Shown here: piece by piece, positions 1 to 64,000 of the stretch
How the letters are laid out: each line of letters begins with the position of its first letter
Position numbering within the stretch: position 1 is the stretch's first letter
NCBI GenBank assembly: GCA_012861695.1
Contig: JAAOOA010000060.1
Span: 6,174,683-6,238,682 of the forward strand
Direction of reading: 5' to 3'
DNA: 64,000 nucleotides
Source: Trematomus loennbergii
Taxonomy: Eukaryota > Chordata > Actinopteri > Perciformes > Nototheniidae
Notes under the pieces: generated by a model
Databases searched by the model: none
What the model saw: only the letters and a program-made list of their open reading frames with translations
Told to the model about the DNA's origin: nothing
Position numbers and translations under genes: made by a program

Positions 1-584
1 CATACAACTTTCTTCATTTATATATATTTATCATTTTATTTGTATTTATCGTAATTTTCATTCAGGCTGACCATTTTTGAGCATTCGGTTTAACAGCCTA
101 CTGTAACAAGTTATTGTAATTCTTCCTGAAAAAAATAGGACAATTCATTGTTTAATTAAAACACCATGATCATATCCTGGATTATGAATTCAATATTCAG
201 GATATCAATAAATGTAGAAGTTGATAACTAAATGATTAATATAAAGGCATTCTGCCGGTAGAACAGGTCCACTAATGCAGGACACAGTACAGAGAGCAGG
301 GTTTTATTAATGAGCAGGTGTGTGTGAAACAGGTAACACACTGCTGCCGCTCTGGCAGTGATAACTGTGTTCCTTTTATTGGTAGTAGAACAGTCTGCAA
401 ACCGAGACTAGTCAAAACTCTCTGCAGTGACTGACAGACGATCCAGATGCATCAGCTGTCGCTGTCATCACAATCGGATGTCGCTTAACATGACGCTCCA
501 AGATAAGGACGTCCCATTGCTCTTAAAATAAATGTATTTTTGCCCTCTCCCTTTGCGTGGTTTCCTTGTTGAAAAGACGCAGGG
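1..584. other. No recognised feature
   Basis: AT-rich single-copy-looking sequence. I see no long reading frame, RNA gene or terminal repeat that I can support. Confidence 0.5.
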
Positions 585-885
585 ATGCAAGTTAATCGAC
601 TTGGCCTGTACCCCGGGTGTAGTTCAGTCTGTTGCGGTTCCTGGTTTCCTGTCTCTGTCCTATGTTGGATTTTCCTCATTCAACCCCTGTGTTCTATAAG
701 TCTTCCTGGTTTGTTCCCCATTTTGTTTTGCTGCCATGCTTTTTTACCTTGTCTGTTCTTCAGTGTTTAGTTTTTTTTTATACCAGCTGGAATTTAATAA
801 AGCTTCCATTTGGTTTGAAACTGTTATACCTGCCTCCCATCTTCCATTGTGCATTTGTGTCCTGATTTCCTTCCCCCGTGACAAT
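585..885 (+). repeat. Possible solo-LTR-like 3' end, copy 1
   Basis: The segment carries a poly(A) signal AATAAA at 796-801 followed by a C/T-rich tail (AATAAAGCTT, then GTTATACCTGCCTCC). The same arrangement recurs at 30120-30484, so this is a dispersed repeat. The layout resembles the R-U5 end of fish LTR retrotransposons, but I see no primer-binding site, polypurine tract or matching second LTR. Assignment to an LTR element is inference; the pairing of the two copies is directly visible. The overlapping short reading frames here have no recognisable domain. Confidence 0.4.
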
Positions 886-984
886 TGTGGGATGCCATTT
901 TAGCAGTTGGATACATCGCTTCTGTAGTTTGCAATACAAGTTAATTACACAATGAAACAGACAACTTGTTTGGATAGGAGTCTG

Positions 985-1446
985 TAGTTATTTCTTGCCT
1001 TCACACAACGTAGCTTTACGGAGCAAACACGGAAAATAGTCTTACCTTTGCTGATTTTCTGATCAAAAGTTGTGTTCAATGGCATTAAAACGATAACAAT
1101 GCTGCTGAAGGTTAATCCATAGGTTAACCCAATGTGTCTGTGTCACTTTGAAATGATTACTGATAATCCATCCTTCCATTTTTGTCAAAAACGGATATTT
1201 CATATTAGCTGCTATTAGAGCTACAACCCAGCTTCCGGTTTTGGGCATTCTGGCTACACATCACTCATTCACCAATGGGTAATGTTTAGATGGATTTTAG
1301 GAACTTCCCCTCAATTCTATTGGCTCTAACGGTTAAAAAGAGGTGTCAATCATCAAAATCGACAGAGGGGGGCCAGAGATATGGAAAATGGGAATGTCAT
1401 TTTCGAGCCTGAGACCTGAAAAACAGGCTCGGCATTAACAGGTTAA
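985..1446 (-). mobile_element. piggyBac-like non-autonomous element, truncated copy (minus)
   Basis: Read on the minus strand it begins with TTAA followed by CCTGTTAATGCCGAGCCTG, matching the ends of the copies at 1443, 9922, 21071 and 23155. It keeps the blocks around the TGATCAGAAAA motif and the CCGTTAGAGCCAATAG motif but lacks about 300 bases between the terminus and that second block. The far end fades out near 985 without a TTAA, so the copy is truncated. It shares the TTAA at 1443-1446 with the next copy, head to head. No transposase is encoded. The TTAA target and terminal CCTGTTA are as expected for piggyBac-type elements; the superfamily call is an inference. Confidence 0.7.
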
Positions 1447-2293
1447 CCTGTTAAGCCCGGAGCCTGTTTTTCAGGTATCTTCACTTCTAAAAGGGGTAAA
1501 TTAATAATCTTTTTTCTCAAAGCAATGTTAAACCTCTGAGTTGGATGTAGAAAAGTCAGAATGAATTTAGAATATTTTTATTTTAAAGTAAATTCAGATT
1601 GAACATAGTAAAACAATTTAAATTATAGAGTCCGTCCAAAAAAAAAACATTACTTATAGTGAAACCTTTTCTGGGGTCATTTGGGTGGATTTGCCATATC
1701 TGTTAAGGGCCAATAGAATCGAGACGGAAGTTCCTAAATCCACCTACACATTACCATTGAGGAATGAGAGTGATCCGAAAGCTATGTTACGCTCTGAAAA
1801 CTGAAAACTAGGTTATAGCCATAAATATGATGATGGATTATCAGTAATAATTTCAAAGGGACACAGACATTGGATTAACCTTCAGCAGCGTTTTTATCGT
1901 TTTAATGCCATTGAACACAACTTTTGATCAGAAAAACCGCAAAGGTAAGACATATTTGTCGTTTTGGCTCTGTAAAGCTACATGGTGTGTTGTCTGGGTT
2001 TGCCTTCGCTGGCCTGAGTTTTGGTCGCACAGTGATGATACTTATACCCCTAGAATCTGTGGAATCTCAGCTTTAATCTGATAATAAAGTATTTCTACCG
2101 TGAGTTCTGTGCTAAGTGCGTTAGCATTTTTTCGCTCAGGGCTAATTCAGAGGCTCGGCGTTAGACTTGTGTTTTGTTTCGGTAAAAATAGTTCATATCG
2201 TCAGTTAGCTGAGTTTCTTCCCGTTAAGTGGGTATGACACATTAATAGGTTAAATGTTAAGAAGCCCTGAGACACAGTTTCGTAACAGGTTAA
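1443..2293 (+). mobile_element. piggyBac-like non-autonomous element (plus), 851 bp
   Basis: Starts TTAA CCTGTTAAGCCCGGAGCCTG and ends CGTAACAGG TTAA, an inverted terminal repeat of about 13 bp including TTAA. Internal blocks match the copies at 985, 9922, 21071, 23155 and 51605. This copy and those at 23155 and 51605 form one subfamily (ending GAGACACAGTTTCGTAACAGG where complete); those at 9922 and 21071 form a second. No long reading frame survives. Confidence 0.8.
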
Positions 2294-3361
<1,068 letters not shown>

Positions 3362-3546
3362 ACAGGGATAACTATTGTCCTGGGTCTATTTCCATGCTAA
3401 TTTGTTGATTTAATAACATTCATAATTGGTCTTGCTCTACATATAACTGTTTGTATTTGTGGCTTTGTGCCTGTCAGTATCAAAGCTTTATTAAGACAGG
3501 CAGCGTACTCGAGGGGAACTCAAGCATGGCACAGATGTCCGAGAGT
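3362..3546 (+). repeat. Dispersed repeat pair, copy 1
   Basis: About 185 bases align with 7072-7245: shared words include TTGTCCTGGGTCTATTTCC, then ATCAAAGCTTTATTAAG, then AAGCATGGCACAGATGT. The alignment stops almost exactly where the hAT end begins at 3553. Both copies are in the same orientation and bracket 3.5 kb of mobile DNA. Identity of the repeat is unknown. Confidence 0.65.
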
Positions 3547-3552
3547 CTACAA

Positions 3553-3745
3553 CAGGGGTGGGGAACCTCCGGCCCGTATACGGTCCGCGAGACCATTTGA
3601 TACGGCCCTCGAGGTCATTTATAAACACACGCAAAACAATTATAATGAAGGAATCTAGACCGCAAAATAATTAAACAAGCGAGTGCCTGTTTTTCCTGGC
3701 CAAGGACAGGTTCCTTGAACACAAAACGAGCCTAACGTGTCATCT
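3553..3745 (+). mobile_element. hAT-type element, one end only
   Basis: Begins CAGGGGTGGGGAACCTCCGG, then CGAGACCATTTGAT and CTCGAGGTCATTTATAAACA. This is the characteristic terminal region of a common vertebrate hAT family. I find no matching inverted end downstream and no 8-bp duplication, so this is a terminal fragment. The right boundary is approximate. Confidence 0.65.
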
Positions 3746-4551
3746 CGTGGTATATGCAACACACTCTCACTCTCTAAACGTCCAGGAGCGACGCTTGGTC
3801 AGGGTCCCGTGGCGTGCAGTTGGGACGCGCCGAGGCTCCTTCAGCTTCATAAACGGACGCAAAGAGCTTTCAACTGATTGCAATGTATTCCCATCGGCGG
3901 CGGTATTTGACGCTCATGGAAGCACTGCATCCGTTTATGTCGGCGGCTGTTAAAGGCAATGTGAGCGTCCATTCCCATTGGATAACGGAGGATTTTACAC
4001 CCGGAAGTAACTATTCTCCTTACTGTCGATTGATTTTACAGTGATATCTGCACTACTCATCAACTCAAAAACACCAGATTATCCTTGTTAATTACACAAC
4101 ATTGATTGGTTTCAATTGTGTGCAATGCTTTTGTATATTTCCCCTTCGATTCGGAGAAACAAATATTTTTTCGGAGTATAGGATGGCAGAAGACACTACC
4201 TTACCCAGAATCCTCAGATATCGTTTAGGACTACACCATGTGCTTTGTTTGACAAACCCCGTGATTAGTTCTCAAGCTCTGTGATTGGATGTTGGAGTGG
4301 CAGTGCGCAAAGTTTACACCGCGTCAAACAGCACTTTGAAATGGAATGAAACCCATCGACGGCACACTATCCAAATCAAGACTCGAACGAGTCCTACTGT
4401 ATATAATGGCTATTTTGCACATCCCTTTCAAGATTTTTAAAGGTGTATTGAAATATCATATACACAACTACGGTGTAGTTATGCAATGATGACAAACTTG
4501 GGTCATAGGTTCCTCAACAAGAGATCTATCAATATGTGTTTACCTCCACCA
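3746..4551. other. No gene recognised
   Basis: A locally GC-rich patch lies at 3770-4010 and AT-rich DNA follows. No domain, terminal repeat or RNA gene could be supported. Two short plus-strand frames (3747-3953 and 4102-4284) have no recognisable content. Confidence 0.4.
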
Positions 4552-5850
4552 TTAAAGGAGAGGTGTCATGCTTTTCCGGTTATTACCCGTCCCCTTGTGT
4601 GTTATGAAGGTTTTTATGCATGTAAACGGTGTGCAGAGTCAAAACCCTAAAAGTACACCCTGTAGCGAGTAAAACTCTTAACACAGAAAATACCTCCCCA
4701 AAACGCCTCGTTGGAGATACGTCATTGTCCATTTGATTCTTCTGGGTACTGTTGGAGCAGAACACCTCTGCTACGCGCCGTTCGTTGGATGAGGCTGGAT
4801 CTCTATTAAATTAAGAAAGGAATTGAAAACACCGGAATCAAAGTTATAACAAATTATCTGAGTTTACTTCTGGTAGGAAACCAAACACATATACAAGTTA
4901 TACAGAGTACTCGAGTACTCCGGACTTTCAGATTTGTGATGCGATGCGGATAAAGATGTCAGGACCATCCACTCATCAAACAAAAAGAAATTGACTTCAG
5001 GTTTGTGATGCGATGCGGACACAGATATCAGGACCAACCAACTCACCAAACCAAAAAGCATTTTTACACTCAAAAACATCAGTATTCATATCTATTTTTG
5101 GGGCGGAGATCAGTCGACTCTTCCTTCCCATTTTCCTCCCAAGCGAATCAGAGTTCCGTGAGGAGGAGCTGTGTAAGCTGATCACCTCCCCCAAGTGTCC
5201 TGACTGGCTGGATTCGCTTCTGGCCGGGTTCAATAGTTCTCTCCAGGACTTGAAATTCCAAAGTCCCCTAAGGTCAAAAGTCAACCTCTATCTTCGATTC
5301 GAATCTTAACTCTATTCCTTTCCATGGGGTTTTTTCACATAAACTATCCTCCTTCAGACATTTAAACTTTTCCTCACCTATTTAACGACTTAAAAACAAC
5401 ATCTGGCTTTTATGGGTGTAACAGGCAAGGTTGGTGTGTGACACACAGAATCTCTGAGTTTGAAAGTGAGAATAACATTCCTATTCTAAGTGATTTATCA
5501 AAACCCGTTGTGTTTACCTAAAACAGTTCAAACAATACATGTTTACTTCAATACAGTGTAGAATCATATCTTTTTACTTCAGTACGGGATTACATCATCC
5601 CGTACCCAGAAGAATCAACGGAACGAAATGGACCAATCCGTGGAGCCGTTACGTTACGTCGGCGGAGCCGTTACGTTAAGCCCCCGCTGATTCGTCCAAA
5701 TTGACCAATCCACGGACTTCCTCACACACAGGCAGCTCTGCTGATTTCTCCTCCCTGGCTGCAGGCTGATAACAGACAGTTGGGATCGCGGCGAAATTCT
5801 CTCTGCAGACCCATTCTCACAGCGTTTATCAACCTTTTTCTTACTCAATA
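4552..5850. mobile_element. TTAA element copy with a long insertion in its palindrome
   Basis: Left end: TTAA followed by AGGAGAGGTGTCATGCTTTT. From there to about 4749 it matches 14006-14200 closely. At 14193-14228 the related copy has an unbroken palindrome; here the two palindrome arms (GATTCTTCTGGGTAC near 4749 and GTACCCAGAAGAATC starting near 5598) are about 850 bases apart. The shared sequence then resumes with GAACGAAATGGACCAATCC. The right terminus is not visible; the 5851-6975 LINE fragment abuts it. The inserted segment contains a short tandem repeat and no recognised gene. Confidence 0.55.
4926..5060 (+). repeat. Two-unit tandem repeat, period 69
   Basis: Each unit carries TTTGTGATGCGATGCGGA, then TCAGGACCA, then TCAAAC or CCAAAC. 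The units have diverged by several substitutions. They give overlapping open frames on both strands (4864-5079, 4997-5284 and 5013-5309), none with recognisable content. Confidence 0.8.
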
Positions 5851-6975
5851 TCAAGCCACACTTATTGTTTTTAATTCGGCTGTGAGTTTGTGTGTGCTCA
5901 GGATGAGTTTGGCTGTATCGCCACTCCTAAACGCCTCCTCCTTTTGCAATCTTAGCTGTTTCAGTTTTGGTGTGAACCAGGGCTTGTTGTTGTTGAAACT
6001 CACCCTGGTGCGTGTTGGTACACAGCTGTCCTCGCAGAAGCTGATGTATGACGTCACAGCCTCTGCATATTCATCCAGACTTTGCGTTGCAGTCCTAAAC
6101 ATGTCCCAGTCAGTACAGTCCAAACACGTCTGAAGTTCCTCCATAGCTTTCCTGCTCCACTGCCTAAATGTCCTCACTACAGGTTTACACAGCTTGAGTT
6201 TCTGCCTGTATGCTGGAATCAGGTGAACCATGGTGTGGTCAGAGTGGCCCAATGCAGCGGATAAGTCCTCTCCACACACAGTATCTGGTCGGCGAGTGTG
6301 CGCTGTGCCTCCTGCACGTTCGCATGCGGTGGGATGTACACACCGACCAGTATGAATGAGGAGAACTCTCGGGGGGAATAAAAGGGTTTGCAGTTGATGA
6401 TAAGAGTTTCCAGAGTGGGAGAACAGTGTTGCAGAATCACTGTCACATCGTTGCACCAGCCAATGTTTGTGTAAAAACATATTCCTCCACCTTTTGATTT
6501 GCCAGAGAGCTCCGTGTCACGATCCGCTCTGAACAGCTGGAAGCCTGCCAGCTGTAGCGCCAAGTCAGGAATCGATCCACACAGCCAGGTCTCAGTGAAG
6601 CACAAAACACAAGATGAAGAAAAGTCTCTGTTTCTACTAACCAGTAGCTGAAGCTCGTCCAGTTTATTGCTTATGGAACGCACGTTGGAGAGAAATATTC
6701 CGGGTAGTGTCCCAGCCCGTTTCCCTCTCCTGTGGCGTTTGAGTGCTCGAATGCAGGTGAGGGTACCTTTTACGAGAATGTCCAGTAATTCCACGGAAGA
6801 ACAGAGAAAAGTGGGAAAGTAATCCGCTGAAGTTGTTTCTCTAATGTTTAGGAGCTCTTCCCTGGTGAAAGAGTTCGGTGTACAGTATGTAAACACTGAA
6901 TTAACGCACAAAACAAGACAAAACAGAGCGCAACAAAACATCGAAGCAGCCATCCGCGGCGCCATCTTTCTTTTT
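5851..6975 (-). pseudogene. Non-LTR retrotransposon endonuclease region, 3'-truncated
   Basis: This is the start of a LINE ORF2, which would encode an apurinic-type endonuclease that nicks the target for reverse transcription. On the minus strand the frame opening at 6965 gives MAPRMAAS, then the endonuclease signatures SNVRSISNKLDEL, LCFTETWLCG and GVYIPPHANV. A second frame (6480 to 5851) continues with [18 protein letters not shown] and [10 protein letters not shown]. The frame change near 6270 coincides with loss of the segment that should hold the catalytic GDFN motif, so there is an internal deletion. The reverse transcriptase is absent: the homology stops at about 5851. The upstream AAGATGGCGCCGCGGATGG is typical of a LINE 5' end. 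Truncation at the 3' rather than the 5' end suggests a later deletion. Clade (CR1/Rex-like) is tentative. Confidence 0.8.
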
Positions 6976-7071
6976 TTCTTGAATGGAAACTTGGCATTTC
7001 AATTATAAATTTAAGTTTTGTCCTGGGGGAAAAACACTGCTTTAGTCAGTCACAAATATATGGTAAGCCAA

Positions 7072-7245
7072 TAAGGGTAACAATTGTCCTAGGTCTATTT
7101 CCTTGCTAATTGTTCACTTAAAAAACATTCAGTATTATACTTGCTCTCCGTACAGCTGATAGTACTTGTCCCTGTTGTTTGCCATATCAAAGCTTTGTTA
7201 AGCCAGAGAGCGTTCTTAGAGTGAACTCAAAGCATGGCACAGATG
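7072..7245 (+). repeat. Dispersed repeat pair, copy 2
   Basis: Partner of 3362-3546, same orientation, with several substitutions and small gaps. Similarity ends at ACAGATGTC before a GC-rich stretch at 7246-7440 that has no counterpart at the other copy. Confidence 0.65.
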
Positions 7246-7852
7246 TCTGGCCCCCCGCAGAGAGGGCAATCGCTCTCTCCGTGTTCGGTTCCATCTGGAC
7301 ACGGAGCGCCGTGAGCGGGCGGCAGAAAAACAAGCTGAGTTGGAGTGAGGAGCCGGCGGAGTGTCTTGTCGGCCCAGTTCAAATGGGAGTAATGAGACAG
7401 CAACTTTGAAGAGCAGAGAGCACGAGAGATAGACGAGGAGAAAAAGAGATCCGCATTTGGGGCCCCTTTCTTAATGGGTCGTGCAGTTCGCCTTTGTTAT
7501 CAGATGCTGTTTGTTTTAGTCTTTGTCTTGTGGAAAAAACTAACGCTGGCAACCACTAAACTCTCTACTAATGCGCTGATTAGACTTCAACATGGCTGAG
7601 TAACTTGTGTTTTTTTTGTCTCCACAGGCTGTTGTGTGTATGCATTTCTTTCGAACTATCCCTTTAGGATGTGGATCGGATCCAGCATGAAGACTGTAAA
7701 CATCATCATCAATTCATGTGCTCTGTCTTCATGACATTGGCCCTCCGATATGTTGTTTTCTTTATTTGATTCACTTTAATCCTCAGAGATGTGCTCATAA
7801 CGGCACACTATTACAAGAAGGCATATAAATCACTGTTTGTCAGAACTACCTA
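7246..7852. other. No gene recognised
   Basis: A GC-rich patch (7246-7440) and AT-rich DNA. The short plus frame 7179-7409 has no recognisable domain. Confidence 0.4.
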
Positions 7853-8630
7853 ATACAAACCCCAATCCCAATGAGCTTGGGACGTTGTTTAACAAGTAAA
7901 TAATCATGTTCGACCTATATTCAATTTAATACACTACAAAGACAAGATATTTAATGTTCAAACTGATAAACGTTATGTTTTTTTGCAAATATTGACTCGT
8001 TTTGAATTTGATGCCTACAAATCGTTCCAAAAAAGCTGGGACGGGCAACAAAAGACTGGGAAAGTTGAGGAATGCTCAAACAACACCTGTTTGTCCTTTG
8101 GTGAACAGGTACATTTGAAAAAGGTAAGTGTAATGATTGGGTGAAAAAGAAGCATCCCCAAAAAGCTCAGTCGTCCACAAGCAAGGATGGGGCGAGGTTC
8201 CCCACTTTGTGAACAAACTGCGTGAGCAAATAGTCCAACAGTTTAAGAACAACGTTTAATCAACATACAATTTCCCGATGTTGAATGCCTTATTGATCCC
8301 TCAGGCGGCACTGCATTAAAAACCAACATAATTCTGTAAAGGATATTACCGCGTGGGCTCAGGAACATTTCAGAGTTAACACAGTTTGTCACTACATCTA
8401 CAAGTGCAAGTTAAAACTCTACCAAGCAAAACCAAAGCCATATATCGGCAACACCCAGAAACACGGCCGGCTTCTCTGGGCCGAGCTCATCTGAGATGGA
8501 CTGATGCAAAGGGGAAAAGTGTGCTGTGGTCTGATGAGTCAACATTTCAAATTGCTTTTGGAAATCATGGACGTGTCCTAAAAAGGAAAAGGACCATTCA
8601 GGTTGCATACAACCTTAAGGCCACAATACA
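7853..8630 (+). pseudogene. Degenerate Tc1-like transposon with transposase remnant
   Basis: The left end is TA followed by CAAACCCCAATCCCAATGAG and CTTGGGACGTTG, as in fish Tc1-type inverted repeats. Downstream, a frame covering 8386-8625 keeps RRLLW-like codons and then RAHLRWTDAKGKSVLWSDES and TFQIAFGNHG. The WSDES block holds the first catalytic aspartate of Tc1-type DDE transposases. The helix-turn-helix region is shredded by stops and the second aspartate and the glutamate are missing, because similarity ends near 8630. No right inverted repeat is visible. The element is therefore inactive and 3'-truncated. The 157-residue frame at 8386-8859 mixes this remnant with unrelated downstream DNA and is not a gene in its own right. 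Confidence 0.75.
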
Positions 8631-8865
8631 CTGTGCATTAGGAGCAAGTGTGCATGTCACACACTGTAACAGATTGCACCATATAATCTTTTATACTCAT
8701 CTGACAAACGATACAATATTAGATTTGAGGCATGTGAGATTGTGTGATCAATTGCACGTCGTCCATCTCATGCTTTGTAAATGTCCCACAAACTTCTTGA
8801 TTTCTCCTTTCAAAAACTTTACAAAAGTGTCCATTATGACGTTGGATGGGGTGTTGTAACCAGTG

Positions 8866-8970
8866 TCGGGTGTAAGGCGTTACTGTAATCACATTACATT
8901 TTCGGTAACGGAGTAATGTAACGTGTTACTGTTATAAATGTAGTAATCACACTACAGTTACTAACATTGC
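8866..8970 (+). repeat. GTAACG-rich miniature element fragment
   Basis: Begins CAGTGTCGGGTGTAAGGCGT and continues with repeated GTTACTGTAATC/GTAACGGAGTAATG words. It resembles the ends of fish elements of the TAACG type (a relative lies at 26431-27393). Boundaries are approximate and no target duplication is evident. Confidence 0.45.
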
Positions 8971-9180
8971 ACGAAAAAAGGACTAGATTCTCCCTAGCAG
9001 ATTCTCCAGCGGCTCCTGGACATTAACTTATCACTGGGACAGTTATTCTTCGTAAATAGATGGAGGGTTTCAGCCATATTTCAATATTTTTACGACGACC
9101 TCAGTCTTACAGTAGCGTGGCCTAGCAACAGCTAAAGCCTGGTACTGCATGCTATTTAGCTTAAGCTAGTTAGCAGCAAA

Positions 9181-9678
9181 ATGCCTCCGTTCTCTACAGA
9201 TGACTTCCACAAACTTCTACAGAAGATGGCCGTGTTGGAAATGAAAATGCAACGGTTGGAAGTTAACGTGGAAGTGAATGGACTAGGTTGGAATGACACC
9301 ACTTTACCAGTGTTGCAAAAGAATGGACAAAGACATGCTAACTCACAGCTAGTTAGCAGCTACAAGGATTCCAAGGAACAGGAGGGCTGTGTACCGGGTA
9401 ATAAATCTACAAGTGGTAGTCCTCCCTGGAACTCTCTGGGTGCAAAACCTAAGAGTAAATCATTTCCATGGGATTTGGGAGGACGAATAACAGGCAGAGC
9501 CCAGCGCTCTGAAATCTGTGATGCGACCGGCTGGCCTGCATTGTTATCACCCAGGAAGAGCGCCTCTTCAAACCCTATTCATACTAGGAAACAGCCATGG
9601 ACAGCTGCTAAAGGGAGAACTACAAACAATCCTCCTAAACCACCAAGTGTGCCAATCCAGAACAATATGCTCCGCTGA
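9181..9678 (+). CDS. LINE ORF1-like reading frame (probable fragment)
   Basis: A 165-codon open frame starts MPPFSTDDFHKLLQKMAVLE and has a short heptad-like helix (residues about 8-32: LLQKMAVLEMKMQRLEV) that could form a coiled coil. It is followed by a basic, proline- and serine-rich region (PWNSLGAKPKSK, ATGWPALLSPRKSAS). This layout resembles the ORF1 of CR1/L2-type LINEs, an RNA-binding partner of ORF2. Upstream DNA (GCTAGTTAGCAGCAAA before the ATG) would be the 5' UTR. The frame ends at 9678, and 57 bases later the 3' tail of another LINE begins at 9736, so no ORF2 follows. Probably a truncated non-LTR fragment; the assignment rests on composition and layout, not on a diagnostic motif. 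Confidence 0.45.
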   Translation: MPPFSTDDFHKLLQKMAVLEMKMQRLEVNVEVNGLGWNDTTLPVLQKNGQRHANSQLVSSYKDSKEQEGCVPGNKSTSGSPPWNSLGAKPKSKSFPWDLGGRITGRAQRSEICDATGWPALLSPRKSASSNPIHTRKQPWTAAKGRTTNNPPKPPSVPIQNNMLR

Positions 9679-9921
9679 CCCAGAACCGGAGATCTCTTTC
9701 TGATGACCTGGATAACCTGTACTCTTCACACAGCAGGATAAGTAAGTAAGTAAAGTTTATAAAGCGCTTTTCACAGACAAAGTCAAAGTGCTTGACAAAA
9801 CAATAAGACATCAACATAGGAGACGTACGATGATCAATGAACACACAAGCCACATGTTAAGAAGTCATAAAAGCACCAGAACATAATTAAGACACAATAA
9901 AACAAAACTTACAAACAACAT

Positions 9922-11067
9922 TTAACCTGTTACGCACCGCCCCCCCCGGTACCGGGCGGATAAACGCGTAATTTGCAGGAAACAACGTCTAAGGAATCTT
10001 AATATTTAATAAACTATGAATGTTTTATATCCATGTACGGGAAGAAACTCAGCTAACTGATCTTTTAATTTTTTTTCTCAGCCTCTGAATTAGCCACGAG
10101 CGAAAAAATGTAACCTATCACTGCACCTAAACTCACTCATAACTCCCTTATTACTTATCCTAGATGCACAGCCAACCAACCCAACCCCATGTCCTGGAGA
10201 CACAGAATATGGGGGTGCCCACCTCAACACTCAGTGATAAACATTTGCGACGCTATAAACGAAAACGTACATCAAAACATGTGGCGCTAGGTAGCTACAA
10301 ACGCTAACATGGCTTACCTTGGTCAAAACTGGTCTTCAATGGCATTAAAACGATAAAAAACGATGCTGCAGTTAATCCATAGGTTAATCTAATGTGTCTG
10401 TGTCCTCTTTGAAATGATTTCTGATAATCCATAAGCAATAAAACTGCTTTTTCGTTTCCAAATGTCAGAGCGAGAGATCGCTTCACTCTGGTGCAAACCT
10501 GCATGCGGGAAGCCCCCACCGTTTGTTTTCACAACGAGTGTGTGTGGGGGCCTGCCCCTTCGATTCTATTGGCTCTAACGGTCAGAAAGAGGTGTCAACA
10601 ATCAAAATCGACCAAGGGGGGCCAGAGATATGAACAAAAAAACATTTTCACCCAAATCACCTCAGAGGTGGAGTGGTTTTGGCTAAACCTCTCTAAAAAG
10701 CTCAAATGTCACTTGTTTTGCATCAATCTTGATACAGGGTACTTCATATATGTTGCACTTCGGATTCCTAAAGCTTTTAGTCTACTAACCCATCATCCAA
10801 GGGTAGTTTTCACTATAAGTAAAAAAGAATATTTGGACGGACACTATAATTTACAGTTTTTTACTATGTAAAATCTGAATTTTCTTTAAAATAAAAACAT
10901 CTATATTGATTCTGACTTTTCTACATCCAACTCACAGGTTTATCATTACTTTGATTAAAAAGATTATTAATTTAACCCTTTTAGAAGGGAAGATATGGTC
11001 ATTTGTTCTGGGAATGGCATTTTCGAGCCTGAGACCTGAAAAACAGGCTCAGAGCTTAACAGGTTAA
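9922..11067 (-). mobile_element. piggyBac-like non-autonomous element, 1146 bp with TTAA flanks
   Basis: Left edge on plus: TTAA CCTGTTACGCACCGCC; right edge: GAGCTTAACAGG TTAA. The TTAA pair is the target duplication. It aligns in inverted orientation along its whole length with 21071-22239 and belongs to the same subfamily (terminal GGTGCGTAACAGG, internal CCATGTACGGGAAGAAACTC). It sits inside the 3' UTR of the minus-strand LINE, so it inserted after that LINE. Confidence 0.88.
10491..10871 (+). CDS. Open frame conserved between two piggyBac-like copies
   Basis: A 126-codon frame within the element at 9922-11067. The partner copy at 21268-21636 keeps a 122-codon version with the same end (KKEYLDGHYNLQFFTM) and the shared block WFWLNLSKK. 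Other family copies in the window (1443, 23155, 51605) have it broken by indels. No domain is recognised and it does not resemble a piggyBac DDD transposase. It could be a chance frame preserved because the two copies are recent relatives. Annotated only because it is open in both intact copies. Confidence 0.2.
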   Translation: MQTCMREAPTVCFHNECVWGPAPSILLALTVRKRCQQSKSTKGGQRYEQKNIFTQITSEVEWFWLNLSKKLKCHLFCINLDTGYFIYVALRIPKAFSLLTHHPRVVFTISKKEYLDGHYNLQFFTM

Positions 11068-13205
11068 AACAAACAAAATAAAAACATAATATAAAATGGA
11101 ATAAAATCAAGCACACCGGTTACCCAAACGCCTGCCCAAACAGGAATGTCTTTAAAATAGTTTTAAAAGAGTCAACAGAGTCCGCAGACCGTAGATGAGG
11201 AGGCAGAGCATTCCATAGTTTAGGAGCCACAGCTGCGAACGCTCGATCACCGCGGGTCTTAAGGTGGTTACGTGGGACAGACAGTACATTTTGCATGTGA
11301 GACCTGAGTGGGCGGGCTGATGTATAAGGATGAATTAAGTCGGCCACATAAGCAGGAGTCTGACCGTGCAAAGCTCTGTAGGTGGGAGTGAGGATTTTGA
11401 ACTAATCCTATAAGCTACAAGGAGCCAGTAAAGTGATCTGAGTATTGGGGTAATGTGGGACCGTTTGTTTGACCGGGAGAGAAGTGTTGCAGCTGCATTC
11501 TGGACTGACTGCAGACTACCAAGGGCAGACATGCTGAGAGAGGAGAACAATGCGTTGCAGTAATCAATGCGAGATGAAATAACTGCATGGATAATCATTT
11601 CTAGGTCGGGTGTTGAAACTACAGATCTCAGTTTGCTAATATTTCGTAGGTGGAAGTCAGTTGATTAACATCGGTATCAAACGATGCGGATTGGTCAAAT
11701 ATTACCCCTAAGTTGCGTAGTTTGGAGTTGGCAGCAGAGGAATATGGTCCAATACTTTTCAGAATCAAGGGCGTAATCATTTCTGGTGCAACAACCAGAA
11801 CCTCCGTCTTATCAGCATTGAGTTCTAAGAAGTTATCCGCCGTCCAGTCCTTAATAGCGCTAATACATTCTAAGAGTCTAGATATCCTAAAAGCCTCACT
11901 AGGTTTGAATAAAATGTGGAGCTGGATATCGTCCGCATATAAGTGATATGTAATGTTAAAACTGTTTATGATCTGTCCTAAGGGTAGCAAATATAGGGAG
12001 AATAACAGTGGCCCCAAGACCGAGCTCTGACACAAAGTCTCCAATCGAGACGATGAAACTTCTGTCAGCAAGATATGATGCAAACCAGTCTAATGCTATG
12101 CCAGATATGCCCACCCAGTCACGTAACCTCTTGATCAGGATATGGTGGTCTACAGTGTCAAACGCAGAACTTAGGTCAAGAAGTACTAACACAGTGCAAT
12201 CACCCACATCAGAAGCCATCAGGATGTCGTTAGAAACCCTCAGGAGAGCCGTTTCAGTGGAGTGCTTTTTCCGAAATCCTGACTGGAACTTATCGTAAAT
12301 ATTGTGCCTCTCCAGTGCAGCAGTGAGTTGGTTGGCCACGACCTTCTCTAGAACTTTTGAGAGAAAGGGTAGTTTAGATATAGGCCTGTAGTTCACGGGC
12401 AAGGCTGGATCTAAGTTAGCTTTCTTTAATATGGGCTGAATAGTGGCATGCTTAAAATAGGAAGAGACACATCCTGTAGACAAGGAAGTATTAATAATAG
12501 CTGATACAGCACTGCAAATGGTTGGTAAAACTTTTAAAAATAGGGAAGTTGGTATTACATCCAGGGGGAAGGAAGATGGCTTCATTCTCCTAATTAAATC
12601 CATCAGGTCTTGTGAGTTGATAGGTTCAAAGGAGCCAAGCACAGAGTGGGATGGAGAGGGGCTAGAGTTGGGCAATGAAATCCCAGGATCAATACTGGAC
12701 CTAATAGATGCTACCTTATCTACAAAGAAAATAAGGAACTTGTTACAGTCATTATTCGAAAGACACAATGTTTGTCAAATAGCATCTTGGGATTTTTCTT
12801 TGAAGAAGTTATTAACTTAGCAAAGTAAGCAGTCCGGGCTTCTTTTACTAATGCATTAAAATAAAATCTTAGATCTTTGAGATAAAGGCGATGCACTTCC
12901 AGCCCAGGGGTTTTCCATAGTCGTTCTGTCACTTCCGCCTCAGGCAGCAGACAGCGTCCGTTATCCATGGAGAAGTATTGCAGATAGCTCTAGTCCTATC
13001 CTTTAGTGGTGCCACTATGTCCAGCAACGTGGAGCAATGCTGATTAAAAGACTGTATTAAAAGCTCTACATCGATCATATTAGTGTTATTATCACAGCAA
13101 AAGAGAACTGCGCACTGATCAGCTGTACTCTGAGTAATAATGCGTGAACGACGTAATGATGTTTTGAAGGACGAGAGCTTGAAACAAAATATTAATAAAA
13201 CGCTG
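11068..13205 (-). pseudogene. LINE reverse transcriptase (ORF2 C-terminal part), disrupted
   Basis: Reverse transcriptase of the LINE at 9736-13205, which copies the element RNA at the target site. The minus frames read in order: about 13205-12970 a linker with TSPWITDAVC; 12968-12720 WKTPGLEVHRLYLKDLRF; 12768-11956 the fingers and palm with LPVNYRPISKLPFLSKVLEK, FQSGFRKKHSTETALL and LLDLSSAFDTVDH (first catalytic aspartate); 12083-11628 with SVLGPLLFSLY and the catalytic YHLYADDIQL; 11598-11335 SRIDYCNALFSSL; and 11371-11120 FAAVAPKLWNALPPHLR. Several frameshifts separate these blocks. Endonuclease is missing. The order and motifs are diagnostic of a CR1/L2-type non-LTR reverse transcriptase; the copy cannot be functional as read. 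Confidence 0.88.
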
Positions 13206-14005
13206 CCGTTTTGAATCGATAGCGTTTAACCCTCTGAGACCTCTGAAGGCAAAGCTATTTAACACATAGTGAGAACTGCTACTATTTATCTCTCAATATT
13301 GTCTGTAAAAAACGTGGTAAAAGTTATTATTTCAGTGAGACAACAGAGCAAGCTTCTACAGTTGCACTAAGTTTTGATAACAGTTAAATATTATTTTGAT
13401 AATACAATTTCAATGTTGATGAATTTCATACTGTTCATTCATAATCTGATTGTCTTTGTAGCTCACTGTTGAAATAAAATAAAACATTACCATTACAAAA
13501 TAATTATATCTACAGCCCCTAAAAACACAAACACACATCTTTCATAAATAACACACTTGTTCTGCAATAATATGTTTTATGTTTCCTGCAATTTTTGTTA
13601 GGAAAGGACATGCCTGAAAGACACGACTCAACATTTTCTCCTTCTCTGAGGGTCAAGAAGAACATCCAAGAGGAAAATTAAAAGCTGATGTTATGAGATT
13701 TTAAGACCAGTACAGGACATTCACTAAGAAACTACTTTTATTGTGAAAACAAAGTCAGCTGATCGGATGCACCTATTTCCACATCTACACTCCATCAGCT
13801 GATTATTTCTATTTGCCTCACTTTATGAGCTTCACAACACCTGTACCTTGTACCGCAGAGTTTGTAACGTCACAAATAAATGGGGCCAATCTTCAGTCAG
13901 ATGTGAATGTGTAATCTAACATTTTCAGTAAGAATAATGGACAAAAGGAGTGCAAATACAAATACAATTTATTGAAATGTGAACCAAAAGTTAATCAAAA
14001 ATGTT
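13206..14005. other. No gene recognised
   Basis: AT-rich sequence without a supported frame, terminal repeat or RNA gene. Confidence 0.5.
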
Positions 14006-14192
14006 TTAAAGCTCCCATGTCATGCTTTTCCGGTTATTACCCGTCCCCTTGTGTGTTATGAAGGTTTTTATGCATGTAAACGGTGTGCAGAGTCAAAACC
14101 CTCAAAGTACACCCTGTAGCGAGTAAAACTCTAACACAGAAAATACCTCCCCAAAACGCCTCGTTGGAGATACGTCACTGCCCATTTGATTC

Positions 14193-14228
14193 TTCCGGGT
14201 ACCGCATGATGTCATGCGGTACCCGGAA
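14193..14228. other. Perfect 17-bp inverted repeat (palindrome)
   Basis: Arms TTCCGGGTACCGCATGA and TCATGCGGTACCCGGAA are separated by two bases. It could form a cruciform or, in RNA, a stable hairpin. In the related copy at 4552 the corresponding arms are separated by about 850 bases. Confidence 0.95.
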
Positions 14229-14519
14229 CGAAATGGACCAATCCCGAAGAGCTATGGCCACACCAGCAGCGGCGTGTTCCTCCTCCAGAGGTTCGAAGAA
14301 CCGGCATTTCACAGACGAAAGCTTCCAAAACATTGCCCAGTTTGAGGCCGGATATGCACAGCTTGTTTGGACCGTTTGGAGCAGGGGAAGATCCGGGTAT
14401 ACAACCTGTAAGTTTGCATTGTTATTTGTGTATTTATCAAACAAGACTGTTTAAATGTGTAAACTGTGTTGGACTGCTAAGCCATTGACACAGTGCTAAC
14501 TGTGCTAACTAAGTTGCTA

Positions 14520-14840
14520 GAGTTTCCATATATCAACTCTAATATCAGCAGATGGCCTTGCATACATGTATCTCATAGCAGGAGAATGTCTGCATTCACA
14601 CACAAAATACCTATTGACAGTATACTGCCGTGCGGTCAGTCGCGAAACGTAATTACATTATAGCTGGCGTAGCGTGTATGCAACCGATCTAACACACGGA
14701 GCTAAGCTAGGTTTGGTCGGAAAAACATTTTTGTGATGCTACGTTGCTAGCGTTTAAATATCAACTACAATGTCAGCAGATGGCCTTACATGTTTGTCAT
14801 GGCAGGAGAATGTCTGCAGTCACACACACGGAATACTCAT
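14520..14840 (+). repeat. Diverged tandem duplication, period about 225
   Basis: The block ATATCAACTCTAATATCAGC-AGATGGCCTT (from about 14528) recurs with substitutions as ATATCAACTACAATGTCAGC-AGATGGCCTT (from about 14758). In both it is followed by a GCAGGAGAATGTCTGCA word and a CACACACA run. It lies inside the TTAA element at 14006-16034. Confidence 0.75.
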
Positions 14841-16034
14841 ACAGTATACTCCGGGTGATTTACGTACATTGTGACAGTACATACTGCATGTAGCTAACGA
14901 GGCTAGCTGTATGCTAGCGCAAAACAATGTATTCATGCAAGTTACATTGTATGGTAGCAGAATACCCGTATACGATTGCAATTATAAACACATTATTGCT
15001 AGCCTAATATGAACCACTAGCTTTTGTTCATAGTTTTATTACACTGCATTATAGTTGCCTTTCCTCCAAGCTAACGTTCATATCGTGTTAGCTACCAAGG
15101 TAAACAAAGCTAGGTTAGCATATTAGCAGGCAAGCTGTTCATTACTACTAACGAATCTAAAACAACTAAGTTTCTCTAATATTTTGTGATTTGCTTTGAT
15201 TTCGTCCAGCCAGATCCTGGCGGACAATCCATGACGGGGACGGGACTACTACTGAGGCCTGCACCGCACCGGCTGTGCGCAGGCAAGATGCGAGGAGGAA
15301 TGGATGATATACCGTGTATATATATGTATATTTATGTTCATTTTGTACATTTCTAAAAATAAAGTTTAATGGAAATACTTAGTAGGCCTATCCTTTCTTC
15401 CCTGAATTCATATATAGCAAACCATGATTTGATTTCTCATCAAAGTAGTTTATTACAGGTAAAAATAACTTACTCTTTGTTATGACCGGCTCGGAAAGGC
15501 AAGGAGACATACACGAGTTTACAAAACCACGGCACATTTATTGTGGTAAATGCAGAGATAGGTGGTCGAGGGGAGAGGGTCGCTCAGTTCGTCCTTCTGC
15601 AGCCGCTTTGGAGAGAGACTCCGGGCCGCTGGGATTAATAGCACCGGCTCCGTGATCGCGCTGATTACCCTCTTCAGCTCCACCCCACCGTAAGCCCTGC
15701 AACACACCTGCACAAAGGCCCTGGGGCCGTCACACTCTTCTATAACTGATGTTCCCCGAAAAAAGCGGGCGTAGCCTCTCTGGTGGTTGACTAATCAGAA
15801 CAGAGTGGCCGAGCTGACCAATCGGAGCACACTAGGCTCACAGGGAGGGGGGGGCTAGAGCTCCAACGAGTCGTTTAGTGGAGAAAGTGAATACTGCTGA
15901 ATACACATGCTTGACAGAGATGCTGTATGCGAAACCAATGTGAGTTTGGAAAATTGCACAGTATAAATCTATTTTAGTATACCTCAACAATGTAATTATG
16001 ATCAGTGGAAATGGCCATGACATGGGCCCTTTAA

Positions 16035-16906
16035 ATAAAAAGCACATATGGACAGAAGGTGTAAACCTATTAAATGTATAAGTAAACACATTTAGCCAAA
16101 TAAAGTGACAGACTAGGCCTGTGCTGTTGGTATCAGCTATGCCCAGCATCCATCAGGCCTGGTACTCCTCGCTGAGGAAAGACCTTCAGTCCTCTCCGGC
16201 CAAACCAACAGACAGGACGTCCATCACACGGAGGTTTCTCCCTGAAGTCTCTGCAGCTCTCTGGACACCACGCTGTCTCAATCCGTCCACACTGAATATG
16301 AGAGGGGAAAAATTAAAATAATAAATGCTTTAGACAATAAGAAATATAAAAGTGAACCGTTGAGTTGCTCAGTTTTTTTAGATTGTCAATACTATTACTG
16401 TATAACTAATATCCCAGGTTAAGAGGCACCTTCAAATAAAGATTGGTCTTTAAATACATTTTGTCTTTTGAATTGTTTGTCTAAAGTCAAGGATCTAGAA
16501 CTGGTACTTCTAGTTTTAATGGTACAGTCTGGTTATTATGCTGTTTGGAGGAGGCATCACAGGTAAGAGTACTAACTAGCTACCATCACATGTACCTTAG
16601 TTTGACTTAAATGTATTAAACGTATAATTAAATTATGGCAAAATATAAATAACTAATGTCATGCAAACATATTCATATTTGCTTGATTCCAGTGTTGAAT
16701 TTAGCACAATTGCATACAAACGTCAAGGGATTTTAAGATTCTGAAGTCTTCGTTCTAAATAGAAAATAGCATTTCATCCTCAATCACAATAATAACATTC
16801 AAAGTAATACTGGGGAAGTAATGGGCAAAACTTACCGTTGATTGACGCGCCATGTCAGCGGACTGGTAGTGACACGGACCGTTAGCCCCGCAGTCATCTG
16901 GTTCGA
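16035..16906. other. No gene recognised
   Basis: Mostly AT-rich. A short GC-richer stretch at 16120-16300 has an open plus frame (16121-16321) with no recognisable domain. Confidence 0.45.
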
Positions 16907-17617
16907 CCTGACTATGGCTGTGACTGACCCGAGCCTCGTCGTTGTGATAGCTCCGCCCCTTTGCTCCCTCCCCCCTCCCTCCTCCCTCCCCCCCCCCACA
17001 TCTACAGGTGAAAATTACTTTTGCGACACATTCATCGCAAGAAGTGTAGCAAAAGTCAAGGCCGCAGATTCGTCGATTTATACTGCCACAGAGCAGATTC
17101 GTGAAGTTGTAATGACTGATTTGAGAGGTTGTAATAACCAAGTTGCAGTTGTAATGGAAAATATATTTAAAAAATATATATTTTTCTGCAAGTGAACATT
17201 TCATCACTAAGTTCATTTTTTTTCTACAAGCTACAAAACTTTTTTTTCTTCTGTGACTTCAAATGTGGTTCACAGATACGTGGATATGTTATACAAGTGT
17301 AAATGTATGCACACAAGCTCAGATTTATTTTCTGCAAGTGCTCACATCAGGTTTTACACGCTCTCGCATTTTGCACCATATCTACCTTCATATATATCGA
17401 GCCCGATCGTCGATTTCAAATGTGTGCTCTAAAATGATATTTATAAATGACTATTATCATTATTATAAGCAAGACAATAAATGGCAAAGATATGTAGAAA
17501 ATAAACGTATTTAAGATACGTTCCTAACAAACGTAACGTGGGAGAAAATAAGTTTCTAGCTAAACGTAATTGAGAATGCAGTTTAGTTCTGTGGGAACGT
17601 AATTTTTAGGAGACAGG
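16907..17617 (-). repeat. Unassigned dispersed repeat family X, copy 1 (composite)
   Basis: Two portions meet here. The part at 16907-17390 is shared with 32577-33036 (words GATAGCTCCGCCCC and GTGTAGCAAAAGTCAAGG). The part at 17391-17617 is shared with 57581-57804 (words CGAGCCCGATCGTCGATTTC and GTTCTGTGGGAACGTAATTT). On the minus strand the outer edge reads CCTGTCTCCTAAAAATTACG. It abuts the broken DIRS element at 17618. I do not recognise the family; a THAP-like remnant lies next to copy 3, suggesting a DNA transposon. Open frames occur on both strands and are shared by the copies, but near-identity of the copies makes that uninformative. Confidence 0.7.
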
Positions 17618-18360
17618 GTTGCACAAACAGTTGTTCAGTGCGCCTAATGGCAGCCGTGCGCTCTACATAGCATGCTAGTGCACGCACTGGGCAGAGGAGG
17701 TGCAACTTAGCCTCCCTGGCCCCAATATGGGGTGGAAGATTAAAGCAACCTAACTGAATAGCCCTTGATCTGAATGAACTTCTCATACTCTTAGGAGTAA
17801 AGGAGGGGTTCGGCCTGAGTGTCGCCCCGCTATGGTCACCCCGGATCAAAAGACAACTTGGGTGTACCGACAGAGCGGTCAGCTCGGACACCCTTTTGGC
17901 CGAAGTCAAGGCAAGTAGCAATGCTGTCTTCCATGACAGTGCTTTCAGGGAGGAAAGCTCCAGAGCCTCGAGCACCAACGGCAGGTCCCACTGTGGGGCG
18001 GAGGCGTGCACTAATGGGCGCTGCCTCCTGACCCCCTGCAAAAACCGCGTCATAAGCGGCTGACTGAAGGCTGACCTGCCTCCAAATCCCTCATGGCAGG
18101 ACGAAATGGCTGCTGCATACACCTTAATTGTGGAATGAGCCAGCCCCCTGTCCACCAGTATCTGTAAGTAGGTAAGAATAGAGCCCAGCGTGCACGACAG
18201 AGGCTCTAGACTCCTTCCTTCACACCATTGCCGGAATCCCGCCCACTTTGGCCTGTAACAGGCTGTGGTGGATTCTGCTCTTGCTGCTTGGATAGTCTGA
18301 ATAACGTTATCAGACAGCCCCACCTGTCTCAGCCTGTCCCTCTCAGGAGCCAAGCCTGGA
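17618..18360 (-). pseudogene. DIRS tyrosine recombinase, C-terminally truncated
   Basis: The recombinase catalyses integration of the circular DNA form. The minus frame (part of the open stretch 19073-17583) contains LAPERDRLRQVGLSDNVIQ, then the core-binding domain with STTACYRPKWAGFRQWC and the segment TYLQILVDRGLAHSTIKVY. The catalytic domain begins with LLLALTSAKRVSEL, where the arginine in AKRVSEL is the first catalytic arginine. The expected H-x-x-R block and the catalytic tyrosine are missing: homology stops where repeat family X starts at 17618, and the last residues of the open frame come from that repeat. The missing block is seen in a different DIRS remnant at 30863-31075 on the plus strand, from another copy. 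Confidence 0.85.
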
Positions 18361-18399
18361 GAGGTTGGCCCAGAGTGGGTAACGCCCCTATTGCGCCTG

Positions 18400-20059
18400 C
18401 TTCCTGAGACAGCGCTCCCCAGACCTGAGGAATCGCCCAGGGCTGGCCAACCATCATCTGTGTTACCCCCGCGTACCACAGCGCCAGGCGGTGATCTGGG
18501 GCCACCAGGATGATTGACAGCTGTTCCCGCCTCACCCTCTCCAGGAGGGGGGGGGATAAGGTGCAGCGGTGGAAAGGCGTAAAGCAGCTTTCTTGGCCAT
18601 GGCTCGTGTGCAAATGCGTCGACCCCCAAGGGCGGGTTGTCCCACCGAGCCAGGGAGAACCACAGGGCACAGTGGCTGTTGCGCCGATTGGCGAACAGGT
18701 CCACGTCTGCTCTCCCGAACTGAGTCCAGACCTGCTTCACCACCTCCGGGTGAAGCCTCCACTCGTCTGGCAGGGGCCCGCCTCTTGACATGAGGTCGCC
18801 CCCCCTGTTCTCCCGACCCGGGATGTGCAGGGCCCTTAGAGACAACACAATCTGTGAAACCCACAACCACAGGTTCTCTGCTGCGGTCAACAAGGCTATG
18901 GAGCGGACTCCGCCCTGCCTGTTGATGTACGCCACTGTGGTGCGGTTGTCTCTCCTTATTAGCACATGTTTGCCCTGTATTAAGGGTTTGAAGTGCTGTA
19001 GGACCAACATCACTGCTCGCAGCTCCAGGAGGTTGCTGTGCCGCGCCTCTGCCAGAGGCCAGCAACCACCCACAGCTCTCTCTAGGCACTTCCCCCCCCC
19101 ATCCTGTCACTGAAGCGTCTGTGAAGACTGTGATATAGGAGGTCACCTGCCCCAGTGGAGTTCCCCTCCGCAGATTCTCTGGGGATCCCCAGAATTGGAG
19201 GTTGCTCTCTACTGAGGGGGGGGGGATGGTCACCAGACGCCGTTTGTGTCTTTTGAGATCTAAACGAAGGCCGATAAACCACCTCTGCACCCCCAGATAT
19301 TCTACCTGCTGGTGAGGTATGGGGGAGCTCTTCTTCCAATTGATCGCAAAACCTAACTTGGTTAGGTGAAGGATCAACTGGGCTGTGTGAAACATTGCCC
19401 ATTCCCTGGACCTGGCCATGAATATGAGGTCGTCCAGATAAAAGAACATCCTCATGCCATGGTCGCGCAGCGGTTGCAGCGCCGTGGCCACACATTTGCT
19501 GAACGTGCGTGGGGATAGGGAGTAGCCGAACGGCAGTCTGTTTTGGAGCAATTTCATCATGAAAGTAAGCGTCCTTCAGGTCAATGGTTGTAAACCAATC
19601 GCCTGGCTGCATCAGTCCCAGTAACTGTTTCATAGTCAACATATGGAACTTTTTGCATGCAATGTGCCGGTTCAGGCCCCGAAGATCCAGAATGGGCCTG
19701 AATTCTCCTGTTTTCTTGGGAACCAGAAAGTACAGGGAATAGTGCCCCTTGTCTCTGTTTTGAGAGTGCACAACAGACACCGCCTGTTTCTGCAACAGGG
19801 CCTGAACCTCTGCTGAGAGGAAACCTATCTCCTCTTGGGATGACAGATTTGCCTCTCTTATGCCTCTGAATGGAGGAGGGATGCTGCAAAACTGGAGTGA
19901 ATAACCCAGTCTTAGTGTCCTGTCCATCCACTCTGTTAACACACAACTGATTTTCCATTCCCCATAAGATTGTTTTAGGGGATTTGCAATCAGCTGCGGA
20001 GCTACAGCTATGAAGCTGTGATACTCTCTGGTGGCCCACTCCACCGTCAAACCCTCCAT
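18400..20059 (-). pseudogene. DIRS reverse transcriptase and RNase H, frameshifted
   Basis: Copies the element RNA (reverse transcriptase) and removes the RNA strand (RNase H). On minus, the frame from 20059 gives the N-terminal fingers with FLVPKKTGEFRPILDLRGLN and DWFTTIDLKDAYFH (first catalytic aspartate). After a frame change near 19560 a second frame gives LPFGYSLSPRTFSKCV and the catalytic FFYLDDLIFM at about 19419-19453, then VEYLGVQRWFIGLRLDL. RNase H follows with VFTDASVTGWGG. A further frame change leads into MGGCWPLAEARHSNLLELRA and VLIRRDNRTTVAYINRQGG (19073 onward) and ALHIPGRENRGGDLMSR. All expected domain motifs are present but spread over at least three frames, so the copy is inactive. 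Confidence 0.88.
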
Positions 20060-20830
20060 AAAAGGAAGTTTGACCCATGGGGGCTGACACAGAAAGGGCT
20101 GTTTTTTAATAATGCAGTTTTTATCACATGCGCGCGCCCGCTGGCTGCTTCCTGTACTGGAATTACAACTGGGGCGGCGAGGGGGGAATCTGTACAGGCA
20201 TTATAGTGATGCGCAGGATTGTGGAAAGGAATGAATCTCAAACTGGAATATATGCAATTATTTTTATTTACACACACAGATGGATCATACACAGAGGAGG
20301 CAGGATTCATCCTCGCGTCCTGGATGGAGAGAGCCCTCTCGTGGGGCCCTCTGGTACCGCCGCGCAGAACTGGGCGGGTGAGCAGGAGAGGCAGCGGGAG
20401 CTATGGGTGCTCCGGCCTTACGCCTGACTCTCCTCCTCACTGTCGGCCCGCGCTCGCCCCGCTGAGGGAGAGCCAGCGGCAGCATCCGGCTGAGCTGCTC
20501 TCTCTCCTCCTCCAAGCGGCGAAAGCGCTGTGTTACCTACTATTACAGCTGCAGCCGCCACACCGTTAACCAGATTATTAATATGTCCGATGCAGCGGAG
20601 GAGGAAGCGTCAGGCCCACACGCTCCGCTGCCATGGCCATCACCAGCGGGAAATCTTGGCGAACAGATCGGCGTGGTGGACCCTCGTGGCCAGAAACGCC
20701 CGATAGTGAGAAGTCCTCGTCTTCTTCCTCCTCGACAAACGGGGCAGCGCAGGATTTACCTTTATACGTCTGATGATGCCATCTACAGTTTAGGGGCAGG
20801 AGGGCCCCATGGACCCCTACTATTTCAATC
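20060..20830 (-). pseudogene. Probable DIRS gag-like region, degenerate
   Basis: GC-rich DNA immediately upstream (minus sense) of the reverse transcriptase. One minus frame gives an acidic stretch (FVEEEEDEDFSLSG) followed by MAMAAERVGLTLPPPLH, reminiscent of the gag C-terminus of DIRS elements. Several stops interrupt it. The position fits gag; the sequence evidence is weak. The high GC could alternatively be read as a CpG-island-like patch. Confidence 0.4.
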
Positions 20831-21070
20831 GGTGTGGTTTTGCTGATTTGAGAAACACTATAAGAATTCCCGTCCTCCTGCTCCAGTTTCCTCCTGTTCC
20901 AGTTTCATAAAATAAAACCATTTACAGACCTTTTTGGAGTATTAGGTTAAAAAAAAAACTGGCCAAACTTCTTTATCTCTTCCTACTCACTTTTCATACT
21001 TACCATACTTAATTTTCATGTGTCTGCCTAATATGATGATCTCGTCACCCACCCACACAAGTATTTATTC

Positions 21071-22239
21071 TTAACCTGTTAAGCACCAAGCCTGTTTTTC
21101 ATGTTTCAGGCTCGAAAATGACATGCCCAAAACAAATGACTACAACTTAACTTCTAAAAGGGTTATATGAATAATTTATTTGATCAAAGCAAGGTTACAT
21201 CTGTGGGTTGGATGTAGAAGTGTCAGAATCAATATAGATGTTTTTTATTTTAAAGAAAATTCAGATTTTACATAGTAAAAAACTGTAAATTATAGTGTCC
21301 GTCCAAATATTCTTTTTTACTTATAGTGAAAACTACCCTTGGATGATGGGTTAGTAGACTAAAAGCTTTAGGAATCCAAAGTACAACATATAATAAGTAC
21401 CCTGTATCAAGATTGATGCAAAACAAGTGACATTTGACCTTTTTAGAGAGGTTTAGCCAAAACCACCCCACCTCTGAGGTGATTTGGGTGAAAATGTTTT
21501 TTTTTCCATATCTCTGGCCCCCCTTGGTCGATTTGGATGGTTGACACCTCTTTCTGACCGTTAGAGCCAATATAATCGAAGGGGGAGTCCCCCACACACA
21601 CACGTTGTGAAGAGAAAAGGTGGGGGCTGCGCGCATGTAATTTTGCAGCAGAGTGGACCGATCTCTCGCTCTGACATTTGGAAACGAAAAAGCAGTTTTA
21701 TTGCTTATGGATTATCAGAAATCATTTCAAAGAGGACACAGACACATTGGATTAACCTATGGATTAACTGCAGCATCGTTTTTTATCGTTTTAATGCCAT
21801 TGAAGACCAGTTTTGACCAAGGTAAGCCATGTTAGCGTTTCTAGCTACCTAGCTCCACATGTTATGATGTACGCTTTCGTTTATAGCGTCGCAAATGTTT
21901 ATCACTGAGTGTTGAGGTTTTTTACACAGATTCTGTGTCTCCAGGAGATGCAAAACGAGTGGTTGGCTGTGCATCTAGGATAAGTAATAAGGGAGTTATG
22001 AGTGAGTTTAGGTGCAGTTTTAGGTTACATTTTTTCGCTCGTGGCTAATTCAGAGGCTGAGTGTTAGCATTGTGGGTTTTTTTTAAATTTTTAAAAAAAG
22101 ATCAGTTAGCTGAGTTTCTTCCCGTTACATGGATATAAAACATTCATAGTTTATTAAATATTAAGATTCCTTAGACGTTGTTTCCTGCAAATGACGCGTT
22201 TATCCGCCCGGTACGGGGGGGCGGTGCGTAACAGGTTAA
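21071..22239 (+). mobile_element. piggyBac-like non-autonomous element, 1169 bp with TTAA flanks
   Basis: Left edge TTAA CCTGTTAAGCACCAAGCC; right edge GGTGCGTAACAGG TTAA. It is the best-preserved copy, inverted relative to 9922-11067 and similar along its full length. The longest frame (21268-21636, minus) is described separately. Confidence 0.9.
21268..21636 (-). CDS. Open frame conserved between two piggyBac-like copies
   Basis: A 122-codon frame, partner of 10491-10871. Shared words: CVWG, LALTVRKRCQ, NIFTQITSEV, WFWLNLSKK and KKEYLDGHYNLQFFTM. No domain, signal peptide or clear membrane segment. Codon-level selection cannot be judged from two close copies, so a chance frame remains the default reading. 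Confidence 0.2.
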   Translation of the reverse strand: MRAAPTFSLHNVCVWGTPPSIILALTVRKRCQPSKSTKGGQRYGKKNIFTQITSEVGWFWLNLSKKVKCHLFCINLDTGYLLYVVLWIPKAFSLLTHHPRVVFTISKKEYLDGHYNLQFFTM

Positions 22240-23154
22240 ACAACATCTGTCATACAAGTTTTGATCTGATGATGGCACGACAGGAAAAGTCCAAGGATCA
22301 CTAAAGATCGACAAGATTTGACCCCCGGGGACAATAAGTGTACACATGTTGATCCATCTTTGACTATAGAGCCTTTTAGAACTTCTATTTCATATTTAAT
22401 CAAATGAATGGGCATGTTTCTGAGAACACGCAGATTACGTTGGCTCTCCTTAACCTAACTTTTCCCAGAGAAGTCTCATGCTTCTGATCTGGGAGCATTC
22501 ACAGTGGTCCTCTGTAGCCCAGGGGCCACATTCATTTGACAGTTCCTGCAGCCTTTTGTGCAGTCGGCAGAGAGTTGATGGACAGAAAACCCTGTGATAT
22601 CTGTCTTTTGCATTTTCATTTTTAATATCATCCGAGATGCATCTGGCTGTGACCGGATCTGCCGTCTCTGTCCATCTCAAGCCTCTCACGCCTCCTCTCC
22701 AACCAGTGTCCGACCTGTCTGCGGTGATGGTCATTAAAGCTGAGCCAGCGGTGCCAGTGGGCCTGCTGCTTCCCGGCCTGCGTCCCTGCTGCACCGCAGT
22801 GAGCTCTCTGGCCCGGAGCCGCTAACAAGCTGTGCATTCAGACAGTTGATGCTACAAATGGAGCTGTTCACTGGACCAACACCGGAGATTAACAACTGAA
22901 GCGTTGCGGAATCCCCCGGCTAGTGAGGGAGCGAGACCTCCCACCCTCTCCTGAGCCATTACTACGGCGGACTCGAATTACAGTACTCTCAGCTCAGAAA
23001 TCATGTTGTTATGTAGTTAAGTCTCATTTCACACCTTGTCTGCACTCTGTAATAAATAATGTACACCTAAGATGATTGTATATTCAGATTCACAGATTGG
23101 TATGTGCAAATACGTTTACATTTTTTGAATTTGTTTTGAATTCCTAACTGTTAC
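22240..23154. other. No gene recognised
   Basis: The longest frame (22450-22794, minus) overlaps another frame in a third reading and shows no recognisable domain. A GC-richer patch lies at 22620-22830. Confidence 0.45.
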
Positions 23155-24269
23155 TTAACCTGTTAAGCCCCAAGCCTGTTTTTCAGGTCTCAGGCTCGAT
23201 TCCCAGAACAAATGACTATATCTTTACTTCTAAAAGGGGTAAATTAATAATATTTTTTCTCAAAGCAATGATAAACCTTGAGTTGGATGTAAAGAAAAAT
23301 TCAGAATCAATATAGATGTTTTTTTTTTAAAGTAAATTCAGATTGAACATAGTAAAACATTTAAAATTATAGTTTCCGTCCAAAAAGAAAACCCATTACT
23401 TAGTGAAAACCACCCTTGAATGATGGGATAGTAGACAAAAAGCTTTAGGAATCCAAACTATAACATATAATTAGTACCCTGTATCAAGATTGATGCAAAA
23501 CAGTGAAATTTGACCTTTTTAGAGAGGTTTAGAAAAAGAAAACCACTTCTGGGGTCATTAGGGTGTATTTGCCATATCTCTGGAACCCATCGGTCGATTT
23601 TGATGATTGACACCACTTTTGAACCGTTAGAGCCAATAGAATCGAGGGGAAATTCCTAAAATCCATCTAAACATTACCATTGGTGAATGAGTGATGCGCA
23701 GCCAGCATGCCCAACCGTAAGCTCTCATACACTCTCGTCGCTCTCATTGCAGCTATATATGAAAACTACTCTTATTGACATAAATGTTATGATGGACTAT
23801 CAGTAATCATTTCAAAGTGAGACAGAGACATTGGATATACCTTCAGCAGCGTTTTTATGCTTTTTAATGCCATTGAACACAACTTTTGATCAGAAAACAG
23901 CAAAGGTAAGACGTATTTGCCGTTTTGGCCCCGTAAAGCTAAGTTGTGTTGTCTGGTTTCGCCTTCGCTGCTGCGAGTTTTGGTCGCACAGTGATGATAC
24001 TTATACCTCTGGAATCTGTGGAATTTCAGCTTTCATATGATATGTTTGTGCAGATCCGAGGAAGTATAACATATTTCTACCGTGAGTTATGTGCTAAGTG
24101 CGCTAGCACTCTTTCGCTTAGTGCTAATTCAGACGCTTGGCGTTAGACTTGTGTTTTGTTTCAGTAAAAATGGTTCATATCGTCAGTTAGCTTAGTTTCT
24201 TCCCGTTAAGTGGGTATGACACATTAATAGGTTGTTAAATGTTAAGAAGCCCTGAGACACAGTTTCGTG
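23155..24269 (+). mobile_element. piggyBac-like non-autonomous element, right end lost
   Basis: Left edge TTAA CCTGTTAAGCCCCAAGCC. It matches the 1443-2293 subfamily through AAGAAGCCCTGAGACACAGT and stops just short of the terminal GTAACAGGTTAA, so the last roughly 12 bases are lost or mutated. Confidence 0.82.
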
Positions 24270-24303
24270 AATATTGTTGTGTTAAGCCCCCGGGGGCGGG
24301 GGC

Positions 24304-24480
24304 ATGAGGATCTATTATGCTTTTTGGGGTTTTCTTCTTGTGTAGTCTGTTCTATACTGCAAATATAATATAAGGAATTATTATTATTATTATACGTCTG
24401 TGTGCATGTCAATGGTCTGCAAAGACTACAATTCCAAAGTCTTTGCTGACTTTGCAGAAGAGTTCCCCCCCCCCCTCTGC
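24304..24480 (+). repeat. Miniature element fragment (ATTATGC family), copy 1
   Basis: Shares GATCTATTATGCTTTTTGGG, then GTGCATGTCAATGGTCTGCA and CAAAGACTAC with fragments at 34371, 36153 and 50183. It contains an (ATT)n run near 24377. Non-coding; end boundaries are approximate. Confidence 0.6.
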
Positions 24481-24539
24481 CTGAAATGCCTTCATTGGAC
24501 TCCTTTGTTTACTTCAGTAACGTAGTGAGATCACCTATG

Positions 24540-25977
24540 TCACCTTACATTTTACCTTTAAAAGACTAAGAATATTCAGGCTGTAGCCTATACCATCAAT
24601 GAAACACATGAGCACATACCACAGTTTAAAGGGGACCTATCATGCAAAATGCACTTTTGTACGTCTTTTATACATGTATATGTGTCCCCGGTGTTCCAGG
24701 GAACTCACCAAGTGTCAGAAAACACAACCCTCTCTATTTTCCTCCATACCCAAATCTCTAAAAAAGGGGCTGCAACGGATCTGATACAGATTTGAACACT
24801 TCTATGTCGTCACAGAAGTGGCGCTACGGCTATTGGGCCAACTCTCCACCTATCAGGGGAATGTGGGGTTGGGCCACGGCCGGCCATTGCCGCTCGAAAG
24901 CGCTGGAGACGCTGTAGTACATATGCCAGGCCTGTAAGTGGCGCTGTAGTCTGCTACAAAAGCAGGGAAGAAGACTTCCCGCCCATAGTTACCATGGTTA
25001 CCCTTCTGTTTATTCTCCGCTGTGGCTTTTTTTCTCCCTCCCCGAGGCAAGCGTTTGCTCCCGCTGCTTTAATTCAATGCAATCCCTCCCCGTCGAGGCA
25101 AGCACTGTAATTCTCTCCGGTTAGTCCACCAGCAGATGACAAACACCCACCTCTCCGCCTCTTCCAAGGAACGAGGGGACCGTGCGGCAGAGTTTCAGTT
25201 TCTTTCGCCAGTCAAGATGTCCGTTAAAGTTTAAATCTTCCGGACAAAATTAGAAAAGTGCCGGTCAAAGGTCTTCTTTGTTATTTATTGAGCTTTAAAA
25301 CAAATGAATAACGAATCTATATAATAAAACACGGAGGACGGAGATCTCTTTTTCTCCCCCTCTTCTGACAGCCCAGCAGCTGATCAGAGCACGGCTCACC
25401 TCTCCTGCAGGGGGGCGTGGTCAGCAGAATCAGACCCGTAGACAGCAAACAGCACATAGAGCGAAATGAGGCATGGCTAAAATGCATGATCTGTTTGGTA
25501 TTTTGAAAAAAGAAACGTAAAAATATACCTTATATAGGTATGGCCCTACAATATATCATTTAAATATAGCATGATAGGTCCACTTTAAAAAAGCAGAAAT
25601 ACAATCTGAGCTAAAAGAAAATGCTCTGTTTTAGTTTAATGCAAACAGTTAAGCTCACACACTATTTTATGAACATATTGGTTCACCTACTGAATTAAAA
25701 AAATATCAAATAAACCAAGGAAAGTGAAAACCGAAAAGCACATTGAGGCAGTAGGCCTACAGAACAGTAAAGCTTACAAAGAAGAAATACAATATGATCC
25801 TTTTACAACAAACACAATATGCTCTAGTTCTTTAGTTACATTGTATCTCTGCTAGTAATCCCCAACTTTCAGAAATGTAGCAGTAATCTGTGTCAGTATG
25901 TAACTGTAATGACATACAGTTACCTTTTTTTGTATCCTGATAATCCCCTTATATGGTATCTGTTACTCCCCGAGCCT
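24540..25977 (-). mobile_element. GGGGAGTAACG-type DNA element, left copy of an inverted pair
   Basis: Read on minus it begins AGGCTCGGGGAGTAACAGAT at 25977 and continues with TTACTGCTACATTTC, GTTGGGGATTACTAGCAG and TTGTTGTAAAAGGATCA. All of these recur in plus orientation at 26431-27110. At 24626-25588 it is split by a TTAA element, after which homology resumes with GTATGTGCTCATGTGTTTCA. The outer end is truncated near 24540. No transposase frame. Confidence 0.78.
24626..25588. mobile_element. TTAA-flanked miniature element, 963 bp
   Basis: Left edge TTAA AGGGGACCTATCATGC; right edge GCATGATAGGTCCACT TTAA. The inverted ends are about 16-18 bp. Copies of the same family lie at 54259-54723 and 60732-61218. 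The right-hand partner of its host element (26431-27393) has the undisturbed site with a single TTAA, which proves the insertion and its 4-bp duplication. The terminal AGGGG and TTAA target suggest a Kolobok-type origin; piggyBac-type is the alternative. Confidence 0.88.
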
Positions 25978-26430
25978 GAGAAGGAGGGATACAAAGGAAC
26001 ATTCAAGATAAAGGGAACATGGAGCAAGGAAAGTAAAGAGGAAAATGATTGTCTGAGGGTCTGACACCATCACTGTTGAAGCTGATTTTCTCTTTTTCTC
26101 TCCTTGTCTGACTACATATCCAAAAATAACACACACACATAAACAACCCGGCACATAACCTTCCAGTTGAGAGAGAGCGTAGCCGGCTCACGGGGGAACA
26201 AACAGCGAGCTGCGTTCAGAGAATGAGCTCCTGATGGCTCGCTCCTATCAGCTGCTATAATCAATGGAGGCGTCAGGGAGAGCGGGCCACAGCTCTCAGG
26301 AGGAAATGAACCCACTTCAGACACCTGGCAAGTTCACAATAAAGAAACACAAATGACTTGTTAATTGCAAAGGCTTGGAATGCCAGAGAAAAGATCAAGT
26401 AGAAGAATTCAATAACCCTTTGAGGATAAA
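25978..26430. other. Spacer between the inverted element copies
   Basis: 453 bases without recognised features; short minus frames (25963-26324) have no domain. Confidence 0.5.
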
Positions 26431-27393
26431 AGGCTTGGGGAGTAACGGATTACATGTAACGGGATTAGTTACATGTGAGGTAGGCCCAGACCCTAGGGGT
26501 TTTAAATCTACTCTTAAAACACACTTCTTCTCCCTGGCCTTTTAGTCAGAGCGGAGCACGACTCCTGACTTTTCCCTGTGTTTTTTATATATCTGTTGTA
26601 ATTTATTGTCTTTTATTGTGATTGTAGTAATGTGTCTTTATGTGATTGTAGTATTTATTACATGTACAGCACTTTGGCCCGACCAAAAATCGCTTTTAAA
26701 TGTGCTTTATAAATAAACTTTGATTTGATTTGATTTGAGTATACTGTAGGTAGCTGAATTCCCCTACAGTTATAAAAGAAGACGTCATCATATTACTGCT
26801 ACATTTCAAAAGATTGGGGATTTCTAGCAGGATTATAGTGTTACTATAAAAACGAAAAAGAGCATAGTGTGTTTGTTGTAAAAGGATCAGATTTGATTTC
26901 TTCTTTGTAAAATGTACTGTTCTGCAATACTTTAAGTGTAAATCTATACGCCTACTGCCTGAATCTGCTTTATGGTTTTCCTGTATGGATTGAACTAAAA
27001 CAGAGCATTTTCTGTAAACTCAGATTTGATTTCTGCTTTTTTTAACAGTAGTATGTGCTCATGTGTTTCATTTTTGGTGTAGCCTGAATAGGCTTCATGA
27101 AAGGCAGGTTTTCCTATAGATAAAATATCTGAGCAGAGACACATTTTTGATACTAAATATATTTTTTTGTGAGGTAAAATGTTTATGTTGTCTTAACCTA
27201 AAGTAAAAAACTTCTTGATATTTATTTTCACTCGTATTGTTTTGGTTTGCATTTGATAGAGGTTGTCCAAAAGTAACAGAGAGTAATCAGGTTACATTAC
27301 TTTTATATTTTGATTCTCATATTAGGTTACTGATAACATTTATTTTACAGGTGACTAGCAATTACATTTGTTATGTAACGCCGCCCAACTCTG
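26431..27393 (+). mobile_element. GGGGAGTAACG-type DNA element, right copy of an inverted pair
   Basis: Begins AGGCTTGGGGAGTAACGGAT and ends TAACGCCGCCCAACTCTG, i.e. imperfect inverted ends (reverse complement of the right end: CAGAGTTGGGCGGCGTTA). The internal part matches the inverted copy at 24540-25977. A LINE tail (26476-26738) is inserted near its left end. The copy preserves the unoccupied TTAA site (GCTTTTTTTAACAGTAG, near 27041) that is filled in the left copy. No transposase frame. Confidence 0.75.
26476..26738 (+). mobile_element. CR1/L2-group LINE 3' end fragment with (TGATT)n tail
   Basis: Starts with a remnant of the reverse-transcriptase C-terminus (AAATCTACTCTTAAAACACA and CTTCTCCCTGGCCTTTTAG). 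It ends with CAGCACTTTGGCCCGACC, GTGCTTTATAAATAAACTTT and three TGATT units, a typical 5'-truncated LINE 3' UTR. It lies inside the element at 26431-27393 and is therefore younger. Confidence 0.75.
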
Positions 27394-27907
27394 ATTTCAG
27401 GATATCCCTACCCCAATTAGAACAAAACAGATTGATGTTTTTTCATCACATCAAAACCTCTAGTTTATAAAATTGATGGTTGTGTAAAAACAATTAACTG
27501 CAATATGTGTTTGTTTAGTTGATATTTGGATCCTCTCCATAACCAAAAATAGTTAAAATGTATAGGGATGGTGTCCACTTTATCATCTTTCTCTAGAAAT
27601 AATGATCAGAATGTCCCCAAATGTGGACTATATGTTCACAGACAGGCATGACATGCAATAAAGCAAAGATGTTATCAACACCTTTGTCCATCCTTGTCAT
27701 ATAGACTTAAAGATGGATGAATAATAGGCGGAAATGGAACAGGAAATTAAAAATCCGAAAGGTACTTCTCTGTCAAAGGTACTTCTCTGTCATTATTAAA
27801 CCCAAACATTTAATTTATACATCCCAAAGACTGTTATTGTGTAATAAAAGCAGGGGGAAAGTGCCCAGTGCAATATGCATCATCTATTTCACAGAGCAGT
27901 CCATGTT
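27394..27907. other. No gene recognised
   Basis: AT-rich DNA with no supported feature. Confidence 0.5.
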
Positions 27908-28205
27908 TATGTCCATTTAGCATGTTAATACATAAAAAGCGAACTTTTTAAATATTGTATTTATAGTGCTGAGACATAAGCACAATGAATGCTTTAATGG
28001 ACCTCTCTGTGTTATATGCCGTCTATAAGAGCCGTTTTCGTCCATTATAAGAGCAGTCCGCCTATAAGAGCAGTTTTTGTCCATTTAGCATTTTAATACA
28101 AAAATTGCTAACTGTTTCCATATTATATTAATAGTGCTGAGAGACATAAGCACTATGAATGCTTTGATGGACATCCCTGTGTTATGATATGCCTCCTATA
28201 AGTGC
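27908..28205 (+). repeat. Tandem duplication, period 168
   Basis: Unit 1 from about 27912 (TCCATTTAGCATGTTAATAC) and unit 2 from 28080 (TCCATTTAGCATTTTAATAC). Each contains AGTGCTGAGACATAAGCAC or AGTGCTGAGAGACATAAGCA, then GAATGCTTTAATGGAC or GAATGCTTTGATGGAC, then a CCTATAAGAG-like word. A G run follows at 28208. Confidence 0.85.
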
Positions 28206-30119
28206 ATGGGGGGGGGGGCCACACCAGGGGAGCTGCCAGGCATGTTTAAGTGTTAATGTGAAATAAATGTGCTGAATGTGCGGAGAGAAAGGTCTGAAAA
28301 AGATGCTTGCCTTGCCGTGACAACCTCAGATCGTTTCCATATCAACAAACAGGTGAGCTGTGATGCTGGGGAATAGAGCCGGCTCCGTAGATTTGTCCCC
28401 CCCCACCCCGTCTCACCGTAATGATTTCTCCCAGCGATAGAGGGTAACCTTGAGTACTCCGGGGGCCTCGCTCTGTACGATGAAGAGGACATGTCTCTGG
28501 TAAATTAAGCCCGTTTCTGCTCGCTGTTATTGTCATGTGAGCGTCACTTTGATGGCACCTCTCAGGATGCACGTTTTACTCTGAGTAGTGAACTCATGCA
28601 AGCTGTGTATGGATATTGAGATTTATTTCATGCCCTTGGTTGGAGATAAATAGCTGCAAGTGGGTAGCATTGTGTGGGAGTGTGTGTGTTTGTGGGAGGG
28701 TGGGGCTAAAGACCAAGATTAAGAGAAAACACAATAATGTGCTCTTATCCCTTTGTTATTAGAAAATACTGGCCTTCCCTCAATGACACATCCTCCTATG
28801 ACCTCACTCAGTGCAAATACTTGTATTTTAGACCAAGGCCCAGAATGAAAAACACATTTTGCTAATGCTTACTGCTTGTAGAAGACCTTACATTGTAATA
28901 AAGCTCATAGTTAGAGCTTGTTTCAGATTATTCACTATGTTTGTCCTCCTGGGTCCAACATTTTATGGTATTTCATTGTGTTTTTTTATTTGTTATGTAT
29001 TTTACACTATCTTGTCTTTTCATTGTTTTCTGGTAATTTAATTTATCTTTTAGCACTGTCATTCATGTTTGTTGATCTGTAAAACCCATTGAGGCAGACG
29101 TGTTTTGTGATATTAGGCTATGTAAATACACTTTTATTTGATTCTACTACTACTACTTTTACCCATAGTAAAACTACTTAAGAGGTCAAACTGTTTCTTA
29201 CTGGTCCCATGTTTTTATAATCATTTACTAAAAAAAGAAAACTGGAAGACATTCTTAAATTACATTCTACAAATCAGGAAACCCGTCCCAAACACATCAA
29301 ACCTTAAGCTGGGGATGCTAGAACAGTTATCATTTTGAAATAGGTGTGTGGAGATTAAAGGTTCTATAAACTTTTAATTTGTGAAGGGTGTTGAAAAAAT
29401 GACAACTAGAACAGTATATCAAGTGTAAAAGAACCTGCTGTTTGGAGAAATAAAAAATCTATGTAAACCTAAGTTGAGGAAGGTTGGCAAAGCATAACAA
29501 AGACAAGTATTGTTGCTCCATCCAGTTTTAATCAAGTATGTTTTTATGTTGTATTTGTCTGTTTAATGGGAAAAATAGGTGTCACCCCAGCTGCTGAGTC
29601 CGCTTCATATGTAGCATGAACTAACTTTTCTGTGTAAAAAATAAATAATCCCCTTCACCTGTCTAATTATTTCCTTCTTTCTTTTTTAAGGTAATACATT
29701 GAAATGTGTTGTGTCATGTCTTTACTTCCAGTGTTTGTGTTTTTTTTCCTGCTTTACTATCGTTTTTTCAACCCAGTTTAGCTTCAACCACGCCCATTTC
29801 CAAATAAGCGTAGCTCTGCGTGATTGCGTCATAGATTTATAAAGAGAACGTCCCCACGTTAACAATGCTGACACAGTCACGTCTACTGTAGCTTGGAAAA
29901 AAACGATATGGGCTATTTTTCAGCCAAATGTAAGCCATGGTGAAAAACATTACAGAGGTCTTGGGCAAAGTAACAAAGTACATACTGTACACTCAAATAC
30001 TGGCAACATATTGGTTGCATATTGTTATTTTCATCAATCTACTTTGTAGCGACAATAGCTGTCAAATTGACATGTCGTGGGATATACTGGGTTGGAAAAA
30101 CCATAGATGTGCCCCGCCC
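28206..30119. other. No gene recognised
   Basis: Mixed composition without domain, terminal repeat or RNA gene. Short frames at 28253-28492 and 28342-28572 (minus), and at 28859-29041, 29138-29338 and 29937-30122 (plus), are unsupported. Confidence 0.45.
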
Positions 30120-30484
30120 TGATCCGACCCACCTGTGTCTCATCACCTGCTGCCCTTGTGTTTTTGCCTGTCCTCTCCAGCTGTGACTTGTCGCTGTTAT
30201 TAGTCCTGTGAGCATATATCCCTGTCTTGCCTAGTGTTCTCTGTCGGTTCGTTTTTCATTGTGTGCCCCCCATGAATGTCCTACCTGTGTTCCTCAGTGT
30301 CATCCCGGATTGTTCCTTGTTTTGTTTATTTTACTAAGCTTTTTATGTCATTGCCTGGTTCTATTTGTGTTTTTTCAGTTTTTCCAATCAGCTTTAGTTC
30401 AATAAAGCTTAATTTAGTTTTTGTTATACCTGCCTCCATTGTATTTACTGCATTTGGGTACACTCCCCACTCCCCACTGTGAAA
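30120..30484 (+). repeat. Possible solo-LTR-like 3' end, copy 2
   Basis: Poly(A) signal AATAAAGCTT at 30401-30410, then GTTATACCTGCCTCC and GCATTTGGGT. Pairs with 585-885. LTR identity is inferred from layout only. Confidence 0.42.
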
Positions 30485-30485
30485 C

Positions 30486-30690
30486 GAGCAGCATGTGGAC
30501 TTTGCTCCGCATCAGCCAATCGGCAGGCTACTCCCTCACTGTGATTGGGACCCAGGTAACCCTCCAAAAATGACACCTGTTTGTTATTCTGGCTCCCAAA
30601 TGGTGGAACAAGCTCACCGTTGATCTCAGGAAAGCAGACATCTTCCATCTCAAACTGAAAACCTACTGCACCTTGGCCAATGAAAACATT
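30486..30690 (+). pseudogene. L2 LINE reverse-transcriptase C-terminal scrap
   Basis: Matches the last coding part of the L2 element at 37735-45471: ACTTTGCTCCGCATCAGCCA aligns with ACTCCGCTCTGCATCAGCCA at 45019. The frame then gives APKWWNKLTVDLRK (L2 at 45112: APKWWNELPIDIR). No 3' tail is present, so both ends are lost. Confidence 0.75.
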
Positions 30691-30862
30691 TAAATAAAAC
30701 TCACTACCGTACGTGACACATAGAAAGGTTTGTGTTAGTTAAAGCCACTACTTTGACTTTGTATCTTCATGGTTTATTGTTCCAGCTGAATGACATGCAT
30801 TGTAAATGTAATGTGGATACATTCATTATAGAATAGTAGGCATTGCACATGCCTACAGACAG

Positions 30863-31075
30863 GTGGGGAGAGCCTTCCCCACGGGGGTCCGTGCACACTC
30901 TACACAAGCCATGGCTGTGTCAACAGCCTTATTTAACGGCTGGAGGCTGAGTGTGGAGGACATATGCACGGCGGCGTCTTGGTTAACGTCAGGCCCCTTC
31001 ATAAAGTTTTATCTCTTGGACATGTCTGGCTCCTTTTCATCGTCTGTGCTTGCGGAGGCAACGCAGGACTGGTGA
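30863..31075 (+). pseudogene. DIRS tyrosine recombinase, C-terminal catalytic block
   Basis: The frame includes GVRAHSTQAMAVSTALFNGW, then LSVEDICTAASWL and FIKFYLLDMS, ending in a stop at 31075. The RAHS block corresponds to the catalytic H-x-x-R motif of this family. Here the position usually occupied by arginine is glutamine (HSTQ), which may be an inactivating change. FIKFYLL supplies the catalytic tyrosine. The rest of the protein is absent upstream, where a junction with unrelated DNA lies near 30850. This is a fragment, not a gene; the start codon given by the open frame is an artefact of the truncation. Confidence 0.82.
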
Positions 31076-31425
31076 GGAGGGAGGGGGGGCTGTGGGTCAG
31101 TGGGCATCTGACCCCCTCCCCGGGCGTAATGCGCTTACGTTTTCCCTGGGCCCCCGGCCCCGGGGGACGTGACGCGCACATGGGCCCATAGGGGCTGGAG
31201 GACTCTTTAGGGCAGGAGGGGGGAGTCCTCCACGTCATAGCACACCTCCGCGGGTTAAGCGCATCAGGGCTCTGTCAGCCGCAGCCTCTTTTCTCTCCAC
31301 GGTTACGACCGAGGGAGAGGTGAGTGAGGCGCAGCGGCTGCTAACCAGAAAGCCGGTCAGAAACAGTGAGATGGAACAGTGTTTTTGTGGGACGACAGCG
31401 CGTGTATACAGCCTGTGAGAGATAC

Positions 31426-31480
31426 AACGAGGGGTTACGTATGGTAACCCTTGTTATATAAACACAGGCGGAGCCCTCTA
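31426..31480 (+). repeat. 55-bp inverted repeat, left arm
   Basis: Starts AACGAGGGGTTACGTATGGT and ends GGCGGAGCCCTCTA. Exact reverse complement of 31675-31729. Part of the DIRS 3' end. Confidence 0.95.
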
Positions 31481-31674
31481 CTCAGGGGCCCTGTCTGTCC
31501 TATGCTGCTTGCTGAAGAGAAGTAAAGGATGACAGTAAAGAGGCGAGGCCTCCTTTTATGCGGTGAGATGCACGCGCATTCAGGTAGGCCCGCCCCGGGG
31601 CCGACTACGTCTAGAAAGTCTCAGTGGATGAATGCTTGCATGATAGGATCGAGGGGAGTACCCATAGAGTCCAG

Positions 31675-31729
31675 TAGAGGGCTCCGCCTGTGTTTATATA
31701 ACAAGGGTTACCATACGTAACCCCTCGTT
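31675..31729 (-). repeat. 55-bp inverted repeat, right arm
   Basis: Starts TAGAGGGCTCCGCC and ends ACGTAACCCCTCGTT. Exact reverse complement of the left arm, separated from it by 194 bases. Confidence 0.95.
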
Positions 31730-31735
31730 TTTCCT

Positions 31736-32576
31736 GTTCACGCCGCAGTGGAGCCGGCTCTTTTCCCCGACAACCGGTTCTTACCAAGCTTGAAAAAATG
31801 TCGGTCTAGAGGCAAGAACCGCATACGTCACGCTGAGCTAACAGTTTATGGAGAGTACGGCAAATACAAGTTGAAACAAGCAGTAGCGCTGAGCAAAGTG
31901 ACTAGAACGCAACCACACACTTATAAAAAAAAAAACGTTATAAAGTCAGGCAACACTAACCAGGCTTCGTGTGATTCTGTTTATTTGTACCTTACTTTGA
32001 CCATCCGTTCTCTGTTATTGATCATTGTGGAGAGCAGGCAGACGTTTTGTTTTGTATTATAGCAGCTATCGGATGGAATCAATACATGGGCTGCACAGGT
32101 TGTCATGTCCGACTATCACAAGTAGAATCATAATGAAAAATACGCTGGTAAAATGTGCCTGTAGAAAAACGGCTTATGCCACAATAGGATAGCAACAACA
32201 AGTAGTCAAGATAGTCAGTTTAGCTTCGGTTGCTATGCTAACATCACCCATTTTATACCAGAGAAACTTTCATGACAGCGTTGTGATGCCAAACAGCGTC
32301 AATGAATACTTTAAAGCGGCCGCTGCTGTGAGTTAACGGGAGAATAAACTCCCGTGGAAGAGCAGCACTGCAGCGGTCAGTAAATGCCGCTGAAACACAT
32401 TAATAAACAATGAACCACGGCACTCTGGAGAAAAGTATAAGGTTGGAGAAGTCGTTATTTAATTTAATCTGGCTTAGTATGATTAAAAGCAACAAGATCA
32501 TCGATCCGACGCACGCAGTCCCCCATTGTGGTTGTTGAGCTAGAACGGGAGCTGCGTTGGTGTGAAAGGGGCAATA
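31736..32576. other. No gene recognised
   Basis: The plus frame 31748-32062 has no recognisable domain. A small hairpin (ACGGGAG / CTCCCGT, 32336-32355) has AATAAA in its loop. Confidence 0.45.
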
Positions 32577-33036
32577 GACTATGGCAGTGACTTGTGTGTG
32601 TGACTGACTCAAGCTTGCGTCTCGTCATTCTGATAGCTCCGCCCCTTCGCTCCAACCCCCCTCCCTCCAAACCCCCCTCCCCCACATCTACAGGTGAAAA
32701 TTACTTTAGCGACACATTCATCGCAAGAAGTGTAGCAAAAGTCAAGGCCGCAGATTCGTCGATTTATACTGCCACAGAGCAGATTCGTGAAGTTGTAATG
32801 ACTGATTTGAGAGGTTGTAATAACCAAGTTGCAGTTGTAATTGAAAATATATTTAAAAAATAGTGAACATTTCATCACTAAGTTCATTTTTTTTCTGTGA
32901 CTTCAAATTTGGTTCACAGATACGTGGATATTTTATACAAGTGTAAATATATGCACACAAGCTCAGATTTCTTTTCTGCAAGTGCTCACATCAGGTTTTA
33001 CAAGCTCTCGCATTTTGCACCATATCTACCTTCATA
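32577..33036 (-). repeat. Unassigned dispersed repeat family X, copy 2
   Basis: Matches 16907-17390 nearly end to end, with small indels. It ends at CTACCTTCATA where copy 1 continues into its second portion. Orientation follows that used for copy 1. Confidence 0.72.
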
Positions 33037-33039
33037 ATA

Positions 33040-33205
33040 TGTAATTTATTCAATTTAAGCTTGTTTTATTTGTATTCTCTTTTAATTACTGTTTTAATTC
33101 AATTAAATGTCATTTTATGATATTTCTGCACTATATCTTTATGCTTTTTGTAAAGCACTTTGAATTGTCTTGTGTAGAAATGTGTTATAAAATCCAACTT
33201 GCCCT
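33040..33205 (+). repeat. LINE-like 3' tail fragment
   Basis: Contains TTTTTGTAAAGCACTTTGAA, then GTCTTGTGTAGAAATGTG and a final AACTTGCC-like word, as at the 3' ends of several fish LINEs. No coding part is present. Confidence 0.5.
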
Positions 33206-34370
33206 GCTCGCAATTTTCTTTTGAGCTAAAACAAATACCAAACGAAAAGGAATACTTGCTCCAAATGACAGAAAAATAAATGAACAGTTAGCTGCGTCTT
33301 GCAGTTTGAGTTCATATCATCATATTTACTTTGAGCTGCATTTGTGTGCACACATCTGCAGTACTTGTGTTTCAATGTGGCCACGCAACGTTTTCCTGCT
33401 CTGCCTGTATACACTCAATTACAGTGATGTAGTGTGTTACACTGCTACAAGCACATTTCTCCCTTTGTTTTATTTGCGGGAGTGCATGGTGATAAACCCT
33501 ACCTTTGTTAATAACCCTCGCAGGAGGCATGCAGAGGATATAAGTCAGTACTCAACTGTAACAACATTAAGCCACTGCAATACTTCAAAGCATGAATCTT
33601 CCTCATGCTATTGATTGATGTTGTTGTTTGAGTTCTTACAACAGTCTAATAGCACAACTCTATGGTGTCATTGATTAAATAAGAGGTAAAGATGTTGTTT
33701 AACTTATTCGTTTTTACGAATGTAATAATGAGAGAAAATGTCCTATGGGAACATCCCCATGTAATTTGCCGTACTTTGACCTTTACAGTACATACAAAAT
33801 GTAAGTCTCTGCCATCACGAGCGTTAATAAGAAAAATATCAAGTGCCTATTCTTCCAAATAGATATATCACATATCACATATCGGGATTGGAACATGAGT
33901 CAAATGAGTTGTGGCTCAATTTTGTGAGTGCAGGAAGAAGGTATGCGGCGCGGCGAAGATAAGAGCGTTTTCAGCACAGACGATTGGAGGAGACATTCAT
34001 ACAGTTGCCGTCTGCTGGGGGAAGAGGACCAGATAAGGACTATAGCTCTCAGGGCTTCTAAGGCTCAAATCATCTGCCTCAGACTTGTTGGATCTCGACC
34101 ATTTTTGCCTTCAAGTGCATTAGATATATTCCGCTCCCTGACATTCAAAGAGGCTGGAAAAAAAGAGACTCTTTCCCTTTTGGATTTCTCTCTCTCTCTT
34201 CTTTCGCCTTTATGGATGGAGTTTCTGCAGGCAGACAGATGGAAGAATATGCAGCCAGGCTCTTCCCAGCAGGCGTGTGTTGGCGACAAAGTCCGTGCAC
34301 CCCCCCACAACAAACCTGTATGTCCCAAACAAGTTGGAAGGATACAAAAAAGGCAGAGGTGTTTAAAGAG
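33206..34370. other. No gene recognised
   Basis: The 157-codon plus frame at 33928-34401 has no domain, shares its span with opposing and overlapping frames, and runs into a miniature-element fragment; I do not accept it as a gene. Confidence 0.45.
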
Positions 34371-34500
34371 GTTGCTTGTTGGGGTTTTCCCTTTCCTGTA
34401 GTGTTTTATAGGTTTCTGTGCATGTCAATGGTATGTAAAGGCTACAACCCCAAAGATCCCTCCAGAGGGAGTTTCTCTTCCACACACTGCTGATTGGCCA
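34371..34500 (+). repeat. Miniature element fragment (ATTATGC family), copy 2
   Basis: GGGGTTTTCCCTTTCCTGTA, GTGCATGTCAATGGTATG, CAGAGGGAGTTTCTCTTCC. Matches 50183-50312 (inverted) and 24304-24480. Confidence 0.65.
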
Positions 34501-36152
34501 CAGGAAATACCGTCTTTACAATATGAAGATAAGATACAATAAGAATTTACAGCTGATATTTTCAAATGATACTTGCCCCTTTTTGCTTTGCAGATATTTG
34601 TTGAACAATGTTTTGTGTCTCAGGATCCTCTCAAGGACAGATTTGCTATTCTTTGGTAAAACGGCGCAGGAAAATCGTTTCAATTAGCATTACAGAGATG
34701 TTTTCAGTTCTCTTTGCTATAAAGATGAAGTGGACAACACAAACAACACTCATTATCATCACTGGCATTTTGAGCTCCTTAACTATCCTCTCCTTCTTTT
34801 CCACGGGCTATTTATCTGTGTTTGCTGCCATCTCCCTCAAGATTGAACGTTTGCATTGGAAACGGGGCCACCCTGGCAGCCTGACAAATGAAGGCAATAG
34901 CATGTTTGGAGACACCTCGTTCAACAGTTATTGAAGTTGATAACTTACCATTTGCATATAGATAAGGCATTCTTACCTAGACTAAATCTTTAGCATATAA
35001 AGTAGAATTGCAGTGTTTCTTTTATTTTTCTTCAAGCTAAAATCTACTGACAAAAGCTGGCATACAATTTGAGGGTGGATTGAATCGAAAGTTAGCGCGG
35101 CGGTAGGAATTTACTGAATGCAAAAATGTCAGCGTGCCACTTGAGGATGTAATTACAAATGACAAACACTTATTAGGCTTTAAAGAGGACGCAAACATTG
35201 AGAATTTTCTCTGTTTGGAAATACAATATCTGTGCAATTACCTCGTCAGGCTGAATTCAACCCATAAATACTACTGTTCCAAGCTGAGTCATGCATGAAT
35301 CATTTAATAAAGCTATAAGCGCACGCAGAAGAATAATCCGTTCACATGCTGAAAGGAACTCAATGAACATCTGAATATTAGCCACCTTTCTGAGAGCTTC
35401 AGTGGCCGACTGTACTATATTTAGCTAAATGTGTGTTTGTGTTTGGTGCTGGTTGAGCTTTTTTCTCCGATCGTCTTGAAACGGAAACTGCCCTCCAAAT
35501 CAAAATACTGAATCAGAGGGGGTTAGCAGGGATAAGGAGCTCATCAGACACTTCAGGGATAAGCCTGGTTAATACCCTGTGAACTAAACATCACACTGTT
35601 AATGCAGTATGCCATTTTAACAGCTGGTAGGGATAAGGAAATTGCCACCCAAGTGAAACTGTCAAAAACATTTAAACTGCATGTACTTTCATCAGAAATA
35701 CAGCTTGTCCTGAATGTGCTGTATAGCTTAAACCATTTTATGTAAAAAAAAAAATCTTTGACGAATAATGCAGTGAATACATTAATGCTATTATGAGGAT
35801 TATACTGGAAAATCAAATTGCATCCATGAATGTTGAATCTTATTAAAAAGGTCATTGTCATTATTCATTGTAAGACAAGTGCAGTACTCCCTTACACACT
35901 GCCTGGTTATAGATGGCTTACTACAATTTCACAGGATTTTGATCCTCAAAAATGACTAAAATACAAAAATCTATGGTAATATTTTCTGTCTTTACAGCAT
36001 CTAGTGTATAAGCAGGTAAAAGCCTTTTGGATTCAGTGAATGGTTGGAATATTTGTTGACCAACATCGTTATTTTTGACAGTTTCTGTCTCTGAAAATCT
36101 TTCTCTTACAGGTAGTTAAGTTGAATTCCCCAGCAGTATAAGTCAATTATTT
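34501..36152. other. No gene recognised
   Basis: The 108-codon plus frame at 34608-34934 has a hydrophobic stretch but no recognisable family or splice context. Nothing else could be supported. Confidence 0.45.
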
Positions 36153-36330
36153 GAAGAGGCCCTATTATGCTCAGTTTCAGATTAATATTTGTATTTTGTG
36201 CCTCTACTGTGTCTCGATGCTTTAATGTTCAAAAAGCTATTTTCTCATATGTGCTGCAGCGGGGGTTGTGGGAGACAAACTCCCTCTGGAGGCAACTTTG
36301 GGATTTTAGCCTTTACAGAACATTTACCAT
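36153..36330 (+). repeat. Miniature element fragment (ATTATGC family), copy 3
   Basis: Starts GAAGAGGCCCTATTATGCTC and ends with GGGAGACAAACTCCCTCTGG, AACTTTGGGATTTTAGCC. Diverged internally from the other copies. Confidence 0.6.
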
Positions 36331-37734
36331 TTTTAACTGAGACATTAGACCTATTTCTGTAAACCTACTGGCTATTAGAAAGAACGCAGATTAAAGGCAC
36401 TTCTTAGACCAGACTTTGAGTTTTCACCAACTACTCAAAAATGTGTTATTTACCAGCTAGTTGCTAGCTAGCTTTTGGACTGGGAGTGCGTGCAAAGTGG
36501 TTTTAGACTGAACCAAAACAGTAAAGTTCTGGGCCATTTAACAATCTGGGCCAAAGGCTATATATTTTGGAGATAATTTTCAGTCGGTTCTTCACTATGA
36601 GTGACCCCTTACAAATGATTGATTCATTATTAACATGAACGTATTGAATAGTGTATTTTTGCAGGGATTACTGATTGTGTTGGTTGAGTTAAATATCCCT
36701 ATTATCTTCTTCTCTTTTTGGCTGAACTCAGGTACAGATTGCCTCAATTGTCTAAGCCTGCACAGTAATCACATTTTTTACATTTACTAAATTCTACTTT
36801 ATGCTGACATAACCTAATTCAATAAATAAATATAACAATAACAAAGGCAACAGTAAGTTCCAGGCTAGAGGTGACTACTTTAAAAAGCCTTAGAAAAACG
36901 TTGTAAAATATCAAGGGCTAAAGAGACAATGTTGTTTTGTCCTATCAAGATGTCATACAGAAAAGTACAAGTAAACATTTCTGCTCACTGGTGGGAGAGA
37001 TTTTCTCTGATTTAGCTGTCAGGAATAGTTCCAACACAAGCCCTCGACATCTTATCCGTGATTTCAGCTGTAACCAGGGCTTTTGAAATTGGAAAAAACA
37101 TCAAAAGATCGACTAGTTTTGCAAGTTACCACCCACTCTCAATTCCCCCCTGCTGAACATTTTCTTGAAAAAACATTACAGTGATTATTAGTCACTGCAG
37201 CCACTAAAGCACATTCACTTGGGAAATATGTGTTTGCCTAAATGTAGATTATAATATCATAAATCTATAAGATTACTGAGTATCACACGTATTTGTTTAT
37301 TTGAAAGCAAGCGATTTATGATATACAGCTGCTGACTTCTAGAACTGTGATAAGTAACATTTTGTTTTTAGACTTCTCTGTTTCAGTGTGCTCTGTTCAA
37401 ATGTTCTGTAGTTCATCTGATTAAAATTGTGATTTTAATCTCAAAACAGCTAAAGTATTTTCAGGCAGAAATTTGGGACATTTATTTTTACAGAAACCTT
37501 AAAACTGAACTAACTGGTTGTTAGGGTTAACTTTGATTTAAACATTTGTTGAATACTAAGGGCTTTATTAACTAGGGGTAACTGTATTAAGGGTTAACCT
37601 CATAACTTTATTAGCTAGGGTTTAATGTAATTGTAAACTACTAAAAAGTTTAATTACGAACTCAGGAGTGATCCAGTTTAAATTACCTATTGCTGCAGAG
37701 AGTTAACTAATTAAAGGGGCGTGGACCCACAGCT
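36331..37734. other. No gene recognised
   Basis: AT-rich DNA; repeated GGGTTAAC-like words at 37520-37620. No gene, terminal repeat or RNA gene supported. Confidence 0.45.
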
Positions 37735-38079
37735 GTGACAACTCAATCAGGACTGGTGTCCATTTTAGGCAGCACTTTCCTGGAGCGTCAGACAGACGAA
37801 GACAATAGAGTCCTGTTGGAGTCACGAGGGAGGCAAAGAGGAGGCAAATCCTACTTTAACTGTGCTAAGCATCTCTGGTGTTTTCTGTCCCCTCTTGCTA
37901 AGACATGTGTGTATTCTCTATTCCTGTTCATGTGTCCTCTCGCAATTTTTACTGGCCCCGTGCATCTCGTAATCGTTGTAACCAGCCTGCTCTCATCTAT
38001 CCCACATGCTCCACTGTGATCCAACATCTAGTTACAGGTGGCCTGTGGAACTGCCAGTCAGCTGTTCCTGGCTGACTTC

Positions 38080-38115
38080 GGCCCAATCCCAAACCACTCC
38101 CTCGACCCTACCCCT
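38080..38115 (+). repeat. Harbinger terminal inverted repeat, left
   Basis: Starts GGCCCAATCCCAAACCACTC, then CCTCGACCCTACCCCT. Matches the right end with one inserted C. Confidence 0.95.
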
Positions 38116-38187
38116 CCGTGGCGGAGTGAACTCCGTCTGGAGCCACACTCGCAGCTGAATGAAGTTCCCTCCATTAAGGGTTAAGGG

Positions 38188-38195
38188 TATAAATA
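38188..38195 (+). promoter_or_regulatory. TATA box of the Harbinger transposase gene
   Basis: TATAAATA lies 65 bases upstream of the proposed ATG at 38253 and about 70 bases inside the left inverted repeat. Spacing fits a transcription start near 38220. Confidence 0.6.
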
Positions 38196-38252
38196 CAGCG
38201 CTCCGCTTTGGGACGGCCTCCCCTCTCTCCGCAGGAAACTGAAACGGACGTC

Positions 38253-39850
38253 ATGGTGTCCAACCCACATCTCTCGGCTGCATTGACCTGCGTTGCTATC
38301 CGTCGCCTGTTAGAGGGTGCAAGGGCACGATCCGACAGAAGGCGCAGAAGGTTGAGGCGCATTTTAGCGAGGTGCCAGTGGCAGGTAAACATTTCAATAT
38401 TGCTAATACAACAATTCTCTTAACTTTATTTCTTATATAGTATTAACTTTGTATGTGTAATACAAATAGATATTTTTGATATATTTTGATATACATTCAT
38501 TTATTGTTTCTTTCCTTATAAGCTATACGTATATTATATATCAATATAGTGTCTGTAGAATTCCAACACAGAGAAATATTGTCAGTAGTTTATATAATAC
38601 AAAAGGAAAGGCTAATTTCACTCAAACACAAAAATAGTAAATCCAGAGAAACCTATATCTATCTATCTATCTATGTGTGTGTGTGTATTTTATATATAAA
38701 ATACATTGTATACAGTTTATATAGGGTGTGTATTACAAACATTTCATGTTTATAGTATTTTAACAATACTGTGTCCTGTGTTTGTCTTTTACAGGGGCGC
38801 AAAGGTCTTTACATGCAGCTCAATGCTACTGCCCCAATTCTCGCCTTGTATGCCAACCCTGAAGCCTGTCTAAAGAAGGACTTTAGAGTTAAGCGCTCTA
38901 GTGTGGCTTATTTAGTGCAGATGCTTTCCTCCCCAAAGGACCACGGATGGGGACAAGACATCGAGGTGCTTGTTCTCCTCTACAGCTTGGCCCATGGACT
39001 ATCGCTCTCTGTGGTGAGTTCAGCATTCGGGATTCCCAAATCGACGGTCCACAGGATCATCAGACACGTCAGCGGGAAGATAAAGGCCAACCTGAAGACC
39101 CTCATTTCCCTGCCAACCGCAGATGAGCTTCCAGCGATTGCAGGCGGCTTCTGTCAGCTTGCCAATAGTCCTGCATTTCACCATGCTGCTGGTGCGATTG
39201 ATGGATGCCATATACGCATCAAACCTCCAGGAAACGAGTACCACAAAGACTACATCAACTACAAGCTGTTTCCTTCCATCCAGATGCAGGCCATCTGTGA
39301 CTCAACTGGGAGATTCCTGGATGTTTTCATCGGCTATCCAGGCTCCGTTCATGATGCCAGAGTACTTCGCAACAGCCCCATCTTCAGCCAGGCACTGTTT
39401 CCCCCAGCTGGTTGGTTCCTCCTTGGGGACGGTGGTTATCCCTGCCTGGAAAAACCAGTAGCATTACTCACACCCTACAAGGTCCCTCGCGGACAGGTGC
39501 GGGCAAGATTCAACGCTCATCATGCCAGGGCTCGGTCTGTGGTGGAAAGAGCATTTGGAAGGATGAAGACTCGCTGGAGGGCCACCTTTTTCAAAGCGCT
39601 GGAGGTCAGTCCAAGCTTTGCCCCTGACATCATTGCATGTTGTGCATTTCTGCACAATCTGTGCATCAACATGAACGATGTCCTTGAGGACGCTGAAGCC
39701 TTCCCCCCTGAAGATCAGGACCAGAATCCTCCCCCTGCCGCAGCAGGTGGACAGGAAAGTCCTGGACACCACATAAGGGACAGGATTGCTGCCCAACTGT
39801 CTGCTCCTGTCCAAATGGCACCACACCTGAGAGAGCACGACTACATTTAA
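38253..39850 (+). CDS. Harbinger DDE transposase (two exons)
   Basis: Cuts and joins the element ends. My model joins exon 1 (38253-38384, donor CAG|GTAAAC) to exon 2 (38795-39850, acceptor TTTTACAG|GGG), giving about 395 residues without a stop; HARBI1-type proteins are about 350-400. Exon 1 encodes an arginine-rich segment (ARARSDRRRRRLRRILARC). Exon 2 has a helix-turn-helix-like part (VVSSAFGIPKSTVHRIIRHV). The DDE domain follows: AGAIDGCHIRI (D about 180), GYPGSVHDARVLRNSP (D about 231), LLGDGGYPCLEKP (D about 256) and SVVERAFGRMKTRW (E about 295). All acidic residues expected for the family are present. The ATG at 38253 is preferred because an open frame starting further upstream would need a non-ATG start, and one starting at 38771 would begin inside the intron. 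A poly(A) signal AATAAA is at 39993-39998. Intron 1 holds a short microsatellite. The gene converges with the Myb-like gene. It appears intact. Confidence 0.93.
38654..38687 (+). repeat. (TATC)n(GT)n microsatellite in transposase intron
   Basis: Four to five ATCT units followed by five GT units, inside the intron at 38385-38794. Confidence 0.9.
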
Positions 39851-39992
39851 TGTACTTTGTTTTTTTGTGTTTTCTTTTGGCAAAACGTGGTTGTCTGGTA
39901 ACTTGTGTTTTTGTATTATTATGTGCACACATACCTGATTTCATTTGTGTTTGTTAGCGAGCTCCACTTCTCACTTTAGAGAAAAGAGGTGA

Positions 39993-39998
39993 AATAAA
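39993..39998 (+). terminator. Poly(A) signal, transposase gene
   Basis: AATAAA 143 bases after the stop codon on the plus strand. Confidence 0.55.
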
Positions 39999-40494
39999 AC
40001 AAACCTGTGCAACGTTGATTTCAAACTTGGTTTTCCTCAATTGTCTTTCTGCATAATCCCAAATTGGAGACAAATGTCCTTACCTCTTGGATCATCAATC
40101 ACATTATAGGTGCACAGAACAAAGGTTCACAAAATGAACACAGGTCTTCCAATACAATCACTTTTGTTTTTGAGTGCAACTCTGCAAATGGTTTGACATG
40201 AGCAATTAATGCCGTAAATGGCATGTATATTTTAATCCCTTATGCTTATACCTATGAAGCGCACACGCATCTTTATTTAAAATGCTGATATGCAGGGTTA
40301 ATCTTCAGATTGTGAAAAAAACACTTGTTCCGTGCACAACATTACTTTGTGCAAAAGTTTTCCTTCTACATTATCAAACCCACACAGAACAATGTAAGTA
40401 ACAATCACGCAAAAGCAATGTCACTGATCACCCGTCTACCTGTATTTACTATATACCCATACAATATTCAAGACATGGAGTACGTTAAATTAGG

Positions 40495-40500
40495 TTTATT
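40495..40500 (-). terminator. Poly(A) signal, Myb-like gene
   Basis: AATAAA on the minus strand (TTTATT on plus), 117 bases after the stop codon of the Myb-like gene. Confidence 0.5.
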
Positions 40501-40616
40501 GTCTTCCAAATAAATTATACAAGCGAACAAAAACAACTCTTTACAAGTAAATCAATATCAACATAAAAATGGCCAATGGTGGGGGGAAAAAAAATCACAT
40601 TTTGTCGACCATTTTT

Positions 40617-41644
40617 TCAAACAGGTTGAGAAATTTCTCTGAGTGCTGCATTATTTCTGTGGCGTTCGTCCTCTTTTTCTGCCTCGCTTTCTAGGCACTC
40701 CAGCACTTTTCCTCTTTTTTGGGGGGGGCTGGTGGTTCCAGCCTCAGACGGTGATGAGGGTGGTGAGGGGCCTGGATCATCAGCCACATTGAGGGGGTGG
40801 GGAAGAGGAGCAGGAAGCAACCTCGTATCAAATCGGATTGTGGGGTTTGCCAAGGCTGAGGCAACAAGGACAGGAGGACTAATTGAAGGCCTTGCACCTA
40901 TGGCCTCATCCATGGCCATGAAGAAGGGCCATGTTGCAGGGGTTTCTTCCCCCTGATCAGTCCCTGCTCCAGTCCTTTGCCTTTTAAGTCCCTATTGCAA
41001 ACAAACGCATGTTAGAAATCTTTGTTCAGCTTTTTTAAAAACAAACAAATGTTTTACATTAACAATAAACCATTTACCTTGTATTTTTTCTTTAGGTTCT
41101 CCCATTTCTTGGAGGCCTGTTTGTGAGACACATGTTGCCCAAGGTCCAGTTCCTTAATGATTGACCTGTTATCATAGCATATTTCAACAATATATATTGG
41201 TGTTAAGTCAATGACCCAAAGTGCACATTCATTACTTTCATTGCACAAAATATGAATTGAGTGCATAATATAACTCACTCCCATGCTTCTTTGGCAGCAT
41301 TCGTTTTTTGCAGAACTGGTTGTCCTTGTCCATCCTTAATAATAAGTGCCTTGGTTTTTACCACAGTCCCTGAAATTACAAATCACACTTAAGTTTAAAC
41401 CGATTTTGTAAGTGAATGGATGTGAGATACATGAATTGACACATGTGTTGTTAGTTTGATTCCGATTTATATTTGTACATCTTCAAAATAAAAATCGAAT
41501 GTAATCTTGCCAAATGAAATTAACACGTGTAGAGTTCAAAATACATGTTTCACAAAGGCATGTTTTAGTTAAGGCAACGTATTAATTCTCGTTTAAAAAC
41601 GTAACCACATGGAACTCACATTTGTATGACGTTGTTTCCTCCAT
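40617..41644 (-). CDS. Harbinger Myb/SANT-like DNA-binding protein (four exons)
   Basis: Second gene of the element. In studied Harbingers it binds subterminal DNA and escorts the transposase to the nucleus (family knowledge). Splice model on minus: exon 1 41644-41620 (donor AAAT|GTGAGT), exon 2 41369-41279 (acceptor TTTCAG|GG, donor GGGA|GTGAGT), exon 3 41165-41078 (acceptor AACAG|GTC, donor CAAG|GTAAAT), exon 4 40991-40617 (acceptor AATAG|GGA). Phases fit at every junction and give about 192 residues. Residues 1-68 form a SANT/Myb-like trihelix: MEETTSYKW, KTNAAKEAWESIIKEL, then HKQASKKWENLKKKYK. A proline/serine-rich linker and an acidic tail (LECLESEAEKEDERH) follow. The tail ends LREISQPV; an adjacent frame reads SEKFLNLFEKMVDKM before its own stop, which looks more like the usual end of such proteins, so a one-base indel near 40650-40690 is possible. 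Confidence 0.88.
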
Positions 41645-41715
41645 ACCCGAAAACTGTTGCACATCTGTGGAGTGAGACTATCGAGCTTGCATCCATGCAA
41701 ACTCGCTGTCGGAGG

Positions 41716-41723
41716 CTTTTATA
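41716..41723 (-). promoter_or_regulatory. TATA box of the Harbinger Myb-like gene
   Basis: TATAAAAG on the minus strand, 72 bases upstream of the ATG at 41644 and about 90 bases inside the right inverted repeat. Confidence 0.6.
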
Positions 41724-41812
41724 ACCCACTACCCCTCCCCTCTGATTGCTTTGGAACAGCCCTCAATGTGGCGGACCCTCCGCGTGAACGCGCAAACGGA
41801 GGGGTAGTGTGT

Positions 41813-41847
41813 AGGGGTAGGGTCGAGGAGTGGTTTGGGATTGGGCC
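41813..41847 (-). repeat. Harbinger terminal inverted repeat, right
   Basis: Reverse complement starts GGCCCAATCCCAAACCACTC, then CTCGACCCTACCCCT. Confidence 0.95.
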
Positions 41848-41850
41848 TTC

Positions 41851-42666
41851 ATTTCTGGCTACGCTTCCCTGCAGTATATGGATTTCCTTGCTCTCACTGA
41901 GACCTGGATTACTCCATCCAACACATCCACCCCAGCAGCTCTCTCCACAGCATATTCCTTCACCCATACACCCAGACCCACTGGCAGAGGAGGTGGCACT
42001 GGTCTCCTGCTCTCTCCCAAATGGAGCTTTTCCCTCTACCAACTACCTAACGTCCCTCCTTCCACCTTTGAATTCCATGCTGTTACTGTAACCCATCCTA
42101 TACAATTAACCATTGTTGTTCTCTACCGTCCACCAGGCACCTTGGGAGACTTCTTGGAGGAATTAGATCATCTCCTCTCACACATCCCTGAAACTGGCCA
42201 TCCCACTGTACTTCTCGGAGACTTCAACCTCCAGACAGGGAAGATATCTGAATTAATATTTATTTTAACCGCCTTTGCTTTCACACTGTCTCCATCCCCA
42301 CCAACTCATAAAGCTGGCAATGTCCTTGATCTCATATTCTCAAGGAACTGCACTTCTTCTAACCTCTCTGTAAACCCGCTTCACAACTCGGATCACTTTT
42401 TCATATCATTCTCTCTACCCCTTTCCAAACATAACAAACTAATCTCTTCTAATTCTGCACCTGTCCACCGTAACTTTCGTTCCCTCTCCCCCTCTACTCT
42501 TACCTCATCGGTGCTCTCAGCCCTCCCTTCCTCTGACTCGTTCCAACTTCTGCCTCCAAACTCTGCTGCAGAAACTCTCCTCTCCACTCTTTCATCCTCT
42601 CTGGACTCTCTCTGTCCTCTCACATCTCGGCAGGCTCTCCTGCTCTCCTGCTCCCTGGCTAAATGA
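41851..42666 (+). pseudogene. L2 LINE endonuclease domain
   Basis: Apurinic-type endonuclease that nicks the target to prime reverse transcription. In frame from the Harbinger junction it reads ISGYASLQYMDFLALTETWI, then GGGTGLLLS, TIVVLYRPPG, the catalytic LLGDFNLQ, AGNVLDLIFSRN and HNSDHFFISFSLP (terminal SDH of the endonuclease fold). The segment before the Harbinger contains GLWNCQSAV, with a 2-base frame disturbance just before ADF. A further frameshift near 42645 separates this frame from the reverse transcriptase, which continues in another frame (APWLNDALRANRT). The domain itself looks complete apart from these breaks. Confidence 0.88.
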
Positions 42667-45220
42667 CGCACTGCGTGCTAATAGAACCATCCTTCTGGCA
42701 GCTGAGCGGAAATGGTGGAAATCCAAACACCCTGATAAACTCCTAACCTATCAGGCTCTCCTCTCCTCTTTCTCTTCTTCGATCTCTCAGGCAAAAAGCA
42801 CTTTCTTTCAAGATAAGATCCATTCCTCCTACTCCAATCCCAAAAAACTATTCTCTATCTTCTCCACCCTCCTTGACCCCCTCAGAGCCCCTTCCCCCTC
42901 CTCCCTTCTTCCAAGCAACTTTGTTAACTACTTTGAAAAAAAGGTTGATGATATTCGTTCTTCATTTTCTGACTCACCTTTACTCACCACTGGGTCTCCA
43001 GACCCACCTTTCACCCACACACTAACCTCCTTTTCCCCTCTCTCTCCAAGTGAGGTTCTTACCCTCATTACCTCTGCCTGTCCTACCACTTGTCCTCTGG
43101 ACCCTATCCCCTCAAACCTCCTTCAGACTATCGTTCCTGATATTCTACCGTTTCTCACCCATCTCATCAATACTTCTCTAACTTCTGGTCACTTTCCAAA
43201 CAGTCTCAAGGAGGCAAGAGTAAACCCTCTCCTAAAGAAACCCACTCTCAACCCGTCCGATGTTATAAACTACAGGCCTGTCTCTCTCCTCCCATTCCTG
43301 TCTAAAACACTTGAACGCGCTGTCTTTAAACAACTCTCCTGTTATCTCCATCAGAACAACCTTCTTGATCCGCACCAGTCTGGTTTCAAGGCAGGTCACT
43401 CCACAGAAACTGCTCTCCTTGCTGTCTCTGAGGAACTGCACACTGCTAAAGCAGCCTCCCTCTCCTCTGTCATCATCTTTTGGACCTGTCTGCTGCATTC
43501 GACACGGTGAACCATCAGATCCTCCTTCGCACTCTCCAATAACTTGGAGTTTCAGGCTCTGCACTTTCCCTCCTCACCTCATACCTCAAAGACCGCACCT
43601 ACAGGGTAACTTGGAGAGGGTCCGAGTCCGACCCTTGTCAATTATCTACAGGGGTCCCTCAGGGCTCTGTCCTCGGTCCCCTCCTCTTCTCTCTGTACAC
43701 AAACTCGCTCGGATCTGTCATTAGCCCGCATGGTTTTTCATACCACTGCTACGCTGACGACACTCAATTAATTTGGTCTTTTCCCCGTTCTGAAACCCAG
43801 GTTGTCGCACACATCTGCTTGTCTAGCTGACATCTCTCAGTGCAGGGGTTCCCAACCTTTTTTCCCAAGAGCCCCCCCAAATGACTCATGTTGGAAGTTG
43901 CGCCCCCCCACACACACACAAGGGGGGGGGGGGGGTCTAAAAAATGCTACAACTACTGTCACAAACTGGATGAATGTGAAGTATTTTGTTGAAAGGAGGA
44001 TGAAAGCGTAATTAAGGAGCACTATTGGAGTGACTTTGATGGTTATTGGACTCAGGATTAATTTATTTGGATTCCCGCTGTATGAAGAAATTAAAGGACG
44101 GCGCAAGTGGAAACAATTCACAAAGGGATTAAACTGTTTAAAACACATGCTCAAAGTAAGCCGGATTTTGCCGATGTGTTTATGTGGATTCAAAAGTCGT
44201 AAATAATCTACAAAATGGAGTAGACCGATTTGATCGGAGCAACTGTGACAAATAATCTGAAACCGGCATGGACAATGACTATGTTTTAAAAATGCGCTTA
44301 TCCAGAAAAGCCTGGTTTGGACACTTTACGGGCAGAAGAAACATTTCTATTAAAGAAATAATTATACATTTCTGTCTTTTTATGCCTATAATAGCTACTA
44401 ACTTGAATTGCGTTACAATTATATGTAAATAAATATGATATTTAGCCTCAAATCATCTGAGGCCTGGCGCCCCCCCTGCGATCTTCCCCCCAGGTTGGGA
44501 ACCACTGTCTCAGTGGATGTCTGCTCGCCACCTCAAGCTCAACCTTGACAAGACTGAACTGCTTTTTCTTCCGGGAAAAGATTGTCCCACTCTTTACCTA
44601 ATAATCAACATCGGCCGCTCTGTTGTTTCCCCGACTCAGACTCCAAGGAATCTGGGTGTGACCCTAGATAACAAACTGTCCTTCACTGCAAACATCGCTG
44701 CAACAACCCGCTGCTACAGATACACTCTTTACAACATCAGGAGGATACGTCCCCTCCTGACCCAGAAAGCGACGCAGCTTCTGGTCCAGGCTCTCGTCAT
44801 CTCACGCCTAGACTACTGCAACTCCCTCCTGGCTGGTCTACCTGCATGTGCCATCCGACCTCTGCAGCTCATCCAGAATGCAGCAGCTCGTCTGGTCTTC
44901 AACCTTCCTAAATTCTCCCACACCACTTCAAGACACTGGTACTTGCGTACCATACTGTGAATGGTTCTGGCCCTCCCTACATCCAGGACATGGTTAAACC
45001 ATACACCCCAGCACGTGCACTCCGCTCTGCATCAGCCAAACGGCTCGCTGCACCCTCACTGCGAGGGGGACCCAAGTTCCCATCAGCAAAAACACGTCGG
45101 TTTGCTATCCTGGCTCCAAAATGGTGGAATGAGCTTCCCATTGACATCAGACAGCAGACTGAAAACTCATCTCTTTCGACTCCACTTCGAGCAATACAAC
45201 AACAAAAACGTAGATACTAA
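42667..45220 (+). pseudogene. L2 LINE reverse transcriptase, frameshifted and interrupted by hAT
   Basis: Copies L2 RNA at the nicked target. In order: VNPLLKKPTLNPSDVINYRP near 43220-43280, LLPFLSKTLERAVFKQL, HQSGFKAGHSTETALLAVSE, the first palm motif LDLSAAFDTVNHQ (out of frame with the preceding block after a small deletion near 43478), QGSVLGPLLFSLYTN, and the catalytic CYADDTQL at about 43744-43768. The hAT element then interrupts at 43843-44507. The thumb region resumes at 44516 with MSARHLKLNLDKTELLFLPG, SRLDYCNSLLAGLPA, IQNAAARLVFNL and, in another frame from 44957, APKWWNELPIDIRQQT. At least three frameshifts and one stop (near 43542) make it inactive. Confidence 0.88.
43843..44507. 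mobile_element. hAT non-autonomous element, 665 bp, in the L2 reverse transcriptase
   Basis: Ends CAGGGGTTCCCAACCTTTTT and GGTTGGGAACCACTG. A perfect 8-bp duplication TCTCAGTG flanks it (43835-43842 and 44508-44515). It has a G run near 43924 and no transposase frame. Removing it with one duplication rejoins the L2 reading (ADISQ then WMSARHLK). Confidence 0.95.
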
Positions 45221-45318
45221 CTAAGCACTTATATAACTAAGCACTTATATACTAACTAAGCACTTATACTAACTAAGCACTTACATACTAACAAAGCACC
45301 TATATACTAACAAAGGAC
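45217..45318 (+). repeat. Minisatellite in the L2 3' UTR
   Basis: About five imperfect units of roughly 19-21 bases built on ACTAACTAAGCACTTATAT, later ACTAACAAAGCACCTATAT. Confidence 0.88.
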
Positions 45319-45471
45319 TGGCTTATCTAAAGTCTTGAAATTGTTTGGCTCCATGAAACCTGATGTACTTATATGATTCTGTTTTCTTCAAGTTTGTATC
45401 TTCTTGGTCGAATGCACTTATTGTAAGTCGCTTTGGATAAAAGCGTCAGCTAAATGCAATGTAATGTAATG

Positions 45472-46964
45472 ATCAAATATATTTCAGACGTCTCCATTTA
45501 GAACTCCTGACTATAGCTGCACTGTTCTTTTTCTGGGTCAAAAACCAAACCACTCACGGGCAGAGCAACATTAAATGTCATGCAAAATATAAAAATAGAT
45601 ATTCAGCACACTGTAGCTACCTCTGGATAGACTCCAGTCCAGCTCAACATGCTTGCTCACTAGACATAACACATGCCTCTTGTTTGGGTTAGAATGCTTT
45701 CACTGGAACTGATCAGGTCAGACCAGATAACCTATTGCACTAATCTGTTTAATGGCTATGAGGAGATTCAGTGAATATTCAATCATGTCAAACAATCTTT
45801 ATGGACCTCTCTTATATAACTGCTAACCAGGAATAAGTGACATTTATATGTGAAAATGAACAACTCCTTGAATGTCCAAATCTACCAATCAGAATGGAGA
45901 ATCCTACTAAGCCGTGTAATAAGTTAGGGACAATGTGCAGTGGTGCGGTCATGAATAAAAAGAGAACACGTGATGGTCTAGAACCCAACGTGCTTATACA
46001 CCCTTCTTTTTAAAAGGCTATACTTAACACCCCAACAACATGACTCACAATATTGATTTTAAATGGTTTAATTGACTTTTGCATAGCTTCTGTCAAGGAA
46101 AATGTTTTCCTTTCCACTGCGTACCAGCGCCTGGAACTGTGGTGATGGCAAAGTTACTTTTTTAAAACATAAAATGTACAGAACTTTTTCTGCAGATTGA
46201 TAGGACTGCATATAGTCCCTTGATCCTCCTGAGCAAGTCTGTTAGTGAACATTAACAACCTTTGGAAAGTCCGATAGTGTTGATGTGTGTAATGAAACTC
46301 CTTACCTGGTAAAAAATGGAATGCTCTTACTATAAAGTGGTAAGGTATCTCAAATGGTCTTTGATGGATATATACTCAGTTACTCAGAGGTAAAGATCAT
46401 GATCTTATAACAATCAATGTCAGTTAGGCTTGAATTGGGACATTGTGTGATTTTGCATGTTCTCAAACTATTGGGCAGGGATACCTATGAAATCTTGTTT
46501 TAAAACCTCATGACCTTGAACACGGGTCACTTTTCTTTACTACCAAAAACTGAAATATTCACTCTCACTTCTGTGTTTGGAAAGGATAAAGCAACATTTC
46601 ACTTTTTGGTCTGTCATCTTTTGTTTTTGTTAAAGCTTACAATGTCCAACTGAAGGTGCTTTTTGCCAGAACATTTCAGGACAGTTTGATACCTTTTTAC
46701 AAGAAGAAAAATGTCATACTTAACATTGTAGCAAACGGAAGTTCACATTGTAACCATTGAGATGTCGGGTTTACCCAAATTGTTCTTCTGTGTGAGGGAT
46801 TCAAACAAACTTTTTAGAGCAACCAATCATCCTGTCCTGAGTATTTTATGGTAATAAACTGTTGGTGTCCATAACTAACATACATTAGTGTATGCATGAT
46901 GAATTACAAAGGGCTTAATTGTTTTCTGCCAATCCATTTCTTGATGTTAATCCAGGTCTGAGTC
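45472..46964. other. No gene recognised
   Basis: AT-rich DNA without a supported feature. Confidence 0.5.
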
Positions 46965-47800
46965 GTTTTGGTGGCAGGGTATGCAAAACTATTCTCCCTA
47001 GCCATTTCCTCCAGCTTCTCCTGGAGGATCCTAGGGTTTTCTCAGGCCAGATGGGACATATGACCCTTCAAGCACTGTGTCTGCCTCAGGTTTTCCTACA
47101 AGTTAACGGAATAATACCACAGAAAAGAGTCCAAGGGTATCTTAATCAGATGCCAAAACCCCCTTAAATGGCTCCTGGAAAAATTAGCTACTTCCTGATG
47201 GCCAATCTCTTCACAGACACACTGGGCTGTGACATGTAAACAGACATTTTAAATACACCCCTGCAAATAGTTTGCATCAAAATTATTCAAGTGCAAAGGA
47301 AGTGATGCTAATATTTGACAGTTGCAAGTAACACTCCAATCTAGAATAAAATATTCTAGATTGGCGCAGGGAGACAAGAAACTACTCGTACTAAATCCCA
47401 GAGCATCGTCCTTCATTCTCTATGAGTTATGGCGTTGTATAGCCTAAGCTACTTTAGGATAGTTGAGCTCCCATTTTCAGTTTGGTTTCACAGTTACTAG
47501 CCATACCTCTTGATCATAGGTAAGGACCATAATGTAGTTCAGCCAGAGCTAGACCATTATTCAACCGTTCCTCTTTACCATGACAGTCTGATACAATGTT
47601 CACACAGTACTGTTGATCTGCTCGGTATTTCCTTCACTTGTAAACACATTCCTGAGGTAGTCAAACTCTTTCGCCTTGGGGGCAACTTGTTTCGATCCTG
47701 AAACGGGCAATCCATCGTTTTTCAACATAGCTTCAGAAATCATCCACAGAATGGGTGACAAGGGATAGCCTTGGCAAAGTCTAAACACCCACAAAGGACA
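46965..47800 (-). pseudogene. Rex3/RTE-like LINE remnant
   Basis: Very degenerate non-LTR reverse transcriptase on the minus strand. From 47794 a frame reads VFRLCQGYPLSPILWMISEA (cf. the RQGCPLSPILF motif), then EFDYLRNVFTSEGNTEQI (cf. EFKYLGVLFTSEG). About 450 bases further along minus, 47170-46965 resembles the 3' end of such elements: on plus, CCATTTCCTCCAGCTTCTCC, TGGAGGATCCTAGGGTTTTC and CAGGCCAGATGGGACATATG. The catalytic YADD block is not recognisable and many indels have accumulated. The call rests on the order of these weakly conserved blocks. Confidence 0.65.
47336..47364. other. Perfect 13-bp hairpin
   Basis: CCAATCTAGAATA and TATTCTAGATTGG flank a 3-base AAA loop. Located between the two conserved blocks of the Rex3-like remnant. 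Confidence 0.95.
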
Positions 47801-50182
47801 TGATTGATTTACTTCTAAGCTTTGTCCTTCAGTTTAATACAAAACATTTTCAACTGAAGGGCTCAAGTAACATTTGTGTCACAGTACAGTGGGAATTGTT
47901 TTAGTCTGTTTTAATACATTTCATTTTTTGACTTGAAAAGGCAGCATGGTGGGCCAGTAACTATAAAGATTACTGCAATGTGTGTGCGCGTCACTACCCA
48001 CTTGACAACATAAAAGTATGTTTCAAAAAGCTATCAATATCCAGACTAAAGATACCCCAAACATACTTTACTATTCATAAATACAGTCCCCAAAATGTAC
48101 TGCTTTATGTAGACATACAGCGTAATGTCCTTAACATTTATAGTTTGATATTCTTTTTTTACACTCCCGCTTATCCTATAGTAAGTTGATGTATCAGCTG
48201 TTATATAGATGACGTGATTTTTGTGGGATTGTGTATCATTCTCAAAACAGTGAAGTTGTTGTTTTCATGAATGTCTATCCACAATTTCATCAGTTTATTA
48301 CACTTTTGTGCAAAATTGTCATTATCAATAGAAAAACCAAGAGTTATTGCCAAAAACATGTTTTTTTAATTGAACCCTGACCCTTGACCAGTGAACAGTA
48401 CCAACCATTTCTGAACTCCCTTTCTCTCATTGTTTTGCTTATAGAACATTTTGGATCCATGTATTGGTTAGTGAATTGTGGGTGATCATTGTATATTTTA
48501 CCTACTGTAAGCTGCTGATAATATAGATAACTGTGTTTATAAGCATGCTTTTAACTACACATGTTGTACAAAGGACAACTGTTTCCCATAAATACAACCT
48601 GACGCAACCCTGTAGGTGAACAGTAGCTCCCCCCTCAACTTCAGATTCTGATAGAGCATGAGGCTCAATTGCACTGACCTGAAATGTAATTCCCATCTGA
48701 GCCAGTGACTGGTTGCTGTGCGTGCCCAAACTAAAGGGGGAAGGAGCACTTAAACTCCAAAGCCAGTCTAGTATAATGAGCCGACGCGGGAACGCCGGTC
48801 TTAATTCACAGCTATTCTCTAAAAGGTTAGACCGGCCCAATTAATTTTGCTAGTTAAAAAGGTCAGAGCTCTGTGTTAAAGGGCTTGGGAAAAGCGATAC
48901 AAGGGCCTTTCACTGCCACCTCATTACTTAGGCTTCATCATGCTTCATTATAAAGTCGTAGACATTGTTTAAACATGATTGGAGGGTGCCAAGAGGAGGG
49001 CCTAGGCTTCTGTCAAAAAGATAAAACAAACTAAAATGTGGTCGTAGTGACAGGTGAGCTTTCTTACATGATAGGCAAAAGGTGTTGGACCAAGCAGCTA
49101 TGTCCTACCAGAAGAAGATGTTTATCAAAGTACGAATCACAAAGCATGTCACACTTCACTACAGTCAGTTCATGAGTTCATGAGTTCACAGTAGGGACCA
49201 GGAGCTCTGAAACATTAATTCCATATATGTAGAGGTCATTTGCATGTCACAGTGTGCTTTTTTCGCTTGAAAAAAAATCCTTGAATCAAACACCATTCAG
49301 CCCTAGCATAGTTACCATGGGAATAATTCGTAATATGCTTCTCTTTGTTAATGCATCAGCAGGGCTTCTGGACACTGTAGTTACATTTACTTTGAGTACA
49401 ATGAGATTTGAGTGAATTCCTATTTTTCCTAAGTCTGAATCCTCTATTTGTCCCAATATTTCCCTTTTCCGAACAACAAATGTAAGACCATAACAGTAGG
49501 CCAAAAATAAATCTTTAAATTCTTTGAACACACAAAGGTTCAACCAAAAGGTTTCTTCCTAATTTTACTATATAATTAAGAGTGATTTAGGTCCTCAGAA
49601 CAATTCACACTCAAACACAAAAATACTTATACTTACATACTTATATATATATAAATACAAAGTGTTAAGACACCTGAGGCCCCAGCAGACAGTGAATCTG
49701 AGTATGGGTCAGAACCTGGGATAATTAAGAGTGATCCTTCAACTGCCTGTGAAAATGAATCCATCACTCTCCTACCATAATTCCCTGCTGTTCACTCTCA
49801 AAGAGCTTTGCTATCAAAGACCACATGCAAATCATGTGAGGGAAAGTTGAAATGAATATTGTCCTATATGTATATTGTGTAGAATAAATTAGCTACTATC
49901 ATTTGCCTGGAGATACAGAGTGGTGCAGGAATTAGTCTTACAACCCGGAAGTGAGTTAGCACTTTTAGTTTACTTGTCTCAAGTCAAAGTTTTTTTAAAA
50001 AGATTTTTCGGTTTGATTCCTGAAATAAGATATGTGGTTAGCACAAGCTGTAGATATGTTTTTGGTTTGGCTCTACAATGTAAAATATGTAAACAAATCT
50101 AACTTGTGAATGGCCAAACCTTTTATGTGTCGTAAAGAAATGTGGTTGCTAACAAATCCTAAAACAAAAGGATTCCAATGGA
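47801..50182. other. No gene recognised
   Basis: AT-rich DNA. Short frames, such as 48502-48840 and 49286-49543 (minus), lack recognisable content. Confidence 0.45.
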
Positions 50183-50312
50183 GGACTTGTGTGGGAGAGA
50201 AACTCCCTCTTGGATGAACTTTGGGATGTTAGCCTTTGCAGAACATGTACATGCAGACAAACCTATATAACACATAACAGGAAAGGTAAGACCCCAAAAA
50301 GCGTAATAGTTT
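50183..50312 (-). repeat. Miniature element fragment (ATTATGC family), copy 4
   Basis: On minus: CTATTACGCTTTTTGGGGTC, then ATATAGGTTTGTCTGCATG and GAGGGAGTTTCTCTCCCACA. Close match to 34371-34500 and 24304-24480. Confidence 0.68.
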
Positions 50313-51604
50313 ACTTCCAGGTCGGCCTACAAAAAAACGTAATCACTGCACCACTGAATAATTCCAGCAATGATTCAAAATCTATCAAACCTAGCATACC
50401 ATTCATGGATAAAGGGAGTTCCTCTTGGATGCAGTCTCACAAGAAAGTGCCCTGCTGCAAATGACATAGTAAGCCAAATTACAGGCAGATCACAAGTGCA
50501 ATCCAAAGCAGTTAATTACCCGAGCTGCCTAAGGAAGGTGAGGTGGAAGCTGCCATGCCAAATGATCTGTGCTGCTTGACACCTACCGTCTTACCAAGAT
50601 AATTAGCAGAGGTGGGATAGTAAAGGAACAGAGAGAAGGTGCAACAGAATATTAAAATAGCTTCCTGTTACTGTCTGTCAGTGTGGACTGGCTGTAAATA
50701 ACCTAAGAGTCTCTCATTACAGTCTCATACTGAATGCTTTAGGCCACGATCAATAGGTGATATTGGAATGAGTAGGGCCTGTCACATATCGTAGGTGAGT
50801 AGTTAGCAGTAGCAGTGGTCCCAAAATCTAAATATGTAGAATTTTGTATCTGAATTAAATTACATTTTAAACATTAGAGACAATTTCAAAGAGGGAGCAT
50901 TTACAACACTGCTATCGTTCACTTACCCCTCCCTGGTTTGTGTCCCCAGTGACTGGTATCAGTATCTAGACATTTTTCTACAAGCAATCTATTGTCAAAA
51001 ACAAAAAGTATTCTTCGAGGTCGGCTTTGGCTCCGCATTTACCGACAGGGAGATGCCTTTGATCACTGTGGTGGCAAATGTTCTCTTTTCATTGTAAACT
51101 GTCAGTTTCTTGAGCATGCAGAGGGAACAAATAAGCATAATGACAATGCAGAGGACGTTCATTCAGAGATAGGATATGTTTTCTATCTTTTGAGTACTAT
51201 CGTGAAATGAGGTAATTGTTTATATAAAAAGCCTTTTTTATCAACGGGAGTGCTCCAGAAAAAGCCATTTCATAAGATTAAAATGTTTTGGTTTTCTCAA
51301 TAGTCATTGGTTGCATTTATCTACTAGTTGGAAACAGTTTGTAACGAAAATGTGTTGTCTTTTCTGGTTTTATATGTCCCCAATAATTTATAATGATCTC
51401 ATAACCTATTGATTTATGTTTGAATTGTGGGCGAATAAGTTATTAAATGACGATACTTCACTGGATATATTACACATTTAGTTAGTAGTTAAAATATTAT
51501 TAAAACAGTGGTTATATATATCTCCTCATTTGGCATCTTGGACCATTTTCTTTGAACGTGGAAGTCATCCTGATATAAACACTCATATCTAAAGGCATCA
51601 GTAT
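50313..51604. other. No gene recognised
   Basis: AT-rich DNA; plus frame 50370-50579 has no recognisable domain. Confidence 0.45.
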
Positions 51605-52812
51605 ACCTCAGGAAAGTGCTTGCGCCCTGAGCTTGTTTTTCAGGTTTCCGGCTCGAAAATGACATTCCCAGAACAAATGACTATATCTTCACTTCTAAAA
51701 GGGGTAAAATAATAAATACAATTCTCAAAGCAATGATAAACCTGTGAGTTGGATGTAGAAAAGTCGGAACCAATATAGATTTTTTTTATTTTAAAGTAAA
51801 TTCAGATTGAACATAGTAAAAAATGTAAATTATAGTGTCCGTCCAAAAAAAAAACATTACTTATAGTGAAAACCACCCTTGAATGATGGGATAGTAGACT
51901 AAAAGCTTTAGGAATCCAAACTATAACATATGATAAGTACCCTGTAGTGTTTCCCACAGATCTGAAATATACTTGTGGCGTTAGTCGGGGTAGTTAATCG
52001 ATCGCGGATGTATAATATCGTGAAATATACTTTGGCGGATGTTAATATACCTGGGCAGCCCCCACAAGTAAAGTATGTGTGGGAAAACCTGCCCTGTATC
52101 AAGATTGATGCAAAACAAGTAAAATCTGGCCTTTTTAGAGAGGTTTAGAAAAAAAAACCCCTCTGGGGTCATTGTGTGTATTTTCCGTTTCTCTGGAACC
52201 CATTGGTCGATTTTGGTGATTGACACCTCTTTTTAACCGTTAGAGCCAATATAATTGAGGGGAGGTTCCTAAATCCACCTAAACATTTCCATTGAGGAGT
52301 AAGAGTGATGCGCACGCAGTTTGCCCAAACCAAAAGCTACGTTACGCTCTGAAAACTAGGCTTATTGATCATAAATATGATGATGGATTATCAGTAATCA
52401 TTTCAAAGTGACACAGAGACATTGGCTTAACCTTCTGCAGCGTTTTTATACGTTTATTGCCATTGAACACAACTTTTGATCAGAAAACAGCAAAGGTAAG
52501 AGTTATTTGCCGTTTTGGCTACGTAAAGTGGAGTTGTGTGTTGTATTTGCTGGCTTTCGCTGCCACGAGTTTTGGTCGCTCAGTGATGATACTTATACCA
52601 TTGGGATATGTGGAATATGATGAAGTATAAAATATCGCTAAGGTGAGTTATGTGCTAAGTGTGTTAGCATTCTTTCGTTTAGTGCTAATTCAGAGGCTCG
52701 GCGTTAGACTTGTGTTTTGTTTCGGTAAAAATGGTTCATATCGTCAGTTAGCTGAGTTTCTTCCCGTTAAGTGGGTATGACACATTCATAGTTTGTTAAA
52801 TGTTAAGAAGCC
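51605..52812 (+). mobile_element. piggyBac-like non-autonomous element, both ends eroded
   Basis: Internal blocks follow the order of 1443-2293 and 23155-24269 (GAGCTTGTTTTTCAGG, CTTCACTTCTAAAAGGGGTA, CCGTTAGAGCCAATA, TGATCAGAAAACAGCAAAGG, CTTCCCGTTAAGTGGGTATG). The terminal TTAA is not preserved on either side. A 144-bp hAT-like insertion lies at 51947-52090. Confidence 0.8.
51947..52090. mobile_element. hAT-like miniature element, about 144 bp
   Basis: Left end GTGTTTCCCACA, right end TGTGGGAAAACCT, inverted. It is flanked by ACCCTGTA (51939-51946) and GCCCTGTA (52091-52098), an 8-bp duplication with one mismatch. Sister copies at 21400 and 23478 show the empty site TACCCTGTATCAAG. Confidence 0.82.
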
Positions 52813-54258
52813 GTCACACGCTCCCGGGTTTAACAAGAAAAAAACTAAACGCTTCAGAAGTTGGATTTGTTTCCCCTCCAACCCAACCTAACCCACTGAC
52901 CAGCTGTGAGGAGTTCAGTTAACAGGCAGGATTTGAACACATTTTTTCATTCTTCACACAACTGTTATTACAACTGTTAAAAATTATCCCAAAGTGTTTG
53001 CCTTAAACCCCCATTTGGAGCATTATAGGGACATATAGTTATTAAAAACAACAGAAATTCCTTCCACATTTTGAATCATATGTGCATATGGTCCCACATA
53101 CTGTACCATCAAGGTCTTAACATGTCAGCACAAGGCACTGCACTTCTTCTAGCGTTGATTTAAAAAGTCTGAAAAGCATAGTATAGTATTGTGCGTGGAA
53201 AGGTCAGCAGTAAAGAGGTCAAAGGTGAAATAATTTGAACTTTAAAACGCGAGATTAGGGTAGCGCTTTCTCTTAGTGGGGCGTCATCGCTCTATAAGAA
53301 TAACAATGGCAAGATCAGTGCAGAAAAGTTTTACAGTGCATCCTCTGAATGCAGCTTTATTAGTAATGTTAGTAATTATTTTACAAATTACTAAAATTCG
53401 CCATTCTATGACCTAAACACCAATTGATACTAAGTTACAATGGAGGGAAGTGCTGAGTCAGAAGACTTTCATCGCACAGTAAGGTGCTCACACATTAAAG
53501 TCAGATATTTGTTGACATTTTTTAACTAAAGACTATAACCAAGAAGACTTTTTTGAGAGTTCATCATTGTGTGAATTTCTGCCAGCAGCTGCTTATATCA
53601 CCTCAAAGGACAGATAGTTAACTAAAATAAATATTGTCAGTGGAGTATCTGCCTTGTCTTAGTTTACAGGTTTCTAAAGGTGTGTGGCTACCCTGTTGAA
53701 TTAATGTTCACATTTGCATACAAATAGCAGGAGCATATTTCAGCGATGTTGTTTTTCTTCTTCTTTAATGATCAGTTACAGTTAAAACATTTGTACACAT
53801 TCACATGCATACAAATCATGCATTGCCATTCTGTCCCTCTTTGAAAAAGAACTGCCATGAATCCAATGTTTTTTCCCCTCCTCATAGGGGGCCAGGGCTT
53901 TTAGATGAATTGGCCTGTGAAAAATATTGGAAATGGAAATTCCCTGCTGCCCAGCTTGAGTCCCTCCTTTAGCCCAGCAGTTATAGCCTATTAAAGTTCC
54001 CTCTTAGTTATAGACCTCCTGCTGTTCGAAACAGTTCCTGACATTTACACAACTATCTACTCACACCAGGAACATCTAGTGACTTTGAGAAACAAACACC
54101 GTCTGAATGATTCAGGTGGAAATAAAGAGGTTGTAGTTCACTGTAAACACTTGGATTTGGATCCGCTATGTCTTCTGTTAGGAAGACCACACTTGAGAAT
54201 TAAGCAGATTTATGGAAAAAAATTGCTGAATGACCTGCTGCACGTAAGAGCATATTAC
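52813..54258. other. No gene recognised
   Basis: AT-rich DNA; plus frame 54079-54282 has no recognisable domain. Confidence 0.45.
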
Positions 54259-54723
54259 TTAAAGTGGACCTATCATGCTTGAATAATATATTGTAGCCTA
54301 TATAAGGTATATTTATACGTTTTCTTTTTCAAAATACCAAACAGATCATGCATTTTAGCCATGCCTCATTTCGCTCTATTTTGCTCTCCTCCACCCTGTC
54401 TTTGCATGCGCTGCAGCTGACCACGCCCCCCTGCAAAGGACGGGGCCGAGTTACGAGCGTCGTGTTACCATGCTGTTACCATGCCACGGCAACCTCTCAT
54501 TCCCCTGATAGGTCAGCTCCTCCGTCCTGACGTCAGAGAAATGTTCAAATCTGGATCAGTCTGTATCAGATCCGTTGCAGCCCTTTTTTAGAGATTTGGG
54601 TATGGAGGAAAAGAGAGAGGGTTGTGTTTTCTGACACTTTGTGAGTTCCCTGGAACACCGGGGACACATATTCATGTATAAAAGACGTACAAAAGTGCAT
54701 TTTGCATGATAGGTCCCCTTTAA
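54259..54723. mobile_element. TTAA-flanked miniature element, 465 bp
   Basis: Left edge TTAA AGTGGACCTATCATGC; right edge GCATGATAGGTCCCCT TTAA. Same family as 24626-25588 and 60732-61218, inverted relative to the first: its right half carries TTTAGAGATTTGGGTATGGA, the complement of the block near 24750. Confidence 0.88.
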
Positions 54724-54726
54724 ATG

Positions 54727-55761
54727 TAGTGATGGGTACCGAGCCCCGGTATTAAACGGGCCCCGGGGCTGAATTATTAAAGACCGTGGTACCGTTAAGC
54801 TCCGACGTTATCGGTCTTTTTATCGGTACTGGAGACATCTAAAAAATATGTCATGTGTATTATTGCTACACAAACATTATATTGCAGTTTTAGTGTCGCC
54901 AACTCTGTTTCTAATACGCAAAAAGACTGCAAAATGCGTCATTTTTAGTATTTTCGATCTCTCCAATCCAGACGAGAGATCTCTCTCCCCGTCTGTGTGC
55001 GAGGGGGCGGGGCAGTTTACACACACGCAGCTGCTACATGCAGCAACACACACACACAGAGGAGATGGCGGAGAGAACGCGCTCCGAGGTGTGGTTAAAC
55101 TTTACCCGTCTCGCTCGTTGTCTAAAGTGCAATAAGAGTTTAGCATGTCAGGGCGGTAACACGAGCAATTTGTCTAAACATCTTGCAAAAGTGCACCACC
55201 TTCAGACGGAGGAATGCACCGGGTTCGACTGTCTCTCTCGTAGCTCTGTTGCCCCATCCACGAGTCACGTTTCCACGTCAGGTATATTATGTATGCTAGC
55301 AGCAACACACGGAGCTAACTCAATGATTCAAACATGGGTTAATGATTAGAGGGAACTGAGTTATTTAGTTTGTTAAAGTTTCAGCCATTCTGTTCACAGT
55401 TCTGTCTTCAGATTATTTAATATGATTTGTTAAAACGTTGTTGTTTCTGTTGATGTGAAATATTATGTATTTCATTTAAATAAAAAGCAATGTTAGTTTT
55501 CACAATTTGTTAATTTTCATTTAATTGTTTATTTGAATAGGGACAATGCACATTAATGAACACTTTAGACAAATAATGCTTCAAGTGTAAATATGCCGGA
55601 TTTTAGCTTTGAGTAGCTAGTCCCTGACATACAACATATAGTTAGTTTACCTCATTTTTCTCTCCAAAAGAACCGATAAGAGTACCGTTAAAAGACCGGA
55701 CCGATAAGCGGTATCGATAAAAGTAGTAGTACCGTTAAAACCTTAACGATACCCATCCCTA
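54727..55761 (+). mobile_element. hAT element with BED zinc-finger exon, internally deleted
   Basis: Ends TAGTGATGGGTACCGAGCCC and ACGATACCCATCCCTA, with an 8-bp duplication TTTAAATG (54719-54726 and 55762-55769). It encodes only the first exon of a BED-type hAT transposase (55065-55281); the catalytic exon is missing, so the copy is non-autonomous. Confidence 0.9.
55065..55281 (+). pseudogene. BED zinc-finger exon of a hAT transposase
   Basis: The BED finger binds the ends of the transposon. From ATG 55065 the frame reads MAERTRSEVWLNFTRL, then the finger LKCNKSLACQGGNTSNLSKH followed by LAKVHH. The ligands are Cys-x2-Cys (CLKC) and His-x4-His (HLAKVH), with the GGNTSNL loop typical of hAT-type BED domains. 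A donor-like TCAG|GTATAT follows at 55281/55282. No catalytic RNase-H-like domain is found downstream within the element, and a poly(A)-like AATAAA occurs near 55480. An upstream in-frame ATG at 55038 is possible; the one at 55065 has the better context (GAGATGG). The exon looks undamaged but its gene is not complete. Confidence 0.85.
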
Positions 55762-57386
55762 TTTAAATGTATCTCAAATAAACCACCCACAGGTGTGGAA
55801 TCCATTTCTCCAATATGTCAGACCAGTGGCGTAACAAGGTTGTGATTGGCCCCGGTGCAAATATCGTTTTGGGTACATGATAAATGCAAGCTATTACATT
55901 TTTTATAATGCTGCCGAACTTGCTGCTGCTAGCTACAGTACAGTACAGGTTGATTAAACGGTTCGCTCGTTACGCAAGGTATCACATGACATGAAAGGGA
56001 GCAAGGTCACTGGACAGACAAATTACAAATAAATGTAGGTTGCTTGGTTACTTTGAAGACTGCGTGAACCGTATATTCAACAAAAATAATTCAATAACGT
56101 GCTTTAACCACTAGGCGGTGCACACAAGGTACACAGCATACTAATAATAACTTTGTATTATTAGTGTAGGACACTTATGTATGTATAACATCTGAAGATG
56201 TGTAGTTTTATTCATGTTTTTACATAATTTTACAGGATATTGCTATATTATTTCTCATGTTTTACTTCTACACATTAATATCTGATTTGTAAAACATCAC
56301 AGACAGAAAGGTATATCCGTCATTTAATGGTAAGCTATTGAAATTGTGATTCCATAGATGTGTCTCCCATCACCCAAATCCCCTGACTATTCTCTCAACT
56401 CAGTATTTACATTCTTATATTCAAAGAAAATCAGTAATATCTTTAAAAACTACAAGTCCTTTTCTATCAGCTGTGCACCGTTATGGTGTAAATATATCTA
56501 CCAATTGGATCAAATATAAAAGTCAGCCGAATTACTATTGATACTGCAAGGAGACGTATTTTGTGAAAATAAATGTAAGATATTGTGTAATTGTTGATAT
56601 ATTTATGATCCACGTCACGTATTCAGTTTCGGCGGCACTTCTTCCTGTTTGTCCAGAAGTCTTCTCATCAGGGCTCTATAAATAAAGAACTACGGCAGAT
56701 GTGTAATATTTAATGCAGCCGAACCGTGTATTACAATGCCGTTATGTGATGACTTCCAAAGAGAAAAGCAAGAACACTCGGAATAAAGTATTATTTTATT
56801 TTTGTTTTCGGATTTCACATCGCATAAACACCATCTCCCAACGTGCATTGCGGCTAAAACATCCAATCAGCGAGCTGAGGATCTTTCCTACATCTGTTTC
56901 CGGTATTGTTCCTGTAATGAGAGTTCACATTTATGCTACATTGAAGGGTGGAATTGACTACACATCTTCAGAAACATAATTTGCTTCAGATATACTGTAA
57001 CTCATAGCAATATTGTAACCATTAAGAAAAGCCAACTGCATTAAAAACCCAGTTAACAAACACTAGGTAAAGTATTTTTCCTTCAGTAATGAAGATGTAA
57101 TTCCAATGTAGACACACCTGGGGTCGCTGTTCAGTCTGTTACGCTGAGCCATGCATTGTCTGGAACGTAAAAGGGACGAAGAAGACAAAGTGAAGTGACG
57201 TACTTCCGGTTCCAATGAAAACATTCCCAGTGCAAAAAAAATCGCTAAATAAAAAGATAAAACACTGGCATGTAATTTACGTTAGAATAAATAGAATGGT
57301 TTTGAATAATAGATGAGAGTAAAATCTACGTCACTTTACAGCCCCACCCACTTTTGGGGAAACCAACGCTGTCATTTGAACGGCGA

Positions 57387-57497
57387 TCAAGCCTGAAGCC
57401 ACAGAGCTCTTCTGCTGTCCTTTCTTACAGAAACACGTAACTCTGGATTTGTTTTAATGTTTGAGGTGCAATAAACGACACAGCAGCTTTTTGGCAT
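57387..57497 (-). pseudogene. THAP zinc-finger remnant
   Basis: THAP domains are C2CH zinc fingers found in host proteins and in P-type and other transposases. On minus from ATG 57497: MPKSCCVVYCTSN, then RRALWLQA. The Met-Pro start, the CC-x3-C spacing and the tryptophan after the arginines match the first half of a THAP domain. The hydrophobic FP-type core between them is missing and a stop at 57387 removes the C-terminal Cys-x2-His pair. Upstream on the same strand lies repeat family X copy 3, whose outer edge is at 57804, so both may belong to one decayed transposon inserted in the hAT element. Confidence 0.5.
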
Positions 57498-57580
57498 GTT
57501 AAAACTATTATTTTCTGCCTCGCTCATGAGAGTAACAGCTGGCGAAATTACAGCCTCGCCTACTGATTTTAATTTAACCA

Positions 57581-57804
57581 TATATCGAGCCCGATCGTCG
57601 ATTTCAAATGTGTGCTCTAAAATGATATTTATAAATGACTATTATCATTATTATAAGCAAGACAATAAATGGCAAAGATATGTAGAAAATAAACGTATTT
57701 AATATACGTTCATAACAAACGTAACGTGGGAGAAAATACGTTTCTTGCTAAACGTAATTGAGAATGCAGTTTAGTTCTGTGGGAACGTAATTTTTGGAGA
57801 CAGG
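57581..57804 (-). repeat. Unassigned dispersed repeat family X, copy 3
   Basis: Matches 17391-17617 with few differences, from CGAGCCCGATCGTCG to GGAGACAGG. Beyond the CGAGCCC edge the two loci diverge: here into the THAP-like remnant, there into the portion shared with 32577-33036. Confidence 0.75.
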
Positions 57805-57910
57805 ATATATATGAACTATTATTTATTTTTTTGCATGGGCCCCTTGCCGGCTCTGGGCCCTGGTGCGTTGCACCGGCTGCACCGTCGATAGTTACGCCAC
57901 TGTGTCAGAC

Positions 57911-60248
57911 CTAGAATATCCAATCAAAAATGTAAAACTTGTATATGCATAAATGTAACATATTCTATGGACAGTTTATATAATAAAGATATGTTTCTCT
58001 AAATTAATTGTTATTTTGTTTCGTTTGAGTATGTCCGACATAAGTAAACTGCAAATTTTTTTAACAATTCATTATTTTCTGAAAGAAGCCTAATTCAAAA
58101 CAAAACTTTAAAAAAACAACGTCACAGTCATGAGTCGCAAAAGGTTTATCCAATGGCTGTTCATGTGCCAGAGATTTTTTCAATCACGTATGGAGGTGAT
58201 TACGATTTTAAGTGACACTATATGTGAGATTCACAAAAAATTCCTGGCTCATAAAGAAAAATGTTCGATCTACGGACACATTCCTCCTGAAACAAAAAGA
58301 GGATTACCAAACAAATAAGGTAACAGCAGCTGAAATAATGAAAGCTTACCAAACTGTGCAGCACATGTTGAGAGAATGCTGCCTAATTTTCTAAATGTTT
58401 AGCTAAGTAAGGGCCTGTGTCCACATATTTGGACTAGCGCTAGTGTCATTTTAAAATGGATTCCAATGAGGAGAGTGCAAACCATCACCTGGGACCACCT
58501 TGAGTAAAAGCACTGCACCCAGCGTCTTTTTTCTGAGCGCTTCCCGGTATTTGTGCAGTCTCTCTAAGCGCCTCGAGTTTCAAAATATTCAAACTTTTCA
58601 GAAAAGTAGCTGTGACGTCACTGTAGAGATCGGAGGTGAAGCCAGTTTTTGGCATCATAACCAATTCGAAAAGCCCATTTATTTGACCAGATCAGCCTGA
58701 CAGATCTCGGTGTGCTGCTGCTGAACGTTATACTTTTATCTCCGTATTTGGATCCTCATTCTACCGTTGTCAGATTGAGCAATGAAGCTCATTCATACAA
58801 AATGTGAGAACAAGCTTCTTCCAGTGGTGATATAGTGAGAAAACAATGTAAAACATATATACAGTGGCACAAACACATAATAAAATCCAAAGGGGCAATG
58901 CTAGTCTGTCATATAAGTCGGTGGTGCGTTTCTGGGATATCGTTGTCATACGATGAGGCTATGTGGACACAGTGCCTGACAGTTCTGAGAGAGTATTATT
59001 GCTAATACTGAGGATCCTGAACTGTTTAAGTCCCTACTGCTCACAGTTATCCTTATCAATCCAACCTGCAGACTACACCTCCCCCCCCCCACCCCACACA
59101 CGGATCCAACACTGAGTGCCTCCGGCTGCCAGAGCCCTGCAGGTGTGCCTGAATGCATAATGTTAGCCAGTTTGTTCATTCAGTGGCGGCTGATAATGAG
59201 TGTTCACTTATTAGGACTGATTTCAAAACAGCGTGGCTGGAATAATTATTTAAAACAGCACGGAACATTTTGTGATGTTTGCCATGAAAATTGGCATATG
59301 CTAATCTAGTCTAGTCATTCATAGAGCTTAGCCAGGATCTCCGCTGACCTTACAGCCACCCCTGTTAGTCTTATTTTTCTGCTCCTCGCAGACTCCTGTC
59401 CAGCCTGCAGAAGCATATTTGGGAGATTTCTGTTTCCATTTATTTTGGTACCTTTCTCGTTTGTCTGCCCTTTTCGCCTCGCCCTGTCCGCTATTTCTTT
59501 CCTGTTCTGGAGACAGGAGGAGGGAGCTTGAAAAGGTGCACCGTGTCTCTCTCGCTGCTCAAAGAGCCACTATGAGGTGCTTTCCACTTCACAAAAGCAT
59601 TCCACATCAATTATTCAAAGGCACTGAAATAAAGCAGTTTGCCTCCTCTATCTTTTAAGAACGAAAGGGAATTGTAAATGAAAAGGCACAGAAGTGGTGA
59701 CGGTTCCGATGCTTGTGCAATTTAAAACATCACTTTTAAAAGATTCAAAGGAGGAAAACCTCAGGAAATACAGTTTCCTGGCCTTCTTTTAAAACATAAG
59801 ATCAGATGTATGAATTAGATTATTCCTATTCATGTTGTATTTATATAAATAATTTAGTTTCTCCTTATCAATGCATCAGGTGGTATTAAAGCCAACATCA
59901 AGGAGCCCTTAATGTACCAACGTATTGTTTTCTAATAATACTGGTGCTGAGAAAAGAGTATGCAATACCTCCAGTTTGTTCTCTGATCATGGACTGCAGT
60001 TGGTTGCTCTTAACAGAACGGATCAGAATTCTTCAAAGTGGGCTATTTTCCCTGAAGCGGCAATGGATATTTTCAGCCACACTGCTAAATGTTACAATCA
60101 TCATGTAGTTGCTACCATTGTCAGTTTTCTGTTTAGAGCTGGACAGGTCATGTACATTATGTCTATCACAAATGTATTGTTGGAAACAGCTGTTACTGGA
60201 AAAGGGCTAAGTATTACAGAGGGAAGTTACATTAGCGCTAGTGTTGTG
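57911..60248. other. No gene recognised
   Basis: AT-rich DNA with a C run near 59081. The plus frame at 59925-60350 (141 codons) has no domain and ends in the direct repeat described next. Confidence 0.45.
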
Positions 60249-60333
60249 CCCTTAAAAGGGGAAATAGTGAGTGAAAGAAGTGAAGACATACAATCATGCA
60301 GCTCCCACCTTCACTCGTCTCAATCGAGCCATC
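60249..60333 (+). repeat. Direct repeat pair, left
   Basis: CCTTAAAAGGGGAAATAGTG through CTTCACTCGTCT and AATCGAGC; recurs at 61444-61528 with a handful of mismatches. The pair brackets the nested miniature elements. Confidence 0.88.
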
Positions 60334-60448
60334 TTTACCTTGAACCTTGAACATTTACAATTAATACACTCAGATTTGAGGACCAGTTATTATGACTAAA
60401 TTCTCCTTTATCTTTAGCTCTTTAACAGTGGTAAAACAACATCTTAAA

Positions 60449-61310
60449 GGTGGGGTAGGTAAGTTTGAGAAACCGGCTCGAGATCGCTAGAATTTGAAAA
60501 TACACAACCGGAGAAAATCTGCCACTTCCTTACAGAGCCCCTCCTCCAACACACACGAACGCTCACATGACCAATGAGGGCACGAGATAAGTTTGTGCAC
60601 AGATGGAAGGCTGACAGGCAGGTAGGCCATCCAGTCATTTTAACCGGGCCGGCTAAAATGATTGGTCGTACTTTTTACAGTATTACGGCTTCCACAGATG
60701 AATTTTTTTTATGGATTTTTAGTCAAAGCACTTAAAGGGGACCTGTCATGCAAAATGCACTTTTGTACGTCTTTTATACATGAATATGTGTACCAGGGAA
60801 CTCACCAAGTGTCAGAAAACACAACCCTCTCTATTTTCCTCCATACCCAAATATCTAAAAAAGGGGCTGCAACGGATCTGATAAAAACTGATCCAGATTT
60901 GAACACTTTCCTGACGTCAGGACGGTGGCGCTACGGCTATTGGGCCAACTCCACCAATCAGGAGGAGACAACCACGGCATTGACGTTCGAAAGCGCTGGA
61001 GACGCTGTAGTACATATGCCAGGCCTCTAGATGGTGCTGTTGCTCACGGAATCAGCCCTTCCTAAAACAGATCTAAAAAATGTCAAATTGAGCAAAATGA
61101 GGCATGGCTAAAATGCATGATCTGTTTGGTATTTTGAAAAAAAAAAGTATAAATATGCCTTATATAGGTATGGTCCTACACTATATTATTCAAATATAGC
61201 ATGATAGGTCCACTTTAAGATATTCATTGCTATCGGGATGTTAAGAGCATTCCATGGAATATAACAAAAAGTGTATCTCGAGCCGGTTTCTCAAACTTAC
61301 ATACCCCACC
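60449..61310. mobile_element. Miniature element with 35-bp inverted ends, interrupted
   Basis: Left GGTGGGGTAGGTAAGTTTGA, then GAAACCGGCTCGAGA; right end is its reverse complement with one mismatch (61276-61310). A 487-bp TTAA element is inserted, leaving about 375 bases of its own. Left flank is TTAAA; the right flank has no TTAA, so the target duplication is unclear. Confidence 0.85.
60732..61218. mobile_element. TTAA-flanked miniature element, 487 bp, nested
   Basis: Left edge TTAA AGGGGACCTGTCATGC; right edge GCATGATAGGTCCACT TTAA. Same family and orientation as 24626-25588, with an internal deletion relative to it. Confidence 0.88.
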
Positions 61311-61443
61311 AGCCAGAACCTTCAAACAATTTAACAAAGTGCAAAATACACACTTTCCTCTCACAACGAACCACAGTGAGGTAATATGGATTATTAATAA
61401 CATGTGTTGATAGTTTTATAGTGCTTTTTATACGGTAATTACC

Positions 61444-61528
61444 TTAAAAGGGGAAATAGTGAGTGAGAGAAGTGAAGACATACAATCACGCAGCTCCCGG
61501 CTTCACTCGTCTGAATCGAGCGAGGAGG
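61444..61528 (+). repeat. Direct repeat pair, right
   Basis: Partner of 60249-60333. It continues into GAGGAGGATCGCAGTGATCG, which contains a small palindrome, and is followed by the L2 scrap. Confidence 0.88.
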
Positions 61529-61679
61529 ATCGCAGTGATCGCTGCGATCCTATCCTGCTGACATACAGCAGGATACATCTCTTTCTCCACATTACATGTT
61601 AGGCATTAGAATTGACTATTCTTGTCTGTCACATACTATTCTTGTCTGTCACACTAGGGCTCAGGTGAAAAGAAAGAAA

Positions 61680-62215
61680 TCTGTTTCTGAAACTGGACAA
61701 CAAACTGTCATTCTTTGGTCACATCGCTGCTACAAGCCGCTCCTGCAGATGCAGTCTTCACAACATCAGGAGGATACGTCTCAAACTCACCTCAGAAGAC
61801 AACCCAGGTTCTGGTCCAAGCTCTTGTCATCTTACTACTACAACTCTCTCTGGGCTTGTCTACCTGCAAGTGCCATCCCATTTTTGGCCGCAGCAGATCA
61901 ACTGGTCTTCAACCTCCCTAAGTTCTACTACACTTCACCAGGCCTCCAGTGACTGTGAATGAATCCAGTCCTCCTTACATTCAGGACATAATTTAACCGC
62001 ACGGCCATTTGGTCTGCATCAGCCAATGAGGTGGCTACTCCCTCACTGCGAGTAGGACCCAGGTACTCAATAGAAACACAACTGTTTGCTGTGCTGGCTT
62101 CAAAATGTTGGAATGAGCTCCCCGTTGATATCAGGTCAGCATAAAGTCTACAAATCTAATGCCACAGACTGAAAACCCACCTGTTCCCAGCACTTCGAAA
62201 TATTGAGCTTATTTA
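61680..62215 (+). pseudogene. L2 LINE reverse-transcriptase C-terminal fragment
   Basis: Matches the thumb and C-terminus of L2 at 44640-45190: ACAACATCAGGAGGATACGT, TGGTCCAAGCTCTTGTCATC, CTGGTCTTCAACCTCCCTAA and TGGAATGAGCTCCCCGTTGA. A short indel-rich insertion lies near 62135-62165. Many frameshifts; no 3' tail. The plus frames at 61596-61952 and 61715-61921 are chance frames inside it. Confidence 0.8.
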
Positions 62216-64000
62216 AAGCCAATGCAGTGGCACTCTTTATGGTTTATCGCACTTTTACATTAAAGAAACCACATGTTGCAGCTTTAAGTTGAACATTAGA
62301 ACAACATTTTGGGGAAAAGGGCTGGTAATTAATATTTCAATATTGAACGTAGAGTATGTATTTCACTTCTGGCAGAACTTGTATTACTTGTTTTTTAATT
62401 TAGTTCAGCCTTAAAAATATGTACTCCACATTGCAGTAAATGTTTTTCCCCCTTTTAGGGCAGTAATTTGAGCTTTCATTTGAAATGTATAGCATTGGGA
62501 ATGTCCTTAAATTATTTTCGTTCCTTTGCTTAATAAAAACGTTTTTCTTCAAGAACTACTTACTAATACTCCTTAAAATAATTCCTTCATGAGGGATTAG
62601 ATTAGTAACATAATGCATTTTTTATGCAAGACAATCCCTCGGAAGTCAATATCTGATCAGAACCTGGAGGGGTCCTATACTTCATGTGCAGTTAATGTGA
62701 TTAATACACACATTTGTGATTAGTGATTGGCTGTTGTTTGGCTGTGAGAGGCGGTCTACAAGTGATTGGACGAAGTTAAACAGGAAGGAGTCGCCTCTTC
62801 GGTTTGAAACTGACATGATAATAAGGGAAGTGAGGATGGTAAGCCAAGAGGTGTGGCCCAGCAGCCGTAAAGAATGAAGGAGTCTCGAAGAATGATTGAA
62901 GTTGTCTTGCTTTACTGATTTACTGTCGCTAAAGTCCATTAACATTATATTTGCCATCAATCCTCTCAGAGATCTTCTCTATCTACTTGCTCTAAACGAT
63001 CTGAGTTCTGCTTCAGCATATCAAGGCATCAGTGACTTGCTCAAGGATACTTGAGGGATTTCCTGATACCACAGTCAGCTGTCATGACATTTTCTTCCAG
63101 AACATTAACATATTGAATACACTCTATATTGGCAGGACATAGTTCCAGACATGGGTTGCGATCGAATAGTCTTTTTTTGCTTAGGAAGGTTCCTAAAAGA
63201 GTGGAATGACATAACTAAGTGGCAGCCATGATAAACGTTTTTTTAATTGTCTAGATGATCGGATAGGAGTTTCCATGCTTCCTTTATTTTGTCCTTTAGC
63301 ACAGGAAACACTGGATCATCCTTTACAAAACGCGGATCACATAAGTTATGGTGCTTATTAAGCATTTTACAACTAAGTGAAATGTTTATAACTTTTTTTC
63401 TTTTTTAAGATAGTTTTGGGCAAATGGATTCAAACCAAAGCCCCATGACATGGGCCAGCAGCTCTAGCTATACGGCGTCCCAAATGTTTAGAACTTTAAT
63501 ACTATTTTAAAGTTGGACGTTACGGTTACTACTGTAAAATGACTTTTTATAAAAGTCTAAATTGCTTGAGTGTTTCTTGAGCTTTATTTAAAAAACTTGA
63601 CGTGTTTGATGATAGTATGTGCAGTGCATTAAGAACTAATTCAAACGTTTCATACAATCATTCTAATTGGGATTCATCTGGATTCACCACTGTGCAATGT
63701 TCTTTTTTATTGAATTCAAATTGTTTTATTAAAAACATTTTTTTATCTAATTCAAACCTTGGTAATGAAGTAATATATGTTTCCCACTTATCCACATTTC
63801 TAAAATTCTTTATAAAAATATAGAGTTGGATACTCTGAGGAACAGTTGTCTTCTCTTAAATTCCATTTAATTCTCTTTAACATCTTTCCTTTACCCATCT
63901 CAATGAGACATAGGACCTGATTTTTTTTCTTTTTCGTCCACAGCAGTTAGTTGCTAACTTGCAAAAGTATTCACAAGGGGGAAAAAAAGAGTTATGATAA
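62216..64000. other. No gene recognised
   Basis: AT-rich DNA. Minus frame 62682-62960 and plus frame 63602-63823 have no recognisable domain. Confidence 0.45.

What the first reader, a model, noticed from the sequence alone, without database searches (positions are those of the whole stretch)
38080..41847. Apparently complete, possibly autonomous Harbinger transposon with both genes readable
Seen: near-identical inverted ends, a 3-bp duplication, a two-exon transposase without stops carrying all expected acidic residues, and a four-exon Myb/SANT-like gene whose four exons join in phase. Each gene has a TATA box just inside its end and a poly(A) signal. Every other element in the window is broken or non-coding. 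Known: Harbinger elements need both proteins to move. Inferred: recently active and perhaps still able to move, which is uncommon in vertebrate genomes.
Basis: partly seen in the sequence, partly recalled or inferred. Interest (0 to 1): 0.82.

Follow-up and report, generated by a model that had tools for sequence, protein, structure and literature searches.

The report
Young two-gene Harbinger jumping gene
This is a recently inserted Harbinger DNA transposon in a fish genome with an unbroken transposase gene, but its second (helper) gene is not intact as assembled, and errors in the genome assembly may be to blame, so it is an ordinary new member of a known kind and not a demonstrated self-sufficient element.

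Summary
The element at 38080-41847 is real: matching ~36-bp inverted ends, a TTC target duplication proven by uninterrupted LINE relatives, an open 395-aa two-exon DDE transposase (D180, D256, E295) and a convergent Myb/SANT-like gene with GT-AG introns. It is a PIF/Harbinger transposon; its nearest protein relatives are from notothenioid fishes. Its own genome holds seven other near-full-length copies at 0.7-1.7% substitution (two share flanks) and 0.5-0.7-kb derivatives, so recent activity is supported. The claim that both genes are readable is not: the Myb exons join in phase only because small deletions nearly cancel. Against relatives and sister copies the frame is wrong in part of the DNA-binding domain, in the linker and at the conserved C-terminus. 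Of 12 copies aligned (some partial), none has both genes open in the family's frame. But the assembly itself carries many deletion-type errors: 16 of 16 clustered protocadherin exons, and 9 of 9 further ones including two on the window's contig, show frameshifts with few in-frame stops. The Myb frameshifts may therefore be artefacts; autonomy stays undecided until raw reads are checked. New member of a known kind.

The parts
38077..38079 (.). target site duplication, left copy (TTC)
   Evidence: single copy in LINE relatives L030-L032
38080..38115 (+). left terminal inverted repeat
38188..38193 (+). TATA-like motif before the transposase gene
   Evidence: motif only
38253..38384 (+). transposase exon 1 (ATG at 38253)
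   Evidence: N-terminus matched by P0017
38795..39850 (+). transposase exon 2: HTH-like region, DDE nuclease (D180, D256, E295), stop at 39848-39850
39993..39998 (+). AATAAA after the transposase gene
   Evidence: motif only
40495..40500 (-). AATAAA (minus strand) after the Myb-like gene
   Evidence: motif only
40617..40991 (-). Myb-like gene exon 4; deletions relative to most sister copies near 40655, 40701 (11 nt), 40796 and 40824, and a variable homopolymer near 40726; conserved C-terminus out of frame
41078..41165 (-). Myb-like gene exon 3 (in frame, matches relatives)
41279..41369 (-). Myb-like gene exon 2; deletions near 41300 and 41340 put about 12 codons of the Myb/SANT-like domain out of frame
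41620..41644 (-). Myb-like gene exon 1 (MEETTSYK...)
41718..41723 (-). TATA-like motif before the Myb-like gene
   Evidence: motif only
41813..41847 (-). right terminal inverted repeat
41848..41850 (.). target site duplication, right copy (TTC)

Best explanation
A PIF/Harbinger cut-and-paste DNA transposon that inserted recently into an older LINE in a fish genome (a notothenioid or close relative, inferred from its protein relatives). Shown: ends, TSD, empty sites, open DDE transposase, close copies, short derivatives. Inferred from the family: the Myb/SANT-like protein binds the ends and brings the transposase to the nucleus, and the transposase cuts at the TIRs and reinserts with a 3-bp duplication. 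The copy as assembled has a good transposase gene and a Myb-like gene broken by small deletions; many of these are probably assembly errors, so the true state of the Myb gene, and therefore autonomy, is open. If the deletions are real, this copy could move only with Myb protein supplied by another copy.
For: TIR/TSD/ORFs; DDE_Tnp_4 and Myb_DNA-bind_4; nearest relatives from Notothenioidei (lineage of two species): transposase P0017 91%, Myb P0001-P0009 66-81% in the multiple alignment; empty LINE sites; 12 copies aligned, 0.3-2.1% pairwise substitution except L010 at 3.1-5.4%; L003 with an empty paralogous site; Myb frameshifts. Assembly error: 16 of 16 clustered protocadherin exons frame-shifted, 106 shifts in 35.9 kb (86 deletions; 23 of the 106 recur at the exon end and are probably alignment artefacts) with 2 in-frame stops in 11,804 codons; 9 of 9 further protocadherin exons, two of them on the window's contig C60, with 43 shifts and 6 in-frame stops in 7,726 codons; a locus pair with shared flanks (L005/L007) with 16 mismatches but 37 gap openings in 6.9 kb.
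Against: No RNA, reads or second individual were available. The deletion density in this copy's Myb exons (6 in 579 nt, 7 with the homopolymer near 40726) is above the calibration (about 2.3-3 per kb) and includes an 11-nt deletion, which leans towards some being real. Two annotated relatives, P0007 and P0008, also end in a tail like the window's out-of-frame one, so such frames recur in annotated copies. No solved structure matched the predicted transposase fold at E <= 0.001, so the fold adds nothing beyond sequence.
Confidence: 0.85

Rival explanations
1. The Myb-like gene of this copy is truly decayed: the element is a non-self-sufficient copy with a good transposase gene, mobilised (if at all) by Myb protein from elsewhere.
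For: The 2-nt deletion near 41340 is in none of the 11 other aligned copies; the 11-nt deletion near 40701 is filled in 9 of 10 that cover it, the tenth (L010) being changed differently. In the list 11 deletions lie at 40093-41823 (three of those outside the Myb exons with a majority of only 4-5 copies), while the rest of the element outside the 38653 microsatellite has none. The conserved C-terminus is lost.
Against: The deletions are many for so few substitutions (10 private; 17 against the majority). The transposase frames of the 12 aligned copies hold 28 frameshifts, all deletions, with no in-frame stop in 4,296 codons, which looks like sequencing error, and host exons show a similar pattern. 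L014 shares the deletions near 40655 and 41300 and L007 that near 40824, which would fit recurrent error at the same motifs as well as shared ancestry.
Confidence: 0.35
2. The element is complete and autonomous, with the Myb frame really intact in the animal.
For: Transposase open in this copy and in L003 and L009; young family; error-prone assembly.
Against: As read, the Myb protein departs from its family in several patches; no copy of 12 (some partial) has both genes open in the family's frame.
Confidence: 0.3
3. A host gene domesticated from a Harbinger transposase.
For: Only that the transposase frame is intact.
Against: Matching TIRs and TSD, near-identical dispersed copies, and 12 replacement to 6 silent differences among nine copies, which shows no strong constraint.
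Confidence: 0.02

Closest known systems
PIF/Harbinger transposons of teleost fish (Etchegaray et al. 2022, PMC9179366; abstract, introduction and passages seen)
   Same: Two genes (DDE transposase and Myb/SANT-like), TIRs of 25-50 bp, 3-bp TSD
   Different: Among the 120 listed of 587 matches named species outside Notothenioidei reach at most 67% transposase identity (P0027, 66% coverage); the Myb gene of this copy is frame-shifted as assembled
Proteins annotated 'putative nuclease HARBI1' (P0017) and LOC117537996 (P0002) of Gymnodraco acuticeps, and Myb/SANT-like proteins of Pagothenia borchgrevinki (P0001, P0003)
   Same: Transposase 91% identical over 100% of the length; Myb relatives align across the exon junctions
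   Different: P0001-P0006 and P0011 (7 of the 15 relatives aligned) end in a tail like FEKMVDKM, which the window's frame lacks; P0007 and P0008 lack it too, and the others are truncated or diverged
Ping/Pong with mPing (rice) and the reconstructed Harbinger3_DR (zebrafish), from PMC2836001 (passages seen)
   Same: Two genes, short derivatives sharing the ends, 3-bp TSD, target preference that extends beyond the TSD
   Different: No activity shown here; zebrafish Harbinger3_DR sequences were not compared

Membership tests
PIF/Harbinger | DDE transposase of the DDE_Tnp_4 type with three acidic residues | tested here: met
   PF13359 E 2.7e-34; D180, D256, E295 present (which residues form the triad is recalled)
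PIF/Harbinger | second gene with Myb/SANT-like trihelix domain | tested here: met
   PF13837 43.4 bits, cut-off 27; relatives P0002, P0004, P0006 score 52-53, P0001, P0003, P0011 score 35-42
PIF/Harbinger | terminal inverted repeats of about 25-50 bp | tested here: met
   36/35 bp with one gap
PIF/Harbinger | 3-bp target site duplication | tested here: met
   TTC proven by empty sites; 10 of 19 TIR-to-TIR spans have identical 3-bp flanks, two pairs of these sharing flanks
PIF/Harbinger | insertion preference beyond the TSD | tested here: met
   A at -5 in 32 of 41 and AC at -5,-4 in 18 of 41 distinct end flanks, background 0.062, p 9e-12; pattern chosen after looking, four duplicate flanks dropped
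autonomous Harbinger | both proteins intact in one copy | tested here: inconclusive
   Transposase yes; Myb frame-shifted as assembled; assembly error likely in part
autonomous Harbinger | transposition when both proteins are present | not testable with these tools
   needs an excision assay
ISL2EU | second gene is a YqaJ exonuclease | tested here: not met
   second gene is Myb/SANT-like; no YqaJ family among the Pfam matches of the two proteins
Spy | usually a single transposase gene (passage in PMC9179366) and no TSD (title of a paper in its reference list) | tested here: not met
   two genes and a 3-bp TSD

The most novel reading that the evidence does not exclude
A naturally intact, still mobile vertebrate Harbinger system in a notothenioid-type fish: transposase from copies like this one, Myb protein whose frame is hidden by assembly errors, and short derivatives moved in trans.
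Probability: 0.3. Interest if true: 0.5.

Novelty: new member of a known kind. Interest (0 to 1): 0.32.

Why it matters
A young two-gene Harbinger family with open transposases, near-identical copies and short derivatives would be a natural vertebrate system for studying two-protein transposition; the vertebrate element in the passages seen (PMC2836001) was a reconstructed one. The more general lesson is methodological: in this assembly, frame breaks say little about real decay, and an open spliced frame says little about an intact protein unless it is compared with relatives.

Tried and rejected
Structure search of the modelled transposase exon 2 (mean pLDDT 87.7) against solved structures gave nothing at E <= 0.001; the weak top rows (retroviral intasomes, Mos1) were not used. 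A PDB sequence search gave only two rows at E 0.12 and 0.19, neither used. Whole-window Rfam (gathering) and tRNA scans were empty. A second allele of the window locus was sought with the left flank: among the 40 of 2,087 candidates scored, only the window itself covered 35500-37290; the rest were LINE copies. The right flank and the flanks of L004 and L002 were asked but not answered. The count of private indels by bins is unreliable for gaps, because truncated copies count as gaps; only its substitution counts are used. A first control, that protocadherin exons outside the cluster are open (L051 914 aa, L052 907 aa), was dropped as biased: they were the two longest frames, and nine others fetched later all carry frameshifts. 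So the errors are not confined to repeats. Papers: searches for PIF-Harbinger or Harbinger with notothenioid terms listed 2 and 3 papers, none about this family by title and abstract start; this is not a claim that it is unpublished. Polypolish (PMC8812927; start of abstract in the listing) says long-read-only bacterial assemblies keep residual errors and that short-read polishing is unreliable in repeats; how this assembly was made is not known here.

Full report
What is there. The window holds one element with inverted ends at 38080-38115 and 41813-41847 and a TTC duplication. The 21-base end sequence occurs nowhere else in the window even with three mismatches. The element sits inside an older LINE. 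Three LINE relatives elsewhere in the same genome, L030, L031 and L032 (94, 90 and 89% identical), read straight through the site with a single TTC. This proves the insertion and its 3-bp duplication; it does not date it.

Transposase. Joining 38253-38384 with 38795-39850 gives 395 codons without a stop, matching DDE_Tnp_4 at 2.7e-34. The best relative, P0017 from Gymnodraco acuticeps (suborder Notothenioidei), is 91% identical over the full length. The acidic residues are D180, D256 and E295. Four residues differ from those shared by at least 80% of 55 relatives: V76, S108, R134 and F246. None is catalytic; S108 and R134 lie in the HTH-like stretch, do not vary among the nine copies compared, and close relatives depart there too. 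Exon 2 is modelled with mean pLDDT 87.7, but no solved structure matched significantly.

Myb-like gene. Compared with relatives the protein is wrong in several patches. A frame-aware alignment finds 5, 5, 5 and 7 frameshifts against P0002, P0003, P0004 and P0006, 6 against P0001 and 3 against the partial P0005. Shifts at 41303 (exon 2), 40826 and 40658 (exon 4) recur against every relative that covers them, and that at 41340 against the four that reach it; a further shift in exon 4 is placed at 40791 or 40803 depending on the relative. The first pair restores the frame and so does the second, which is why the exons appear to join in phase; the last one removes the C-terminus, whose tail is also present in the distant relative P0011 from Gouania willdenowi. 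P0003 and P0006 are themselves irregular gene models, and P0007 and P0008 end in a tail like the window's. The same method gives no frameshift in the transposase against P0017, P0018 and P0019.

The family in its genome. The window lies in a 1.2-Gb genome, G000, where a search that scored only 40 of 1,803 candidates returned further long copies and short derivatives. Twelve copies were aligned (L001-L007, L009-L012, L014; L008 is the same locus as L014, and short derivatives, the diverged L013 and fragments were left out; L010, L011, L012 and L014 are partial or rearranged). Substitution distance from the window copy is 0.73-1.67% except L010 at 5.08%; L002, L003 and L004 differ from each other by 0.32-0.39%. 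The transposase is open over its full length in 3 of 12 (L001, L003, L009), and no copy of 12 has both genes open in the family's frame. At the sites of the window copy's Myb deletions the other copies carry the bases in 11 of 11 (41340), 10 of 11 (41300, not L014), 9 of 10 (40824, not L007), 9 of 10 (40701; L010 changed differently) and 9 of 10 (40655, not L014); 40796 and 40726 vary among copies. L003 sits in a tandem array in which another unit, L054, with a 99% identical left flank, has the empty site. Ten of the 14 derivative loci fetched (L015-L028) show both ends and span 487-722 bp; they share about 160 bp of the left end, while the right end, where matched, is 69-81% identical. Flanks of 41 distinct element ends favour A at -5 and C at -4 (the pattern was noticed before it was counted, and ends without a clean TSD are included).

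How far the frames can be trusted. L005 and L007 share their flanks (a haplotig pair or a duplication) and differ over 6.9 kb by 16 mismatches but 37 gap openings. Across the 12 copies the transposase shows 28 frameshifts, all deletions, and no in-frame stop in 4,296 codons; the Myb gene shows 44 frameshifts, 40 of them deletions, and 2 stops in 2,255 codons. As a yardstick, protocadherin genes, which have long single exons (recalled), were examined. 16 of 16 clustered exons on C12 have frameshifts against the open exon L033: 106 in 35.9 kb, 86 of them deletions, with 2 in-frame stops in 11,804 codons; 23 of the 106 lie at positions 723-740 and are probably exon-end artefacts. The 16 were picked from the upper part of a table of 150 matches. 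Nine exons elsewhere, two of them on C60, the window's own contig, have 2-11 shifts each, 43 in all, and 6 stops in 7,726 codons, again with some at the ends. L051 and L052, open for 914 and 907 aa, were the two longest frames and are no fair sample. Many deletion frameshifts with few stops are what uncorrected long-read errors look like (inference). They could also explain part of the 'broken' state of other repeats in the window. Against a purely artefactual reading, this copy's Myb exons have 6-7 deletions in 579 nt, above that yardstick, one of them 11 nt long, while its transposase has none.

Mechanism. From the literature, both proteins are needed, the Myb-like protein binds the TIRs and brings the transposase into the nucleus, and the transposase cuts (PMC2836001, passages; PMC9179366, abstract, introduction and passages). 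That this holds here is inference from anatomy. Recent transposition of the family is supported by the empty paralogue of L003 and by close copies; present activity and autonomy of this copy are not shown.

Verdict. A new member of a well-known kind. Its youth and open transposase deserve a note; the claim of two readable genes does not stand as read and can be settled with raw reads.

Noticed in passing
G000 assembly, e.g. L034-L049, L056-L064 and L005/L007: Deletion-type frameshifts are frequent in host protocadherin exons too (16 of 16 clustered, 9 of 9 others), so frame-based pseudogene calls in this assembly are unreliable.
   Followed up: yes
L015-L028 (short derivatives on many contigs): Non-autonomous derivatives of about 0.5-0.7 kb share the element's ends; their inner sequence did not match the element.
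   Followed up: partly
L002, transposase residue 295: One sister copy carries D in place of the catalytic E.
   Followed up: no
C172:403991-506479: Tandem array of units 96-99% identical to the flank of L003; L054 and L055 have the empty site.
   Followed up: partly
G000: C435:71992, C248:322914, C412:266571, C399:34589031, C14:5732029: Other Harbinger loci at 53-55% protein identity have open frames of 364-405 aa.
   Followed up: no
window 17583-20200 (-): Overlapping long frames that look like a DIRS-type retroelement (recognised from recall, not searched), split by frame changes.
   Followed up: no
window 2852-2961: Perfect AC repeat of 55 copies.
   Followed up: no
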